In this document: one piece after another, positions 1 to 64,000 of the stretch
Layout of the letters: each line of letters starts with the position of its first letter
How positions within the stretch are numbered: position 1 is the first letter of the stretch
Assembly: GCF_947495275.1 (NCBI RefSeq)
Contig: NZ_CANLYL010000013.1
Span: 62,001-126,000 of the forward strand
Reading direction: 5' to 3'
Source of the DNA: an uncultured Roseobacter sp.
Lineage (GTDB): Bacteria; Pseudomonadota; Alphaproteobacteria; Rhodobacterales; Rhodobacteraceae
DNA: 64,000 bases
Made by a program: the position numbers and the translations under genes
Notes under the pieces: model-generated
The model's database searches: none
Seen by the model: the letters and a program-made list of their open reading frames with translations, nothing else
Told to the model about the DNA's origin: nothing

Positions 1-494
1 GTTGCGTGAAATTTCTCTGCAACGTCTGCGACTTGCGCGGGGGGTACAAACAGAAACTCAGCGTTGGGATCAACGAAACGCCTGATCAGCCATGGGCAGG
101 CAATGCGGTCAATTTTGGGCCGCCAGCGCGTGACCCAGCGGGACGCGGGCGTGGCTGTGGGCAGCTTGCCCACGGGGATGCGCGGCAGGCCCGCCTGCTT
201 CCAGGCAATGTTGCCGCCCTCCAGAACTTCGGCCTCAATGCCGTGGGCTCTGAGAAGTGCTGCACTCCCGTGGCTCAGTTTCAGCCCCTTTTGACAGATC
301 ACGACGACGCGCTGGCCAGTGAGGTCACCGACCAATTCGGGGATCTTCGTATGTGGCCAGCGACACGCCGTCGGCACCAATAGCGGATCAGCGCAGAAAT
401 CTTCATCAATGCAGACGTCTATGATAGCGGGCGCATCGGGCGTTCCAATCAGGCGCATGAGGGCAACGGGGGATATTGAGGCAAATTGGGCCAT
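1..494 (-). CDS. Rhodanese / ChrB chromate-resistance domain protein (partial, runs off the window start)
   Basis: Reading leftward from the ATG at 494-492, an open frame continues to the window edge, so only the first 164 codons are present. The N-terminal half looks like a rhodanese domain, with the catalytic-loop-like stretch VVVICQKGLKLSHG and then EVLEGGNIAWKQAGLP. After it comes WVTRWRPKIDRIACPWLIRRF, the start of the ChrB C-terminal domain, which in this family is linked to chromate resistance. The sequence AAAAGGATG just before the start is a weak ribosome site. Domain identity is by recognition of these motifs. The link to chromate is family knowledge; no chrA is visible in the window. 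Confidence 0.8.
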   Translation of the reverse strand, partial: MAQFASISPVALMRLIGTPDAPAIIDVCIDEDFCADPLLVPTACRWPHTKIPELVGDLTGQRVVVICQKGLKLSHGSAALLRAHGIEAEVLEGGNIAWKQAGLPRIPVGKLPTATPASRWVTRWRPKIDRIACPWLIRRFVDPNAEFLFVPPAQVADVAEKFHA

Positions 495-621
495 AGAACA
501 GCATCCTTTTGTCGAATCAACAGGATGCGATACTTGGGCCTGAGCCTCACGGGGCTATCGCTCTATCCCCATATGAGACAAATGCCACAGTTGCGGGGGC
601 GCGGTCAATGCAGGCAAAGGA

Positions 622-950
622 GAGAAGTGCAGGCTTCTGTTGCCAGGTGCCTGCGGACCCCGCCTTACGTCGCTAAACGCAAGGAGTTAGGTTTCAGTAT
701 CTCAGGTCGCTTACGCGGCCATTGCTACTGGAGCACGATTGTCATTTGCAATTGTACATGTTTCGCCGATAACGGTGGCAGACAGCCGAGACAAAGCAAA
801 CCCCTTTAGACGTTCGTCGATCCTGTTTCGGCCCCATAATCCCCAAATGAAGGATTTTGGTGGAGCCGCCGGGTACCGCCCCCGGGTCCGATCCGCTTAT
901 TACGAGCGCGTTTATGTCCATAGTCCCGAAGGACGCTTTAGATATAAGAG
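622..950 (-). ncRNA. ssrA: tmRNA, circularly permuted two-piece form
   Basis: On the minus strand the acceptor piece comes first and ends in CGGCTCCACCA at 858. A 22-base intervening segment follows, and the coding piece starts at 835 with GGGGCCGAAACAGGATCGACG. GGGGCCG pairs with CGGCTCC to give a 7-bp acceptor stem with G-U at the third pair, the alanyl-tRNA synthetase identity element. The tag frame at 749-711 reads ANDNRAPVAMAA then stop. A GCAGGC/GCCTGC hairpin (654-629) closes the coding piece. This permuted order is the known alphaproteobacterial arrangement. Outer ends are approximate (about 622 and 950). It releases stalled ribosomes and tags the products for proteolysis. Confidence 0.93.
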
Positions 951-1015
951 GATCAGGCTGCTGTTGCAATCAGACTGGGTAAATTTGCCGGAAATTGTTC
1001 CATGGACTCGGATTT

Positions 1016-1369
1016 TTAAAGATTGAGGCCAAGGCCAAGCATGCCAATAATGGTTTCACAAATCAGGAACACCCATTTCTTGCGGGACTGTCCGTCCAGC
1101 ATCAGTGAAGTCAGTCGCCCTATCGCCCCACCAGCCCAGATAAAACCGATCATGGCGTAGGCGTCGGGCGTATTGAGGGCGAGCGCGCCGATACCTGCAA
1201 GGACGTAGAGAGCACCAGAGGCTGCGCGCACTTCCGACATGCCCATGGTCGATCCGCCGTCTCGAAGGTCAATCGTTGACATTGTGTATCTCGGCGCCAA
1301 CCACCCGAAAATACCCAAGGCGATGCTGATCAATGCGAGAGAGATGTTAATGCCGGTTACAATGTCCAT
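1016..1369 (-). CDS. Small integral membrane protein (DUF4345-like)
   Basis: This is a 117-residue protein made almost entirely of hydrophobic segments: about residues 5-25, 48-66, 70-86 and 98-115, so roughly four membrane helices. The middle has a RAASGALYVLAGIGAL stretch, and the overall pattern resembles the DUF4345 family of small membrane proteins. Its function is unknown. It lies upstream of ssrA on the same strand, with no obvious operon partner. The ATG at 1369 is taken as the start. Confidence 0.72.
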   Translation of the reverse strand: MDIVTGINISLALISIALGIFGWLAPRYTMSTIDLRDGGSTMGMSEVRAASGALYVLAGIGALALNTPDAYAMIGFIWAGGAIGRLTSLMLDGQSRKKWVFLICETIIGMLGLGLNL

Positions 1370-1701
1370 TCTGGGCCTCTGTTGCTTTTGTTCCCGCGAA
1401 GCTAAACCGAATTGCCGAAATGGCTAGCCACGTCCGCTGATGCCTGACGGCAAAGGACCCTTTCGACGCAATTGTTGCTGTGTTAGCTAGAAACCATGTC
1501 CATTAACCGGGTCCACTGTTATCGGGGCGAGTGGTATGTGATATGCGCAGGTTCGCGCATGTGCTGGGAAATTGTTCTTTCAATTGGGAAAGCATTGGCC
1601 AGAATTTAAGGACGCTCCATTGTCGGTGCGGCCTGTGACGATTGAAAAACGAAGCGTTTTTGGTTTTGCCGGTTTTTGTGATTCTGCACTGCGGGTGAAT
1701 T
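1370..1701. other. Intergenic region, no gene seen
   Basis: These 332 bases separate two divergently transcribed genes and should hold both promoters. Short open frames on either strand show no recognisable protein features, and I saw no convincing hairpin or operator. Confidence 0.5.
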
Positions 1702-2139
1702 ATGGAAAATCAAGACAACATTTTGACACTGGAAGCACTGGCCGAATGGCTGAGCGATAAAATCGGCAATTGCAGTGTGCTCATTACGCAGGTGCAGACG
1801 GATAAACAGTTGAATTTGGCAACCAGTGGTCAAGCGCTACCAGATGCGGTGCGGGATGAGGTCCCTATTGGCTATTCTATTTGCCGTCATGTTGCGGCGA
1901 TGGATTTTCCGTTGGTGATTGATGACGCCTTTACGCACCCCTTGCTGAAAGGCAACGCAATGGTCACAGAGTTTGGCGTCGGTGCCTATGCAGGCGCGCC
2001 CACCCACAGCCATAATTCAGAGCCTTTTGGGGCTGTCTGTGTGTTGAAACAGAACATACACCGTTGGCAGGCGCCTGAAATCTCCCTGATCATTCGCGCA
2101 GCGAGTATGGCCGACAAGGTATTCGCCGCCGCGGGATAG
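1702..2139 (+). CDS. GAF-domain protein
   Basis: A 145-residue cytosolic protein consisting of a single GAF-like sensory fold. Visible pieces are IGYSICRHVAAMDFPLVIDD (about residues 54-73), then GAYAGAP and EPFGAVCVLKQ, the typical last strands of GAF domains. No output domain is attached, so it probably binds a small molecule or acts in trans. The ATG at 1702 follows TGGGTGAATT, a poor ribosome site. The ligand cannot be told from sequence. Confidence 0.75.
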   Translation: MENQDNILTLEALAEWLSDKIGNCSVLITQVQTDKQLNLATSGQALPDAVRDEVPIGYSICRHVAAMDFPLVIDDAFTHPLLKGNAMVTEFGVGAYAGAPTHSHNSEPFGAVCVLKQNIHRWQAPEISLIIRAASMADKVFAAAG

Positions 2140-2251
2140 TGTGCAGCCATGCTTGACAGATGATTTGCTCTACCTAGAATGTTTTTCTTGCATAAACTTC
2201 AATCAGTGGTCGTATTGTAAAAGTGCAGTGGCTGCCTGTCAGGGTGGTACC

Positions 2252-2599
2252 ATGACGAAAGGAAGATCTGTTTCGCTTATGGAAAACGTCCCGCCAATTC
2301 GTCTGTTGTCAGAAGAACCCGGTTCTGACGACGCTGAGAAGGCGCAGATCGTCCGTGCGTTTTTTGATTTGGCGGATGCGATCATAGAGGACGCACCCAA
2401 GGAAAATCCGCCCCCCTTTGAACTCTCCTTGTCTCGCAGCAGGATTGATGAGCTGATTGATAAACACAGCGACGCGCAGTCTGTCGAGCACATCAAGAAC
2501 ATCTGGAATGCATTGCAGTATCTTGTTGATGAATCTGCTGCGGAAAAAAGTACTGATCCAACAGCCTCCGAGGCTTCGGTGACTAAAAAACGTACCTAG
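2252..2599 (+). CDS. Hypothetical acidic protein
   Basis: About 115 residues, with no recognised domain. The central part (AEKAQIVRAFFDLADAIIED) and the later part (SRSRIDELIDKHSDAQSVEH) look helical; the C-terminus is polar and disordered-looking. The ATG at 2252 follows AGGGTGG at short spacing. An in-frame ATG at 2279 preceded by AAGGAAG is an alternative start, and the frame is also open upstream to 2141. It ends 4 bases inside the end of the convergent GntR gene. Confidence 0.5.
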   Translation: MTKGRSVSLMENVPPIRLLSEEPGSDDAEKAQIVRAFFDLADAIIEDAPKENPPPFELSLSRSRIDELIDKHSDAQSVEHIKNIWNALQYLVDESAAEKSTDPTASEASVTKKRT

Positions 2600-3342
2600 C
2601 TCACGGGTTTACTGGATTTTTTCAGACGTGAGGCAAAGACGCTCTGGGCAAGCGTCTGAGTTTCTTCTTCCAGCGCTGACAGGGCGGCCTGGGTTGCTCG
2701 GGGATCCTGCTGCTCCAACGCGTCCGCGATGCTGGTGTGCAGCGCGACAATTTTGCCCCGTGACCGGGCGGTGAAGGTAATCATGTTCATCAGGGGCTGC
2801 ATTGCCTCTACCGCGCCTGACAGCTGATAGGACAGAACCGGGTTTGACGCGCCATCGACAAGCGCCCGGTGAAACGCAACATCGGAGGCACAAAAGGCTT
2901 CGTCTGTAAGCCCAGGATGCCCCTGGCGCAGAATCTCCGCGCGCATTGTCGCTAGATGATCCGCCGTGCGACGTTCGGCAGAAAGCGGCGCGCAGGCGCG
3001 CTCCAGGGCATAGCGTGCTTCGCAGGCGGTCTCAAAACTCACGGCATTCATGCTCAGAAGCAGCGTGGACGTGGTGATTTGCTGTGGCTGTGCAGCTTCG
3101 AAACTCAGACGATTTACAAATGCACCGCCCGTGGCTCCGCGCTGGGTGCGGATCAGCGATTGCGCTGCCAGCCGTTTCAATGCCTCTCTGACCGTAGGAC
3201 GCGACACATTGAACTGGTCAGACAGCTCTGCCTCCGAAGGCAGCCTTTCGTCAACGATCAATGTGCCATCCACGATGGCATTTCTTATGGCGGCGGCGAT
3301 CTGCGCGGACAGATCAGCAGGGCTGTCGGGGTCAATTTTCAT
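2596..3342 (-). CDS. GntR/FadR-family transcriptional regulator
   Basis: A 248-residue regulator. The N-terminal winged helix carries the GntR signature (LPSEAELSDQFNVSRPTVREA, about residues 34-54), followed by an all-helical FCD-type effector domain with LVDGASNPVLSYQ. The start is placed at the ATG at 3342 (MKIDPDSPADL) because upstream sequence to 3423 overlaps the divergent gene and is not conserved-looking. The FCD subgroup usually answers organic acids. It is divergent from the DUF2182-to-acuI gene run, so it is a candidate regulator of that run, including dmdA; GntR-type DmdR regulators are known next to dmdA in other roseobacters. That role is inference. Confidence 0.85.
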   Translation of the reverse strand: MKIDPDSPADLSAQIAAAIRNAIVDGTLIVDERLPSEAELSDQFNVSRPTVREALKRLAAQSLIRTQRGATGGAFVNRLSFEAAQPQQITTSTLLLSMNAVSFETACEARYALERACAPLSAERRTADHLATMRAEILRQGHPGLTDEAFCASDVAFHRALVDGASNPVLSYQLSGAVEAMQPLMNMITFTARSRGKIVALHTSIADALEQQDPRATQAALSALEEETQTLAQSVFASRLKKSSKPVS

Positions 3343-3417
3343 TTGTCTTACATTTAATGTTTGATCGACTTCTAATTGTCTGGCATTTGATTGGCAAGGA
3401 TTAAGGGGACTCACTTC

Positions 3418-4206
3418 GTGCACGGCATCATGCGCTCCACACTCTGGCTTGGGTTTTTTACCGCCATTCTGGCGGCCTGGTGGGTCATGTACGCGATGAG
3501 CATCGACATGGACCTCGATCTTCTCGGAAGACCGGGCGAGATGGGCGCACGCATGGCCGCGATGGACCCGCGCATGCCCATGTATATGCCCATGGCCAAT
3601 TTCGGCCCGCTGTTTGCCATGTGGGCGATTATGATGGCGGCGATGATGTTGCCCACCCTTGTACCGACCTTACGCGCGTACGAGGACCTGATGGTTTCAG
3701 CAAACGGCACGCGGGCAGGGTGGTTGGGCGTTCTGCTGGGCTATTTCGTCATCTGGGTTGGCTTTGCCGCTGTGATAACGGGCGCGCAACTCGGCTTGCT
3801 GTTCGGCGGCATCATCGACATGCTCGGTGTTGCCAAATCGCCGCTGGTGGCGGGCGCGCTGCTTATCATGGTCGGTCTTTTTCAGTTTACCCGCGCCAAG
3901 GAAATCTGCCACGGTGTCTGTCACGCGCCGGCGATGTATTTTCTGGGCCATTGGCGCACAGGGTTTGGCGGCGGGCTGGGCATGGGGCTGGGCCTTGGTG
4001 CATTTTGTGTCGGCTGTTGTTGGGGTTTCATGTCGCTGGGATTTGTCGGTGGGGTGATGAACCTCGCCTGGATGGGCTTAGCGACACTCTTCATGATCCT
4101 CGAAAAATTGCCGCAAATCGGACATTACGTGACAAAACCTATGGGGGTCATCTTATGCGCTGCGGGGCTCGCAGTGATGGGCTGGCCGAGCTTGATGGGA
4201 GGATAA
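3418..4206 (+). CDS. DUF2182 metal-binding integral membrane protein
   Basis: A 262-residue membrane protein with about six helices. It is rich in methionine near the N-terminus (DPRMPMYMPMANFGPLFAMW, MMAAMMLP) and has the Cys/His segment KEICHGVCHAP and the CVGCCWGFM segment, which mark the DUF2182 family, often described as predicted metal-binding. The GTG at 3418 is chosen because AAGGGGAC lies 9 bases upstream; an in-frame TTG at 3391 is less likely. It is the first gene of a tight run and is followed 4 bases later by the DUF1326 gene, its usual partner. The metal and the reaction are unknown. Confidence 0.85.
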   Translation: MHGIMRSTLWLGFFTAILAAWWVMYAMSIDMDLDLLGRPGEMGARMAAMDPRMPMYMPMANFGPLFAMWAIMMAAMMLPTLVPTLRAYEDLMVSANGTRAGWLGVLLGYFVIWVGFAAVITGAQLGLLFGGIIDMLGVAKSPLVAGALLIMVGLFQFTRAKEICHGVCHAPAMYFLGHWRTGFGGGLGMGLGLGAFCVGCCWGFMSLGFVGGVMNLAWMGLATLFMILEKLPQIGHYVTKPMGVILCAAGLAVMGWPSLMGG

Positions 4207-4210
4207 CATC

Positions 4211-4918
4211 ATGGCAAAGAACAGACGCGCGGACGCTGACAAGCTGCCCATCAGCCAGCGGATTGACCAGCGAATGCCCAACCCCAAACGGCGGCAGACA
4301 AGCCCGACGGAATGGGCGATCAAGGGCGAGCTTTTCCTGAACTGCTCCTGCACGGTGTTTTGTCCCTGCGTTGTCAGCCTGGGCGCGCATCCCCCTACCG
4401 AAGGCCACTGCCATGCCTGGATGGCGATCGCCATCGACGAGGGCCACTACGAGGGCGAAGACCTGGGCGGGTTGAACATCGGGCTTCTGGTGGACATCCC
4501 GGGCCGCATGGGCGAGGGCAACTGGAAGGTCGCCGCCTATGTGGACGAGCGGGCAACCGGCAAGGCCTACAATGGTATCTTGCAGATATTCTCAGGTGCA
4601 GCCGGAGGCACCACAGGCCTCTTCACCATGCTGGTATCGGAAATCATCGGGGCGGAGCGCGCGCCCGTTGAAATCGTTCGCGACGGCAATCGCCGCTCCA
4701 TCATGATCGGCCGCAAGATTCAGGGGGAGATCGAAATGCTGACCGGTAAAGACCCCGAACATCCGGTTATGGTCAGCAATTCCAAATACTGGATGGGCCC
4801 GGATATCATCGCCGCAACTGGCCTGAAAAGTCGCGTGCGGGATTACGGTCGCGTCTGGGATTTCGGTGGAAAATCGGCAGAGATTTGCCCGATTGATTGG
4901 AAAGGCCCTAAACCGTGA
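4211..4918 (+). CDS. DUF1326-domain protein
   Basis: A 235-residue soluble protein. The DUF1326 signature NCSCTVFCPCVVSLG at about residues 44-58 holds a Cys-x-Cys and Cys-x-Cys-rich N-terminal loop, and the rest (GILQIFSGAAGGTTGLFT) fits the family. DUF1326 and DUF2182 genes very often sit together, as here (4-base gap), suggesting one metal-related function, but no biochemistry is known to me. Its stop overlaps the GTG start of the next gene by 4 bases. Confidence 0.85.
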   Translation: MAKNRRADADKLPISQRIDQRMPNPKRRQTSPTEWAIKGELFLNCSCTVFCPCVVSLGAHPPTEGHCHAWMAIAIDEGHYEGEDLGGLNIGLLVDIPGRMGEGNWKVAAYVDERATGKAYNGILQIFSGAAGGTTGLFTMLVSEIIGAERAPVEIVRDGNRRSIMIGRKIQGEIEMLTGKDPEHPVMVSNSKYWMGPDIIAATGLKSRVRDYGRVWDFGGKSAEICPIDWKGPKP

Positions 4919-5424
4919 TCGACCCGGCTTATGCGGTGATGATGGCACGCTACAACGGCTGGCAGAACGGCCAGTTGATGCCCGTGCTGGAAGCCATGTC
5001 GCATGAGGACCTGACCCTCGACAGGGGTGCGTTTTTTGGCTCGCTACTGGCAACGGCGAACCACCTGCTTTGGGGCGACACCCTCTGGATGAGCCGGTTT
5101 GACCCGTCGGTGGAGCCCCCCGCAGTGCCGCCCAAGGATCATGCAAAGCTGCATCCGACCATCCAGTCATGGGCGGCGGACAGGTTTCGGATGGATGGCA
5201 AAATCCGCTTTTGGGCCGAAGGGCTGCGCACTTTGGACCTCAAGGGAGATCTGATTTTCACGCCCAGCACTCTGGGACGTGAAGTGACGGTGCCTTTGGC
5301 CTCATCCATCGTGCATTTTTTCAGTCATCAGACCCATCACCGCGGACAGATTCACGCGATGCTTACAAGTGCAGGACAGAAGGCCCCAGTCAGCGATCTG
5401 TTCCTGATGCCAGAGGATGCCTGA
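4915..5424 (+). CDS. DinB-family putative metalloenzyme
   Basis: A 169-residue four-helix-bundle protein. The family's metal-binding histidines appear as NHLLWGD (about residue 44) and SHQTHHRGQIHAML near the C-terminus. DinB-like proteins include thiol-dependent transferases, but the substrate here is unknown. It starts with a GTG overlapping the previous gene's stop (GTGA), implying translational coupling, and its end touches the start of dmdA. Confidence 0.87.
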   Translation: MIDPAYAVMMARYNGWQNGQLMPVLEAMSHEDLTLDRGAFFGSLLATANHLLWGDTLWMSRFDPSVEPPAVPPKDHAKLHPTIQSWAADRFRMDGKIRFWAEGLRTLDLKGDLIFTPSTLGREVTVPLASSIVHFFSHQTHHRGQIHAMLTSAGQKAPVSDLFLMPEDA

Positions 5425-5425
5425 C

Positions 5426-6529
5426 ATGGCGTTGATTTCACCTTCGCGGCGGTTGCGCCGCACGCCCTTTTCCGCGGGCGTCGAAGCGGCGGGTGTCAAA
5501 GCCTATACCATCTACAACCACATGCTATTGCCAACGGTCTTTGAAAGCGTCGAGGCGGACTATCATCATCTGAAAAACCACGTTCAAGTCTGGGATGTCT
5601 CTGTAGAGCGACAGGTGGAACTGCGTGGTCCGGATGCCGCACGATTGATGCAGATGCTCACGCCGCGCGATCTCAGAAGCATGTTGCCCGGGCGCTGTTT
5701 TTATGTGCCTATCGTCGATGAAACAGGCGGTATGCTGAACGATCCTGTTGCGGTGAAACTGGCCGAAGATCGTTGGTGGATTTCAATCGCTGACAGTGAC
5801 CTTTTGCTATGGGTCAAGGGGATCGCGAACGGTTACCGTCTGGATGTGCTTGTGGACGAGCCTGATGTGTCACCGTTGGCGGTGCAGGGCCCCAAGGCAG
5901 ATGACCTGATGGCCCGGGTCTTTGGCGATGCGGTGCGCGACATCCGGTTTTTCCGGTTTGGCATGTTTGAGTTTGAAGGGCGCGATTTGGCGGTTGCGCG
6001 ATCCGGTTACTCCAAACAAGGGGGCTTTGAAATCTACGTCTCCGGCAGCGACATTGCGATGCCGCTATGGGAGACGCTCTTTGCTGCGGGCGAGGATCTG
6101 AACGTACGGGCAGGGTGCCCCAACGCCATCGAGCGGATCGAAGGCGGGTTGCTCAGCTACGGCAATGACATGACCGATGACAACACACCCCATGAATGCG
6201 GATTGGGCAGGTTCTGTGACACCCAGACGGCGATTGGCTGTATCGGACGGGATGCTTTGTTGCGCGTCGCAAAGGAAGGCCCGGTTCAGCAGATCAGGGC
6301 GATTGCCATTGAGGGCGATCCCGTGCCGCTTTGTGATCGCGCCTGGCCGCTCTTTGCACAGGGTCGGCGAGTGGGCCAGATCACCTCGGCCACCTGGAGC
6401 CCGGACTATGCCACCAATGTGGCCATCGGCATGGTGCGGATGACCCATTGGGACAGCGGCACCGCACTTGAAGTCGAGACCCCCGACGGCATGCGATCCG
6501 CGACAGTGCAGCCGGGGTTTTGGCTTTAG
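5426..6529 (+). CDS. dmdA: Dimethylsulfoniopropionate (DMSP) demethylase
   Basis: A 367-residue member of the glycine-cleavage T-protein family. It moves a methyl group from DMSP to tetrahydrofolate, leaving methylmercaptopropionate. The N-terminal stretch RRTPFSAGVEAAGVKAYTIY and the later SPLAVQGPKADDLMARVF, YSKQGGFEIYVSG and ERIEGGLLSYGNDM match what I recall of roseobacter DmdA rather than GcvT. The ATG at 5426 (MALISPSRR) is preferred; an in-frame ATG at 5417 would overlap the DinB stop. acuI follows 73 bases later and a BCCT transporter gene is convergent, which supports the DMSP assignment over general aminomethyltransferase. Confidence 0.9.
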   Translation: MALISPSRRLRRTPFSAGVEAAGVKAYTIYNHMLLPTVFESVEADYHHLKNHVQVWDVSVERQVELRGPDAARLMQMLTPRDLRSMLPGRCFYVPIVDETGGMLNDPVAVKLAEDRWWISIADSDLLLWVKGIANGYRLDVLVDEPDVSPLAVQGPKADDLMARVFGDAVRDIRFFRFGMFEFEGRDLAVARSGYSKQGGFEIYVSGSDIAMPLWETLFAAGEDLNVRAGCPNAIERIEGGLLSYGNDMTDDNTPHECGLGRFCDTQTAIGCIGRDALLRVAKEGPVQQIRAIAIEGDPVPLCDRAWPLFAQGRRVGQITSATWSPDYATNVAIGMVRMTHWDSGTALEVETPDGMRSATVQPGFWL

Positions 6530-6602
6530 ACGATTTCAGCGCAACATGATGCGTGTACCCAAGAGACAGTAAAACTGGGCAGGGACCCGAAAGGAGACAA
6601 GG

Positions 6603-7595
6603 ATGTTCAAGGCACTTGTGGTGAACAAGGATGACGAGAGCGGCAAAACCTCCGCCGCTGTCGAGGAGATTTCAGAGGATCAACTGCCCGATGGGGACGT
6701 GACCGTCGCGGTTGAATATTCGACAGTCAACTACAAGGACGGTCTGTGTATCGGGCCGGGCGGTGGTTTGGTGCGCAACTATCCTCATGTGCCGGGGGTT
6801 GATTTTGCGGGCACTGTCGAAGCCTCCGACGATGATCGTTATAAACCGGGGGACAAGGTTGTGCTGACCGGTTGGCGTGTCGGCGAGGGCCATTGGGGCG
6901 GTTACGCTCAAAAGGCGCGGGTGAAGGCTGACTGGCTTGTGCCGCTGCCCGATGGGCTGGACACACGCGCCGCGATGGCCGTGGGGACGGCCGGTTTTAC
7001 CGCGATGCTGTCTGTTATGGCCTTGCAGGATCACGGCTTGAACCCGGGCGACGGGCCGGTGCTGGTCACGGGGGCCGCAGGCGGCGTTGGGTCCGTTGCC
7101 GTCGCACTGCTGGCGTCACTTGGTCATGAAGTGGCTGGTGTGACGGGACGACCGGAAACCGCAGACTACCTCAAGGGCCTCGGGGCCAGCCAGATCGTTG
7201 CGCGTGAAGAGATCAATGAGACCGTTAAACGCCCGTTGGAGGCCGAAACCTGGGCCGGATGCATAGATGCGGTTGGCGGCGCGATGCTGGCGCGTGTCCT
7301 GGGGCAGATGAAATATGGCACCTCCGTCGCAGCGGTGGGCCTTGCGGGCGGTGCCGGGCTGCCGGCAACCGTGATCCCTTTCCTGTTGCGGGGCGTGAAC
7401 CTTCTGGGCATTGATTCCGTCATGCAGCCCTATGAGAACCGCGTTCGGGCCTGGCAGCGGGTCGCCACCGATCTGCCGATGGATAAGCTTGAAGCTATGG
7501 TTGTGCCCGCGACGCTTGCTGATTTACCCCAACTTGGAGCAGATATTCTCAGAGGTCAGGTCAAAGGCCGCGTCGTCGTCGATGTGAATGGTTAA
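6603..7595 (+). CDS. acuI: Acryloyl-CoA reductase, AcuI type
   Basis: A 330-residue medium-chain reductase that lacks the zinc site. It reduces acryloyl-CoA to propionyl-CoA with NADPH, removing a toxic product of DMSP breakdown. Seen: YSTVNYKDGLCIGPGGG near residue 40, HVPGVDFAGTV, and the nucleotide loop VTGAAGGVGSVAVALL (about residues 155-170). AAAGGAGACAAGG just upstream is a good ribosome site. It follows dmdA in the same direction, the order seen in other roseobacters, and is closed by a strong terminator. Confidence 0.92.
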   Translation: MFKALVVNKDDESGKTSAAVEEISEDQLPDGDVTVAVEYSTVNYKDGLCIGPGGGLVRNYPHVPGVDFAGTVEASDDDRYKPGDKVVLTGWRVGEGHWGGYAQKARVKADWLVPLPDGLDTRAAMAVGTAGFTAMLSVMALQDHGLNPGDGPVLVTGAAGGVGSVAVALLASLGHEVAGVTGRPETADYLKGLGASQIVAREEINETVKRPLEAETWAGCIDAVGGAMLARVLGQMKYGTSVAAVGLAGGAGLPATVIPFLLRGVNLLGIDSVMQPYENRVRAWQRVATDLPMDKLEAMVVPATLADLPQLGADILRGQVKGRVVVDVNG

Positions 7596-7645
7596 GTCGC
7601 CGTTCGGGCGCCATCCTAAGCCTTTGCGGATTTGAACAGCGCAGC

Positions 7646-7680
7646 AAAAAAGGGACGCTCAAAGGAGCGCCCCTTTTTTT
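7646..7680. terminator. Bidirectional Rho-independent terminator
   Basis: A run of A, a GC-rich stem (GGGACGCTC / GAGCGCCCC, loop AAAG) and a run of seven T make an intrinsic terminator that works on both strands. It lies between the convergent ends of acuI and the BCCT transporter gene. Confidence 0.92.
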
Positions 7681-7692
7681 GTGAGCTAGAGA

Positions 7693-9534
7693 TTACTCAG
7701 CAGGCTGAGCCTCGGTATCTGTAGCAATACCCGCTTTTTCGCGACGACCGTCGTTGAAGAGCGCCTTGATCAGAGAAATCACCATCAGAACCATCACCAT
7801 GGTAAAGGGCAATGCGCCGATGATCATGGCGTTCTGCAATGCGCTCAGACCACCACCGCCAGCCAGCAGCAGGGTGCCGATCACAAGCGTCAGAATGACG
7901 CCCCAGATAATCCGGTGCTTGACACCTGTTTCTTCCGCACCGCCGGACATGATGGTGTTCATCACCAGAATGCCGGAGTCGGCGGAGGTCACAAGGAAGG
8001 TCATGATCAGCACAACGCACATGATGATGATGCCTTGCAGGAAACCGCCCGAGAGCATGTTTTCCAGCGTGACAAACAGTTTCGCGGAATTGGAGGCACC
8101 AATGATGGCCCCTTCGGCGGCACCATTGATTTCCAGATCAATGGCCGTGCCGCCAAGGATTGTCATCCACGCAAAACAGACCAATGCCGGGGCGATGACC
8201 GCGCCAAGGACAAACTCACGTACTGTGCGACCTTTGGAGATACGCGCCAGGAAAAGCCCGACAAAAGGCGAGAAGGCAATCCACCAGGCCCAGTAGAAGG
8301 TTGTCCATCCGGCCTGCCAGCCAAACAGACGTCCCTGATCCCCTGCATCATAGGCGGCTTCAAGATCAGCGGCAGGCAGTGCGGCCGCCGCACCTTCGAG
8401 GCCCCCTGTAAAGCCCGACAAGCTGCCCCAGGGGTTTGTCGCTCCCGAGTAGATGGTGCTCAGTTCTTCGGCAGGCAAGGCTTGTACCGATGCAGGTGCC
8501 GCCTGCGCAAAAGCGCCTTCGCTCAAGGGCGAATAAGCCTCGAAGCTCAGACCGGTGAAGCTGATCACATAGTCGATCAGGGCAGTGGCATAGGTGGTCA
8601 TCGCAAAGAGAAACGAGCCGAAAATCACAAAGGTCATCAGCAAGATCAGCGACAGCACCAGATTGAGATTGGAGAGATATTTCACGCCGCGCCCAACGCC
8701 TGACACCGCCGAGATGATCGACATGCCCATGATGACCACCAGGGCAACGATCAACCCGGTTTTGGTTGCGACCGGTGTGTCGCCCGAGGTGTCCATCATC
8801 CATTGTGCACCGGTGATCGAAAAGACCCCGTCGACCAACTGGCTGACGCCGAAACCGATGGTTACGGAGACACCAAGGATGGTTGCGACAACGCCCAGCA
8901 CGTCGATGATATGACCGAAAATGCCGTTTGCGAACCGACCGATCAGGGGCGTCAGGGCTGAACGGATCGTCAGCGGCATGCCGCGTGTGTAGGCGTAGTA
9001 GGCGAGGCTCAGGCCGGTGACCACATAAATGGCCCAGGCATGGAAGCCGTAGTGCAGGAAGGTATAGCGGAAGGTGGATTTCAACGCTTCCGGCGTGTTG
9101 CCTGCCACCTCACCGGCGACCACCACCGGATTGGACCCCCAAAGCCCGAGCGGTTCCGCAGTTGCAAAGGTCATGAGACCCACGCCCAGCCCTGCACCAA
9201 ACATCATCGAGAACCAGGAGAAATTCGAGAACTCCGGTTTCTGCCCGGGCGTGCCGAGCACCCGGCTTCCGGAGGACGGTATCAGCGCGACGATGAAAAG
9301 AAAGAAAGCAAATACGCCAACCGACAGAATGTAGAACGTGTTGAAGGACAAGAGCAGGGTGGTGTTGATCGACGAAAGCATCGCCCCGGCGCCTGCGGGA
9401 AAGACAAGGGCCCAAAGGACCAAAAGGACCATGCTTACCTTGGATATCAACGCGATGGGAAGGCTGTAGCCTTCATAAAAGCCGGTATCCTGAGTATTGA
9501 TCTCAAGATCCGTAAACGGTGGTTTCACAGACAT
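7693..9534 (-). CDS. BCCT-family transporter (probable betaine/DMSP uptake)
   Basis: A 613-residue, twelve-helix carrier. The BCCT signature is visible as TTFYWAWWIAFSPFVGLFLA at about residues 410-430, and the substrate-binding region has MMFGAGLGVGLMTFATAEP. These carriers import betaine, choline, carnitine or DMSP with sodium or protons. The start at 9534 (MSVKPPFTDL) follows AGAGGAAACC; the longer frame to 9612 has no ribosome site. Its position tail-to-tail with dmdA-acuI makes DMSP a plausible substrate, but betaine cannot be excluded. The insertion with many Ala/Glu/Pro residues around 330-390 looks extra-membranous. Confidence 0.9.
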   Translation of the reverse strand: MSVKPPFTDLEINTQDTGFYEGYSLPIALISKVSMVLLVLWALVFPAGAGAMLSSINTTLLLSFNTFYILSVGVFAFFLFIVALIPSSGSRVLGTPGQKPEFSNFSWFSMMFGAGLGVGLMTFATAEPLGLWGSNPVVVAGEVAGNTPEALKSTFRYTFLHYGFHAWAIYVVTGLSLAYYAYTRGMPLTIRSALTPLIGRFANGIFGHIIDVLGVVATILGVSVTIGFGVSQLVDGVFSITGAQWMMDTSGDTPVATKTGLIVALVVIMGMSIISAVSGVGRGVKYLSNLNLVLSLILLMTFVIFGSFLFAMTTYATALIDYVISFTGLSFEAYSPLSEGAFAQAAPASVQALPAEELSTIYSGATNPWGSLSGFTGGLEGAAAALPAADLEAAYDAGDQGRLFGWQAGWTTFYWAWWIAFSPFVGLFLARISKGRTVREFVLGAVIAPALVCFAWMTILGGTAIDLEINGAAEGAIIGASNSAKLFVTLENMLSGGFLQGIIIMCVVLIMTFLVTSADSGILVMNTIMSGGAEETGVKHRIIWGVILTLVIGTLLLAGGGGLSALQNAMIIGALPFTMVMVLMVISLIKALFNDGRREKAGIATDTEAQPAE

Positions 9535-9814
9535 TTTGGTTTCCTCTGTTGCGATCCGACCGTCTTGGCGGGCCGTGACCGGTGTTTGACCGGGAGCAAA
9601 TAGAGGCTCCAAATGTGTCCGATACCTTATTGTTGCCGGTCATTTGGTGTTGGGTGCATACCACCCATCGCGCGACTGTGACAAAATAAATTCCGGTGCG
9701 TTGGTTTTCAGGCGACGTTTGAGGTGCAGCAGCGACCTTTGGTGACGTTGAAGAGGTGCATGTTTGGCCAATAGGGCTCTTGACCTGTGAAGCGTTGCGA
9801 GGGACCGTGGCCCC

Positions 9815-11038
9815 ATGACATTAGATTTGAATTTCGTCCGCTCACAGTTTCCCGCATTCGATGTCCCGAGCCTGCAAGGTCAGGCTTTTTTCGAGAATGC
9901 GGGTGGCTCCTATACATGCACGCCGGTCATTGACCGGCTGACCCGGTTCTACAACGAGCGCAAGGTGCAGCCCTATGCGCCCTATGAAGCCAGCCGTTTG
10001 GGCGGCGAGGAAATGGATGAGGCGCGGTCCCGTCTGGCGGCGATGCTGGGGGTGGAAACAGAGGAGCTGAGTTTCGGGCCGTCGACCACTCAGAACGCCT
10101 ATGTTCTGGCACAGGCTTTTGCCGAAATGATGACACCCGGCGAGGCCATCGTCGTCACCAACCAGGATCATGAAGCTAATTCCGGCCCTTGGCGCCGCCT
10201 TGCCGCCCGAGGCATCGAGATTCGCGAGTGGCAGGTTGATCCTGATACCGGACACCTTGATCCGACCCGATTGGAAAACCTGCTGGACGAGAAAGTGCGA
10301 CTGGTTTGTTTTCCCCATTGCTCCAACGTTGTGGGTGAGATCAACCCGGTAACCGAGATCACCGCATTGGCGCATGCGGCCGGTGCATTTACCTGTGTCG
10401 ATGGGGTGTCTTATGCGCCGCACGGCTTTGCCAATGTTGGCGAGTTGGGTCCGGATATCTATCTGTTCTCAGCTTACAAGACCTATGGTCCGCATCAGGG
10501 TGTCATGGTGATCCGCCGTGCACTGGGTACCCTGCTTCCCAATCAAGGCCATCATTTCAATGGCGACAGCCTTTACAAGCGCTTCACACCCGCTGGCCCC
10601 GATCATGCCCAGGTGGCTGCCTGCGCCGGTATGGTTGACTACATCGACGCTCTTTATGATCACCATATCGGTGAGCAAGCGACGCCTGCCAAGCGTGGGC
10701 AAGCGGTTCACGATCTGATGCGCGGTCACGAGATCGATTTGCTGGAACCTCTTTTGGCCGCAGTTAAATCGCGGAATTCGGTGCGGTTGATCGGCCCATC
10801 GGATGCGCGCCGCCGTGCCCCCACCGTGGCGCTTGCCCTCAACCGGTCCGGCGAAGATGTCGCGGCAGAATTGGCATCGCGCGGGATCATGGCCGGGGGC
10901 GGCGATTTTTATGCTGGCCGGGCGCTATCCGCCATGGGCGTGGATGAAACCACGGGCGTGTTGCGCTTGAGCTTCACCCATTACACCTCTGCCGAAGAGA
11001 TCGACAAACTTCTGGCCGCGCTTGACGACGTTTTGTGA
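9815..11038 (+). CDS. PLP-dependent class V aminotransferase, cysteine-desulfurase-like
   Basis: A 407-residue enzyme of the NifS/CsdA-like class. The PLP lysine is in LFSAYKTYGPHQG (about residue 218-230), with the aspartate in GAFTCVDGVSYAPHG and the phosphate-binding GPSTTQN near residue 88. The active-site Cys loop of true desulfurases is not evident, so the reaction is uncertain. It is divergent from the BCCT gene and precedes the photolyase gene by 67 bases. Confidence 0.85.
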   Translation: MTLDLNFVRSQFPAFDVPSLQGQAFFENAGGSYTCTPVIDRLTRFYNERKVQPYAPYEASRLGGEEMDEARSRLAAMLGVETEELSFGPSTTQNAYVLAQAFAEMMTPGEAIVVTNQDHEANSGPWRRLAARGIEIREWQVDPDTGHLDPTRLENLLDEKVRLVCFPHCSNVVGEINPVTEITALAHAAGAFTCVDGVSYAPHGFANVGELGPDIYLFSAYKTYGPHQGVMVIRRALGTLLPNQGHHFNGDSLYKRFTPAGPDHAQVAACAGMVDYIDALYDHHIGEQATPAKRGQAVHDLMRGHEIDLLEPLLAAVKSRNSVRLIGPSDARRRAPTVALALNRSGEDVAAELASRGIMAGGGDFYAGRALSAMGVDETTGVLRLSFTHYTSAEEIDKLLAALDDVL

Positions 11039-11105
11039 TCCTGTCGGTGATCCAAACGCTTCCGGCATACGTAACATTTTAGATGAAACGTGAAGGCCGT
11101 ATCGA

Positions 11106-12524
11106 GTGACGACGTCTCCAATTTTGATCTGGTTCCGTCGGGATTTCCGGCTGACGGATCACCCGGCGCTGAGTGCAGCCTGTGCCACCGGATCTCCGGT
11201 TATTCCGGTTTTCATTCATGATCGTGAGGTTGATGCTTTGGGCGCGGCGCCAAAGTGGCGTCTGGGACTTGCCATTGATGCGTTTGCGCAAAGCCTCGCA
11301 GCCAAAGGCAGCCGTCTGATTTTGCGCCGCGGCTCCGCATTGCAGGAGTTGCAGAAGCTTGTCACCGAAACAGGGGCCAAGGCTGTCTACTGGTCGCGCC
11401 TTTATGATCCGGCAAGCATCGCACGCGACACAGAGATCAAGAGCACCCTGAAAGAGCAGGGTGTTGCGGCCCAGTCTTTTGGGGGCCATTTGCTGTTTGA
11501 ACCATGGACCGTCGAGACCAAGACAGGTGGTTTCTACAAAGTCTACACGCCCTTCTGGAACATGGTGAAAAACCGTGATGTAGATGCGCCGCTGAAAGCA
11601 CCCGACAATCTCCCCGCACCGGCGCACTGGCCGGATAGCGACGATCTGATGCAGTGGAACATGGCGGCTGCAATGAACCGTGGCGCTGACATTGTGCGCC
11701 CGCATGTACGGTTGGGGGAGAAGACAGCTCAGTCGCGGCTGGGCGCGTTCATAGACCGGATCGTGGATGGATATGACGTCACCCGCGACCTGCCTGCGGT
11801 GGATGGCACATCGGGCTTGTCTGAAAACCTCAGCCTGGGCGAAATCAGTCCCCATCAATGCTGGCACGCAGGCCAGCGCGCGCGGCAGGAAGGCAAGAAG
11901 GGTGCTGAGACCTTTTTGAAAGAACTGGTCTGGCGCGAGTTTGCCTATCATCTGATGCATCACACACCGCATCTTCTGACCGGGAACTGGAAGCCCGATT
12001 GGGACGGTTTCCCCTGGCGAACAGATGATGCTTCGCAAGACGTCATGGCGTGGAAACAGGGCCGCACGGGCATTGAATTTGTCGATGCTGCGATGCGGGA
12101 GCTTTACGTAACCGGTCGCATGCATAATCGCGGCCGCATGATCGTTGCGAGTTATCTGACCAAACATCTGCTGACGCATTGGAAGATCGGGCTTGATTGG
12201 TTCGAAGAATGCCTGATCGACTGGGACCCCGCCAGCAATGCGATGGGCTGGCAGTGGTCCGCCGGGTCAGGCCCCGATGCCACGCCGTACTTCCGGGTTT
12301 TCAACCCGGTCACACAGCTCGAAAAATTCGACAAGAACCGCGACTACGCAGACCGCTGGATCGCTGAGCAAAGAGCCAAACCTGCACCGCAGGCCCTGTC
12401 CTATTTTCAGGCGATCCCGCGGTCCTGGAACCTGTCGGCAAATGCAGAATATCCCGCCCCGGTTGTACCCGCGGATGTGGGCAGAAAAGTCGCACTTAAT
12501 GCGTATGAAAACAAAGGCTTCTGA
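11106..12524 (+). CDS. phrB: Deoxyribodipyrimidine photolyase
   Basis: A 472-residue FAD-dependent enzyme that uses blue light to split pyrimidine dimers. The N-terminal antenna domain begins with ILIWFRRDFRLTDHPAL. The C-terminal FAD domain has the conserved blocks FLKELVWREFAYHL, TGRMHNRGRMIVASYLTKHL and NAMGWQWSAGSGPDA. The start codon is GTG at 11106. A light-exposed surface-ocean phototroph would be expected to carry it. No LexA-type box was seen upstream. Confidence 0.95.
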   Translation: MTTSPILIWFRRDFRLTDHPALSAACATGSPVIPVFIHDREVDALGAAPKWRLGLAIDAFAQSLAAKGSRLILRRGSALQELQKLVTETGAKAVYWSRLYDPASIARDTEIKSTLKEQGVAAQSFGGHLLFEPWTVETKTGGFYKVYTPFWNMVKNRDVDAPLKAPDNLPAPAHWPDSDDLMQWNMAAAMNRGADIVRPHVRLGEKTAQSRLGAFIDRIVDGYDVTRDLPAVDGTSGLSENLSLGEISPHQCWHAGQRARQEGKKGAETFLKELVWREFAYHLMHHTPHLLTGNWKPDWDGFPWRTDDASQDVMAWKQGRTGIEFVDAAMRELYVTGRMHNRGRMIVASYLTKHLLTHWKIGLDWFEECLIDWDPASNAMGWQWSAGSGPDATPYFRVFNPVTQLEKFDKNRDYADRWIAEQRAKPAPQALSYFQAIPRSWNLSANAEYPAPVVPADVGRKVALNAYENKGF

Positions 12525-12597
12525 AACTCTTGATCGCGCAGATGCGTGTATCTTAACAATGGGCTCACGCCCGACTGTCACAACGAGCGAAACCTGT

Positions 12598-13806
12598 ATG
12601 ATCCTGACGACGACGAACGGCCAAGACAATCTGCCGCGCTACTTCCCCCAAGTTTTTGCGATGGCTGAAAAGATGAATAATGGTCGTGTAGAATTTGTGA
12701 TGCCCGACGCGCGGCGTTTTCGCGCAGAGGGCAAGAACCCGGGTCCCGTGGCTGAACTTCACATCCACAATGATGATCTTTTTGCCCGCTTGGTCCGGGA
12801 AGGAGACCTGGGCTTTTGCGACGCCTATCTGGACGAATGGTGGTCGACACCGGACCTTCAGGCTTTCATGAATCTTGTTCACGCCGATAACGAAGACATC
12901 TACGATGGCTTCCCCGGCATGTTCTTTTTGCGTAATTTCGAGAAATTCCGGTTCTGGTTGCAACGCAATCACAAAAATCAGGCCCGCAAGAACATCAGCC
13001 ACCATTATGATCTGGGCAACGCCTTTTATGGTTTGTGGCTGGATGACACCATGACTTATTCATCAGCCATCTTCGAGACCGGCCAGGAAAGCATGGAGAA
13101 CGCGCAAATCGCCAAGTACAAATCCATGGTCGATGAAATGGGGGCGCAACCGGGGGATCATATCCTCGAGATCGGCTGCGGTTGGGGTGGATTTGCGGAA
13201 TATGCTGCCAAGGAGCGGGGCCTGCGGGTCACCGGTCTGACGATATCCGAAGAGCAGTTTAAGTATGCCATAGATCGTATTGAAAAAGCAGGGCTTTCAG
13301 AGAAGGTGAGTTTCAAACTTCAGGACTATCGGGATGAGACTGGCCTCTATGACGGGATTGCCAGCATCGAGATGTTCGAAGCCGTCGGCGAAAAATACTG
13401 GCCCACGTATTTCGATGTTGTACGCGAGCGCCTCAAGCCGGGAAAGACGGCGACGCTACAGGTTATTACGGTCGCTGACAGGCGCTGGAAGGTTTATCGG
13501 CGGGGCGTGGATTTCATTCAGAAATACGTCTTTCCCGGGGGGATGCTGCCAAGCCCGACAGCTCTGCGCGTCCAGATATCGCGCGCCGGATTGGCGGTGG
13601 AGCGATCGATCGAATTTGGCCACAGTTATGCCGTAACTTTGCGCCGATGGCATGATAGCTTCAATGAAAAATGGGATCAGGTAAGCGCGATGGGGTTCGA
13701 TGAACGCTTTCGCCGGATGTGGAATTTCTACCTGACCTCATGCGCCGCGACGTTTGAAAGTACCAATTGTGACGTGATTCAGATTACTGTGAGGCGGCCG
13801 GGGTAG
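12598..13806 (+). CDS. cfa: Cyclopropane-fatty-acyl-phospholipid synthase-family methyltransferase
   Basis: A 402-residue protein with an N-terminal lipid-binding region and a SAM methyltransferase domain. The SAM site is HILEIGCGWGGFAEYAA (about residues 184-200), and the family blocks NISHHYDLGNAFY and SIEMFEAVGEKYWP follow the usual order. It would methylenate or methylate unsaturated acyl chains of membrane lipids. The frame is open upstream into phrB, but that part has no similarity to the family; the ATG at 12598 (MILTTTNGQ) gives the normal length. The exact modification made is uncertain. Confidence 0.88.
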   Translation: MILTTTNGQDNLPRYFPQVFAMAEKMNNGRVEFVMPDARRFRAEGKNPGPVAELHIHNDDLFARLVREGDLGFCDAYLDEWWSTPDLQAFMNLVHADNEDIYDGFPGMFFLRNFEKFRFWLQRNHKNQARKNISHHYDLGNAFYGLWLDDTMTYSSAIFETGQESMENAQIAKYKSMVDEMGAQPGDHILEIGCGWGGFAEYAAKERGLRVTGLTISEEQFKYAIDRIEKAGLSEKVSFKLQDYRDETGLYDGIASIEMFEAVGEKYWPTYFDVVRERLKPGKTATLQVITVADRRWKVYRRGVDFIQKYVFPGGMLPSPTALRVQISRAGLAVERSIEFGHSYAVTLRRWHDSFNEKWDQVSAMGFDERFRRMWNFYLTSCAATFESTNCDVIQITVRRPG

Positions 13807-13834
13807 GGTCGCGAGACCAAAAAGGAACGACCCA

Positions 13835-14275
13835 ATGCCCGACGCCGCCAGATTGTTTGCATCCATTTGCATCGGAATAGTTGGGTTTCTGGTTTCCTAT
13901 CAGATCATGCCTTTGATGCCGGAAAGCACTGATTTCGGCAGCTTTGCCTATATTAACGGGATCATCGGTATCTTTGTCGGTTGGCGGGTCATGGGCAAGC
14001 GGGCAGGGCGCGGTGTTGCCGCCGCCATCAACAACGGTATGGGTGGCGTTCTTGTGCTGGTGTTATGGGGTCTCTTCATCCACTCCAGCTATCAAATGTT
14101 CGACCGCGCCATGGCGAATTGGTATAACGGTGCGTTTCAGGCGCTGCTGGCGATTTTCAAATTCATGGCGGAATACGGGCTTGTCATGATCAACCCCTTA
14201 GTTATGTTCACGCTGATCTCGGGCGGCATTCTGTCCGGACTTGCAACAGAATACGCTTGGCGTACTTGGCGGTGA
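13835..14275 (+). CDS. trgA: TrgA-family membrane protein (tellurite resistance locus)
   Basis: A 146-residue protein with about four membrane helices (residues 7-27, 36-53, 71-89, 110-135). It matches the TrgA family first found in the Rhodobacter sphaeroides tellurite-resistance locus. AAAAAGGAACGACCC precedes the ATG. The following genes are trgB and cysK, the same order as in Rhodobacter. The molecular role of TrgA is not known. Confidence 0.85.
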   Translation: MPDAARLFASICIGIVGFLVSYQIMPLMPESTDFGSFAYINGIIGIFVGWRVMGKRAGRGVAAAINNGMGGVLVLVLWGLFIHSSYQMFDRAMANWYNGAFQALLAIFKFMAEYGLVMINPLVMFTLISGGILSGLATEYAWRTWR

Positions 14276-15395
14276 AATAAAATTGAACCCTAAACCATTG
14301 TTTTTGTTCGGGACGCTGCGGCATCGCGCGCTTCTCGACGCGGTCATCGGTGTTAGCACACATTTGCGTATTTCAAAGGCGGAATTGTCTGGTTTTGCCC
14401 TTCATGCGGTTGCAGAAGGACCATTCCCGGCAATTGTTCCCAGCCAAGCTGCCAGTTGTCTGGGCAGCCTTGTCGAAGGGCTGACCTCATCGGATTTGGA
14501 ACGACTGGCTTTTTATGAGGGTGCTTTTGGCTATGCCTTGGAAGATGTCGTCCTGACTGATGGTGGCCTGGCGCGTGCCTATATGCCGGAACCCGGGCGA
14601 TGGACGGCAAAGGGGGATTGGTCCCTTGATGATTGGGTCCGGGACTGGGGGTCGCTGAGCGTTATTTCGGCGTGCGAAGTCATGTCCTACATGGGCAAAA
14701 GGGCTCCCGACGAAATCGCGGCGATGTTTCCCATGATCCGCGCGCGCGCATGGTCGCGGCTGAATGCGGCGCAGGGCAAACATGATGAGCAAACCCTGCG
14801 TGGCACTGTGGATGTTCAACACCATCACCGAACGTATGCGCAATATTTTGCGCTGGATGAGTATGACCTGAGCCATGAGCGTTTTGATGGGAGCATGACA
14901 CAAACTGTCAAACGCGCCGTGTTTCTGTCACCCGATGCAGCCCTCGTGCTGCCTTACGATCCCGTTAGAGATCGCGTGTTGGTCGTGGAGCAAATGCGCA
15001 TGGGGCCCTTGGCGCGTGGGGATAAGACCTTATGGCAGCTTGAACCTATCGCCGGTCGGCTCGACCCCGGGGAAACCCCGGAAACAGCCGCTCGGCGCGA
15101 AGCCATGGAGGAAGCGGGCCTCTCCCTTGGCGCGCTGCATCCTGTGGCCGAAACCTATTGTTCGCCCGGTAATTCATCAGAGTTTTACTACATCTATGTC
15201 GGGCTGGCCGATCTGCCAGAGGATATTGCTGGCGTTGGTGGGCTGGAAGCAGAGCACGAAGATATTCGGGCCCATTTGATGCCTTTCGATGATCTTCTGA
15301 AGCTCTGCGACGATCAGGGTGCGGCGAATGCGCCATTGGTGCTGTCGGCTTACTGGCTGGCACGACATCGTGACCGGTTGCGGACCACCTCTTGA
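14241..15395 (+). CDS. trgB: TrgB: gamma-glutamylcyclotransferase-like plus NUDIX hydrolase fusion
   Basis: A two-domain protein. The N-terminal part (FLFGTLRHRALLDAVIG) has the AIG2/gamma-glutamylcyclotransferase-type opening. The C-terminal half is a NUDIX hydrolase with the box GRLDPGETPETAARREAMEE continuing AGL. This fusion is TrgB of the Rhodobacter tellurite locus; NUDIX relatives cleave ADP-ribose. The ATG at 14241 overlaps trgA by 35 bases; a TTG at 14283 (LNPKPLF) just after the trgA stop is an equally plausible start. Confidence 0.85.
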   Translation: MQQNTLGVLGGEIKLNPKPLFLFGTLRHRALLDAVIGVSTHLRISKAELSGFALHAVAEGPFPAIVPSQAASCLGSLVEGLTSSDLERLAFYEGAFGYALEDVVLTDGGLARAYMPEPGRWTAKGDWSLDDWVRDWGSLSVISACEVMSYMGKRAPDEIAAMFPMIRARAWSRLNAAQGKHDEQTLRGTVDVQHHHRTYAQYFALDEYDLSHERFDGSMTQTVKRAVFLSPDAALVLPYDPVRDRVLVVEQMRMGPLARGDKTLWQLEPIAGRLDPGETPETAARREAMEEAGLSLGALHPVAETYCSPGNSSEFYYIYVGLADLPEDIAGVGGLEAEHEDIRAHLMPFDDLLKLCDDQGAANAPLVLSAYWLARHRDRLRTTS

Positions 15396-15443
15396 GGTCA
15401 CGCCGGTGCAACGCTAGGTGTGGTGCAAGCACTTAGAAGGGGC

Positions 15444-16487
15444 ATGGTGATGCACGTTGCAAGCGATCTGGCCGCGGCCATTGGAAACACACCTTTGATC
15501 CGGTTGAAACAGGCCAGTGATGCCACGGGTTGCGAAATCCTGGGAAAAGCCGAATTCATGAACCCGGGCCAGTCGGTCAAGGATCGCGCGGCGCTTTTTA
15601 TCATCAAGGATGCGGTCGAAAAAGGCCTGCTGAAACCGGGTGGCACCATTGTTGAAGGAACCGCCGGAAACACAGGGATCGGTCTGGCCCTGGTCGGTGC
15701 CTCGATGGGATTCAAAACCGTCATCGTCATTCCTGAAACGCAAAGTCAGGAAAAAAAGGACATGCTGCGCCTTGCGGGCGCTGAATTGGTTCAGGTTCCG
15801 GCAGCACCCTATCGCAATCCCAACAACTTCGTGCGTTATTCTGAACGGTTAGCGGCTGAACTGGCGCGCACCACCAATGAAGGTGTGATTTGGGCTAATC
15901 AGTTCGACAATGTCGCCAACCGGCAAGCGCATGTGGAAACCACGGGGCCCGAGATATGGGCGCAAACCGATGGCAAGGTTGATGGCTTCATCTGCGCGGT
16001 CGGATCGGGCGGAACCCTCGCAGGCGTTTCCGAAGCCCTGAAACCAAAGGGCGTCAAGATCGGCCTTGCGGATCCGGATGGGGCGTCGCTTCACAATTAC
16101 TACACGAATGGCGCGTTGGAGATGTCTGAAGGGTCTTCCATCAATGAGGGGATTGGCCAGATCAGGATCACCAAGAACCTGGAGGGGTTCACGCCTGATT
16201 TCAGCTACAACATCCATGATGCCGAAGCCCTGCCCATCGTGTTCGATCTGCTGGAACACGAAGGGCTCTGCCTTGGTGGCTCCAGTGGCATGAACATCGC
16301 AGGTGCCATACGTATGGCGCGGGATATGGGGCCGGGGCATACCATCGTGACCATCTTGTGTGACTATGGCACGCGCTATCAGTCGAAACTTTTCAACCCG
16401 GAATTCTTGCGGGAGAAAGGGTTGCCAACGCCGGGTTGGTTGGAGCAGGCGCCGGCGAGTATTCCGGGCGTGTTTGAGGACGTATGA
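15444..16487 (+). CDS. cysK: Cysteine synthase A (O-acetylserine sulfhydrylase)
   Basis: A 347-residue PLP enzyme that makes cysteine from O-acetylserine and sulfide. The PLP lysine lies in NPGQSVKDRAA (about residue 45), the substrate loop in EGTAGNTGIGLAL, and the phosphate loop in AVGSGGTLAG. The start is ATG 15444 (after AGAAGGGG) or ATG 15450. In Rhodobacter, cysK lies with trgAB and adds to tellurite resistance. Its stop overlaps the next start (ATGA). Confidence 0.94.
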   Translation: MVMHVASDLAAAIGNTPLIRLKQASDATGCEILGKAEFMNPGQSVKDRAALFIIKDAVEKGLLKPGGTIVEGTAGNTGIGLALVGASMGFKTVIVIPETQSQEKKDMLRLAGAELVQVPAAPYRNPNNFVRYSERLAAELARTTNEGVIWANQFDNVANRQAHVETTGPEIWAQTDGKVDGFICAVGSGGTLAGVSEALKPKGVKIGLADPDGASLHNYYTNGALEMSEGSSINEGIGQIRITKNLEGFTPDFSYNIHDAEALPIVFDLLEHEGLCLGGSSGMNIAGAIRMARDMGPGHTIVTILCDYGTRYQSKLFNPEFLREKGLPTPGWLEQAPASIPGVFEDV

Positions 16488-18811
16488 TCCAACGGGCCAA
16501 AGTGCTGGCATGGGGTATTTGTTGCGCCGTTTTCCTGTGTGTGGCGTCAGCTATGGCGCAGGATGCAGACAAAACCGACATCGAGGCGACGTTCAAGGCA
16601 TGGGAGAATGTCGCTGAACTGGCGGAAACTGCCATTGACCGTAACATTGCAAGCAACGAGCGTTTGGAGCGGTTGCGGGCGGAGATCGCTGTGTATCGCA
16701 GCGATTTCTCGGCGGCCAGTCAGGTCAATGCCGAGCGCATTGCGACGCTGCGCAAGCAGATCGAAGCTTTGGGGCCAGTGCCTGAAAATAGCGAAGAATC
16801 CATAGAAATCAGAGCGCGGCGCACGGAACTCGATACCCAATTGGAACGGCTTCTCGAACCGGTGCGCGTTGCCGAAGAAGCCTTTCGACGCGCGGACGGT
16901 CTGGTGCGCGAAATTGATGCGATCATCCGCGACAGGCAGGCGCGCAGGTTGCTGTCTTTGGGACCATCACCGCTAAACCCGGCAAACTGGCCGGTTGCCG
17001 CAGACGAATTCTTCAACATCCTCAAGCCAGGCTCCGATGAGGTTGCGGCCTTTCGAGATCCGGATTTGCGAAAGGCGTTTCAGGAAAAACTCCCGCTGAT
17101 CCTGCTGCTGATCGGTATCGCCCTGGCGCTGATCATTCGAGGGCGGACCTGGGCCGGTATCTGGCTCAACTACCTCAGAGAATGGGGTGGACGTGGTACC
17201 GGGGTTTGGGGTTTTTTGGTCTCTTTGCTACGCATCTTCCTGCCGCTGACAGGCTTTTTCATCCTGACATATGCCATTCGCATGACCGGCATGATTGGCG
17301 AGACAATGGATCTGTTCCTGAAGTTCCTGCCTTTCTTTGCCTTTGTTCTTTTGTGGTTCAGATGGTTGGCCGAGAGGCTATTTTCACGGTTCGATGACAT
17401 TGCCCTGATCCAGTTGCCGCCCGAAAAACGTCGGGCTCAACGGCTCTATGTCTTGCTGTTGTCAGTGTTCTTCGTGTCAACCGGCGTCATTGAACTGCTG
17501 TTGGAAACCGGCGTCTCCGGCCCGGCAACGGAAGCAGTTTTGAGTTTTCCATTCATTGTGCTGATAGCACTTGTCCTTGGCGGTATGGGGCGGATCTTGC
17601 GTGGTTACGTTGTAAGCACCGAACAGGCCGGAGAAGAGACCCCTCGCGGCGGCGGGTTGGCGCGGGTATTGCGCGGCTTCGGCACCGCAATGATGGTCGT
17701 CTCCGTGGTCTCTCCGATCATGGCTGCGATCGGCTACGGCGAAGCGGGCAGCGCGCTCCTTTTCCCCACGGTCATCAGCGTGCTCATTTTGAGTTTCATG
17801 CTGACGCTGCAAAGATTTTTTGCAGATGTGTACTGCCTGATAACCAAGCAAGGTCCCGAGGCCCGGGAGGCGCTTATCCCTGTCATAACGGGGTTTGTTC
17901 TCGTCCTGCTGTCGATGCCGCTGCTGGCGCTGGCCTGGGGTGCACGGGTTGCGGATCTGACCGAGCTTTGGGCCAACTTCAGTCGCGGCTTCGAAATCGG
18001 AGACACGCGGATTTCGCCCGGTGACTTTGTCACTTTTGCAGTCATCTTTGTCGTTGGCTATTCGATCACCCGGCTCGTTCAAAGCACCATTCGAGTCAAT
18101 GTGCTGCCCAAGACCAAGATGGATATTGGCGGCCAGAATGCCATCGTATCAGGGCTGGGATACATCGGTATTTTCCTGGCTGCCCTTTTGGCGGTTACAG
18201 GGGCAGGGCTTGATCTGTCTTCACTTGCCATTGTGGCCGGGGCGCTTTCGGTGGGGATTGGCTTTGGTCTGCAAACCATCGTCTCCAACTTTGTTTCAGG
18301 CATAATTCTCTTGATCGAGCGCCCGATTTCGGAAGGTGACTGGATCGAAGTGGGCGGACAGATGGGCTATGTTCGCGATATTTCCGTGCGGGCCACGCGC
18401 ATCGAAACCTTCGACCGGACTGACGTTATCGTTCCGAACGCGGATCTCGTGTCGGGCACCGTCACAAACTATACGCGGGGCAATAAAGTTGGCCGCCTGA
18501 TCGTTTCAGTTGGGGTTGCCTATGGCACGGATACCCGCCGGGTTGAGGCGATCCTGAAAGAGATCGCAAACGCGCAACCCATGGTCCTGTCCAAGCCGGA
18601 ACCGATGATCCTGTTCAATAATTTCGGGGCCGATTCCCTGGAATTCGAAATCCGCATGATCCTGCGGGACGTGAACTGGATCATGGCCGTGAAGAATGAC
18701 ATCAACCATGAAATTGCGGAACGTTTCGCCAAGGAGGACATCGAAGTGCCCTTTGCCCAGCGTGACATCTGGTTGCGCAACCCCGAAGCCCTCAAGGACG
18801 CCAAGTCATGA
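16484..18811 (+). CDS. MscS-type mechanosensitive channel with periplasmic DUF3772 domain
   Basis: A 775-residue protein. It has a signal peptide (cleavage near ASAMAQDA), then a periplasmic coiled-coil region typical of DUF3772 (residues 30-165). About ten membrane helices follow, ending in the MscS pore helix (GALSVGIGFGLQTIVSNFVS) and the beta domain (ERPISEGDWIEVGGQMGYV, DVIVPNADLVSGTV). It would release solutes under hypo-osmotic shock. Its start overlaps the cysK stop and its end overlaps alaX by 4 bases, so trgA to alaX may be one operon. Confidence 0.92.
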   Translation: MIQRAKVLAWGICCAVFLCVASAMAQDADKTDIEATFKAWENVAELAETAIDRNIASNERLERLRAEIAVYRSDFSAASQVNAERIATLRKQIEALGPVPENSEESIEIRARRTELDTQLERLLEPVRVAEEAFRRADGLVREIDAIIRDRQARRLLSLGPSPLNPANWPVAADEFFNILKPGSDEVAAFRDPDLRKAFQEKLPLILLLIGIALALIIRGRTWAGIWLNYLREWGGRGTGVWGFLVSLLRIFLPLTGFFILTYAIRMTGMIGETMDLFLKFLPFFAFVLLWFRWLAERLFSRFDDIALIQLPPEKRRAQRLYVLLLSVFFVSTGVIELLLETGVSGPATEAVLSFPFIVLIALVLGGMGRILRGYVVSTEQAGEETPRGGGLARVLRGFGTAMMVVSVVSPIMAAIGYGEAGSALLFPTVISVLILSFMLTLQRFFADVYCLITKQGPEAREALIPVITGFVLVLLSMPLLALAWGARVADLTELWANFSRGFEIGDTRISPGDFVTFAVIFVVGYSITRLVQSTIRVNVLPKTKMDIGGQNAIVSGLGYIGIFLAALLAVTGAGLDLSSLAIVAGALSVGIGFGLQTIVSNFVSGIILLIERPISEGDWIEVGGQMGYVRDISVRATRIETFDRTDVIVPNADLVSGTVTNYTRGNKVGRLIVSVGVAYGTDTRRVEAILKEIANAQPMVLSKPEPMILFNNFGADSLEFEIRMILRDVNWIMAVKNDINHEIAERFAKEDIEVPFAQRDIWLRNPEALKDAKS

Positions 18812-19530
18812 CAACCCAGATGCTTTTTCGGGCGGATCCTTACCTGAAATCTGCTGATGCGTCGGTTGTGGCGCATTCGGATGACGGTGGTGTGGTTCTG
18901 GATCGCACCGTTTTCTACCCGACCGGAGGTGGGCAACCGGGAGACAGTGGAAAGCTGGATTGGCCGGGCGGCTCATTGTTGATCAAGACCACTGTAAAGG
19001 GCTCCGACGGATCAATCGTTCTGCTGCCCTCGACGGAAGCAGAGTTGCCTCCGCTAGGTCAGCAGGTGACGCAAACTCTGGATTGGGAGAAGCGGTACGG
19101 ACATATGCGTATCCACACGGCGTTGCATTTGTTGTCTGTCGTCATCCCATTTGGCGTTACCGGTGGATCGATCAGCGCTGACAAGGGGCGATTAGATTTC
19201 GACATGGCCGATCCTCCCGAGGACAAATTGGCCATCGAGCAGGCGCTGAACGAAATGATCGCCACGGACGCATCTGTAAGTGAAAGCTGGATCACTGAAA
19301 GCGAACTCGACGCGCAGCCTGATCTGGTGAAAACCATGTCCGTTCAGCCCCCGCGCGGCGCAGGACGCATTCGCCTTATTCGGATCGGCGATGCCGCCCA
19401 TCCCTTGGACCTGCAGCCTTGCGGTGGCACCCATGTTGCAAAACTGGGTGAGATTGGTCGTTTACGCATTGGGAAAACAGAGAAAAAGGGCCGTATGAAC
19501 CGCCGGGTCTATCTGCATCTCGAAGACTGA
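18808..19530 (+). CDS. AlaX: trans-editing Ser-/Gly-tRNA(Ala) hydrolase
   Basis: A 240-residue stand-alone alanyl-tRNA editing protein. Metal ligands of the AlaRS second additional domain are seen as HTALH (about residue 101) and CGGTH near residue 210. The N-terminal [13 protein letters not shown] is the usual family opening. It removes serine or glycine wrongly attached to tRNA-Ala. It overlaps the channel gene by 4 bases and is followed by tRNA-Ser(GGA). Confidence 0.92.
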
Positions 19531-19600
19531 TCGGATTGAAGTGCAAAAGGCTATTTTCTCCCTTGCATAACTTGTGCCTGGCGCGCTACACCGCGCGAAC

Positions 19601-19690
19601 GGAGCGGTGGCCGAGTGGTCGAAGGCGCACGCCTGGAAAGTGTGTAGGCGGGAGACCGTCTCCAGGGTTCGAATCCCTGTCGCTCCGCCA
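19601..19690 (+). tRNA. tRNA-Ser (anticodon GGA)
   Basis: A 90-base class II tRNA. The acceptor stem is GGAGCGG paired with the complementary segment before the encoded CCA at 19688-19690. The anticodon loop CTGGAAA gives GGA. A long variable arm (GTAGGCGGGAGACCGTCTC) and the T loop TTCGAAT are present. It is a common phage and island attachment site, and an integrase-like scar follows. Confidence 0.97.
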
Positions 19691-19806
19691 CTACCATATT
19701 TTATTGGTTTTACTTGGTATCGTTGCGCGGCCTTTTTCTTTGCTGTGCAGGCAATTGCGACGTTTATCATGACGTTCGTTTCTTTCGATGATGGCTGCAC
19801 TATTTC

Positions 19807-19834
19807 CCTGAGTGGTAGAGCCTGAGTGGTAGAG
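19807..19834 (+). repeat. 14-bp tandem duplication
   Basis: CCTGAGTGGTAGAG occurs twice back to back. It lies just before the integrase-like remnant and may mark an old insertion or slippage event. No function is known. Confidence 0.9.
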
Positions 19835-19836
19835 AA

Positions 19837-19995
19837 TGTGGTGTTTCTGAAGCGGCCCTATCCGGCAAGCTGACAAAGAAACTGGTCGAGGATCTTGAGG
19901 TCGCAGATGCAGCGCGCGAAGTGGTGGAAATGAGTTTGGCACACCAAGTTGGATCAGATGTGGAGCGGGCATGGGTGGCGATCAACCATACATGA
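19837..19995 (+). pseudogene. Probable remnant of a tyrosine-recombinase (integrase) C-terminus
   Basis: An open stretch without a proper start reads SGKLTKKLVEDLEVADAARE, then VVEMSLAHQVGSDVERAW, then stop after a few residues. The second part resembles the end of P4-type phage integrases (EMALAH...VERAYRR), where the catalytic-region tail lies. The following AYRR-type tail is lost and the upstream catalytic domain is absent. Its position 147 bases after tRNA-Ser(GGA) fits an integrase that used the tRNA 3' end. The assignment is by eye and moderate. Confidence 0.45.
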
Positions 19996-20125
19996 GACCG
20001 TCTCGAAGCGCTTTGTGAGACCTGCGAACGCCCATGTCAAAAGCTCAGTGCCGAGGCCAGTTTGGCGGCTTTGAACGAGGTATTCGCCATTGACTGACGC
20101 AGCGGGTCGCAAGCCTAGTCAAACC

Positions 20126-21430
20126 TCACAAACGCGCATTGCGCGGTGCTTTCTTGGCCGCTTTGCGCCGAAGGCGAGGGGACACCAGACCAAGCTCGTT
20201 GCGATATTTGCTGATCGTTCGCCTTGAGATTGAAAACCCAAGTTTCTGAAAACGCGCTAGAATTTCCTCATCTTTCAATGGCGTTTGCTGATCTTCCGCA
20301 GCAACCCATTGCCGGATTTTTTGCAATGCGGCGTGTTTGGTTTGTGTTTCGTTGCCGTAAGTGAGCGCGTTACAGAACAATGCTCGCGCGGGTACGTTAC
20401 CTTGGGAGCACAGTATCGTGAGGCCATGCAGAATTCGGCTGACTGTCGATTCGCTCACACCGATTTCACTGGCCAGATCGCGCATGCGCATGGGGCGGAG
20501 CGCAGCAAACCCTGCCTTAAGAAAATCCGGTTGGCGGATGAAGATCGCGGTCACCAGGGAAAGAGTCGTTGCATTGCGAAGTTCACAGGCTTTCTTGAGC
20601 GATCTGGCCTCTTGAACCAAGTGCCGCAGTCGTTCGGTATTTGGTCCACTGCGATGGTTGGTCGTGTCTAGATGCAGAGCTCGAACGGACGGGAAACTGA
20701 AGTTATTCAAGGTGACAGTCAATTTCCCATCAACGACAGCTACTGTCACGTCATCGGTTTTGCGCGGCGCTTCCTGAAAATCGAACTGCGCGCCGGGTTT
20801 TGGGTCCATGCGTCGAATAAGGCGGACACGTTCGAGAATGTCTGACGTGTTGCAGCCAATACGCTTTGCCAAGTGCTCCGGATCGAAACACCGCAGCTCA
20901 TCAAGATGAACAATAATGCGCCGCATGATGTCGTCCAGCTGGCCTCTATCAAGTGCCTGCAGGCTGATACACTCCCTGAGATTTCGAGCAAAAAGACCAG
21001 CGGGCTCTAGTGTTTGCAATCGGACGAGCATTTCTGCGCAATCTGGCGCGTTCAAGGCATATTTCTCCGCGATCTCTTCGACCGACACGCTCAACCAACC
21101 GCTAAGGTCAAGTTCCAGCAAGAAGGCCCGCGCAATTTCCAAGTCGCCCGGAGAGGTGCAAACGTAGGGTAACTGTTTGACAACATGCTGGAAAATTCCA
21201 CGCTCACTCACATCTGCAAGATCAGTCGACATCGCATCGACATCATAGCTTGCCTGTCCGGGTGTCGAATCCTTATGACTTTCAAGTTCGATAAACGGGT
21301 TTTTCTCTGCGGCATCCGACAGAAATTTGTGCATTTCAACTCTGTTCATCCGCATGATCGCAAGTGTTTCGATCATGGTTTTGTTAAGGCGCTGGCTTTG
21401 GTGGCGCGTCTGCGAAAAATTCATCGACAT
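20126..21430 (-). CDS. rpoN: RNA polymerase sigma-54 factor
   Basis: A 434-residue sigma-54, shorter than the 477 residues of E. coli. Region I is divergent and glutamine-poor (HQSQRLNKTMIETLAIMRMN, AAEKNPFIELE). The core-binding part contains LELDLSGWLS and LEPAGLFARNLRE. The DNA-binding part has SEIGVSESTVSRILHG and the RpoN box near the C-terminus, SRRTISKYRNELG. It recognises -24/-12 promoters; a perfect one lies 3.7 kb away before mimA, and a sigma-54 activator ends that operon. It could be an operon-dedicated second copy or the only rpoN; this window cannot decide. Confidence 0.93.
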   Translation of the reverse strand: MSMNFSQTRHQSQRLNKTMIETLAIMRMNRVEMHKFLSDAAEKNPFIELESHKDSTPGQASYDVDAMSTDLADVSERGIFQHVVKQLPYVCTSPGDLEIARAFLLELDLSGWLSVSVEEIAEKYALNAPDCAEMLVRLQTLEPAGLFARNLRECISLQALDRGQLDDIMRRIIVHLDELRCFDPEHLAKRIGCNTSDILERVRLIRRMDPKPGAQFDFQEAPRKTDDVTVAVVDGKLTVTLNNFSFPSVRALHLDTTNHRSGPNTERLRHLVQEARSLKKACELRNATTLSLVTAIFIRQPDFLKAGFAALRPMRMRDLASEIGVSESTVSRILHGLTILCSQGNVPARALFCNALTYGNETQTKHAALQKIRQWVAAEDQQTPLKDEEILARFQKLGFSISRRTISKYRNELGLVSPRLRRKAAKKAPRNARL

Positions 21431-21555
21431 GGATCACTGTCGGGCCGCAGATGCCTCCCGAAACCATGATAGTTGCTGCGATGATGTGATGCGGGCCATT
21501 GCCCGTAAGCGGCCCTCTGATAGGCTGACATCGACAGGGTTGGGAAAACTGACGC

Positions 21556-22515
21556 ATGAAAACGCCGTCTGAGACAGACACGCCGGTTTCGCTGGAAAGA
21601 TACTACGCGGGGGTATCGCCACAATTGCTGGCGCGCACCAGGCAGATGTGGTCTGCGCGAGGCTTGGATCTGGACGCCGCGTGGCGCGTCACGATATGCC
21701 GTTTGCGAGGCTACCGTACGATCGATCATTGCAACGATAAAATCGACAGCGTTCCGATCGATGGCGTGTTCATGTTTGACCAGGCTGTCATCTGGGTTGC
21801 CTCGTTGAGTGACAGCGCAAGTATCGCAATGCGGCTGGATGGCATGCGATTGATACCGCAGCAATGGGAAGCCCTGCATGCCGTCACTTTCCGGATGATC
21901 GAACAGCTTGATGCTGTACGTTTGTTGTTTTTGACACAACTGCCGCTGCCCTCGATGCAAATCGCCCGGTCGATTTCGGAGAATGTGGATATGGCCCTCG
22001 CGTTCCTGTCGCGCCCCAAGCTCGCGCGGCGTTTTGTTGAATGCGCCACGGTTGAGGAAGCCAACGAGTTTTGGCGTCGCCACATTGCCGGAGGCCGGGC
22101 GTTCAGAACGGTCAGTCAACAACTTTACAGATCGGGATTGGAGTTTGATCAAAGCGGCGAATATGAAAACTGGCGCAACAGCGTCAAAGCCGTTCTCGGG
22201 ACTGCGGTGCACACCTCGTTTCACCCACCAGGCACGCCCACAATCGACAGTTCGCAAGACAGCTTTCGTGAGATCAGCGATTGCCACTGGTTTGTAACGT
22301 TTCGGTTGCAGGAAATGTGTGCCTATTCTCATGTGCTTCAAAAAAACCTGCGCGAAGATCTGGATGCCGTTTCAAAACATCTCGCGCCTGAAGATGGCTT
22401 GAATTTGGGTGCGTGGACCTCGCAAATCTCCGAGATTGCGGTGGACCAACTGCGTTGGAGCCTTGCCAATGGCGCGGCTGACGCAACACCGGCTTTGTCA
22501 CATGGGCTTCAGTGA
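21556..22515 (+). CDS. Hypothetical protein, unrecognised
   Basis: A 319-residue soluble protein, divergent from rpoN with a 125-base gap. It is predicted to be mostly helical, with no signal peptide, membrane segment or motif I can name. Notable pieces are the helix-rich EALHAVTFRMIEQLDAVRLL and the segment NSVKAVLGTAVHTSFHPPGT. It ends 7 bases inside the convergent small gene. Its context among rpoN and the WD40 gene group suggests a shared but unknown role. Confidence 0.68.
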   Translation: MKTPSETDTPVSLERYYAGVSPQLLARTRQMWSARGLDLDAAWRVTICRLRGYRTIDHCNDKIDSVPIDGVFMFDQAVIWVASLSDSASIAMRLDGMRLIPQQWEALHAVTFRMIEQLDAVRLLFLTQLPLPSMQIARSISENVDMALAFLSRPKLARRFVECATVEEANEFWRRHIAGGRAFRTVSQQLYRSGLEFDQSGEYENWRNSVKAVLGTAVHTSFHPPGTPTIDSSQDSFREISDCHWFVTFRLQEMCAYSHVLQKNLREDLDAVSKHLAPEDGLNLGAWTSQISEIAVDQLRWSLANGAADATPALSHGLQ

Positions 22516-22691
22516 CGGGCACCGGTCTGAGGTGGGCCGCTTTCCCCTTTTGCAATCCATTGCGCGGCAAGAACCAGAGCGCCCATTGCGAAATCCTTTC
22601 CATGATCCTCGACCATTTCCTCAGATAACTCAGCCAGTTTTGCAAACAGCCTGTCCTTGTTGATCTCTTCTTTGGAAAGCTTTTGTTCCAT
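22509..22691 (-). CDS. Small hypothetical protein (60 aa)
   Basis: It starts MEQKLSKEEINKDRLFAKL and then has a helical stretch (GKDFAMGALVLAAQWIAKG) that looks amphipathic. It is the last gene of a three-gene minus-strand run, 26 bases after the WD40 gene. The ribosome site GGAGACACC precedes the ATG. The function is unknown; the tight spacing supports it as real. Confidence 0.62.
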   Translation of the reverse strand: MEQKLSKEEINKDRLFAKLAELSEEMVEDHGKDFAMGALVLAAQWIAKGESGPPQTGARH

Positions 22692-22717
22692 TGGTGTCTC
22701 CAGTTTGGATTGGGGTT

Positions 22718-23845
22718 TTACTTGAACAATTGTGCGGGGAAGGTGGCGATCGCGGCCTTGCCGGATGCAAATCCCAAGGCCAAGTGTTCACCGGTTTTCG
22801 ACCAGCCCAGAGCGCTGATGCTTGTGCCCATTTCATGGTGCAACATCATCTCTTCAGGTGTGCCAACGCGCGAGATGGCAGCAAGCCCGTTGGCATAGCC
22901 GGTAGCGATCAGATCAAGAGTGGGGTGCGCAGCGATTGTGTCGATCACCACCAGACCGGGTTTGCCTGTGCTCAAAGGTGTGCCCGGCAGATCATCATGG
23001 GGCAGATCGACGCTGGACCATCCGGCCAGACGATATGCACCAGCGGTAACGAGAGCGTTTCCTTTTTCGCTGAAGGCAAGACAGCGCACGGGCGCGGGGT
23101 ATCCTTCGACACGCTGTACGTGCTGCGATGCAAGGTCGATGATATGAAAGCTCCGGTCACTGGAGGCGCAAGCGAGATGACCGCTTGCTTCATTCCAGAC
23201 GATATCGGTCACAGGGCCAGCGCATTGAATATGGCAGGCGTCAGCTGAGGTTCCCTGTAGGTTGATGAGGCTCAGGGTGCCTTTGCCCCAGGCGGCCAGT
23301 TTCGTACCGTCAGCAGACATTGATTGGCAGGTCACCGGGTGGTCGAGAGCAATTTCCGCAAGGACCTCCATATCCGGCAGAGAGTGCAAAGTCAGCTGCG
23401 CGTCCCGGGCAATTGACAGTAGATGCCCGGAGCAGCTGCTGCAGATTGACGTGATGCTGTCGCCGGGTTTGCCCCTCTCTATGATCTGGCCGCCAGCAGT
23501 GATCTGCACAATAGCTCCCTGCGCGTCGACACCCGCAAACCCCTGAGTGCCAAAGCGCGCGACAGGCAAATCGGGATCCAGAACAAGCTGAGGCGAAATG
23601 AGAGGTGCAATCGGGTTTTCACGCGGCTTGATCGTTGTTCGCCCGGTATCGAGTTCCATACGTGTCCGTACTTTTGGGCTCTCGCTGTCTTTTTGTGCAG
23701 CCAACGCGACAGCACCCGAGGCCAGCCGGAAAAGAACTGCCGTATCCTCCTCGTTGAATGCAACCTGAACCACCGCTTCTTGCAGCGTCCACTCCCGTGC
23801 AAGCAGATCAAACAACTTCAATCCGGATGTGTTTTGTTCACCCAT
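22718..23845 (-). CDS. WD40-like beta-propeller protein
   Basis: A 375-residue soluble protein. Repeating blocks of the form AxSxDG..LAxW appear: CQSMSADGTKLAAWGKGTLS, DIVWNEASGHLACASSDRSF, CLAFSEKGNALVTAGAYRLA and ALGWSKTGEHLALGFASGKA. This fits a WD40-type propeller of about six or seven blades. There is no signal peptide and no enzymatic domain, so it is probably a protein-interaction platform. It overlaps the upstream coiled-coil gene by 8 bases, suggesting translational coupling and a physical partnership. Confidence 0.8.
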   Translation of the reverse strand: MGEQNTSGLKLFDLLAREWTLQEAVVQVAFNEEDTAVLFRLASGAVALAAQKDSESPKVRTRMELDTGRTTIKPRENPIAPLISPQLVLDPDLPVARFGTQGFAGVDAQGAIVQITAGGQIIERGKPGDSITSICSSCSGHLLSIARDAQLTLHSLPDMEVLAEIALDHPVTCQSMSADGTKLAAWGKGTLSLINLQGTSADACHIQCAGPVTDIVWNEASGHLACASSDRSFHIIDLASQHVQRVEGYPAPVRCLAFSEKGNALVTAGAYRLAGWSSVDLPHDDLPGTPLSTGKPGLVVIDTIAAHPTLDLIATGYANGLAAISRVGTPEEMMLHHEMGTSISALGWSKTGEHLALGFASGKAAIATFPAQLFK

Positions 23846-24125
23846 GATCAGCCTCCTTAACTGCCGCTTTTTCGATCTTCTGATCCAGTTCAGATAGCTC
23901 TGTTTCCAGCCTGTCGATGCGCGCCCGACATGCGTCGACTTCGTTGTTTGCCTTGTCCTGTGACGTGGTTGCGGAAGGGCAGGGCTCTTCCATCAACAAC
24001 AAGATGCTGTTTCCGCTTTGCATTTGTAACGCACGCAGACAATCGGCATTGGCCTGGGACAAGGCGCTGATCAAAGACATGCGTTTCTGGAAAAGACCGT
24101 CGAGTGTGTTGGATTGACCGGTCAT
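23838..24125 (-). CDS. Small coiled-coil hypothetical protein
   Basis: A 95-residue protein. The N-terminal half is helical, with SLISALSQANADCLRALQMQ. The C-terminal half is a clear coiled coil (heptads in DACRARIDRLETELSELDQK). It is the first gene of the run with the WD40 gene and the 60-residue gene. A propeller plus a small coiled coil would fit a two-part complex, which is inference only. Confidence 0.65.
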   Translation of the reverse strand: MTGQSNTLDGLFQKRMSLISALSQANADCLRALQMQSGNSILLLMEEPCPSATTSQDKANNEVDACRARIDRLETELSELDQKIEKAAVKEADHG

Positions 24126-24175
24126 TCAATTGCCCCCTATGATCTGACAATCATCGAATGCGGGAGCGTTTTGCT

Positions 24176-24448
24176 ATGAAAACAGACGCGACACTGCGAT
24201 TTTTTATGGCGCTGAGTGAGACCAGCAAGAGGATTGCCGGGGCTGATAGTCGCTTGGCGAAGGCCGCTGCCGAGGCTGTCTCCGATCCAAAACCTGCAAA
24301 TTTTGTTGGCACGCAGGAACAGCTTGCCCTTATTGACGAGGAACTGCGCGAACGAATACTGCGTGAAACGCATCAACATATGAGCTGCGACATCTCTGCG
24401 ATTTGGGACAGTATGTCGACCGCGCCGCGCACCAATCGCCCCAATTGA
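24176..24448 (+). CDS. Small helical hypothetical protein
   Basis: About 90 residues from the ATG at 24176 (an in-frame ATG at 24158 is also possible). The sequence is helical and polar (SETSKRIAGADSRLAKAAAE, LALIDEELRERILRETHQHM). It is divergent from the WD40 group, 50 bases away, so the two may share a regulatory region. No family is recognised. Confidence 0.5.
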   Translation: MKTDATLRFFMALSETSKRIAGADSRLAKAAAEAVSDPKPANFVGTQEQLALIDEELRERILRETHQHMSCDISAIWDSMSTAPRTNRPN

Positions 24449-24740
24449 TCCGGTGCCTTTCACGTAAGCGTCCCGGTACATAGCCTCGATCCGCATCACC
24501 TCTTCCATCCCTCACCCTTTCGCAGTGACCAGCAAGAATTCGCGAAGCGTCAGAGCTCCGAGTTCAGGCGTCCAAGCGCACTGTTTTGCCACGATGAATT
24601 GATCAAAACCCCGCACGTTTAAAACGACGTCCGATCACCAGAGATTAGCACTTCGTGGTCTCGTCACAAAGAAGACTTGGCGCTCTCAAGACTGCGAAAT
24701 GAAAGTTTTTTTGACCCGCGCGCTGCGGTTCGTTTCACTT

Positions 24741-24757
24741 CGTTACGAGGTGTAACG
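24741..24757. promoter_or_regulatory. Candidate activator site: inverted repeat CGTTAC-N5-GTAACG
   Basis: CGTTAC (24741-24746) and GTAACG (24752-24757) form a palindrome with a 5-base spacer, about 430 bases upstream of the sigma-54 promoter. The same half-site recurs at 24989 and 25008. This is a plausible far enhancer for the MimR-type activator encoded at the operon end; the link is inference. Confidence 0.45.
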
Positions 24758-24988
24758 TCGATAGTTTCATAAGTTCACACAGCATGAGATGTGGAGAAAT
24801 TACGTCTCGTAAATTTCCGAATCGCTGACCCGAAACGCGCTCCCCTCTGCGGGAGAAACGCGCGTCCATCGGATGGGTGCGTTTGAGGCAATCTGCCCCA
24901 ACCCGTCGGTTGTCAGCCGTCATCGCCAGCGTCTATGGCGGGAAGTTTCCGGCGCGCGAAGCAGCGTCTGAGGCATATGTAAAGCAAA

Positions 24989-25025
24989 GTGTAACGCCGC
25001 GCGAAGGGTGTAACGCTGTGTAATG
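24989..25025. promoter_or_regulatory. Candidate activator sites: direct repeats of GTGTAACG
   Basis: GTGTAACG occurs at 24989-24996 and 25008-25015, and a one-mismatch copy GTGTAATG at 25018-25025. They lie about 150-190 bases upstream of the -24/-12 promoter, the usual distance for sigma-54 enhancer sites. The shared half-site with the palindrome at 24741 suggests one protein binds all of them. Confidence 0.5.
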
Positions 25026-25175
25026 AAACAAAACACAGTCAGAGCATTCTGAAGGCCAAGCCATAAAGCTGAAATGGCGAATGCGCAAAATTTCCAAAAT
25101 AAAAATATAATAATTACAGTATATTATGCGGTAGTGTGAGGATTTTTCGAAATTATTTCCGCAGTTTCCGGTTTT

Positions 25176-25191
25176 TGGCACGGAACTTGCA
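25176..25191 (+). promoter_or_regulatory. Sigma-54 (-24/-12) promoter of the mim operon
   Basis: TGGCACGGAACTTGCA matches the sigma-54 consensus TGGCACG-N4-TTGCW at every position. Transcription should start near 25,203, leaving a leader of about 258 bases before mimA. An rpoN gene and a sigma-54 activator gene flank the operon. Confidence 0.9.
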
Positions 25192-25202
25192 TCTACCCAA
25201 TC

Positions 25203-25460
25203 ATAACGCCGTGTTTCCAGGAAAATGGAAGCCATCAAGAACGAAGGAACAGGGAGAACGTTCCGCTCACGATCCGCCGGCTGGCCCTTTGTAGGGGTGA
25301 TAGGGCAGGCGTGTGTGGGCCTATCCCTCCAACCTTTGCCGTGACGTGAACGACTGGTTTTTCGGCCGCGCTTTGCCGGCGGAACCCGTCAAACAATCGG
25401 TAGCATGTGCTGCCTCCAACCGGCCGATCCAATCGGTCAAAACACAAGGAGACTCATGGC
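25203..25460 (+). other. Long 5' leader of the mim transcript
   Basis: The predicted untranslated leader is about 258 bases. It contains short hairpins such as GCCCT...AGGGC (about 25,285-25,311) and CCGCGC/GCCGGC-type GC-rich segments, and ends in AAGGAGAC before the mimA ATG. No known riboswitch was recognised. Confidence 0.4.
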
Positions 25461-27125
25461 ATGGCGATAACGCTAAACAAGATTACCTCCCAACGGGGTA
25501 TCTCGGTGGGAGAGGCCACCAAGAAGATTTCTGATCTGGGCTGGAATCCCACTTACGTTCAGGAAGCCAATACCTTTCCGACAGATTACAAGATCACCAA
25601 AGCTCCACGCGATCCGATGAAACAGGTGCTTCGGTCCTACTTCCCGATGGAAGAAGAAAAGGACAACCGGGTTTACGGTGCGCTGGATGCAGCCTTGCGG
25701 GGCGACATGTTTGCCAATGTCGAGCCGCGCTGGATCGAGTGGATGAAGCTGTTCCTGGCGATCATTCCTTTCCCGGAAATCTCTGCGGCCCGGTCGATGG
25801 CCATGGTCGCGCGGCTCGCGCCGGGTGAAGACCTGCGCACAGGCTTCACCATGCAGATGGTCGATGAATTCCGGCATTCCACCATTCAGATGAATCTGAA
25901 GAAGTGGTACATGGAAAACTACATCGATCCCGCCGGATTTGACATCACCGAAGAAGCCTTCGGTAAGTGCTATGCGACCACGATCGGTCGTCAGTTCGGC
26001 GAAGGTTTCATCACCGGTGATACGATGACCGCAGCCTGCATGTATCTGACGGTTGTAGCCGAAACAGCCTTCACCAACACGCTTTTTGTGGCGATGCCCT
26101 CTGAGGCTGCGCGCAACGGTGATTATGCGCTGCCTACGGTGTTCCTGTCGGTCCAGTCGGACGAAAGTCGCCATATCGGCAACGGCCACTCCCTGCTGAT
26201 GGCAGCGCTGAAGGAGCCGGAGAACCATCTGCTTCTGGAGCGTGATCTGCGGTATGCCTTCTGGCAGAACCACGCAATCGTCGACGCTGCGATTGGCACA
26301 TTCATCGAATATGGCACCACAAACCGCGACAAGGAAAAGGAATCCTATGCGGAAATGTGGCATCGCTGGATTTTCGAGGACTACTACCGGACGTATATGC
26401 TGCCGCTCGAAAAATATGGCGTCAAAATCCACCACGATGATGTCCAGGAAGCCTGGAAGCGGATCACGGAAAAAAGTTACGTCCACAAGGTCGCACAGTT
26501 CTTCGCTGTGGGGTGGCCGGTCAACTTCTGGCGGATTGAGGCTCAGACCGAAAAAGACTTCGAATGGTTCGAGCACAAGTATCCAGGCTGGTACGCGGAG
26601 TTTGGCGAGTTCTGGAAGTGGTATGCGAAACTGAGCGTGCCGGGCCAGAAGGTCATCACGTTCAATGAGGACGTAGGCTATGTCTATCCGCACCGCTGCT
26701 GGTCTTGCCTCGTACCCTGTCTGATCCGTGAAGACACCGTCGTGGACGAAATCGATGGTCAGCTGCACACCTTTGCGCATGAGTTGGACCGTTGGACGGC
26801 TGTTGAGGCTTTTGCTGACGAGTATCAGGGGCGTCCGACACCGGCCATGGGCAAGTTCTCAGGCAAGCGGGAATGGGAAACCGTTTACGATGGCTGGGAT
26901 CTGGCGGATGCGATCACCGATCTGAACTTTGTCCGGGAGGATGGCAAAACGCTGGTGCCGCAGCCGCACCTGCGCTTTGACAACAAGGACATGTGGACGC
27001 TTGATCACGTGCGTGGACATACGTTGGGGTCACCGCTCAACGCCCTGCGTGCAATGTCTCCAAGCGATCGCGAAGCCCATCTCGCGGATTATCGCGCAGG
27101 CTTCACCATCAATCCCTGCAATTAA
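25461..27125 (+). CDS. mimA: Soluble diiron monooxygenase, hydroxylase large subunit
   Basis: A 554-residue hydroxylase alpha subunit of the propane/phenol/acetone monooxygenase group (Mim/Prm). The two iron-binding ExxH motifs are seen as E136-F-R-H139 and E235-S-R-H238; further glutamates occur near 106 and 201. It would insert oxygen into a small alkane, ketone or phenol. Family members with this operon layout oxidise propane to 2-propanol or acetone to acetol. The start is ATG 25461 after AAGGAGAC. It is first in the operon mimA-B-C-D, behind the sigma-54 promoter. Confidence 0.94.
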   Translation: MAITLNKITSQRGISVGEATKKISDLGWNPTYVQEANTFPTDYKITKAPRDPMKQVLRSYFPMEEEKDNRVYGALDAALRGDMFANVEPRWIEWMKLFLAIIPFPEISAARSMAMVARLAPGEDLRTGFTMQMVDEFRHSTIQMNLKKWYMENYIDPAGFDITEEAFGKCYATTIGRQFGEGFITGDTMTAACMYLTVVAETAFTNTLFVAMPSEAARNGDYALPTVFLSVQSDESRHIGNGHSLLMAALKEPENHLLLERDLRYAFWQNHAIVDAAIGTFIEYGTTNRDKEKESYAEMWHRWIFEDYYRTYMLPLEKYGVKIHHDDVQEAWKRITEKSYVHKVAQFFAVGWPVNFWRIEAQTEKDFEWFEHKYPGWYAEFGEFWKWYAKLSVPGQKVITFNEDVGYVYPHRCWSCLVPCLIREDTVVDEIDGQLHTFAHELDRWTAVEAFADEYQGRPTPAMGKFSGKREWETVYDGWDLADAITDLNFVREDGKTLVPQPHLRFDNKDMWTLDHVRGHTLGSPLNALRAMSPSDREAHLADYRAGFTINPCN

Positions 27126-27214
27126 ACAAGCACCTGTCGAGGCCTTTGCGGCCTCGGCAACCCACTATTGAACCGAGATCCGGCGCGCAGCTCTGGATCG
27201 CAGGAGACTAAAAA

Positions 27215-28276
27215 ATGAGTGAGATTTACAACGTCCGACTGGAACCTGTTGGTGTGGAGTTCGAGGTGGAGGAGGACGAGACAATTCTGGATGCGGCGTT
27301 CCGTCAGGGCATTGCATTGCCGCATGGCTGCAAAGAAGGGCAGTGCTCCGCTTGCAAATGCGTCCAGAACGACGGCGAAACCGAGATGCTGAAATACTCG
27401 ACCTTCGCGCTGAGTGATTACGAAAAGGAGACGGGGCATATCCTGATGTGCCGGGCCATCGCCTACAGTGACGTGGAAATTGATCTCCTGAATTACGATG
27501 AGGAGCTTTTGTCGAAATCCATCCCCGTAAAGAGTTTTGACGGGCGTATTGTTGATTTCCAGAAACTCACCCATGACATTCGCGGCGTAGAGATTGAAAT
27601 TGATAAGCCGCTCAAATTCTGGGCGGGCCAATATGTCGACATCACGGTTACCACCGAAGCGGGGGAGGAGATTACACGCTCGTTCTCCATGGCAAATCCG
27701 CCGAGCGAAACCCAAAAACTCTCCTTCATCATCAAAAAATACCCGGAAGGGAAGTTCTCAGGAGAACTCGACGCCGGAGGCATCAAAAAAGGCGCCTCCG
27801 TCGCGATCAGCGGACCCTACGGAATGTGCTTCCGACGCGAAGACAGAGACGGACCCGTAATTCTGGTGGGAGCCGGGTCCGGGATGTCGCCCGTTTGGTC
27901 TATTCTTCACGATCATCTGGTAAGCGGCGAGGATCGCCCCGTGATGTTCTTTTACGGTGCGCGCACGCAGGATGACCTGTTCAAACTGAACGACATTGCT
28001 GCGCTGACCGATGCCCATCCGCAGGTCGAGTTCATCCCCGTGCTGAGCCACGCGGAGGAAGATGGCACCTGGCAGGGGGAGCGCGGATTTGTGCATGAGT
28101 GCGTCGATCGTCGCCTGAAGGACCTGGATATCGACGGAGAAGGCGATGTCTACGCCTGTGGACCTCCCCCGATGATCGACGCACTCACCCCGGTTCTCTT
28201 TATGAACGGGTTCGAAACCGAACGAATTTTCTTCGACAAGTTTACGCCAACTTCCGGTTCATCGGCTCTCCACTGA
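27215..28276 (+). CDS. mimB: Monooxygenase reductase (2Fe-2S / FAD)
   Basis: A 353-residue electron-transfer protein. The N-terminal plant-type ferredoxin domain has ligands C39, C44, C47 and C79 (HGCKEGQCSACKC...MC). The FAD-binding RSFSMANPP follows, and the NADH domain has GAGSGMSP and later CGPPPMIDA. It passes electrons from NADH to the MimAC diiron centre. The ribosome site is GCAGGAGAC. It sits in the order typical of mim/prm operons. Confidence 0.95.
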   Translation: MSEIYNVRLEPVGVEFEVEEDETILDAAFRQGIALPHGCKEGQCSACKCVQNDGETEMLKYSTFALSDYEKETGHILMCRAIAYSDVEIDLLNYDEELLSKSIPVKSFDGRIVDFQKLTHDIRGVEIEIDKPLKFWAGQYVDITVTTEAGEEITRSFSMANPPSETQKLSFIIKKYPEGKFSGELDAGGIKKGASVAISGPYGMCFRREDRDGPVILVGAGSGMSPVWSILHDHLVSGEDRPVMFFYGARTQDDLFKLNDIAALTDAHPQVEFIPVLSHAEEDGTWQGERGFVHECVDRRLKDLDIDGEGDVYACGPPPMIDALTPVLFMNGFETERIFFDKFTPTSGSSALH

Positions 28277-28329
28277 GTTTTAGGGCTGATCGCTAGTCGC
28301 GTAAATTTAACCAACCAAGGGAGGCTACC

Positions 28330-29394
28330 ATGGTAGCAACATCAAGTTCTGTCGGGTCCGGCGCTGCAGGTTCAGCCACATTTGTCGGGTCAACCAGCCG
28401 CAAATACAACTACTTTGAACCCAGAGGCAAACGCGCCACACATTACGAAGACGTCACCGTTGACGTGCAACCTGATCCGGAACGGTACTTGATCCAGGAT
28501 TGGATTATCGACTTTGGCGGCGCCAAGGGCGGCGGCGCTTACCAGAAAGACTACACCGCGCTAAAAAGCTCGAACTGGCATGCTTTCCGAGCCCCGGATC
28601 AGGAATGGGAACGCACCCATTACCAGCGCCAATCAAAGATCTGTTCGATGGTGCAATCGGTCATCAGCAACGCGCGCAAAGCTGGCGCGCCGGCTGCTTT
28701 TGACAAGGTATGGAACCGCATTCTGCAAGCGCATCTGGGTGCCTGGAAGCACGCAGAATTCGGGCTGGGCACCTCGCTGATGCAAGCGCAGCGGTATGGC
28801 TATACCCAGATGATCAACAATGCGACGTTGACGAATTCATCCTACAAGATGCGCCTGTCGCAGGACATCACGCTCTATCTGGCCGAAATCGGAATGGATA
28901 TCGAAGGCTGGGATGACGATCTGGGTAAAAAGACCTGGCTAGAAGATCCGCTCTGGCAGCCAACCCGTGAAGCGATCGAGAGCATCATGGGCAGCGAAGA
29001 TTATCTTGAGCAATACTTTGCCATAAATCTGATCTTCGAGCCTTTGGTGGGCGAGCTGTTCCGGTCAGGTTTCCTGATGCAGGCGGCCGCAGCCAACAAT
29101 GATTTCATTACGCCACCGGTGATTTCGGCCGCTGAAGCGGATTACGAACGGAATTTGGCCAATGCCATCGACCTGATGTATCTGCTGGTGAACGACCAAG
29201 AGCATGGTGCCCACAACAAGGGCCTCTTGCAGTCGTGGGTGACAAAGCACGGTGACCTGGCGGACAAAGCCGCGACCGCGCTGCAGCCGATCTGGTCGCA
29301 ACCTCATTCCAAACCGGTCTCATTCGAAGATGTCAAAGCCGTCTCTCACGAGCGTCTTGGACAGATATTGAATGAACTCGGCCTGACCCGCTGA
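28330..29394 (+). CDS. mimC: Soluble diiron monooxygenase, hydroxylase small subunit
   Basis: A 354-residue hydroxylase beta subunit. It is structural, lacks iron ligands and is predicted helical, with SRKYNYFEPRGKRATHYEDV at the N-terminus as in family members, and WGAGK-type segments replaced by AHLGAWKHAEFGLG. It forms the hydroxylase with MimA. AGGGAGGCTACC precedes the start. The first 20 residues are low in complexity (Ser/Gly/Ala). Confidence 0.92.
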   Translation: MVATSSSVGSGAAGSATFVGSTSRKYNYFEPRGKRATHYEDVTVDVQPDPERYLIQDWIIDFGGAKGGGAYQKDYTALKSSNWHAFRAPDQEWERTHYQRQSKICSMVQSVISNARKAGAPAAFDKVWNRILQAHLGAWKHAEFGLGTSLMQAQRYGYTQMINNATLTNSSYKMRLSQDITLYLAEIGMDIEGWDDDLGKKTWLEDPLWQPTREAIESIMGSEDYLEQYFAINLIFEPLVGELFRSGFLMQAAAANNDFITPPVISAAEADYERNLANAIDLMYLLVNDQEHGAHNKGLLQSWVTKHGDLADKAATALQPIWSQPHSKPVSFEDVKAVSHERLGQILNELGLTR

Positions 29395-29412
29395 TTGAAG
29401 GGAGTACCAGCA

Positions 29413-29784
29413 ATGTCAACAATAGCTCGCGACGCAACAAAGCAGAATATCTTCAAATCAATGAAGGATATCACCTTTGAGCAAACGATTTCACATCAAT
29501 GCGGTGTGACAATGAACGACTCGGTCGAAGCCCGCGCCATCGCGGAATTCATGGACGAGGACCCGAAAGTTACCGTCACCCATAACCCCGCGACGATCCG
29601 CGTGGATGGGGAGGGCAAACTGGTCTTCAAAATGGATGAGATCGGGGAGTATCTGGGCCGCGAAATGACGGCTGAAACGTTCGAGGTCAATACATCAACC
29701 CACTATGGGCGGATGGTGCGGGTGGATGACAACACCGTCGTGCTCTTCGGCAATATGGACGATGTGTTCGAGTATATCGAATAA
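29413..29784 (+). CDS. mimD: Monooxygenase coupling (effector) protein
   Basis: A 123-residue cofactor-free regulatory subunit of the MmoB/DmpM family. It binds the hydroxylase and tunes turnover. Characteristic segments are CGVTMNDSVEARAIAEFMDE and YGRMVRVDDNTVVLFGNMD. The ATG at 29413 follows GGGAGTACC; an upstream in-frame start at 29395 overlaps the mimC end and is unlikely. Confidence 0.93.
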   Translation: MSTIARDATKQNIFKSMKDITFEQTISHQCGVTMNDSVEARAIAEFMDEDPKVTVTHNPATIRVDGEGKLVFKMDEIGEYLGREMTAETFEVNTSTHYGRMVRVDDNTVVLFGNMDDVFEYIE

Positions 29785-29870
29785 GAATGCCAGCCTGACA
29801 AACCCGGAACCCACCGGGTTTGTTACCTAAATTTCCAAGATCACCATTCGAAATATCCCAGGAGGTACAG

Positions 29871-30896
29871 ATGTTTGTCACCAAGGACGGCAAGGAAATC
29901 TTCATCGTCGACGGCCACACCCATTTTTGGGACGGCAGCGCCGAAAACCAGAGCAATGTGCATGGCAAACAGTTCATCGAGTGCTTTTACGCCTATCACA
30001 CCAATCTCAGCCCTCCCGAGGAGTTGTGGGAAAAGGATCGGTTCGAAAAGTACACGGAGGACGATGTGTACCGGGACCTCTTCATCGACGGCCCGGATGA
30101 TGTGGCCATCATCCAATCGACCTACCTGAAGGATTTCTACAAGAACGGGTTTTCCAGCATCGAGCGCAGCACAACGATGGCAGAACGCCACCCGGAGCGG
30201 TTCATCATCAACGGCTCGTTTGACCCGCGCGATGGCGAAAAAGCCCTGGAATACATTCATTACATGAAAGAAACCTTCGATATTCAGGGTGTGAAAATGT
30301 ACACCGCTGAATGGAACGGCGAAAGCAAGGGCTGGGCCCTCAACGATCCGGCCGCTTACAAGTGTTTTGAACTTTGTGACAAACTCGGCATCAAGAACAT
30401 TCATGTTCACAAGGGCCCAACGATCATTCCGCTGAGCAAGGATGCCTTTGATGTCCACGACGTGGACTATGCCGCGACGGATTTCCAGAACCTCAATTGG
30501 ATTATCGAGCATTGCGGTTTGCCCCGTCTGGATGATTTCTGCTGGATCGCCACGCAGGAAACCAATGTCTACGGCGGTCTTGCCGTGGCGTTGCCCTTTA
30601 TCCATTCCCGTCCACGCTACTTCGGCGAGGTGATGGCTGAGCTTCTGTGGTGGGTCGGCGAAGACAAGCTTTTGTTCGGATCAGATTATGCCATCTGGAC
30701 GCCCAAGTGGCTGGTTGAAAAGCTTTGGGAGTACCAGATTCCCGAAGACATCTCAGCCGAACGCGGCGGCGTGCAGCTCACCGATGAGGTCAAGGAGAAA
30801 ATTCTCGGTCTGAATGCGGCCAAGCTCTACGACATCGACGTCGCGGCCAAGAAAAAGCAGCTCAGTGCGGCACCTGTGCAGATCGCGGCGGAGTGA
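29871..30896 (+). CDS. Amidohydrolase-family protein of the monooxygenase cluster
   Basis: A 341-residue TIM-barrel metal-dependent hydrolase (amidohydrolase_2 type). The metal motif is DGHTHFWDG near the N-terminus; IHVHKGP and a late Asp in LLFGSDYAIWTPKW complete the site. Family members act as hydrolases or decarboxylases. Such genes are regular members of propane-monooxygenase operons, but their exact role is unsettled. A strong ribosome site, AGGAGG, precedes the ATG. Confidence 0.87.
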   Translation: MFVTKDGKEIFIVDGHTHFWDGSAENQSNVHGKQFIECFYAYHTNLSPPEELWEKDRFEKYTEDDVYRDLFIDGPDDVAIIQSTYLKDFYKNGFSSIERSTTMAERHPERFIINGSFDPRDGEKALEYIHYMKETFDIQGVKMYTAEWNGESKGWALNDPAAYKCFELCDKLGIKNIHVHKGPTIIPLSKDAFDVHDVDYAATDFQNLNWIIEHCGLPRLDDFCWIATQETNVYGGLAVALPFIHSRPRYFGEVMAELLWWVGEDKLLFGSDYAIWTPKWLVEKLWEYQIPEDISAERGGVQLTDEVKEKILGLNAAKLYDIDVAAKKKQLSAAPVQIAAE

Positions 30897-30900
30897 CGCG

Positions 30901-31719
30901 ATGTTTGCAGAAATTCACAGAACGGAGCTGGAAGCGGAAGTCTGGGATTGTCTGGACCAGGTGACAGATCCCGAGCTGGACGAACCGATCACAGACATGG
31001 GTTTTGTCGAGCGAATTGATGTGGATCAGAGCAGCGGAAAGGTGGAAGTCGATTTTCGACTTCCGACCTACTGGTGCTCGCCAAACTTTGCTTTTCTGAT
31101 GGGCTTCGACGTGCGTATCGCCGTCAGCAAGTTGCCCTGGGTGAAGAACATCAGGGTGACATTGAATGACCACTGCTTTGCAGATCGCGTGAATGACGGT
31201 GTGAACGGGTCCAGAGATTTCGCCGATGTTTTTGCGGAGTATTGCGATGGTAGCGATCTGGACAACGTGCGCCTGAAATTTCAGGAGAAGGCATTCATCC
31301 GTCGTCAGGAAACGGTGCTTCTCGGTCTTGAGGCGCGTGGTTTCACCGGTGAGGACATCGTTGGAATGACCCTGGAGATCTTCGACAGGGTTGCCTTCCA
31401 GGGTCAGGAAGAAGCCAGGCAAAAACCACGGTATCGCGAAATTCTTCTGGCGCATGGCCTGGCCACGCAATCAGATGATCTGGCGTTTGTCACCTGGGAG
31501 GGTGCGCCATTGAGCGCGCAAGGGTTGCGGGACTATCTGGCGCGGCTGCGCGGGGTCCGGATCAACATGGAATTCAACGGCGCGCTTTGCCGTGGGTTGC
31601 AGTCGACTAGGTACAAGGAAGTCAAGATCGGAGCGGAGGGCCCGACGCTGATTGACTTCATTCAGAACCGGGTGCCGCCACGCGAACCAATCCATCCAGA
31701 GCGGCAGGCGGCGCCCTGA
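30901..31719 (+). CDS. DUF59 / MIP18-type protein, metal-centre assembly candidate
   Basis: A 272-residue protein. Residues about 10-95 form a DUF59 domain (CLDQVTDPELDEPITDMGFV; YWCSPNFAFLM). In other pathways this domain serves iron-sulfur cluster assembly or maturation of oxygenases (PaaD-like). The C-terminal half is specific to this type of cluster. It starts 4 bases after the amidohydrolase stop. A role in loading or maturing the diiron hydroxylase is inference from context. Confidence 0.82.
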   Translation: MFAEIHRTELEAEVWDCLDQVTDPELDEPITDMGFVERIDVDQSSGKVEVDFRLPTYWCSPNFAFLMGFDVRIAVSKLPWVKNIRVTLNDHCFADRVNDGVNGSRDFADVFAEYCDGSDLDNVRLKFQEKAFIRRQETVLLGLEARGFTGEDIVGMTLEIFDRVAFQGQEEARQKPRYREILLAHGLATQSDDLAFVTWEGAPLSAQGLRDYLARLRGVRINMEFNGALCRGLQSTRYKEVKIGAEGPTLIDFIQNRVPPREPIHPERQAAP

Positions 31720-31793
31720 TCGGGTTCCGGCAAGGCAACGGTACTTAATACCACAAAACGACCAGAGGATCATGCTCTGGCAGGGAGATAAAC

Positions 31794-33431
31794 ATGGCTA
31801 AACTATTGACACATAACGGTACTGCCCGGGCTGCTCTTGCGCGCGGAGTTGCTAAACTGGCGGCGGCAGTGGAACCGACGCTGGGCCCCAAGGGCTTGAA
31901 CGCGATGATTGATCGCCCAGTTGGCACGCCGTTGATCACCAGAGATGGGGTCACGATTGCATCGGAAATCGAACTCCCTGACCGTTTTGAAAACATGGGC
32001 GCTCAAGTCGTGCGGGAAGTGTCGATGCAAACCAATGAAGTCGCCGGAGATGGGACCACGACAGCCATCGTTCTGGCCAATGCCTTGATACAGGAAGGGG
32101 TGAAGATAACCGAGCAGGGGGTCAAACCTGTCGATCTGTGCAAGGGCATTGATCTGGCTGTGGAACGCATCATCGAAGGGTTGGATCGCTCCTCGCGGTC
32201 TTGTGACGACCACCCCGAATACCTGAATGCCGTTGCGCGTGTGTCTGCCACCGATGCGGATTTGGGATCGCTTGTGGCGGAAGCTTTCAACCGCGTGGGG
32301 AAGGATGGCGTGATCAGCGCAGATTTCTCCGTGACAATTAATACGACGCTTGAGGTTGTCGAAGGCATGTCCTTTGATCGAGGATATATTTCGCATCACA
32401 TGGTGACCGATCAGGACAATATGGAAGCGGTTCTGAACAACCCCCTGATCCTTCTGACCGATCAGAAAATCCTGAGCCCTGACATTTTGAAAAACGCCCG
32501 CGACATTGCCGATGAGCAGGACCGACCCTTACTGATCGTTGCCGAAGAGATCGCACCCGAGGTCGTGATCTCGCTGATGGATTCTGGTGGTGCAGGCAAA
32601 TATCTGATCGTCCATCCGCCGGAATACGGACATTGGCGTGCCGCTATGATGGATGATCTGGCAATACTGACAAATGGCGAGGTTCTGGCCCGCGATCTGG
32701 GCAAGAAGATTGAAAATGTCACTCTCGCTCAATTGGGCGGTGCGCAACAGGTCAAGGTAAGTTCATCATTCACCAGCATCATTCGGGGTGAAGGGAATCC
32801 GGATGCGATCCGGGCGCGGCGCGATCAGGTTCAGCGTCAGCATGATGTCGCACCGCCAAACATCGAGCAGGACAAGTTGCGCGAACGGGTCTCCAAACTG
32901 TCTGGCGGTACGGCGGTGATCTATGCGGGCGGCTTCACGCCGGTGGAACAGAAACGCAAGATACAGCTTATCGAGGACTCGCTTTGTGCCGTCAAAGCAG
33001 CATTCGAGGATGGTGTCGTAGCCGGTGGCGGGACGGCGTTGGCGCAAATCGGATCTACTCTCGACAACCTTGTCTCGGGCAACGATGGCGATGTGTGCAC
33101 AGGGGTCAATCTTGTACGGTCCGTTTTGACGCGCCCTGTCGAGCGGATTGCCAGTAACGCAGGGGCGGATCCCACGGCGGTGATTGCCTCGGTTGCCGAT
33201 GGTCAGCCCGGGCGCGGTTATGACGCCAATAGCGGCATCTTCGTCGATATGTTTGAAACAGGCATCATCGATCCGGTTCGGGTCACGGCCAGCGCGCTGG
33301 TGAATGCAGCATCTGTTGCGACACTGATCCTGACCACTGAGACCCTTGTGGGTGATCTTGAGGAGGGGGAGGCCGACCCGACAGAGGGGCCAGCCCTGGG
33401 TGGTGGCGCCGAGTTGTTGGGCCGACCCTAA
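31794..33431 (+). CDS. mimG: GroEL-like chaperonin of the monooxygenase cluster
   Basis: A 545-residue Hsp60. ATPase motifs are present (EPTLGPKGLNA, TNEVAGDGTTTA, ITRDGVTIA). It differs from housekeeping GroEL: no groES gene is adjacent, and the C-terminus ends GGGAELLGRP instead of a GGM tail. MimG in mycobacteria is needed for productive folding of the MimA hydroxylase, so a dedicated client chaperonin is likely here. The ribosome site GCAGGGAGA precedes the ATG. Confidence 0.93.
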   Translation: MAKLLTHNGTARAALARGVAKLAAAVEPTLGPKGLNAMIDRPVGTPLITRDGVTIASEIELPDRFENMGAQVVREVSMQTNEVAGDGTTTAIVLANALIQEGVKITEQGVKPVDLCKGIDLAVERIIEGLDRSSRSCDDHPEYLNAVARVSATDADLGSLVAEAFNRVGKDGVISADFSVTINTTLEVVEGMSFDRGYISHHMVTDQDNMEAVLNNPLILLTDQKILSPDILKNARDIADEQDRPLLIVAEEIAPEVVISLMDSGGAGKYLIVHPPEYGHWRAAMMDDLAILTNGEVLARDLGKKIENVTLAQLGGAQQVKVSSSFTSIIRGEGNPDAIRARRDQVQRQHDVAPPNIEQDKLRERVSKLSGGTAVIYAGGFTPVEQKRKIQLIEDSLCAVKAAFEDGVVAGGGTALAQIGSTLDNLVSGNDGDVCTGVNLVRSVLTRPVERIASNAGADPTAVIASVADGQPGRGYDANSGIFVDMFETGIIDPVRVTASALVNAASVATLILTTETLVGDLEEGEADPTEGPALGGGAELLGRP

Positions 33432-33491
33432 CCAGAATGTGAGCGCGGCAGAAATGCCGCGTCCTTGTCCAGCAAGAAAGAGGAACAGGAC

Positions 33492-34535
33492 ATGAAAGCT
33501 GCGAGGCTATACGATTACGACCCCGAGATGAACGTTCAGCTCAAGATCGAGGAGGTCCCGGCGCCGACGGTCAATGGCCCGGACGAGGTCATCGTCAAAG
33601 TGGGAGCGGCGGGCCTGTGCCGCACGGATTTGCATATCATCGAAGGGGTATGGAAAGACGTGATGGATGCGGATGGCGGATTGCTGCCTTATGTCATGGG
33701 GCACGAAAATGCCGGCTGGGTCGAAGAGGTCGGTTCGAATGTGACGTCAGTGAAAGCGGGCGATGCGGTCATCTGCCACCCGCACCGCAGTTGTGGTATT
33801 TGTCTCAACTGTCGCTACGGTCATGACATGTATTGTGACCACGGGCTGTTTCCGGGGCTTGGCTTGGATGGTGGCTTTGCGGAGTATTTCATCACCAATG
33901 AAAGCTCCGTCATCAAGCTGAACACGAACATCACCCCGCTGGAGGTCGCCCCCATGGCAGATGCGGGCATCACAGCATACCGCGCCGCCAAAAAGGCTGC
34001 GGGTCTGGTCCATCCGGGGGCTTATGTGACGGTGCTAGGCGTTGGAGGTTTGGGCCATATTGCGATCCAATGCCTGAAAAACCTCTGTGGCGCGCGTGTC
34101 ATTGCCGTGGACCGCGAACCGGGCGCGCAGGTTCTGGCCAAGGAATTGGGGGCAGATATCGTGTTGGATGGCGGGCCCGATCTGATCGAGCAGGTCAAGG
34201 AAGCAACCGGTGGTGGCAGTGACGTTGTCATCGACTTCGTTGGTGAGTTGGGTGTCGAAAACATCTGCTGGAAACTGCTGCGGCAGGGCGGCGAACTGAT
34301 TGTCGTTGGCTATGGCGGCACCATCGAGATTCCAACGCTGGAACTGGTGATCAACGAGATCAAGATCGGTGGCAGCCTCGTTGGCGATTACACGGAATTG
34401 GTTGAGCTGATGGAGCTGAATGCAGACGGTTTGGTCAAGATGCACTACACCGAGTATACGCTTGATGACATCAACAAGGGCATCGATGACTTCAAGAACC
34501 GGCGCTTTACAGGTCGGGGCGTGATCGTTCCGTAG
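33492..34535 (+). CDS. Zinc-dependent alcohol dehydrogenase
   Basis: A 347-residue medium-chain dehydrogenase. Catalytic zinc ligands lie in GLCRTDLHIIEG and GHENAGWVEEVG. The structural zinc site is CGICLNCRYGHDMYC with four cysteines. The NAD loop is VLGVGGLGHIA. It is the last gene of the operon and would oxidise the monooxygenase product, for example 2-propanol to acetone; the substrate is inferred. The ATG at 33492 follows AGGAACAGGAC. Confidence 0.92.
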   Translation: MKAARLYDYDPEMNVQLKIEEVPAPTVNGPDEVIVKVGAAGLCRTDLHIIEGVWKDVMDADGGLLPYVMGHENAGWVEEVGSNVTSVKAGDAVICHPHRSCGICLNCRYGHDMYCDHGLFPGLGLDGGFAEYFITNESSVIKLNTNITPLEVAPMADAGITAYRAAKKAAGLVHPGAYVTVLGVGGLGHIAIQCLKNLCGARVIAVDREPGAQVLAKELGADIVLDGGPDLIEQVKEATGGGSDVVIDFVGELGVENICWKLLRQGGELIVVGYGGTIEIPTLELVINEIKIGGSLVGDYTELVELMELNADGLVKMHYTEYTLDDINKGIDDFKNRRFTGRGVIVP

Positions 34536-34553
34536 CGCAGGCATCGCTGCTAA

Positions 34554-34579
34554 AACAGCCACTCTTTGCGGTGGCTGTT
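34554..34579. terminator. Hairpin between mim operon and its activator gene
   Basis: AACAGCCAC and GTGGCTGTT form a perfect 9-bp stem with an 8-base loop. On the minus strand it is followed by TTTT, so it suits termination of the activator gene; for the plus strand the T tract is missing. It lies between the two convergent gene ends. Confidence 0.7.
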
Positions 34580-34622
34580 GACTGTCTTCCGGCACGATTT
34601 CATGCTGAAAATAAGGCCGTTT

Positions 34623-36650
34623 CTACTTTCCCCGGTGCAACCCATATTGTTTGATTTTCCGGTACAACGTCGGGCGCGAAATACCCAATGACGCCGCAAC
34701 CTTTGTGAGATTTCCATTGGAATTCGTAATGGCGCGCTGAATGGCATGAGACTCGATCTGATCCAGATCCATTTTGTCGGTACTCATGTAGTTTCTGGAA
34801 CCGGTTGCAAGAAAACTGGTATCCGGTTCGGTGATGTCCTTGGGAAGATCTGCCAGCGTCACGACAGTGTCATTATGCAACAGGCACACTCTTTCAATGA
34901 CGTTTCGCAATTCGCGCACATTCCCCGGCCATTGATAATCCTGCAAGGCAGCCAGTGCCTTTTGGTCGAATACCAGTGGTGCACGGTCAAATTTTTGCGA
35001 CAGCTTTTGATTGAAGTGACTGAGCAAAAGGTCAATATCCTGGCCGCGTTCGCGCAGGGGCGGGACGTCGATTATGATGGTGCCAATGCGATAGAAAAGG
35101 TCCCGACGAAAACGTCCTTTTTCGATGTCCTGTCGCAGATCGCGGTTGGTGATGGCAACAAGTTGCACGTCGACGGCGCGTCGCTTGTTGCAGCCCACCC
35201 GGTAAACTGCCCGTTGCTCCAGCGTGCGCAGCAGATATGTCTGAAGCTCAAGTGGCATATCGCCAATTTCGTCAAGGCAAAGTACACCGCCGTCTGCCTG
35301 CTCAAATTTCCCCGGCTTGCCTTCCCTCAAGGCCCCGGTGAAAGCGCCCGCAACATGCCCAAATAGTTCTCCACCGATAAGTTCGCCCGAAATGGCAGCA
35401 CAATTGACCGCCACGTAAGGCGCGTTCTGGCGTGCATTCTGACTGTGGATCAGGCGCGCAAAAAGCTCTTTGCCAACACCGGTTTCGCCCTGCACCAGAA
35501 CCGTTACATTGGCCTTTGCAGCACGGCGCGCAAACTCAATTGTCTCCAGCATCTTCGGGCATTCGCCGATGATCTGAATCTCTTGCTCTTCCACACCACG
35601 GCGCGGGGAAATTCTGATACCACTCGGATTCACGGGCATTTTCGCAGCCGATGTTTTTGGCGGCAGGATCAGGGCCGCACCCTGTATGCTGGCGCCGGAC
35701 TTCAAAATGTCGATCGCCTTGGTGGTGAGACCGGGCGGCAATGCGGCGGCCACTTCACCGTCTGACATCTCAGGGCCCAGGCTCACCAATTGCCGCCCCA
35801 TAAGGAAATCATCGGCGCGGCCATCCCCGAAGGTTTCAGTGTTCTTGCTGTACACAATGCGCCCGGATTCGTTCAGAAGCACGATGGCATCTTCCTTGTC
35901 TCGTGGGTTTGGCAAATCAATGAAGGCTTCCAGTAAAGACGTGCGTTCGTCACGCTGATGTTCTGCCAGGGCAATTTCGATTTCGCGTGCGGCCGCGACA
36001 ACAAGCGCGACATTGTGGCGGCGAAAGATATCGGGTGGGCCCGACAGATCAACAACCCCGATGACCGTTCTGTCGAGCGGATCAAAAATCGGCACGCCGG
36101 CACAGGTCCAGGCCTTTATTCCCTGGCAAAAGTGTTCCGAGGCATGGACGTAAGTGGGCATGCCTGTGCGCAATGCTGTGCCAATGCCATTGGTACCAAT
36201 CACGTCTTCGTCCCAAACGCCGCCAACTTCCAGGCCAATCTCGCGCCCGGTGTCGAGCGTTTTGGCGTCCCCGGTGGCTTCAATGACCGTTCCGGTCTGG
36301 TCGGTCAGCAGCAGGATCGCGCGCGATTCAAGAAGATGCGGAGCCAAACGTTGGAACGCATATTTTGCCGCGCGACACAAAGCACGATTCTTGCGTCGCA
36401 GCTCTTGAACGCTGTCCTCGCTCATTTTCTGGGGAGTTGAGCGGCACAGGGCATTGATACCGGAATCGGTACAGCGGGCCCAGGAATCCAAAATCTCCGC
36501 GCGCACTGATTTCTCTATATCCGCAGTTGCTCTGCCACGCTCGACGAAACTTTCCCACGCACGCATGGTATCGCGTTGTCTGTTGTCACTGGCCAGAGCA
36601 GCCTGGGCTGACGCTTTGCGGTTTCTGGGGCTGAAGTAGGTTGATCGCAT
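34623..36650 (-). CDS. mimR: Sigma-54-dependent activator, AcoR/MimR type
   Basis: A 675-residue enhancer-binding protein. The N-terminal part has a GAF-like sensor (DQTGTVIEATGDAKTLDTGR, WDEDVIGTNGIGTAL). The AAA+ domain has Walker A GETGVGKE, the sigma-54-contacting GAFTGA and the Walker B-type CLDEIGD. The C-terminal Fis-type helix-turn-helix is KVAASLGISRPTLYRKIKQ. The start at 36650 (MRSTYFS) follows GGAAGAGA. AcoR-family proteins sense ketols, alcohols or related compounds. Its position at the end of the operon points to control of the -24/-12 promoter before mimA. Confidence 0.93.
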   Translation of the reverse strand: MRSTYFSPRNRKASAQAALASDNRQRDTMRAWESFVERGRATADIEKSVRAEILDSWARCTDSGINALCRSTPQKMSEDSVQELRRKNRALCRAAKYAFQRLAPHLLESRAILLLTDQTGTVIEATGDAKTLDTGREIGLEVGGVWDEDVIGTNGIGTALRTGMPTYVHASEHFCQGIKAWTCAGVPIFDPLDRTVIGVVDLSGPPDIFRRHNVALVVAAAREIEIALAEHQRDERTSLLEAFIDLPNPRDKEDAIVLLNESGRIVYSKNTETFGDGRADDFLMGRQLVSLGPEMSDGEVAAALPPGLTTKAIDILKSGASIQGAALILPPKTSAAKMPVNPSGIRISPRRGVEEQEIQIIGECPKMLETIEFARRAAKANVTVLVQGETGVGKELFARLIHSQNARQNAPYVAVNCAAISGELIGGELFGHVAGAFTGALREGKPGKFEQADGGVLCLDEIGDMPLELQTYLLRTLEQRAVYRVGCNKRRAVDVQLVAITNRDLRQDIEKGRFRRDLFYRIGTIIIDVPPLRERGQDIDLLLSHFNQKLSQKFDRAPLVFDQKALAALQDYQWPGNVRELRNVIERVCLLHNDTVVTLADLPKDITEPDTSFLATGSRNYMSTDKMDLDQIESHAIQRAITNSNGNLTKVAASLGISRPTLYRKIKQYGLHRGK

Positions 36651-36724
36651 CAAATCTCTTCCACAAGGTGCAGCCAAAAATGGCGTTCCTGCTCAGGAGA
36701 AAGCAGCGAACGATAGGAGTTTTT

Positions 36725-37207
36725 TCATAACCCCAGTCGAACTTTCATAACGTCGGAAAACTTGTCCTCGATGTCGCGGGTCTCGATGATCACACCGTCA
36801 AGATCACGCAAACAGTCCTGCGTCTCGTCATCCAAGGGAGCAAAAAAACCGTTTTCCTTGGTAGCAAGCGCAAAGTACTTCTGTTTGTCTTTACGGCGCA
36901 TCTCGCCCAGGAACATAAGTTGCTTTCCAGAATTCGCGTCCATGATCAGGACCCGGTCGTTCAGACTGATCTTGAATACCGGCTTGGGTTCCACCGCTTT
37001 GCTGGTGTCTCCCAGAATATGGATGCTGAGACCGTCGGGCTTGGGAGTTTCTTTTGCTTGCGCCATCGCAGCGCGTGATTTGGAAAATCCGCCATTGCTG
37101 ATCTGATCCGCGAGACGGTGAATTGTTTCCCTGTTTTCGCCTATGATGCGTTTGGCTACGACATCCTCACGACGCGGGCCTTCCTTTTTGGAAAAAATAT
37201 CGACCAT
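36725..37207 (-). CDS. Hypothetical protein
   Basis: A 160-residue soluble protein with no known domain. The N-terminus is basic and polar (VDIFSKKEGPRREDVVAKRI); the C-terminal half has strand-like segments (VFKISLNDRVLIMDANSGKQ). The ATG at 37207 follows GGGGAGAAAG. It lies upstream of mimR on the same strand with a 74-base gap and may or may not belong to the module. Confidence 0.62.
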   Translation of the reverse strand: MVDIFSKKEGPRREDVVAKRIIGENRETIHRLADQISNGGFSKSRAAMAQAKETPKPDGLSIHILGDTSKAVEPKPVFKISLNDRVLIMDANSGKQLMFLGEMRRKDKQKYFALATKENGFFAPLDDETQDCLRDLDGVIIETRDIEDKFSDVMKVRLGL

Positions 37208-37603
37208 TTGTCCGGCTTTCTCCCCACAAGACACACCGTCGCGCCGTGCGCTCCGATGAAGCCATTCGCATTATCGAGATGTCCAAGCCTCCTCCTCAAG
37301 AGCTCGGACAGCGAGTGCGTCACATTGACCACTGGCCACCCACGTCACAACCACACATGCACAGTTAAACCTACTTGGTTGGCCCCGAAAGATCAACAAA
37401 ATAAGGCAAACTTGAAAACGCCCACCGAGGATTTGCGTTGCGCGCGCGTGTTTGTTCCGGCAAGCTGACGGGAGTGCCGCACGTTTCGCGGGGCGTTCAG
37501 TTTGTTGCGGGTAGGGCGCGGTTCCCGTTCCCATGCCGGGCGCAGAATATGTCGATGAGCGTCAGGAATTTTGACCCTTTTGCATTGAGGGATGAATAGA
37601 GCC
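37208..37603. other. Intergenic region, no gene seen
   Basis: About 400 bases between divergent genes. No open frame on either strand has recognisable features, and I found no clear hairpin. Confidence 0.5.
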
Positions 37604-38029
37604 ATGATCCGGCCCTTTGCAGCCCAGGACACGGAAACGATTGTGTCAATCTGGCGTGTTGCGAGTCAAAAATCTCACCCTTTTCTTAGCGACGCCTATT
37701 TGGACATATTGCAAAAAATCATCCGAAAACGTTTCGTGGAACTGGCCGAGACATGGATCTGGGAACAACAAGGCGTGCCGGTTGGGTTCATTTCAGTGTT
37801 GGAGGATGACGTCACAGGACTTTATGTCCGGCCCGAATGTCAGCATCAGGGGATCGGGCGCGCGTTGTTGAACTTTATTTTGTCGCAGCGCGAAACGGTC
37901 AAGCTGGACGTGTTTGCGCGTAACCGCTCAGGGCATCGCTTCTATCTAAGATATGGTTTTGCCGAAATCGGCCGGCGATTTGATGACACATCGGGGCACG
38001 AAATAGTTCGCATGAGCTATGCGCCGTAG
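37604..38029 (+). CDS. GNAT-family N-acetyltransferase
   Basis: A 141-residue acetyltransferase. The acetyl-CoA loop is LYVRPECQHQGIGRALL (about residues 68-84), and the C-terminal RSGHRFYLRYGFAEIGR is the usual last strand-helix. The substrate is unknown. The ATG at 37604 is preferred over 37592, because the GAGGG sequence is too close to the latter. Confidence 0.85.
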   Translation: MIRPFAAQDTETIVSIWRVASQKSHPFLSDAYLDILQKIIRKRFVELAETWIWEQQGVPVGFISVLEDDVTGLYVRPECQHQGIGRALLNFILSQRETVKLDVFARNRSGHRFYLRYGFAEIGRRFDDTSGHEIVRMSYAP

Positions 38030-38261
38030 CGGAAACCGCAAAGCGGCTTCCGTTCCGCTCAAATTGACTGCAGACGGGTTGAGGCGACCACATCAAAGAC
38101 TTCGGACCTTGAGTGGATCGGGTATTTCTCGCTTGAGGATCAACGTTGAAATTTTTGCGCAAACCGCCCCTATTTCATTGGCTGGATGGGGCAAGCCACT
38201 GCACGCGCCAGAACAAAGCGATATCTGAGCGTATAAGTGCTGCTTCTTTGCGCTGAGAGGG
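38030..38261 (+). other. Upstream part of the puc control region
   Basis: This non-coding stretch precedes the PpsR-like operator. No open frame here looks like a gene. Base composition turns AT-rich toward 38,260-38,300, where the promoter is expected. Confidence 0.4.
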
Positions 38262-38304
38262 CGTAAAGTAAAGTTTACACTTGCATTGTCTGTAAAATAT
38301 GACA
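38262..38304. promoter_or_regulatory. PpsR/CrtJ-like tandem operator of the puc operon
   Basis: TGT-N12-ACA at 38287-38304 matches the PpsR consensus exactly. A second site with one mismatch, CGT-N12-ACA, lies at 38262-38279. The two are 8 bases apart, the spacing PpsR/CrtJ uses for cooperative binding. The sites lie about 117-160 bases before pucB. PpsR represses photosynthesis genes in oxygen and light. The match is seen in the sequence; regulation is inferred. Confidence 0.75.
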
Positions 38305-38420
38305 CTCTTGATGTATGGAGCGAGTGTGCGTGTCGCGACCATAGAGCTGCTCGGCAGCGCTGCGCCTTCACGTCGGAGGCTGCTGGAGCACTTCATATGA
38401 AGCGAATTGGAGGAAACACT

Positions 38421-38576
38421 ATGTCCGACGACCCAGACAAGGTTTGGCCAACCGGTCTAACATTGCACGAAGCCGAAGAAGTTCACAGTTATCTTATTGA
38501 TGGTACACGCGTTTTCGGTCTCATCGCGCTCATCGCCCACATGCTTGTCGCTGCCGCGACACCCTGGCTCGGCTAA
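38421..38576 (+). CDS. pucB: Light-harvesting complex 2 beta polypeptide
   Basis: A 51-residue single-helix antenna protein. The N-terminal [20 protein letters not shown] is typical of LH2 beta chains, and the bacteriochlorophyll-binding His lies in the helix segment [32 protein letters not shown] gives a strong ribosome site. With PucA it forms the peripheral antenna in the inner membrane. It is too short to be found reliably by length alone, but the family match is clear. Confidence 0.96.
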
Positions 38577-38588
38577 AGGAGGAATATC

Positions 38589-38936
38589 ATGAACAATGCA
38601 AAAATGTGGCTTGTCGTTCCCCCTGCCGTCGGCGTTCCATTGTTCCTCGGCGCAGTCGCCGTAGGTTCATTCTCGGTTCATGTTGCTGTTCTGAGCAACA
38701 CGTCCTGGGTGTCCGATTTCCTCTCCGGGGTCGAACTGGGCACAGGTGATCAACAGGCAGCCGCCGCGACACTTCCCGAAAACACGGCCAAGGCATCCTA
38801 TGCGTTGCCGATGCAAAACGGCGGACAGCAGGTTCTTGTCATCATGCCGGACGGCACCACGACAACGGCCGTTTTACAAAGCCCGGATGTGGTCAATGCA
38901 AGTGCGGCCGCGCCGCCGGCTATCATCAAGAATTAA
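38589..38936 (+). CDS. pucA: Light-harvesting complex 2 alpha polypeptide with C-terminal extension
   Basis: A 115-residue protein. The first ~48 residues are a normal LH2 alpha chain (KMWLVVPPAVGVPLFLGAVA, then the chlorophyll His in FSVHVAVLSNTSW). Usual alpha chains are about 50-60 residues; here some 65 extra residues follow, rich in Ala, Thr, Gln and Pro (ATLPENTAKASYALPMQNGG, then VLVIMPDGTTTTAVL). The extension would lie in the periplasm. A long PucA tail is also known for Rhodobacter sphaeroides puc2A, though not of the same length. AAAGGAGGAATATC precedes the ATG. Confidence 0.94.
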   Translation: MNNAKMWLVVPPAVGVPLFLGAVAVGSFSVHVAVLSNTSWVSDFLSGVELGTGDQQAAAATLPENTAKASYALPMQNGGQQVLVIMPDGTTTTAVLQSPDVVNASAAAPPAIIKN

Positions 38937-38941
38937 CGGAT

Positions 38942-38970
38942 GGTCCCTTTCGCTGATGCGATAAGGGGCC
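38942..38970 (+). promoter_or_regulatory. Intercistronic hairpin 1 (pucA-pucC)
   Basis: GGTCCCTT pairs with AAGGGGCC around an inner CGC/GCG stem, just after the pucA stop and with no T tract. Such hairpins in puf/puc transcripts stabilise the upstream antenna mRNA and allow more antenna than PucC; that role is inferred. Confidence 0.65.
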
Positions 38971-38987
38971 TGACACGGAAACGACCT

Positions 38988-39004
38988 GCGGGCAATGCGC
39001 CCGC
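38988..39004 (+). promoter_or_regulatory. Intercistronic hairpin 2 (pucA-pucC)
   Basis: GCGGGC and GCCCGC pair around a 5-base loop, 35 bases before pucC. Together with hairpin 1 it probably sets different expression of pucBA and pucC. Confidence 0.6.
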
Positions 39005-39038
39005 GGGCCGCTAACGGATTGCGAATTGCGAGAAGTTA

Positions 39039-40496
39039 ATGTTCGACTACCGCACATTTGCCTTGCGAAAGCTGGCATCAATTGCGCCGCGCTATCTGCC
39101 CTTTACGGATGTAGCGAGCAAGGACGTGCCCCTTTCACGCCTGCTGCGATTATCTCTCTTTCAGGTCACCGTCGGCATGGCGGTGGTTCTGCTTGTCGGC
39201 ACATTGAACCGCGTCATGATCGTCGAATTGGACGTTCCTGCGACGCTCGTGGCCGTCATGCTGGCATTGCCACTGCTTTTCGCCCCGCTGCGCACAATCA
39301 TTGGATACAAATCTGATGTGCATGTATCAGCGCTTGGCTTGCGCCGCGTGCCCTACATTTGGAAAGGCACGCTGTATCAGTTTGGCGGGTTCGCCATCAT
39401 GCCTTTCGCGCTGCTTGTCCTCTCAGGATACGGTGAAGCGGTGGACGCGCCGCGGTGGATGGGCCTGTCTTCTGCCGCACTGGCATTTCTGTTGGTTGGT
39501 GCTGGCGTGCATATGGTCCAGACCGTCGGCCTGGCACTCGCAACCGATCTTGTAGACGAGCAGGATCAGCCCAAAGTTGTGGGCCTGATGTATGTGATGT
39601 TGCTCGTTGGTATGGTCGTGAGCGCGCTTGTTTTTGGTGCCTTGCTGGAGAATTACACGCCCGGCCGTCTCATTCAGGTGATCCAGGGGGCGGCGGTTGT
39701 GACCGTTGCGCTGAACCTTCTGGCTCTTTGGAAACAAGAGGCGCGAGACCGGGTACGCGCACAGAAAATGCAAACCACACAGTTCCTACCCTTCCGTGCA
39801 GCTTGGACGCAATTTGTTGAAAAGCCAGGGAAAAAGAGACTTCTGGCGGTTATTGCCCTGGGGACATTCGGTTTCGGGGCGGCGGATGTGCTGCTGGAAC
39901 CTTATGGCGGACAGGCATTGGGATTTTCTGTGGCGCAGACCACAAAATTGACTGCGATTCTGGCTGGCGGCACGTTGATCGGTTTTGGCGTCGCCTCACG
40001 CGTTTTGGGCGCGGGTCGGTCTCCCGCGCGGCTTGGTCTGATCGGCGCGATGATTGGCATTCCCGGCTTCGCAGCCATAATCCTGTCTTCGCTCGGCGGT
40101 GGCTCGTTCATGTTTTTGGTGGGCACCCTGACAACGGGTATCGGTGCGGGGCTCTTTGGTCACGCAACCCTGACGGCGACAATGCGGTCGGCGGCGCGCG
40201 ACCAGATCGGCCTTGCGCTAGGGACCTGGGGCGCGGTTCAGGCGACATCAGCCGGTCTCGGTGTGGCTCTTGCAGGCATCGTGCGCGACGTGATCGTCGC
40301 CATGTCAGCGCAGTCAGACCTTGCGGTGCACACGCCTTACAATGCGGTTTTCTTAATTGAGATTGTTTTCCTGGCGCTGGCTTGCGCTATATTGTTGCCC
40401 CTGTGCGGGGCTTGGCGCGCGGCAAATGCCCGCGCCCCTGACATAACCCAGCGGTCTGTAGCGGACCTGCATTCCAAACCGGCGGAGGCATCATGA
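39039..40496 (+). CDS. pucC: PucC, LH2 assembly membrane protein
   Basis: A 485-residue MFS-like protein of the BCH2/PucC/LhaA family with about twelve membrane helices. Family segments: LSLFQVTVGMAVVLLVGTLN, ALPLLFAPLRTIIGYKSD, RRVPYIWKGTLYQFGGFAIM and ATMRSAARDQIGLALGTWGA. It is needed for LH2 assembly or stability. Its TGA overlaps the ATG of the repeat-protein gene (ATGA), so the two are likely translated together. Confidence 0.95.
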   Translation: MFDYRTFALRKLASIAPRYLPFTDVASKDVPLSRLLRLSLFQVTVGMAVVLLVGTLNRVMIVELDVPATLVAVMLALPLLFAPLRTIIGYKSDVHVSALGLRRVPYIWKGTLYQFGGFAIMPFALLVLSGYGEAVDAPRWMGLSSAALAFLLVGAGVHMVQTVGLALATDLVDEQDQPKVVGLMYVMLLVGMVVSALVFGALLENYTPGRLIQVIQGAAVVTVALNLLALWKQEARDRVRAQKMQTTQFLPFRAAWTQFVEKPGKKRLLAVIALGTFGFGAADVLLEPYGGQALGFSVAQTTKLTAILAGGTLIGFGVASRVLGAGRSPARLGLIGAMIGIPGFAAIILSSLGGGSFMFLVGTLTTGIGAGLFGHATLTATMRSAARDQIGLALGTWGAVQATSAGLGVALAGIVRDVIVAMSAQSDLAVHTPYNAVFLIEIVFLALACAILLPLCGAWRAANARAPDITQRSVADLHSKPAEAS

Positions 40497-41539
40497 CACA
40501 AGTCATTACGCGGTACTTTGAGAGCGCGCGAAAGGCTCAACTGGTCAAACAGGCGCTGCAATTCGAGCGGTTCCCCAAAAATGACCTGGTTGTCTTTACC
40601 GATGCGACGGGTCTCTCGGATGTGTTGGCTGCGGAGCATGTCGAAGCCAAGACCGCAAAAGCTTACGAAAAACGCCTGGAATCAGGCGGGGCGGTTTTGC
40701 TGGCCAAAGCAACCTACAAGCCATTGGGTGCTGCAAGGAAAACCCGGGAGCTGACTGCCGAAATGGGCGCCGTGGATATGGGCCAGCTGATCGAAGAGGT
40801 CTATGTAAAGGACAAACCTCAGGCGGCGGCGACAATCCTGAAAGATCATCCGCATATTCTGACCCGGGACAAGGATTTGGCACCTACCGGTTACTATATG
40901 GCAGATTGGCCGATCCCACTGATCAGCCGTCGAAAACCATCCGAAGCATTCCTTTTCCCGCGTCACGCAAGGATGGCAAATTTTCCAATTCCACTGATCA
41001 GTCGCCGGAAACCCAGTGATCGCTTTGCATTTCCACGCCATGCCCGGATGGCGAAGTTCCCGATCCCGTTAATAAGCCGTCGTAAGCCATGGAGTGAGTT
41101 TGCATTTCCGCGTCACGCCCGGATGGCGAAATTCCCGATCCCTTTGATCAGTCGGCGCAAGCCTTTCAGCGGGACAATCATCGGGCGCCACACCCGCATG
41201 GCGAACTGGCCGTTCCCGCATTTGATCAACGGGAAAACAGGAACCAATGCTCTCGTGCCTGGTGGGGCGAGAATGGCAAATTTCCCAATTTCCCTCATCA
41301 GCAATCGCAAGCCGGCTGATAAGTTCGCTTTTCCGCGGCATGCACGGATGGCCGGTTTCCCGATCCCGTTGATTAGCGGGCGCAAGCCTTTTACGGGGTC
41401 GATTTTCTCGCGTCATGCGCGGATGGCCGACGCCATCCTGCCGCTGATCATCAAGCATGCGGAAGCCAAGGATGCTGAGGGTGGCGCCGGATTTTCGCTC
41501 TCAAGGCTATTTGGTCTCCCAACGCTCAGGAAGCGCTGA
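40493..41539 (+). CDS. Unrecognised tandem-repeat protein translationally coupled to pucC
   Basis: A 348-residue protein that starts inside the pucC stop codon. Residues 1-130 look like a compact alpha/beta domain, distantly like general-stress-protein 17M/YflT domains (VITRYFESARKAQLVKQALQ, LVVFTDATG, GGAVLLAKATYKPLGAARKT). Residues 136-310 are seven 25-residue repeats of the form MANFPIPLISRRKP, five variable residues, then FxFPRHAR. Residues 311-348 are a degenerate eighth copy and a tail. Most repeats carry one His and several Arg/Lys, so the array is very basic. There is no signal peptide or membrane helix. I recognise no family; it is not PucE-like by eye. Position suggests a role in LH2 assembly or membrane anchoring. 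Confidence 0.85.
   Translation: MTQVITRYFESARKAQLVKQALQFERFPKNDLVVFTDATGLSDVLAAEHVEAKTAKAYEKRLESGGAVLLAKATYKPLGAARKTRELTAEMGAVDMGQLIEEVYVKDKPQAAATILKDHPHILTRDKDLAPTGYYMADWPIPLISRRKPSEAFLFPRHARMANFPIPLISRRKPSDRFAFPRHARMAKFPIPLISRRKPWSEFAFPRHARMAKFPIPLISRRKPFSGTIIGRHTRMANWPFPHLINGKTGTNALVPGGARMANFPISLISNRKPADKFAFPRHARMAGFPIPLISGRKPFTGSIFSRHARMADAILPLIIKHAEAKDAEGGAGFSLSRLFGLPTLRKR
40898..41422 (+). repeat. Seven in-frame 75-bp coding repeats
   Basis: Units begin at 40898, 40973, 41048, 41123, 41198, 41273 and 41348, each starting ATGGC. The fifth is the most divergent. Copies encode near-identical LISRRKP segments with different synonymous codons (for example CGTCGAAAA, CGCCGGAAA, CGTCGTAAG, CGGCGCAAG), so the array is old and held by selection on protein. 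Confidence 0.95.
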
Positions 41540-41723
41540 GACATCCTGTCTTTTGATCTATCCGGGCCGTTTTTCTTGAGAGATACCACGGAACGTTAGC
41601 GGTCGCGCCTGCGTGTGACCTCAGCTATTTTGCTGCAGCTCAATCCGGGTCGAAATTGACAAATCCGGATATTGCGGCGACCGTTTTGTCAGATATGATT
41701 TCTCATTACCAACGGATACCTCA

Positions 41724-42125
41724 ATGTCTTTCAGTCAAGCCGCCTTGGATGAACTTGCCACGCGTTACACCGCCGCCTGGAACTCAAGAATTCCCGAAGA
41801 AGTCGCCGCGTGCCATGCACCCAACTCGCAAATTGTGATCAATCGGGGCGATCCTTCGGTCGGTCACACAGGGTTGGCCGAAATGGCTGCGGGGTTTCAT
41901 GCCGATGTCCCTGATCTGCTTTTGACCAGCGGCGGCATTCGCGCCGCAGGCAATCATGTTATATTTCTTTGGACCTTTACAGGACATCATGCTGAAACCG
42001 GCAATCCGCTGGATGTCAGCGGGTGGGAAGAGTGGGAATTAGACGAGAGTCTGAAAATCACATCCTCGCAAGGATGGTTCGACGCGGAAGACTATCAGAT
42101 GCAAGTGGATGGCTCTGCAGGCTGA
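41724..42125 (+). CDS. SnoaL-like / nuclear transport factor 2 fold protein
   Basis: A 133-residue protein with the cone-shaped NTF2-like fold pattern: N-terminal helices (LDELATRYTAAWNSRIPEEV), then VINRGDPSVGHTGLAEMAAG and FLWTFTGHHAETGNPLDVSG. Members are enzymes or binding proteins with many substrates, and the function here is unknown. The preceding 184 bases after the repeat-protein gene hold no clear terminator. Confidence 0.8.
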   Translation: MSFSQAALDELATRYTAAWNSRIPEEVAACHAPNSQIVINRGDPSVGHTGLAEMAAGFHADVPDLLLTSGGIRAAGNHVIFLWTFTGHHAETGNPLDVSGWEEWELDESLKITSSQGWFDAEDYQMQVDGSAG

Positions 42126-42207
42126 AACTGCACTGATCCAGATTTTGGATGCCTGATCCGTTCGGCCGCGTAGTTTCACCTGCGCGGGGAGAAACATCCA
42201 GCGGTGT

Positions 42208-44250
42208 TCACGATCCAAACAGGGCTCGAAGTGCGCGGATCATATCGGGGATCGGCCAATTGCCTGTATTCCAGTTTTTGAAGGACCGTGCGCTGAAGGG
42301 GCCTGCCGACGATGGATGCCAGTGTCGATGTGATACCTGCTGCCCGCGGATCAACAGTTCCCCCAGATTGTTCTGACGTTCGACCAGTTGTTTGACCGAG
42401 CGCCTGCCTGATCTTTTGATGAACTGAGTTTGAAGCAGGTAATGGGGCGATGATTTGAATTTATTGCTGAAGACGCCATTGGCGAAATCACTGGTCTCCG
42501 TATAGGCGATAGGCCCGTCTGTCTTGCCTTTTTCCTTGAGATCCCAGAACCCGAAAGAAGCAACAGACTCTCCAAACAAGCTAATGATTTTGAAGAAGAA
42601 CTTGCTGCCTCCTATGATCTCATTCTTCATCGCACTCGAACACAGCTGGACAAAAGGCACCGATTGGCTCGCCGTTGACATGCGCCCGACGATCTCAAAA
42701 CCATAGTGAACGTCGCCTGACAGAACGATCAGCGGGTTGGGTTGCGCATCCAGAAACAGGTCGAATGCATCGATGAAATTGCGCGGGTTGCTGGCCCAGC
42801 TTTCCAGATCAGCCGCAGTGCCCGACTCGCGCCCAATGACGCGTTGCACCCATTCCATCGGCGGAAATCCGAAAATCGGCGCGGCCGCTATCACGATGAG
42901 GGGCTCACCGGAAGCTGAATGCTTGGATATCAAGGCGGTGAGCCGCGCACGTTCGCCACTGTCCAACAGGCGCGGTGCATCCTTGAGGCGCAGGGTTGTC
43001 CAGGTGATTGGTCCGGTAAGCCCCCTGTCAGCACGGTCAATATCAAGCGTTTTTGGAGATTCCTCGCGCTTGGTCCGGGTGTCGAGGAAGATCGCGGGTG
43101 GCGAGGTCGGGGCCGCAAATGACCAATCCGTTTTGATCAGGGTTGACCAGGCATCTTCAGTCCCGCGACCGCGTGTTTCCGCAAACCTGCTGATGGTCGA
43201 GCGATACGTATCGTCAAACGCTTCGGGATCATTTCCCCATCCCTGAAACGCCCAATAGGCCGCCATGCCATTTGTCAGAATTCTTTGTCCGGAGCTGAAT
43301 TTTGTGGCGTTCAGCTGCCATTCGGGATTGAGAAACCAGTCGTCGGTCACCTCGTGATCGTCAAAGATCATGTAGCAAATTGAATTGGCCAGCACCCGCC
43401 TGGCGCTCTTTGCCCCCAACGCGCCGTCGAGGACTCTCTTGCCAATGATCCGGTTTGAGAAATCCGCCTTGTCGAGTGACGAGAATTTCCCCGCCTTCAG
43501 CAACGGCTCCCATAGGTCCCCGTTCCAGGACATGATGTAGGTCGCCGCATATTCCGCAAAAGTCAGCAGATGATGCGGCATGTGCCCAGATGTAAAGAAA
43601 TGTTCAAGAAATTTGGAGCGATCAATGGTGTCGCTGAGCGCAACGGGGCTGAGGCCCGGAATTATTTCACGTTTGCCGCCAAAGAGCGCATCGCGCAGAG
43701 GTCGCGTTAGCACCAGCAACTGACTGTCGACATCATCCGCATAAATCTGGTCGCCGCCGAGAAAGAAATACTGCGGCCGGTTCTTTTCGGTAGCGTCCTG
43801 CAGAATTTCATCAGCCGCTTTCATCATGTCGGGATTGGGCCCATGCAGTTTGCGACAGGACCCGTAAAGCGCCCGCAAATTGTTCTGGCCTCTGGCCCCA
43901 AGCATAAAGGTCGGCAGCCGATTTCCTTTAAGAAGGAACTGCCGGTAATCGTCGGATTTAAACAGCGGACGTGTCCCGTCGAGCCGAACATCGTAGAAAT
44001 ATATCCGCCCTCGGTCCAGCGGCGTGTCCGGCGTCGCGCTCAACATGTAAATCCACATGTTGTCGGCCACGGCGACTGGGTAGTATTCAATCTTGGCTTT
44101 GACCGGGCCCGGTGAGGTAGGCGAATTGCCATCCGTAAAGAGCATCAGATGAGGCGGATCGAGCAATTCGCTTGTCGCGAGCCACACCCAGATTTTTTCT
44201 GGCGTGGCCCGCCGCACGATCGGGCCCGCAAGGATCAATGGTAAGCGCAT
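42208..44250 (-). CDS. PhoD-like metallophosphatase
   Basis: A 680-residue protein of the alkaline phosphatase D superfamily. Metal and catalytic motifs are in order: LYGSCRKLHGPN, LGGDQIYADD (GDxxY), FDDHEVTDDW and LSGDVHYGFE (GDxH). There is no Tat or Sec signal peptide, unlike secreted PhoD, so it is probably cytosolic. It lies 41 bases downstream of the 998-residue gene on the same strand, suggesting a two-gene unit. The substrate is unknown (phosphodiester or phosphomonoester). Confidence 0.88.
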   Translation of the reverse strand: MRLPLILAGPIVRRATPEKIWVWLATSELLDPPHLMLFTDGNSPTSPGPVKAKIEYYPVAVADNMWIYMLSATPDTPLDRGRIYFYDVRLDGTRPLFKSDDYRQFLLKGNRLPTFMLGARGQNNLRALYGSCRKLHGPNPDMMKAADEILQDATEKNRPQYFFLGGDQIYADDVDSQLLVLTRPLRDALFGGKREIIPGLSPVALSDTIDRSKFLEHFFTSGHMPHHLLTFAEYAATYIMSWNGDLWEPLLKAGKFSSLDKADFSNRIIGKRVLDGALGAKSARRVLANSICYMIFDDHEVTDDWFLNPEWQLNATKFSSGQRILTNGMAAYWAFQGWGNDPEAFDDTYRSTISRFAETRGRGTEDAWSTLIKTDWSFAAPTSPPAIFLDTRTKREESPKTLDIDRADRGLTGPITWTTLRLKDAPRLLDSGERARLTALISKHSASGEPLIVIAAAPIFGFPPMEWVQRVIGRESGTAADLESWASNPRNFIDAFDLFLDAQPNPLIVLSGDVHYGFEIVGRMSTASQSVPFVQLCSSAMKNEIIGGSKFFFKIISLFGESVASFGFWDLKEKGKTDGPIAYTETSDFANGVFSNKFKSSPHYLLQTQFIKRSGRRSVKQLVERQNNLGELLIRGQQVSHRHWHPSSAGPFSARSFKNWNTGNWPIPDMIRALRALFGS

Positions 44251-44291
44251 CTTAGCACCCGGGAGTATGTGTCGGCACAGCGGTAGCGCGC

Positions 44292-47288
44292 TTAGTCATC
44301 CGGCTGGTCGACCGGATGCCAGCGGCCATCCTCATCTTTGACCCATTCAGGCAGCGCATTGTCTTGTCGCAATTTGACCAAAGTGGTCGGCACCCTGATT
44401 TCCCAAGGATCTCCGACAGGGATTTCACCTGATCCTTCCGGGGTGGCAAGCGGCCCGTCCCCAGTTTCGCGATTCCGTACGGCTTCCACCTCATCCAGCA
44501 TCGCTGCATATTCTTCCGAGGTGACACTGGGCTCGTCGCCACCTTCCCAAACACCGCCTGTTTCCAGGAAGTGCAGCACCGCCGCCTCATAACCCGGCGA
44601 TACTGCAAAGCGCACCAACGCAGCACCGGCACTGATGAACTCCGCATGCAGCGGATCAGTGTCTTCGTAGAGCATGCGCGCCCACGTGTCCCGCGACGTC
44701 CAAAAATAAGGGAGAAGCTCCCACTGTAACTCGTTCCACTGAATGGCCTTTTCCCAGAAGCGGGCATAAACGCCCGCGCGTTCGGCTGCGTCGAAATTGA
44801 ACTCAGCCGCCTGAGGTGAAAGATGCACGCCCGTATTGGCGAAGTGCTGGCCGGTCATCATGGCGATCGACAAACGTTTTATCTCCCGCCGTTCGATCAG
44901 GCGGTTCTGACCGGGGTTTCGACCTTCGGGCGCGGCACCTGATCGTTCGGCTTTCAGGATGGCCAGTTTCTCTTCATAGCGTCCGCGCTGCGCATCATAA
45001 CCGCGCAGCAACGCATCGTAGGTTTCAACCTGCCACTTCTCAAACGCGGCTTGTGTGTGCACGCAATGAATGGTGACAGTCGCCGAACAATTGAGCACGT
45101 TTACAGCATAGAAGGCGACAGGCACTTCGCCAGCGATTTCGGGCAAGGTATCATGCAGGTCGCTGCTGTCGGGCGATGCCGACCCCTCGGCGCGTTTCTT
45201 GAGATGCAGCGAATTCGATCCGACAGAGACATAGGCCCGTCGTGTATCGCTTGTGAAACCGTAGTGCAGGATTTTCGCGCTACAGGAGACAGCCTTGAAA
45301 CCCTCTGGCACATTGAGCAGCGCTTCGGAAGTATTGTCTTCGGCCTCGCCACTTTGGGAGGTGAAGGTGAAACTCTTGCCGATGCGCGTGGCAAAAGCGG
45401 GCGGCGGTTGAACGCCTTCCGCCTCGTAGCGCCGTACATATTTGCCGTAGTTTGTGCGGGTCAGATGCCCCGGTCCAAAGGAAGGTTTGCGGGGCGGCTT
45501 CAATCCTTCCGGCTTGCCAATCTGGTGCTCGATTGCTCGCAGTAGCAGTGCCGACGGCTCCGGCACCACGAATTCGAAAAGCACCCGCAATCCATAGTTA
45601 TAAACCTGAAGCTCATAGACACGGTCAAGCCACTGGTAGATGCCGGACAGATGTTCGGTACCTTCCGTATTGTCGAAGCCGTGTTGGTTTTTTTCTTCAA
45701 ATTCCTCGATGGTCTTACGGGTTTGTTCGCGTCGCGTTCGTAACGCCACTTTTGAAGCGGTCCGCTCGGTCACCTCTTTGGCGTAGCTTGTGGCCAGCTT
45801 GTTGATCTGTTCCTGCGATGTGCCTGTTTCATAGGCTGATGACACTTCGACCTGGACAAAGGGTCCGTATCCCGCAGACACCGACCCCCCAATGTTGAAT
45901 TGTTTGTCCTCGCGCAGGGTATTTTGAATTTCACTCTGCATTTCAAGACGTTCGGTCGTCTGGAGATCGCGTTCCTCCTCCTTTTTCTCCTCTTCTTCGA
46001 ACACGAAGGTTTCTTCGGTGCGGCGCAGGCGGCGTGTCTCGCGGTTACGGGATTCCGATTGCAGAACATTTTCTACATGGGAGATTTCGCCCGCCTCATA
46101 GCGTTTGATCTGCTGGCGCGTGACCAGAAGATCGCCCACACCGATGGGTTTGATCGGGCCAACAGTTGTTGGCGGTAGGCTTGACGGGTCAAGAATGGTT
46201 CCCATTCCGGGAAACAACGGGCTGGCCGTTCCTGCGGCAGGCATCACGGCTGATCCCGTGCGAATACGCGGCCCGGCGCCATCGGCAGCATCCGCATCGA
46301 TCAGTCGCAGAGTGGTCATCTGGTGTTCGACCTCGATACGGTCAAGCACCTCGTCATAGGGTCGCCCGGTGATGTCGACATCGAGCTCGGCCAAAAGGTC
46401 CTGGGTGTCCGACGACAAACGGCCAACCGCTGCCTGCGAGACACCAATGAACGAGATTTCGTCAGGTATATCGTCTGCCTCATCGCTGAGCCGCGCGGCG
46501 GCAGCGGTTGTTGCAGTTCGACCTGTAGTGCTTTCCCGTCCTCCCGCGCTCAATGCGTCTGGTCCGCCTGTCGCCACCCGGGCGCGACGTACCCTTTCGA
46601 TACCGGATCCGGAAAGACCGACCACCTCCGCAGCGGCCAGTTCCAGGCGTTTTGCCCGTTCTTCCAGTTTTTCTGTGGTCAGGTCCTCTTCTGGTGGCTC
46701 CGGTTCTTCCTCCAACTCGACAGGGTCTGCTGGGGGGAACAATTCGGGAGGCAGGGCAATCACCGCTTTCAGGAGCGCCGAGGAATCCTCGAAATCTATG
46801 GCATCCGGGTTCTGGTGCAGCGTCAGCAGGAGCTCTGACGCCCGCAACATATCGGACGCGCGACGGATGGGCAGAGATTCCGGAAGGACCGCAAGTTTCA
46901 GCGCGATCATTAAGTCCCGCAGAATGTCGCGTATTCGGTTGAATTCGTCGTCGCCAACGACGTCCTCAACCGGTCTGTTGAAAATTGCCAGGACCATTGC
47001 ACGCGCTGCATCAAGGGTGTCGGGTGCATCATTGTCCCAACTTTCTGCAAATCGTCTGAGGGGAAACCTGCGCTCGATATCATCAAGCTGCTGGGTCGCT
47101 GTGTTCTGGGCGATATGAGCACGCGACACGCTGCGCACGGCTTCTCGAGCTCGGGGCGAGGCGGCGGCGGCCAGAATATCCCGACTGAACGTGGTGTTCA
47201 GTTCTGCAAGGATCAACCGGTAGACAATTCGCCGCGGTCTGGGAGCGCGGCCCACGAAATAACGAAATAGCTCAATTGGGGCGACCAT
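44292..47288 (-). CDS. Large hypothetical protein (998 aa) with coiled-coil centre
   Basis: Residues 1-190 are helical. About 190-240 is acidic and proline-rich (PVELEEEPEPPEEDLTTEKL). About 385-450 is a Glu/Arg-rich coiled coil (ETFVFEEEEKKEEERDLQTT). A mixed region with GIYQWLDRVYELQVYNYG follows at about 530. The C-terminal half includes a beta-like part (TRRAYVSVGSNSLHL) and further helices. No signal peptide or membrane helix is seen. I recall similar very large cytosolic proteins with this coiled-coil/GIYxW core in other bacteria but cannot name a function. It is paired with the PhoD-like gene. Confidence 0.72.
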   Translation of the reverse strand: MVAPIELFRYFVGRAPRPRRIVYRLILAELNTTFSRDILAAAASPRAREAVRSVSRAHIAQNTATQQLDDIERRFPLRRFAESWDNDAPDTLDAARAMVLAIFNRPVEDVVGDDEFNRIRDILRDLMIALKLAVLPESLPIRRASDMLRASELLLTLHQNPDAIDFEDSSALLKAVIALPPELFPPADPVELEEEPEPPEEDLTTEKLEERAKRLELAAAEVVGLSGSGIERVRRARVATGGPDALSAGGRESTTGRTATTAAAARLSDEADDIPDEISFIGVSQAAVGRLSSDTQDLLAELDVDITGRPYDEVLDRIEVEHQMTTLRLIDADAADGAGPRIRTGSAVMPAAGTASPLFPGMGTILDPSSLPPTTVGPIKPIGVGDLLVTRQQIKRYEAGEISHVENVLQSESRNRETRRLRRTEETFVFEEEEKKEEERDLQTTERLEMQSEIQNTLREDKQFNIGGSVSAGYGPFVQVEVSSAYETGTSQEQINKLATSYAKEVTERTASKVALRTRREQTRKTIEEFEEKNQHGFDNTEGTEHLSGIYQWLDRVYELQVYNYGLRVLFEFVVPEPSALLLRAIEHQIGKPEGLKPPRKPSFGPGHLTRTNYGKYVRRYEAEGVQPPPAFATRIGKSFTFTSQSGEAEDNTSEALLNVPEGFKAVSCSAKILHYGFTSDTRRAYVSVGSNSLHLKKRAEGSASPDSSDLHDTLPEIAGEVPVAFYAVNVLNCSATVTIHCVHTQAAFEKWQVETYDALLRGYDAQRGRYEEKLAILKAERSGAAPEGRNPGQNRLIERREIKRLSIAMMTGQHFANTGVHLSPQAAEFNFDAAERAGVYARFWEKAIQWNELQWELLPYFWTSRDTWARMLYEDTDPLHAEFISAGAALVRFAVSPGYEAAVLHFLETGGVWEGGDEPSVTSEEYAAMLDEVEAVRNRETGDGPLATPEGSGEIPVGDPWEIRVPTTLVKLRQDNALPEWVKDEDGRWHPVDQPDD

Positions 47289-47932
47289 AGGAATACCATT
47301 TTTGAAAATAATACCTTAAGCGTACATCCCGGTTAGATTCCCGTCAGCGTTGAAATTTCTCCGGACTTGTTTGCGCGGAATTTGACCGAAACTAGCCTTC
47401 AAAAATCTCCAGAGGATTTCGAAGATGCTCCGGTTTTTTAAGGGAAACGGCGCTGTTAGGGGGAAGTTTTCGAGCCACGGCGGTTTTCCGCCACCTGATG
47501 CACGTCACTAGGGCTTTTGAAAAATTATCGTCACCGAAGATCGGGCCGTTCGCTCTCCTTGTTGAAACGGTCGGGGCGATGTCTTGGCAATCGACAGCTG
47601 AGCGGGGACCGACTTAATCTGCATCTTTGTTGGTGTTAGGATGGTGAGGGTTTTCAGGTCGGCAAAGCGGCTTGCTTGGTTTTTACAAGAGGGAAGACAG
47701 AGTTTCGAAATCGCTTGACTTACGGGCTCCTGGGAGCTGCCAAGTACCCAATACCCATGTGTTTTGGAGGGCGGCTAAAGCAGGGGGTGGCAGCTTGAAA
47801 ATCCAGACGGTGCCGGGTCCGCGTGGTCGCCCGAGATGGGGTATTCCACCTGCCTGCGTATGGTCCATCGTGGACGCCGGTGCGACTGATGCCTCGTAAG
47901 TAACTCTTTTATTTACAATTGCTTAATGATGG
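47289..47932. other. 644-base region without a supported gene
   Basis: It lies between the 998-residue gene and tRNA-Ser(CGA), that is, immediately 3' of the tRNA. Small open frames are present (for example a 75-codon one at 47672-47899) but lack a ribosome site or known features. It could hold the promoter of the large gene and remains of an inserted element. Confidence 0.4.
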
Positions 47933-48022
47933 TGGCGGAGAGACAGGGATTCGAACCCTGGGTAGGCTTGCACCCACAACGGTTTTCGAGACCGCCCCGT
48001 TCGACCACTCCGGCACCTCTCC
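47933..48022 (-). tRNA. tRNA-Ser (anticodon CGA)
   Basis: A 90-base class II tRNA on the minus strand. The acceptor stem GGAGAGG pairs before the encoded CCA (complement at 47933-47935). The anticodon loop TCTCGAAAA gives CGA. A long variable arm and T loop TTCGAAT are present. Its 3' end faces the PhoD/998-residue gene pair. Confidence 0.96.
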
Positions 48023-48076
48023 GACGCTGATTTCCCTATGCTTTTCCTTTTGCGTCCGCAAGGGGGCTTGCTGCTT

Positions 48077-48283
48077 TTAAGATTGCTTTTTTGGCGATTC
48101 ATGCTCTGATCTGTCTTTGTCCGGTTTCGCTTCTGCTTTGATCGCACTGGCTTTTTGCAATCCATTAGCCGCGTCATTGTCGATCGCTCCTGCGATCAGA
48201 TTACTGACACAATCGCCGCAACGTGACCAAAAGCTTTGGTTGACCCGAAGTCCCAGAATCCGCGTTTGGCTGCTGGTGCCCAT
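48077..48283 (-). CDS. Small hypothetical protein (68 aa)
   Basis: It begins 3 bases after the stop of the membrane-protein gene, with GGGGTG upstream. It contains two cysteines (SRCGDC) and a lysine-rich polar C-terminus (KAEAKPDKDRSEHESPKKQS). It may be a real small gene coupled to its neighbour, but evidence is only spacing and frame. Confidence 0.35.
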   Translation of the reverse strand: MGTSSQTRILGLRVNQSFWSRCGDCVSNLIAGAIDNDAANGLQKASAIKAEAKPDKDRSEHESPKKQS

Positions 48284-48286
48284 ACA

Positions 48287-49228
48287 CTAAACACCCCAAA
48301 TCAGGTAAACGACCATCCCTGTCAGGATGCCAAGGAAGGTGAACGGGGCCATATGTACGTTGGAATTGAGTGCCAACCATTGGTTGACCCGCAATGCTCC
48401 CGAAAGCAGCCGGGTAAGCGAGCCAAGCAGCAACGCGATGATCTGCACAACCGAGAGGAACACTATCGAGTTACCGCTGAAAATTACACCGGTAGATAGG
48501 GCGACGAAGAAACCATCGAGGGAGAAATAATCGCCGAAACTGTTGATGCTTTCGGTATCATACAAGGGTTCTCCCCCAAAAAAACTGATAGATAGTATCG
48601 CGACAATGAGAACACCCCAGACCAAAAGCGAAGCGACGGCGTCAACCAGTATCCAGAACGGATATGTTGCCAGCGAACGTTGTTCGTGCACAAAGATGGC
48701 ACGCGTGATCCTTGCGCTGATGAAATCGTTTGGAAGACTGAAAGTCGCAAAAACGGAAATTGCCACAGCTGCTTGAAAGAGAAGCCAAGCTACGGCACCG
48801 TAGCCTTCGGCCAGCGCCACTTGATATGCGTGTCCATCGCCTCCAGTCTCGAATGTCCAATATGAGCCGATTGAATAGCTAAGTGTCAAAGCTGCCCAGG
48901 AAACCATCCAAAGCCTGAATACACTGAGAATAGGGCGACCGCGCGGCAGCACGAAACCTATCAAGCTATCCATCAGGGCCTTTTCCATTTTAGGGAAATC
49001 GCAACCCTCGAAGCCAAAGATATACATTGAAAAACTCTCCCTGGCTTCACGAGAGAGCAGGGCGTCAAGAAGGCCGAAAAATGCGGCGTAGGCGCCAATA
49101 TGTGCAATGAAAGCGGTCAATAGAAGTCCGGAAAAGCTAATTGAGGCCAGTCTACATTCGCGATGATGTATCGCAAACTTGAATTGCAAATTACGAAAAT
49201 TCGCCGTCGCAAAGTCCGAATTCTCCAA
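48287..49228 (-). CDS. Hypothetical integral membrane protein
   Basis: A 313-residue protein with about six membrane helices: residues ~30-52, 108-128, 146-166, 195-215, 238-262 and 288-310. Codon use is more AT-rich than in neighbouring genes, which could mean transfer. No family is recognised. The start MENSDFATAN is uncertain because the frame is open further upstream. Confidence 0.6.
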   Translation of the reverse strand: MENSDFATANFRNLQFKFAIHHRECRLASISFSGLLLTAFIAHIGAYAAFFGLLDALLSREARESFSMYIFGFEGCDFPKMEKALMDSLIGFVLPRGRPILSVFRLWMVSWAALTLSYSIGSYWTFETGGDGHAYQVALAEGYGAVAWLLFQAAVAISVFATFSLPNDFISARITRAIFVHEQRSLATYPFWILVDAVASLLVWGVLIVAILSISFFGGEPLYDTESINSFGDYFSLDGFFVALSTGVIFSGNSIVFLSVVQIIALLLGSLTRLLSGALRVNQWLALNSNVHMAPFTFLGILTGMVVYLIWGV

Positions 49229-49632
49229 AATGGGAGAACCAGATGCGCTGACTTGACCGATTTTTGCTGATCGATTGCAAAGGGTCGTGACGGCACCGAA
49301 TAGCTAGCAAATGTTGCGTGCGTTGACCTCACTGTTGAAGGCCGGTTTGGAAAGCACGATGTGCAATCAGAGGAATTTATTTATTTTCATAACCTTACAT
49401 GCGAATTTTAAGAGTTCGGTTTGATTTGAAATGACGCGCCGAGGTTTTTCAACCAGCGTCGGCACCGTGCCGCAGGTGGCTGGCAGAAAGAGGCCGATTT
49501 TGCTTTCAGAGTACTGACAAGAAAAGATCGGCCGGCATTCGGTGAACACGGGAAATTTCATTGCTCGTTCGTACAAATGCCCTAATCTTCGGTCCAACAA
49601 ACAGCAAATCCGAGCAGATACAGGAGTTCCTG
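49229..49632. other. Intergenic region, no gene seen
   Basis: About 400 AT-richer bases between divergent genes. No convincing open frame or hairpin was found. Confidence 0.45.
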
Positions 49633-50472
49633 ATGACCAAATGGTTCCATCCCGGCCAATTTTTCCTAGTGATCACGATGATCGGTACAATATTTCTGTC
49701 GCCGGTGCGGGCGGCGAACTTGGACCGGTTGGAGGCGTTTCTGGAAGTAACTGGCTTTGATGTTGCCTTGGAAAGCATCCGGTTGAGCGCGGAAAATGCG
49801 CCCAACATGATCGGTCTTGAAGCTGAGGATTTTGGATCTGAATGGACGCGTCTGGTGGAGGATGTGTTCGATACCGAACAGATGCATGCCATGGCTTTGG
49901 ATATCCTCTCACAGACCCTTGAGGACGATTTATTGACCCACGCGGTGGACTTTTATGCGTCCGATCTGGGGCGACGGCTAGTGGCTGCGGAGAACACGTC
50001 GCATATGGAAGAAGATGAAGCCCTGCGCACAGAGAGCGGCGAAGCCATTGTCGCCGGTCTGGTTCAGATCGGGTCTCCACGTCTTGAAGAACTCAAGCGG
50101 CTCAACAAGGCCGTAGGCTCGGAAGATGCTTCGGTCCGTGCCATTCAGGAGGTGCAGGTGCGTTTTCTCATGGCCGCGGCTTCTGCGGGCGTCATTGAGT
50201 TGCGGATGGAGGAAGCGGATTTGCGTGAAAGTCTGAAATCGCAAGAGGGCGAGCTTCGGCGCAGCATGCAACTGGCTGGTCTGACAGGATCGGCCTATAC
50301 CTATCAGGCCTTTTCTGACGACGATATCACCGCCTATGCTGATGCGTTGGAACATCCAAAGATGCAGCAGGTTTATGAGCTGATGAATGCGGTTCAATTC
50401 GAGATCATGGCCAATCGCTACGAGGCTGTTGCTGCACGCTTGCAAAAGCTGCAGCCGAGCCAAGACCTCTGA
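49633..50472 (+). CDS. DUF2059-type exported protein
   Basis: A 279-residue protein with an N-terminal signal-like segment (FFLVITMIGTIFLSPVRAA), then two helical repeats around FYASDLGRRLVAAE and AYADALEHPKMQQVYELM, the DUF2059 pattern (short helical units ending in F..S..G). The function is unknown. The ATG at 49633 follows CAGGAGTTCC. It is followed 2 bases later by a paralogue. Confidence 0.75.
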   Translation: MTKWFHPGQFFLVITMIGTIFLSPVRAANLDRLEAFLEVTGFDVALESIRLSAENAPNMIGLEAEDFGSEWTRLVEDVFDTEQMHAMALDILSQTLEDDLLTHAVDFYASDLGRRLVAAENTSHMEEDEALRTESGEAIVAGLVQIGSPRLEELKRLNKAVGSEDASVRAIQEVQVRFLMAAASAGVIELRMEEADLRESLKSQEGELRRSMQLAGLTGSAYTYQAFSDDDITAYADALEHPKMQQVYELMNAVQFEIMANRYEAVAARLQKLQPSQDL

Positions 50473-50474
50473 TC

Positions 50475-51284
50475 ATGCGGGTCGTTTGCGCAGCGATTGT
50501 TTTCCTGACGATGGCTGTTCCTGCCTGGTCAGATGCACGGGTGACCGTGTTGATGGATGCGTTGCGCCTGCCTGAATTGACCGTGATCATTCGCGCCGAA
50601 GGGTTGCAGGATGCGGATGGGTTGGATGCCGATCTATTGAGCGGGCAGGGTGGGGCGCTTTGGCAGACCCAGGTTGATGCGCTTTATAACCCGATACGCA
50701 TGCAGGAATTGCTCTACGCTGCGTTGGGGGATGCCCTGAATGACGATGAACTGGATCAAAGCATCGCGTTTTTCGACACGGTGGTGGGTCAGACGATCAC
50801 CGAGTTGGAGATTGCCGCGCGTCGCGCCATGCTGGATGAGACGGTGCAGCAGGCGTCCGCCGAGGCTTATCAGGATCTTGAAAACCGGAACGATCCCAAA
50901 GCCGCTCTTGTCGCGGAGTTTATCGAGGCAAACGACCTTCTTGAGCTCAATGTGGCGATTACCCTGAGCACCAGCTTTCAGTTTTATCAGGGTATGGCGG
51001 ATGGTCGCCTCGTGGAGATGTCCGAAGATGACATACTCAAGGAAGTCTGGGCCTCAGAGGAGAAGGTGCGCCAAGATGCGCAGGCATGGATTTACGGCTA
51101 TTTTCTGTTGGCCTATCAGCCCCTGGAACAAGATGATCTGAAAGCGTATCTTGCCTTCTCCCGTAGTGACGCCGGCAAAGCGCTGAATGCAGCCCTGTTC
51201 AAGGGGTACGAGGATATCTTTCAGGAAGTTGCCTACGGTCTCGGGTGGGCTGTGGCATTGAACGCGACAGCGAATGATATCTAA
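50475..51284 (+). CDS. DUF2059-type exported protein, paralogue
   Basis: A 269-residue protein with a Sec-type signal peptide (cleavage near VPAWSDA). It contains the same helical pattern as the preceding gene (SIAFFDTVVGQTITELEIAA; AYLAFSRSDAGKALNAALFK). The 2-base gap implies one transcript, and a terminator follows. The pair looks like an old tandem duplication. Confidence 0.75.
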   Translation: MRVVCAAIVFLTMAVPAWSDARVTVLMDALRLPELTVIIRAEGLQDADGLDADLLSGQGGALWQTQVDALYNPIRMQELLYAALGDALNDDELDQSIAFFDTVVGQTITELEIAARRAMLDETVQQASAEAYQDLENRNDPKAALVAEFIEANDLLELNVAITLSTSFQFYQGMADGRLVEMSEDDILKEVWASEEKVRQDAQAWIYGYFLLAYQPLEQDDLKAYLAFSRSDAGKALNAALFKGYEDIFQEVAYGLGWAVALNATANDI

Positions 51285-51341
51285 GGACAAACGCGCTTGA
51301 CATGGCAGCCCCCGTGGTGCAAATGGCGGCTTCATACATGA

Positions 51342-51370
51342 GGTCCGGTGCGCCGGGCCTTGTTGTTTTT
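51342..51370 (+). terminator. Rho-independent terminator
   Basis: GGTCCGG pairs with CCGGGCC (one G-U) and is followed by TTGTTGTTTTT. It closes the DUF2059 pair before rplU. Confidence 0.8.
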
Positions 51371-51471
51371 ATCACGATCACTCTTGACTGAGTGCGCTGT
51401 TCGAGGTGGCACATTCGCCAAAACGCCCGGAAACGGGGACCACAGGACGCGGTAGAGCAAAGGAAAGACGC

Positions 51472-52143
51472 ATGTTCGCGGTCCTCAAGACTGGCGGCAA
51501 GCAGTACAAGGTTCAGGCGGGCGATACGCTCCGTGTTGAGAAACTGGCTGCTGACGCAGGTGAAAAAATCCAATTCAACGATATTCTGATGCTGGGTGGC
51601 GACAAGACGGTTGTCGGCGCGCCCTTCGTCAAAGACGCCGGCGTTCAGGCCGAGGTCGTCGATCAGGTCAAGGGCGAGAAGGTCATCAACTTCGTCAAGC
51701 GCCGCCGGAAGCACTCTTCCAAGCGCACGAAGGGCCACCGCCAGAAGCTGACACTGGTCAAGGTTACTGATATTCTGGCGTCCGGCGCTGATAAATCCGG
51801 CGTCAAGGCTGCGATGGGTGCAGGTTCCGTTTCCGTGAAAGCCGTTGAAGCGGCAACACCTAAGAAAGCGGCCCCCAAGAAGGCGGAAGCCAAGGCCGAA
51901 GCGCCCAAGGCAAAAGCCAAACCTGCACCAAAAGCGGATGCGGGTGCAGACGACCTGAAAAAGCTGTCCGGCGTTGGCCCGGCACTTGAGAAAAAACTGA
52001 TCGAAGGCGGCGTGACCTCCTTTGCACAAATTGCAGCATGGACCGAAGAGGACGTTGCTGCTATGGACGAGAAACTGTCGTTCAAAGGCCGGATCGAGCG
52101 TGAAGGCTGGATCGAACAGGCCAAAGAACTGGCTAAAGGCTAA
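51472..52143 (+). CDS. rplU: Ribosomal protein L21 with C-terminal HhH-type extension
   Basis: A 223-residue protein. Residues 1-103 are normal L21 ([38 protein letters not shown]). An Ala/Lys/Pro-rich linker (about 125-160) follows, and then a helix-hairpin-helix-like domain ([20 protein letters not shown]). This extension is known in Rhodobacteraceae L21 proteins. The ATG at 51472 follows AAAGGAAAGACGC; the frame is open upstream but not L21-like. Confidence 0.95.
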
Positions 52144-52154
52144 GGAGAGACCAA

Positions 52155-52424
52155 ATGGCACATAAAAAAGCAGGTGGTTCATCCCGGAACGGTCGCGACT
52201 CAGCGGGCCGTCGCCTTGGCGTGAAGCTCTATGGTGGTCAAGCCGCCATCCCCGGTAACATTATCGTGCGTCAGCGCGGCACAAAGTTCTGGCCGGGTGA
52301 AGGCGTGGGCATGGGCAAGGATCACACGATCTTTGCAACCGTCGATGGCGCCGTGACTTTCCACAAAGGTCTCAAGAACCGCACATTTATTTCGGTCCTG
52401 CCGGTGGCGGAGGCCGCTGAATAA
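52155..52424 (+). CDS. rpmA: Ribosomal protein L27
   Basis: An 89-residue protein with the classic start [20 protein letters not shown] and the [20 protein letters not shown] block. It lies 11 bases after rplU, the usual operon, and a terminator follows. Confidence 0.98.
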
Positions 52425-52453
52425 GCCCTTCCTCAAGGACATGAAACATTCAG

Positions 52454-52490
52454 GGGGATCGGCGATACCGCCGGTCCCCTTTCTCATTTT
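52454..52490 (+). terminator. Rho-independent terminator of rplU-rpmA
   Basis: GGGGATCGGCG pairs with CGCCGGTCCCC (one G-U) around a 4-base loop and is followed by a T-rich tract (TTTCTCATTTT). Confidence 0.88.
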
Positions 52491-52518
52491 TGCCATACCT
52501 ATGTGTTAGGCCCCCACG

Positions 52519-53019
52519 ATGTCAGAATGCATCCACACCGATCGTTTATTGCTGCGCCCGTATGAAATGACGGACGCAGACGCGATTACCGCGTTGATCG
52601 GCCAGTGGGACGTGGCGCGCTGGCTGCCGCGTGTGCCGCACCCTTACCTTGCAGGCGACGCGGAGGCTTTCATTTCCCGACATCTTGAGGACCCGGATGC
52701 CTATGCGATCACGCATGATGGGGCGTTCATCGGTGGCTGCGCGATACATGACGAGCTTGGCTATTGGCTGGGCATCCCTTTCTGGGGACAGGGGTTTGCG
52801 ACGGAAGCGGCGACCGGGCTCGTGGATGGCCATATGGCACGCGGCCATCGCGAACTTATGTCAGGCCATCAGCTTGGAAATGCAGCATCGCGCCATGTCT
52901 TGGACAAGCTCGGGTTTCTGCCGACGCAGATAGCGGACGTGCATAGTCTTTCTCATGGCGCGGAAGTGAAAGTCCAGAAAATGCGGCTGACAGCACAGGA
53001 TTGGCAAGCCCGGTCATGA
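52519..53019 (+). CDS. GNAT acetyltransferase, RimJ/RimL type
   Basis: A 166-residue acetyltransferase. It opens with TDRLLLRPYEMTDADAITAL and has the acetyl-CoA region LGYWLGIPFWGQGFATEAAT and NAASRHVLDKLGF. The substrate is unknown. Its stop overlaps the next start (ATGA). Confidence 0.88.
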   Translation: MSECIHTDRLLLRPYEMTDADAITALIGQWDVARWLPRVPHPYLAGDAEAFISRHLEDPDAYAITHDGAFIGGCAIHDELGYWLGIPFWGQGFATEAATGLVDGHMARGHRELMSGHQLGNAASRHVLDKLGFLPTQIADVHSLSHGAEVKVQKMRLTAQDWQARS

Positions 53020-53618
53020 GCGTTGCAATCACCAGCTTTGCCGTCTTTGCCGCGTCTCAGGTCGGCACGCCGGGGCCAGCCAATATGGCGCTTATGGCCA
53101 CGGGCGCTCGTTTTGGTTTTCGCGCGGCACTGCCGTTCGTGGCGGGTGTTGCCCTTGGCAAGCAACTCGTTATCTGGCCCGTTGGCTTCGGATTGATGGA
53201 GCTGGCAGACCGCGCGCCCTGGATTTTTGAGGCGCTGAAATATGCCTCCGCCGCCTATATCATCTGGTTGGCCTGGAAGGTGGCCAATATGCGGTTGGGG
53301 ACGGGCCGCGAAACCAGCACGCCGCCCGGTTTTGCGGCCGGGCTCATCGTGCACCCGCTGAACCCCAAAGCCTGGGCGATGATCGTCGGTGGTTTCACAG
53401 CCTTTGTTGCCCCTGGCACGCCGACGCTGGAGGCCACGCTGACAATCGCGCTGATACTACTGGGATGTCAGGTTTTTCTGCATCCATTATGGACACTTGC
53501 CGGTGATGCGATCGCGAGGACGGTAGCGGGAACGGCATATGAACCCTATCTAATGTGGAGCCTCGCGGCGTTGACCGTCGCATCGGTTCTGTTCGTACTG
53601 TTCGGAGGAGGGACATGA
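53016..53618 (+). CDS. LysE/RhtB-family exporter
   Basis: A 200-residue membrane protein with six helices. The N-terminal ASQVGTPGPANMALMATGA is the family signature (usually PGPN). It would export an amino acid or derivative. It is coupled by 4-base overlaps to the GNAT genes on either side. Confidence 0.88.
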   Translation: MSVAITSFAVFAASQVGTPGPANMALMATGARFGFRAALPFVAGVALGKQLVIWPVGFGLMELADRAPWIFEALKYASAAYIIWLAWKVANMRLGTGRETSTPPGFAAGLIVHPLNPKAWAMIVGGFTAFVAPGTPTLEATLTIALILLGCQVFLHPLWTLAGDAIARTVAGTAYEPYLMWSLAALTVASVLFVLFGGGT

Positions 53619-54157
53619 CGATGGAAATGAAGAAGATCACGATACAACCCGTAGTGGAGACGGAACGGTTTGACCTGCGCCCGTTACGCAAATCGGACAT
53701 GGGGCTGATTGATCTTTACTGGAGCGACGCGCGTGTTGCCCGGATGACAACCTCCATCCCACATCCAGTGCCACCGGGCATGGTCGAGGCATTTATCACC
53801 CGGAGCGTGGCCGATGAGCGCGACGAGGATGTCTGGGTCATGGATGGCTCAAAATCCGGCGCATCCGAGGTCATGGGGCTGATTTCGCTCGCACGGCTGG
53901 AGCGGGAGCAATCGGAAGTTGGCTATTGGGTTGCCCCCCCTTACTGGAACACGGGTTTGGCTTCCGATGCCGTCCAGGCGTTGGTCGATGCCAATCCTTT
54001 AAAAAACTGCACTATGTTCGCCAGTGTTTTTCAGGACAATCCGGCATCCGCGCGGGTATTGACCCATTGCGGGTTTGAATATCTCGGGGATGCGGAAAGT
54101 TTCTGCGTTGCGCGCGACACAACCGTGCCCACATGGACATATTTGCGAAAACTCTGA
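53615..54157 (+). CDS. GNAT acetyltransferase, RimJ/RimL type
   Basis: A 180-residue acetyltransferase with ETERFDLRPLRKSDMGLIDL near the start, GYWVAPPYWNTGLASDA at the CoA site and NPASARVLTHCGFEYLG near the end. It is the third gene of a coupled set with another GNAT and a LysE exporter, 35 bases before obgE. Confidence 0.87.
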   Translation: MTMEMKKITIQPVVETERFDLRPLRKSDMGLIDLYWSDARVARMTTSIPHPVPPGMVEAFITRSVADERDEDVWVMDGSKSGASEVMGLISLARLEREQSEVGYWVAPPYWNTGLASDAVQALVDANPLKNCTMFASVFQDNPASARVLTHCGFEYLGDAESFCVARDTTVPTWTYLRKL

Positions 54158-54183
54158 TTGAGGGTCGCGCCGCATAAGGCTAG

Positions 54184-56321
<2,138 letters not shown>

Positions 56322-56379
56322 CGCGGGATGTGCATCGCGATCCAGCGCATTTGATAGATCAACTGAAAGGCATAACGCC

Positions 56380-57645
56380 ATGAAAGATTTTGAAAATATT
56401 CCCTCTCTTATGGCGGAAATTGGGGCGCGCGCCAAATCCGCGGCAACCTCCTTGGGTTTTGCAACGGCGGAGAGAAAGCATGCAGCACTGATCTCGGCCG
56501 CTGAACATGTCTGGGCCAAGCGCGCTACCATTCTGGAAGCCAATGAAAAAGATCTGGCTTATGGTCGTGACAAGGGCCTGTCTGACGCCATGATGGATCG
56601 TTTGGCGCTGGATGAAGATCGTTTGCGCGGCATCATTGACGGTTTGCGCGCCGTGGCTGAACAGGCCGACCCTGTGGGCGAAGTGATCGCGGAGTGGGAT
56701 CAACCCAGTGGGCTACATATCAAACGGGTGCGCACACCACTGGGCGTCGTAGGTGTCATCTACGAAAGCCGCCCGAATGTGACGGTTGATGCCGGGGCGC
56801 TTTGCCTGAAAGCGGGCAATGCGGTGATCCTGCGGGGAGGTTCTGAGAGCTTCCATTCCTCCACGGCGCTGCATGCCTGTCTGGTGCAGGGGCTCAAGGA
56901 CGCGGGCCTGCCGGAAGATGCCATTCAGCTGGTGCCAACGCGCGATCGCGCCGCCGTGTCTGAAATGCTGACCATGATCGACACGATTGACGTGATAGTC
57001 CCGCGCGGTGGCAAGGGGCTGGTTGGTTTGGTGCAGCGCGAAGCACGCGTGCCCGTTTTTGCCCATCTCGAAGGCATTGTGCACATCTATATAGATGCGA
57101 CCGCTGACCCCGAAAAAGCCCTGAATGTGGTGCTGAACGCCAAGACAAGGCGAACTGGCATTTGCGGATCTGCCGAATGCCTGTTGATCAACGAAAATAT
57201 CTCGGAAACCGTTGGTCGCGACGTGATCCAGGCTCTTTTGGACAAAGGCGTCGAAGTGCGCGTCGATGCACAGCTCGCCAACATCAGCGGAACGGTGCTG
57301 GCAGGCGACGACGATTGGGGTCACGAATATCTCGACATGATCATCGCTGCACGGGTTGTGCCCGATTTGGATACGGCTATGGAACATATTCGCCGCCATG
57401 GCTCAAATCATACGGATTGTATTTTGACGGAAGATCTTGATGCCGCGGCGCGCTTCATGAAGGAACTGGATTCCGCCATCCTGATGCACAATGCCTCTAC
57501 ACAGTTTGCGGATGGCGGCGAGTTCGGGATGGGCGCGGAAATCGGGATTGCGACAGGCAAAATGCATGCGCGTGGACCGGTCGGCGCGGCACAGTTGACC
57601 AGTTTTAAATACCTGGTGACAGGGCAGGGGACCGTCCGCGCTTAA
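56380..57645 (+). CDS. proA: Glutamate-5-semialdehyde dehydrogenase
   Basis: A 421-residue NADPH enzyme, second step of proline synthesis. The catalytic Cys lies in [14 protein letters not shown], and [20 protein letters not shown] is the family block. It is 58 bases after proB, and its end overlaps the convergent chpT by 4 bases. Confidence 0.97.
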
Positions 57646-58238
57646 AAGCGCAGTTTGACCTCGTTTTCGGTGATTTCGGTGATCACGCGGCGCCCGTCAT
57701 CCCCCGCGATCAGCGGAAGAAGCGCAAATTGAACCTGCGCCGGTCTCAGATCTTTTGGGGGCTCTTTTGTTGCAAGGATCGACCACAACGGCTCATCTAT
57801 GTTCAACTTGTCGGCCCGACCATGCAGGAGCCAGTTGCCGCCATCCTGACTGATCTCGATCCGCCCACCATAGGGCATGGCGTTTTCAAGACATTGGAGC
57901 GCCAGGAAAGACATGCGCACGGCGAACCGCGGTTGCGCATCCATGGGTCCCCAAGCCACATCCAGTCGTCCTCCGTCCATCAGGTCGTCAAGAATGGAGA
58001 TCACTTCGGCGCGTCCCATCATCTGTTCGCCCGCAGCACCAAAGGCGATGCGGAAAAACCGGATTCGCGCACTTGCGTTGCCAACGCTTTCCTGAATGAG
58101 GTCAATCTCGGGTCCGGGTGGGCCGCCTGACATCCCCAGGAGCTCCAGCCCATTGTTGATGGCGCCGATTGGCGATATCAGGTCATGGCAGATGCGGCTG
58201 CCTATCAGTGCCGCAAGGTTAACGTTATTGGGGCCCAT
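57642..58238 (-). CDS. chpT: Histidine phosphotransferase ChpT
   Basis: A 198-residue protein. The phospho-accepting His is in [20 protein letters not shown] (His-Asp, about residue 18). The rest is the degenerate kinase-like domain of ChpT ([20 protein letters not shown]). It passes phosphate from CckA to CtrA; in roseobacters this controls motility and gene-transfer-agent genes rather than viability. It is divergent from the DUF3553 gene. Confidence 0.9.
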
Positions 58239-58266
58239 CTAGTGTCTCCTGCGCGAAAAGGGTGCC

Positions 58267-58449
58267 ATGGAAGATTTGAATGCAATCCTGTCTCCTGGCA
58301 TGTTAGTGCAACATCCTGACTGCCCTGACTGGGGTATCGGGCAGGTCCAAAGCAACGTAAATGCCCGTGTGACAGTGAATTTTCGAGACGAAGGGAAAAT
58401 CGTCATTGATAGCACCCGCGTTGCTTTAATCCCGGTATTTGATGGCTGA
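58267..58449 (+). CDS. DUF3553 small protein
   Basis: A 60-residue protein with the DUF3553 pattern (GMLVQHPDCPDWGIGQVQSN, then VTVNFRDEGKIVID), which resembles the short beta barrel of CarD/UvrD-type tails. It often sits beside chpT in Rhodobacteraceae. The function is unknown. Confidence 0.85.
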   Translation: MEDLNAILSPGMLVQHPDCPDWGIGQVQSNVNARVTVNFRDEGKIVIDSTRVALIPVFDG

Positions 58450-58574
58450 AGAATATTGCCAAAAGGTTAACGATACCATGAGTATTGTAAACCGGTCACA
58501 GTGCCGCGTTGCGAAATTATCGGGATATCACTATCACCAACCAAGGTGCGCTGAACGAGGACAGACTCTGCAAA

Positions 58575-59339
58575 ATGACAATAACGCAGCAAAACCCGTT
58601 CTCTGTCAGGTTGGCAGAAACTGCGGCAGACCTTCAGGCTGCGCAAAGGTTACGCTATTCCGTTTTTGTGGAAGAATTGGGCGGCGGTGGCGCATTGGTC
58701 GATCATCAGGAGCGCCTGGAGAAAGACCGTTTCGACCCGTTTTTTGATCACTTGTTGCTCACGGATCATCGTCAGGACGCGGTCGTTGGCGTCTACCGCG
58801 TGATGCGACGCGATCAGGCGGAGGCAGCGGGGCAGTTCTACTCAGCCGACGAATATGATCTATCGGTCTTGCTCGCTTCTGATCGCAGCCTGCTGGAGCT
58901 TGGACGCTCTTGCCTGCATCCCGATTATCGCGGCGGCATGGCGATGTACCACCTCTGGCACGGTCTGGCGCAGTATATTGCCAAACATGAAATCGAAGTG
59001 CTTTTTGGCGTGGCCAGTTTCCATGGCACGGATATTGCACAACTGGCCGAACCTCTTTCCCTGTTGCATCACCGTCATCTGGCACCTGAGGATTTGCGGG
59101 TGCGGGCGCAGGCTGCGGCCTTTCAGAACATGGATGTTGTACCTGAAGGCGAGTTGGATACGCGCGCTGCGATGTTGGCGGTCCCCGCTCTGATCAAGGC
59201 GTATCTGCGCTTGGGCGGTTTCGTTGGCGAAGGGGCCTACATCGATCATAGTTTCAACACCACCGACGTCTGCCTGATCCTCGATACTGCGCGGATGAAT
59301 GAACGGCAGGCGCGGCTCTATCAGGGACCGATCGGGTGA
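58575..59339 (+). CDS. olsB: Ornithine N-acyltransferase
   Basis: A 254-residue GNAT-type acyltransferase, first step of ornithine-lipid synthesis. LRYSVFVEELGGGG and LELGRSCLHPDYRGGMAMYH are the typical blocks. The start is ATG 58575 (MTITQQNP) after ACGAGGAC; an upstream ATG at 58509 is less likely. Its stop overlaps the olsA GTG (GTGA). Confidence 0.9.
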   Translation: MTITQQNPFSVRLAETAADLQAAQRLRYSVFVEELGGGGALVDHQERLEKDRFDPFFDHLLLTDHRQDAVVGVYRVMRRDQAEAAGQFYSADEYDLSVLLASDRSLLELGRSCLHPDYRGGMAMYHLWHGLAQYIAKHEIEVLFGVASFHGTDIAQLAEPLSLLHHRHLAPEDLRVRAQAAAFQNMDVVPEGELDTRAAMLAVPALIKAYLRLGGFVGEGAYIDHSFNTTDVCLILDTARMNERQARLYQGPIG

Positions 59340-60157
59340 GCACCACATGGCAGGGCGAGAGACCGCCACCCGCGCGCAGCATTGGCATGCTGGGCTGGCT
59401 CTTGGTTTTCCTGCGAGGCCTGCCCCTGGGCGTTCTGGTATTTGGGGGCTTGATCCTCTTGCTGCTGATCCGTGCCATCGAACGTCCGTTTTTTGGCATG
59501 GCGCGTCCCGTCACGCCGTATCTTACGGTTTTTGTCTGCCGTAACGCGCTGCGCATTATTGGGATTGGATTTTCAGCCTCCGGCCAGCCGATGGTCGGGC
59601 AGGGGGCTGTTGTGGCCAATCATTCCAGCTGGCTGGATATCTTCGTGCTGAATGCGTCCAAACGCATCTATTTTGTCTCCAAATCCGAAGTTGCAGCCTG
59701 GCCGGGGATCGGTTGGCTGGCCCGCGCCACGGGGACATTGTTCATTGAAAGGAACCGGAACAAGGCCGCCGAGCAGTCGGCTCAGCTGCAATCCAGATTA
59801 CAAGCGGGGCACAAATTGCTGTTTTTCCCCGAAGGTACCAGCAGCGACGGTCAACGGGTGCTGCCGTTTAAGTCCAGCCTTTTTGCCGCGTTTTTCTCTC
59901 CCGAACTGCGGGAGGTGCTTTCCGTACAGCCTGTCACCGTGACCTACCAAGCGCCCGACAACGCCGACCCGCGGTTTTATGGCTGGTGGGGAGACATGGA
60001 TTTCGGCAGTCATTTCCTGTGGATGTTGGCCACGCCACACCATGGCGCGGTAAAGCTGACCTATCACATGCCGCTGAAAGTATCGGAATTTCAGGACAGA
60101 AAGGCGTTGACCGCCGCCTGCGAGCAGCAAATCCGCAGTGTGCATCTGACAGGATGA
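59336..60157 (+). CDS. olsA: Lyso-ornithine lipid O-acyltransferase
   Basis: A 273-residue PlsC-family enzyme with one N-terminal membrane helix (LVFLRGLPLGVLVFGGLILL region). The acyltransferase motifs are NHSSWLD (HX4D) and FFPEGTSSDG. It adds the second acyl chain to make ornithine lipid, a phosphorus-free membrane lipid. It is translationally coupled to olsB. Confidence 0.92.
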   Translation: MSTTWQGERPPPARSIGMLGWLLVFLRGLPLGVLVFGGLILLLLIRAIERPFFGMARPVTPYLTVFVCRNALRIIGIGFSASGQPMVGQGAVVANHSSWLDIFVLNASKRIYFVSKSEVAAWPGIGWLARATGTLFIERNRNKAAEQSAQLQSRLQAGHKLLFFPEGTSSDGQRVLPFKSSLFAAFFSPELREVLSVQPVTVTYQAPDNADPRFYGWWGDMDFGSHFLWMLATPHHGAVKLTYHMPLKVSEFQDRKALTAACEQQIRSVHLTG

Positions 60158-60190
60158 AGGGCAGGGACACTGTTTTGCCCCTGCAATGGA

Positions 60191-60775
60191 TCAGTGGAAA
60201 AATGCACTGTCGGGAACAAGTTCCAGACCATCGCTATCGGGCCCCCACTCCATCATCAGGCAGGCCGTGCCTTTGCGCTGAAAATAGGTTGCCTCAAGAG
60301 CGTAGTATCCGGCTTCGGGCACATTCACTTCCTGTTCGCCGGCGTAACCGCAGGCGTGAACTTCGTCAAAATAACCCACGATGTGGCCGCCGATGCTGAT
60401 CTCCAGCCCGTCGTTGTTCAGAAAATCCAGCACATAAGTTCCGGGTGTATCAAACTTAATGTATCCCGAGATTTCGGCCGCAATCTTTGTCGCCTTGCCA
60501 GAGGTCAGCGTCAAATCCCCGTCTTCGGTGTCATCGTATGACAGGCCCGCCAGAGGTGGCCCGGCCTTCTTTTTGCGTTTCAGAGCGTTGCGCGCGTCCT
60601 TCACGGTGCGGACATCTCCCGGAAAGGCGTATGAGACGGCCAGGCCCGGATTGAGGTTGCTCGCAGAGGGCTGTGGGTCTGCAGGGCTGAGATCAAGCGC
60701 GGCTGCATAAGCCGACGCCGGAACAGTCAAGGCTACCGCCAGAGCAGCGGTTCTAAGATTAATGGTCATGGTCAC
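60191..60775 (-). CDS. Exported PA14-like domain protein
   Basis: A 194-residue protein with a Sec signal peptide (cleavage near ASAYAAAL). The mature part contains GYIKFDTPGTYVLDFLNNDG and later EAGYYALEATYFQRKG, the strand order of PA14/GLEYA-type carbohydrate-binding domains. Two cysteines (HACGYAG, TACLMME) may form a disulfide. It is convergent with olsA. The ligand is unknown. Confidence 0.75.
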   Translation of the reverse strand: MTMTINLRTAALAVALTVPASAYAAALDLSPADPQPSASNLNPGLAVSYAFPGDVRTVKDARNALKRKKKAGPPLAGLSYDDTEDGDLTLTSGKATKIAAEISGYIKFDTPGTYVLDFLNNDGLEISIGGHIVGYFDEVHACGYAGEQEVNVPEAGYYALEATYFQRKGTACLMMEWGPDSDGLELVPDSAFFH

Positions 60776-60950
60776 TCCCGGTCATTGATCATTGGATCAT
60801 CCACCCCTCTTCGGAGGCGGTTGCGGCGATACTAGAATGCGGATTCCACAAGTGACAAGCGCGCAGAGCCGATTTGCGATCACTTCTTGACCGAAAGCCG
60901 TGATTGAGGCCTTGCGATGTGCTGGCGACTGGCCTATACGGCGCGCACTG

Positions 60951-60969
60951 AAACCCGCAGGCGGGGTTT
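60951..60969 (+). promoter_or_regulatory. Hairpin in the rpsB leader
   Basis: AAACCCGC pairs with GCGGGGTTT (one bulged G), about 95 bases before rpsB. It has no T tract, so it may be a leader structure in S2 autoregulation; this is inferred from position. Confidence 0.35.
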
Positions 60970-61062
60970 GGGCTTGTTGAGGGAGACATCCTCATCGGTC
61001 CGCCGGTTGGCAGAAATCTGTCATGCCCCCGCCGAGGATAAAACCGGAAAGGTATTAAAGAC

Positions 61063-61863
61063 ATGGCTCTTCCAGAGTTCTCCATGCGCCAATTGCTTGA
61101 AGCAGGCGTACACTTCGGCCACCAGACACAGCGTTGGAACCCTCGCATGGGTCCGTTCATCTATGGTGCGCGCAACGGCATTCACATCATGGATCTCACG
61201 CAGACTGTTCCCATGCTGGACCAGGCACTGAACGTGATCCGTGAAACTGTTGCCAAGGGCGGCAGCATTCTCTTTGTCGGCACCAAACGTCAGGCTTCCC
61301 AGCCCGTAGCAGACGCCGCCGAAAAATGCGCGCAGTACTACATGAACCACCGCTGGCTTGGCGGTACGCTGACCAACTGGCAAACTGTTTCTCAGTCGAT
61401 CAACCGCCTGAAATCCATCGATGAGCAAGCCGAAGTCGGTTTTGCCGGCCTGACCAAGAAAGAACGTCTGGGCATGGAGCGTGACCAGGGCAAGTTGCAG
61501 GCGTCTTTGGGCGGCATTCGTGAAATGGGCGGTCGTCCAGACCTGCTCTTTGTGATCGACGTCAAAAAAGAAGCGCTGGCCGTTGCTGAAGCCAACAAGC
61601 TGGGCATCCCGGTTGTGGCCGTGGTTGACACCAACTGCTCGCCTGACGGTATTGACTATATCATCCCGGGCAACGACGACGCCGCCCGCGCCATCGCCCT
61701 CTATTGCGATCTGGCGGCACGCGCTGCTCTTGACGGCATGTCCGCGCAACTGGGTGCCGCTGGCGTTGATCTGGGTGCGATGGAAGAAGCGCCTGTCGAA
61801 GAAGCTGTGGTTGAAGAAACCGTCGCCGAAGCGCCTGCAGAAGAGACACCAGCGGAGGCATAA
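61063..61863 (+). CDS. rpsB: Ribosomal protein S2
   Basis: A 266-residue protein with [35 protein letters not shown] and [20 protein letters not shown]. The C-terminus carries an acidic Glu/Ala/Pro tail of about 25 residues, common in Rhodobacteraceae. It precedes tsf, as in most bacteria. Confidence 0.98.
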
Positions 61864-61890
61864 CCCCGCAGGTGTCACACGCATGACATT

Positions 61891-61913
61891 TGGGGCAGGG
61901 GATACCTGCCCCA
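61891..61913 (+). terminator. Hairpin between rpsB and tsf (attenuator-like)
   Basis: TGGGGCAGG pairs with CCTGCCCCA around a 5-base loop, followed by a moderately T-rich tract (TGATTTCATTATT). It may partly stop or stabilise rpsB mRNA. Confidence 0.6.
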
Positions 61914-61943
61914 TGATTTCATTATTCAAGAGGAGAACCTGAG

Positions 61944-62819
61944 ATGGCGATTACTGCATCTATGGTCAAAGAGCTGCGCGACAGCACCGGCGCAGGCATG
62001 ATGGACGCAAAAAAAGCGCTGACAGAAAATGGCGGCGACATGGAAGCTGCCGTCGATTGGCTGCGCACAAAAGGTCTTGCAAAAGCTGCCAAGAAATCCG
62101 GCCGTACGGCTGCTGAAGGTCTGGTTGCTGTCAAGGTTCAGGGCGGTCACGGCGTCGCAGTGGAAGTGAACTCGGAGACGGATTTCGTCGGTAAGAACGC
62201 GGAGTTCCAAGAAATGGTTGCGGGTATCGCCGATGTCGCGCTGAGCGTTGCCGATGTTGAGGCCCTCAAAGAAGCGGATATGGGCGGCAAAACCGTTGCA
62301 ACCGTTGTGACGGACAAGATCGCGACCGTCGGCGAGAACATGTCCGTGCGCCGCATGTCGAGCATCGACGGTGAGACCGTTGTATCTTACGTGCACAACG
62401 CCGCCGCGCCCGGTATGGGCAAGATCGGTGTGCTGGTTGCGATGAACGGGGGCGACGAAGGTTTTGGCAAACAGGTTGCGATGCACATCGCGGCGGTGAA
62501 CCCTGCCTCGCTGTCCGAAGATGACCTTGATCCAGCTGTTGTGGAAAAAGAGAAACAGGTTCAGATGGACATCGCCCGCGAGAGCGGCAAACCGGAGGCG
62601 GTCATTGAGAAAATGATCGTCGGCCGGATGAAAAAATATATGTCCGAAGTAACGCTGCTGAACCAGTCCTTCGTGGTCAATCCTGACCTGACTGTTGCGG
62701 ATGCCGCCAAAGAAGCGGGTGCCAGCATCACAGGATTTGCCCGGCTCGAAGTCGGTGAAGGCATCGAGGTCGTGAAAGAAGACTTTGCCGCTGAGGTTGC
62801 GAAAGCGGCCAAAGGCTAA
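61944..62819 (+). CDS. tsf: Elongation factor Ts
   Basis: A 291-residue protein. The N-terminal [20 protein letters not shown] contacts EF-Tu, and [13 protein letters not shown] is the second signature. It exchanges nucleotide on EF-Tu. AAGAGGAGAACCTGAG precedes the ATG. Confidence 0.98.
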
Positions 62820-62846
62820 GCAACTCTGACCCAAAGCTATTTAAGG

Positions 62847-62870
62847 CGGCGCCCCTAGTGGCGCCGTTTT
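62847..62870 (+). terminator. Rho-independent terminator of rpsB-tsf
   Basis: CGGCGCC pairs with GGCGCCG around a 6-base loop and is followed by TTTTC and a further run of T. Confidence 0.9.
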
Positions 62871-62900
62871 CATTTTTTACCAATGCCTTACGTCAGGTGG

Positions 62901-63338
62901 TTAATGTGAAACGTGTTGCTTCATCGCCTCCAGCGCCAGAACGTAGCCATGCGCCCCAAAACCCGAGATCAGCCCTACGGCGACCTTGGAAATATAGGAT
63001 TTATGCCTGAATGCCTCGCGCGCATGCACATTGCTGAGATGTAACTCAATGGCGGGCAACTCCACAGACGCAATCGCATCCATGAGGGCAATGGACGTAT
63101 GCGTGTAGGCGCCGGCATTCAAAATAATGCCCTGGTGTTCACCCCTTGCCGCATGAATATGATCAACCAGAACCCCTTCATGGTTTGATTGTTCGAACGT
63201 CACCGAGCAGCCTTCAGACTGTGCCCAATCGGCACATAGTTTTTCAATATCTGCCAGAGTCGTTGTCCCATATACCTCGGGTTGGCGGGTGCCGAGCAGG
63301 TTCAGGTTTGGTCCATTAAGAACGAGGATAGATGACAT
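62901..63338 (-). CDS. aroQ: 3-Dehydroquinate dehydratase, type II
   Basis: A 145-residue shikimate-pathway enzyme. LNGPNLNLLGTRQPEVYG holds the active-site loop (catalytic Tyr in VYG), followed by LNAGAYTHTSIAL and IELHLSNVHARE. The start is ATG 63338 (MSSILVLNG); the frame extends upstream to 63356 without support. It is convergent with tsf. Confidence 0.95.
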   Translation of the reverse strand: MSSILVLNGPNLNLLGTRQPEVYGTTTLADIEKLCADWAQSEGCSVTFEQSNHEGVLVDHIHAARGEHQGIILNAGAYTHTSIALMDAIASVELPAIELHLSNVHAREAFRHKSYISKVAVGLISGFGAHGYVLALEAMKQHVSH

Positions 63339-63575
63339 AAGCTGCTCACAATGCAAGGATTTGCATGAATAGCCTCAAGATAGATGCGCTGTCCAGCGTT
63401 CAAGGTGTAGGTGAGGCGGCGGAGAAGGCGCGGCACGCGTCGGAAAAGAAAATGCCCAGCCGCTATAGACAGCCAAAAAGTCGCTGCATCGTCAGAATGG
63501 GCGATGATTTTGGCCATTGGCAGAGATATGATAGCGTATTTTCGGCTAATCATGCCAAGGGGAAGGTGGGCTATT

Positions 63576-64000
63576 TTGCAGAATGAACTTCGGGACCTGA
63601 CGCTCAAGGTTTACGATGCTGTTGCAAATCAAGGGTTGTGGTCGTCCGTTCTGGATCAATTGGTGGAACAGGTCGGCGCGCAGGGCAGTATCGTTTTCGA
63701 ATGGGTTGAAGAAGGTGGAAATCCGAAACTGACGGCTCCCATCCATTCCGGGTTCTACTCATCAGATATTCTGGATGTGTATCTGTCAAAATGCGAGCAT
63801 CTGGAGGCGCGTGATCAGGCAATCATACAGCGGCACACAACCGATCATGACGACATCGAACTGCTGGACGACACGCTTCTTGCGGAATCTGTCGAGGAAC
63901 TCAAGCAGCAGGAACACGTCAGAAAACTGATGAAGCTGGGTATTTTTCACCGTGCGGCGGGCGTCATGAACAAAGACAATCGTTCGATTTCTTTGTTTTC
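63576..64000 (+). CDS. LuxR-type transcriptional regulator, N-terminal part (partial, runs off the window end)
   Basis: An open frame of 141 codons continues past the window edge. The sequence (LRDLTLKVYDAVANQGLWSS, VLDQLVEQVGAQGSIVFEWV, KLMKLGIFHRAAGVMNKDN) resembles the N-terminal sensory half of roseobacter LuxR-family regulators; the helix-turn-helix lies outside. TTG 63576 preceded by GGGGAAGGTGG is the likely start, with ATG 63552 in frame as the alternative. Confidence 0.7.
   Translation, partial: MQNELRDLTLKVYDAVANQGLWSSVLDQLVEQVGAQGSIVFEWVEEGGNPKLTAPIHSGFYSSDILDVYLSKCEHLEARDQAIIQRHTTDHDDIELLDDTLLAESVEELKQQEHVRKLMKLGIFHRAAGVMNKDNRSISLF

Follow-up and report, generated by a model that had tools for sequence, protein, structure and literature searches.

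A protein with a head domain and a repeat array encoded behind pucC in Rhodobacteraceae as a possible belt subunit of LH2

What role could be played by a gene that starts inside the stop codon of pucC and encodes a long array of 25-residue repeats? The question is raised by a puc operon in the window, that is, the whole stretch of 64,000 nucleotides from an uncultured Roseobacter sp. that was analyzed here, and the gene is referred to below as X. We propose that its product is a peripheral belt subunit of LH2, gamma-like in its working but not classifiable as a gamma chain, a proposal that we hold to be about evenly poised between right and wrong. A role at the LH2 ring, which had been among the suggestions of a preliminary description of this DNA, remains the leading idea at that same middling confidence.

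Genomic context of gene X

The genes of the operon lie in the order pucB-pucA-pucC-X, all on the plus strand of the window:

38287-38304, plus strand: PpsR/CrtJ-type palindrome TGT-N12-ACA, 134 bases before pucB
38421-38576, plus strand: pucB, LH2 beta chain, 51 aa; the containing frame matches Pfam LHC (E 5e-9) and GGAGG precedes the ATG
38589-38936, plus strand: pucA, encoding an LH2 alpha chain of 115 aa that reads F44-L45 and is extended far at its C terminus; Pfam LHC (E 2e-11)
39039-40496, plus strand: pucC, PUCC-family LH2 assembly protein, 485 aa; Pfam PUCC (E 5e-143)
40493-41539, plus strand: gene X, head domain and repeat array, 348 aa; open frame with an ATGA overlap with pucC

The ATG of X (40493-40495) overlaps the TGA stop codon of pucC (40494-40496), and a GGAGG lies just upstream. 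This overlap, together with the Pfam matches of pucB, pucA and pucC, bears out the earlier view that X is part of the antenna operon. The source genome contains one X, three PUCC genes and two reaction-centre genes. Beyond the puc operon, a 998-residue open frame occupies 44292-47288 on the minus strand.

TGT-N12-ACA is the target of PpsR/CrtJ, and the puc operon of Dinoroseobacter shibae (Dshi_2897-2900) is regulated together with photosynthesis genes (PMC10890935). By eye, a copy of the palindrome with one mismatch (CGT...ACA) is present at 38262-38279. Since 14 such palindromes were seen in the window against 10.9 expected, the site ahead of pucB is not significant when taken alone. Among the fetched loci, PpsR-type sites preceded pucB in 42 of 49 upstream regions (a count without shuffle control), and in 32 of those 49 the sites were paired, mostly 25-26 bases apart.

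Head domain and repeat array of X

The protein consists of a head and an array, which were delimited as follows:

40493-40897, plus strand: X head domain, residues 1-135, alpha/beta (AlphaFold; remote YflT affinity in relatives)
40898-41422, plus strand: the seven full 25-residue units, whose first residues are 136, 161, 186, 211, 236, 261 and 286 (repeat alignment)
41198-41272, plus strand: unit 5, the distinct unit, MANWPFPHLINGKTGTNALVPGGAR
41423-41536, plus strand: degenerate eighth unit and C-terminal core GFSLSRLFGLPTLRKR (repeat alignment)

The seven repeats first counted are thus the full units, on top of which come a degenerate eighth unit (MADAILPLIIK, at residue 311) and a C-terminal FGLPTL; counted by eye, the array holds nine cores. 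To derive a consensus we used 113 units, namely units 1-4, 6 and 7 of 19 aligned proteins minus one unit of other length. The 19 proteins were drawn from 22 loci, leaving out L018-L021, which are partial or have other array types. The consensus reads M-A-N-[F/W]-P-I-P-L-[I/L]-S-[R/K]-R-K-P-x(5)-F-P-R-H-A-R, with Met1, Ala2, Leu8 and His23 each conserved in 99% and Pro14 in 100% of these units, a regularity beyond what chance would give, and the number of units was the same in all 19 aligned proteins of this 25-residue type. Unit 5 has no His in its PRHAR position but carries one at its position 8, and it is specific to its place in the array, with 84% identity between genomes. Two properties of the repeats needed adjustment. 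The periodic histidines hold for the 25-residue type (His23 in 99% of the 113 units), with Gly by eye in short relatives instead, and the three to five Arg/Lys residues once given for most repeats become, on a count by eye, four to six per window unit and two in unit 5.

At the DNA level the repeat copies have diverged, as a single array of 1.9 copies with 84% matches was detected. Comparison of the window X with seven relatives, against which synonymous change is near saturation, gave pN/pS values of 0.18-0.29 for the repeats versus 0.34-0.57 for the head, and the repeats were under stronger constraint than the head in all seven comparisons. The repeats are under purifying selection, and the low pN/pS speaks for a translated, conserved protein.

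In the AlphaFold model of the head, with which the full-length model agrees, residues 1-100 are predicted to be folded (block pLDDT 84-93) in the order strand, helix, strand, two helices, strand, helix, strand, so that the alpha/beta N-terminal domain of the preliminary description reappears as a predicted fold. The array is unordered in the prediction (block pLDDT 28-47), a low confidence that is no proof of an extended chain. Inspection by eye revealed neither a signal peptide nor a membrane helix in X.

X had no match in Pfam, NCBIfam or the PDB sequence search, and the head profile retrieved two rows from PDB, both at chance level. Foldseek, run on the full-length model and on the isolated head, returned nothing at E 0.001; its top-ranking rows were folds of mixed alpha/beta type, from which we derived no function. 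Among open-licence PMC papers we found no description of an X family. Relatives beyond genomes were sought in a plasmid collection, where a plasmid of Photobacterium sp. GJ3 matched array residues 140-256 (117 residues) with 28% identity and E 2e-4, probably a chance similarity between repeats.

The remaining lead concerns the head. Heads of 8 of 45 relatives match the heat-induced stress domain YflT (PF11181) in Pfam at E up to 1 (best 5e-4), whereas a search up to E 10 gave no YflT match for the window head, which hence lies below the cut-off of Pfam. This likeness is made up of weak matches, and X differs from YflT in adding a repeat array and in sitting in puc operons. An antenna sensor or regulator, in which a YflT-like head would sense stress, could be read from the remote affinity in these eight relatives. 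Against it stand the lower conservation of the head than of the repeats, the empty structure search with the head at E 0.001, and the failure to find a DNA-binding family for X in Pfam and NCBIfam scans and for the heads of its relatives in Pfam; we judge a sensor to be very improbable.

Distribution among Rhodobacteraceae

A first scan yielded 22 genome loci, with a best-segment identity of 45-73% in 21 and of 35% in one; the X gene of L019 is partial. With the head profile, X was detected in 48 of 394 genomes of the family, and PUCC genes (E up to 1e-30) in 168 of the 394. Every one of the 48 X genomes carries PUCC genes and none of the 226 genomes without PUCC has X, so that in this family sample X is restricted to genomes with PUCC genes. 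X was present in 45 of the 54 genomes with at least three PUCC genes versus 3 of the 114 with one or two, and those three are drafts of 71-84% completeness; P values for this correlation overstate independence because the counted genomes are related. Nine X-less genomes have three PUCC genes: pucBAC is present with no X behind it in six of them, in another (G252) a pucC was shown without LH2 genes, and for G365 the copy viewed was a different PUCC gene.

X is not confined to the neighborhood of pucC. Out of 69 X entries, 59 directly follow pucC and 37 have a 4-base overlap with it like that of the window, two entries represent one second X behind a first X, and eight (L008, L012, L014, L016, L022, L038, L039, L040) are orphans within the fetched flanks, away from pucC. 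Six of the eight orphan genomes (G394, G395, G396, G001, G185, G378) have a short X beside pucC elsewhere, and the other two (G397 and G398) have a puc operon without X. PpsR-type sites are located 162-199 bases upstream of three of the eight orphan genes (shuffles 0.04-0.06 each), and at L016 they are paired, 26 apart.

These patterns bear on the possibility that X is an LH2 assembly factor which works with PucC, its repeats binding nascent alpha/beta chains or passing on bacteriochlorophyll, and which leaves the finished ring. Coupling to pucC and co-occurrence with a third PUCC gene would both be expected of such a factor, and short forms with few units, described below, would suit a transient binder. 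A chaperone would not obviously need a long array of constant number, as found in 19 of 19 aligned proteins of the 25-residue type, however, and orphan X genes away from pucC are difficult to accommodate. The six X-less genomes with three PUCC genes and a pucBAC also count against it, since they indicate that PucC needs no X in general. Taken together, we consider an assembly factor rather unlikely.

Two genomes deserve separate mention. Roseobacter sp. WL0113 (L022, L136; G398) contains pucBAC, an orphan X and a single PUCC gene, and its assembly yielded no reaction-centre gene (PF00124), which suggests a lost photosynthesis cluster or a missing plasmid. In G126 (L042 / L064) both pucC and X are split over two reading frames, which suggests either decay or an assembly error.

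Array types and relatives in other families

Three types of array were distinguished: 25-residue units, 15-residue units, and short proteins with few units. The 15-residue unit, exemplified by M-A-K-F-P-F-A-H-I-V-P-G-H-K-F (L020, L039, L040), also occurs in L021, L034 and L036 and is mixed with other units in L018. Short X proteins have about 193-233 residues and a few units of 25-26 residues (F-W-P-M-P-L-L-S), some of them too divergent to fit the search pattern. The 25-residue type has nine cores, the 15-residue type about 13-14 units, and many short forms three or four. These unequal numbers speak against a fixed rule of one unit per subunit, and the unit number of the 15-residue type led us to reject a general correspondence of one unit to each alpha-beta pair. 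At one locus (G235, L058), pucBAC is followed by two X genes in tandem, one long and one short.

Outside the family, the head profile matched 25 alphaproteobacterial genomes besides the source genome (385 genomes of the class searched), and 18 regions were fetched from 17 of them. A head-bearing protein lies beside LH2 genes in eight of these regions (L109, L110, L111, L112, L113, L114, L118, L120). Seven of the eight proteins have several units of the F-G-x-P-L-L type, and the eighth (L114) has a short tail only and is encoded on the strand opposite to pucBAC. LH2 genes are absent from the other ten regions, and of four proteins from such regions scanned in Pfam, three matched YflT and one DUF2382. 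Because the head profile scores X and non-puc proteins alike, the eight proteins were tied to X by their puc location and their repeats. At L109 and L110, X is placed between two pucBA pairs, ahead of pucC.

Comparison with the gamma ribbon of Rhodopseudomonas palustris

PucE is a 14 kDa gamma chain of LH2. PucD and PucE of Rhodobacter capsulatus resemble X in their place after pucC and were compared by position only. The operon pucBACDE is named for that species (PMC9231093).

The preliminary description knew of no described puc gene like X, yet a described counterpart in function does exist; the closest known is the gamma ribbon of Rhodopseudomonas palustris LH2. This chain of 97 aa, RPA1495, is extended without helix or sheet and winds round six of the nine subunits near the cytoplasmic side; the serines of its six units EYKGHSGHPLIKQEG hold six extra bacteriochlorophylls, the alpha N-terminus hydrogen-bonds its Leu95, and structures containing it are PDB 7ZCU, 7ZDI, 7ZE3 and 7ZE8 (PMC9618040). 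Its authors reported gamma only from Rhodopseudomonas (PMC9618040). As pucBe/pucAe are RPA1491/1492 (PMC5069747), the locus numbers alone place gamma close to a puc operon.

Gamma, which is found in LH2 rings including those of the single-band PucD type, consists, like X, of short units repeated in tandem around a P-L-[I/L] core, of which the window X shares only the short form [G/P]-x-P-L-[I/L]. It also resembles X in a gene near puc genes (observed for X and taken from the locus number for gamma). Leu95 of gamma, in the structure numbering, directly follows the last P-L-L, and X shares a P-L-L-type core. On the other hand, units are 16 residues long in gamma, 25 in the window X and 15-16 in some X relatives, and gamma has no head domain whereas the window X has one of 135 residues. 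The Ser ligand of gamma is located three residues before P in S-G-x-P-L-I, a place taken by Phe or Trp in 97% of the 113 X units, and the His23 of the window X sets it apart from a gamma with Ser ligands.

Alignment scores of X proteins against gamma covered a wide range. The repeats of L118 align with gamma in register and ungapped over 60 residues with a score of 85, reached by none of 300 shuffles and none of 1000 period-keeping permutations of gamma. Lower scores were obtained for L120 (56; 0/300 shuffles, 6/1000 permutations), L109 (47; 1/300 and 13/1000) and L110 (45; 2/300 and 27/1000). L112 and L113 were marginal (5 and 4/300 shuffles; 43 and 44/1000 permutations), and L111 and L114 did not rise above the control (26 and 53/300; 172 and 232/1000). 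The window X itself scored at chance level (25, a value reached in 127 of 200 shuffles and in 625 of 1000 permutations). L033 was the sole one of 71 Rhodobacteraceae X entries to exceed all 200 shuffles (8/1000 permutations), about what 71 tests could yield by chance. Ten non-puc control proteins scored like their own shuffles, 75 to 285 of 300 being as high.

Gamma was also searched in 17 genomes and in the 385 class genomes. It matched 13 of the 385 at E up to 0.1, with the X of G647 in third place (E 0.006). Puc genes were absent at seven inspected loci among the other twelve matching genomes; at one gamma-matching locus (L130) another frame matches the head profile (E 0.002). On this outcome direct similarity is weak, and the link between gamma and X is no more than suggestive. 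The pattern [GP]xP[LT][LIV], which was picked post hoc, occurs six times in gamma and six times in the window array (0/2000 shuffles each). L118 has four copies, and 55 of the 71 Rhodobacteraceae X entries have one or more, the other 16 having none.

What is shared between X and gamma is relevant to a further possibility, that of a membrane-surface scaffold whose basic loops would lie on acidic lipid and tether neighboring LH2 complexes, or LH2 and RC-LH1. Six of the seven full window units have four to six Arg/Lys by eye, and the 13-14 units of the 15-residue type exceed the subunits of one nonamer. It is the short core that recurs in gamma, however, and not the basic loop, and we regard a scaffold as quite improbable.

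Proposed role as an LH2 belt

A belt like gamma is the best reading of X because the array is strongly conserved, predicted to be unordered on its own and encoded in an LH2 operon. We also count in its favor the restriction of X to PUCC genomes in the family sample, the head-bearing relatives beside LH2 genes in other families, the in-register alignment of L118 with gamma, the recurrent short core, the location of gamma by locus number, the FL or YL alphas at X-bearing loci and the PpsR-type sites ahead of three orphan genes. The head would be folded and the array would form a long extended ribbon without a fixed fold of its own; the predicted disorder fits a ribbon that becomes ordered only on a partner. 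Such a ribbon would follow the rim of the LH2 ring on its cytoplasmic side, a side that we infer from the lack of signal peptide and membrane helix by eye. Its short hydrophobic cores (F/W-P-I-P-L-I-S) would contact the ring and its basic loops would face the lipid head groups, so that X might clamp or finish the ring; both its place on the ring and the clamping are deduced by us. More speculatively, X may carry additional bacteriochlorophyll monomers and so contribute to absorption at 800 nm; His23 or Ser10 of each unit would be the candidate ligand. Evidence against a belt comes from the eight X genes away from pucC and from a unit number that varies by type, as well as from the chance-level score of the window X against gamma, the Phe or Trp at the place of gamma's Ser ligand, the X entries that lack the short core and the Photobacterium plasmid match.

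A structure is available for a single LH2 ribbon subunit, and that subunit was described as limited to one genus. If the family were much wider, and tied as here to the LH4-like alpha chains of aerobic phototrophs, belts that clamp the ring or carry pigment would be a common part of LH2, and the unusual spectra of those antennas would have an explanation open to testing.

Antenna type of the accompanying alpha chains

The alpha chain of the window reads F44-L45, and a review assigns F44L45 to LH4-like antennas with a single band, among them those of Roseobacter denitrificans and Dinoroseobacter shibae (PMC12654162). In Rps. palustris, the PucD-type LH2 contains gamma and has its absorption at 803 nm (PMC9618040), and PucD has F44 and M45 (figure legend in PMC9618040; PMC5069747), residues that one sentence of PMC9618040 swaps. 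At X-bearing loci of Rhodobacteraceae, 31 of 33 alphas have FL or YL at positions 44-45 and one has YH; the L021 alpha, missed by the pattern, reads FL by eye. Alphas at loci of the family without X have YY, YH or FY, with FL or YL in none of six. At X loci of other families, 9 of 10 alphas have FF, FL, FI or FV and one has YW. This association between X and alpha type is a correlation and not a test, because the sequences are related.

The belt proposal can be sharpened for Roseobacter-type bacteria with an LH4-like, single-band (about 800 nm) LH2. There X might form a nearly closed belt of nine cores round a nonameric ring, with His23 ligating at most one additional bacteriochlorophyll for each alpha-beta pair, and gamma would be a stripped-down member of a wider family. 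This version, which we think decidedly improbable, would if true define a new belt-and-ring class of LH2.

The idea that X tracks a long C-terminal extension of the alpha chain was dropped, as the alphas that accompany X outside the family are short in 9 of 10 cases; within Rhodobacteraceae, alphas have at least 95 aa in 31 of 33 cases at loci with X versus none of six at loci without it, where the extension is absent. In the window this extension (38739-38936) includes a stretch like VLVIMPDGTTTTAVLQ, and similar extensions are present in most alphas of X-bearing Rhodobacteraceae loci.
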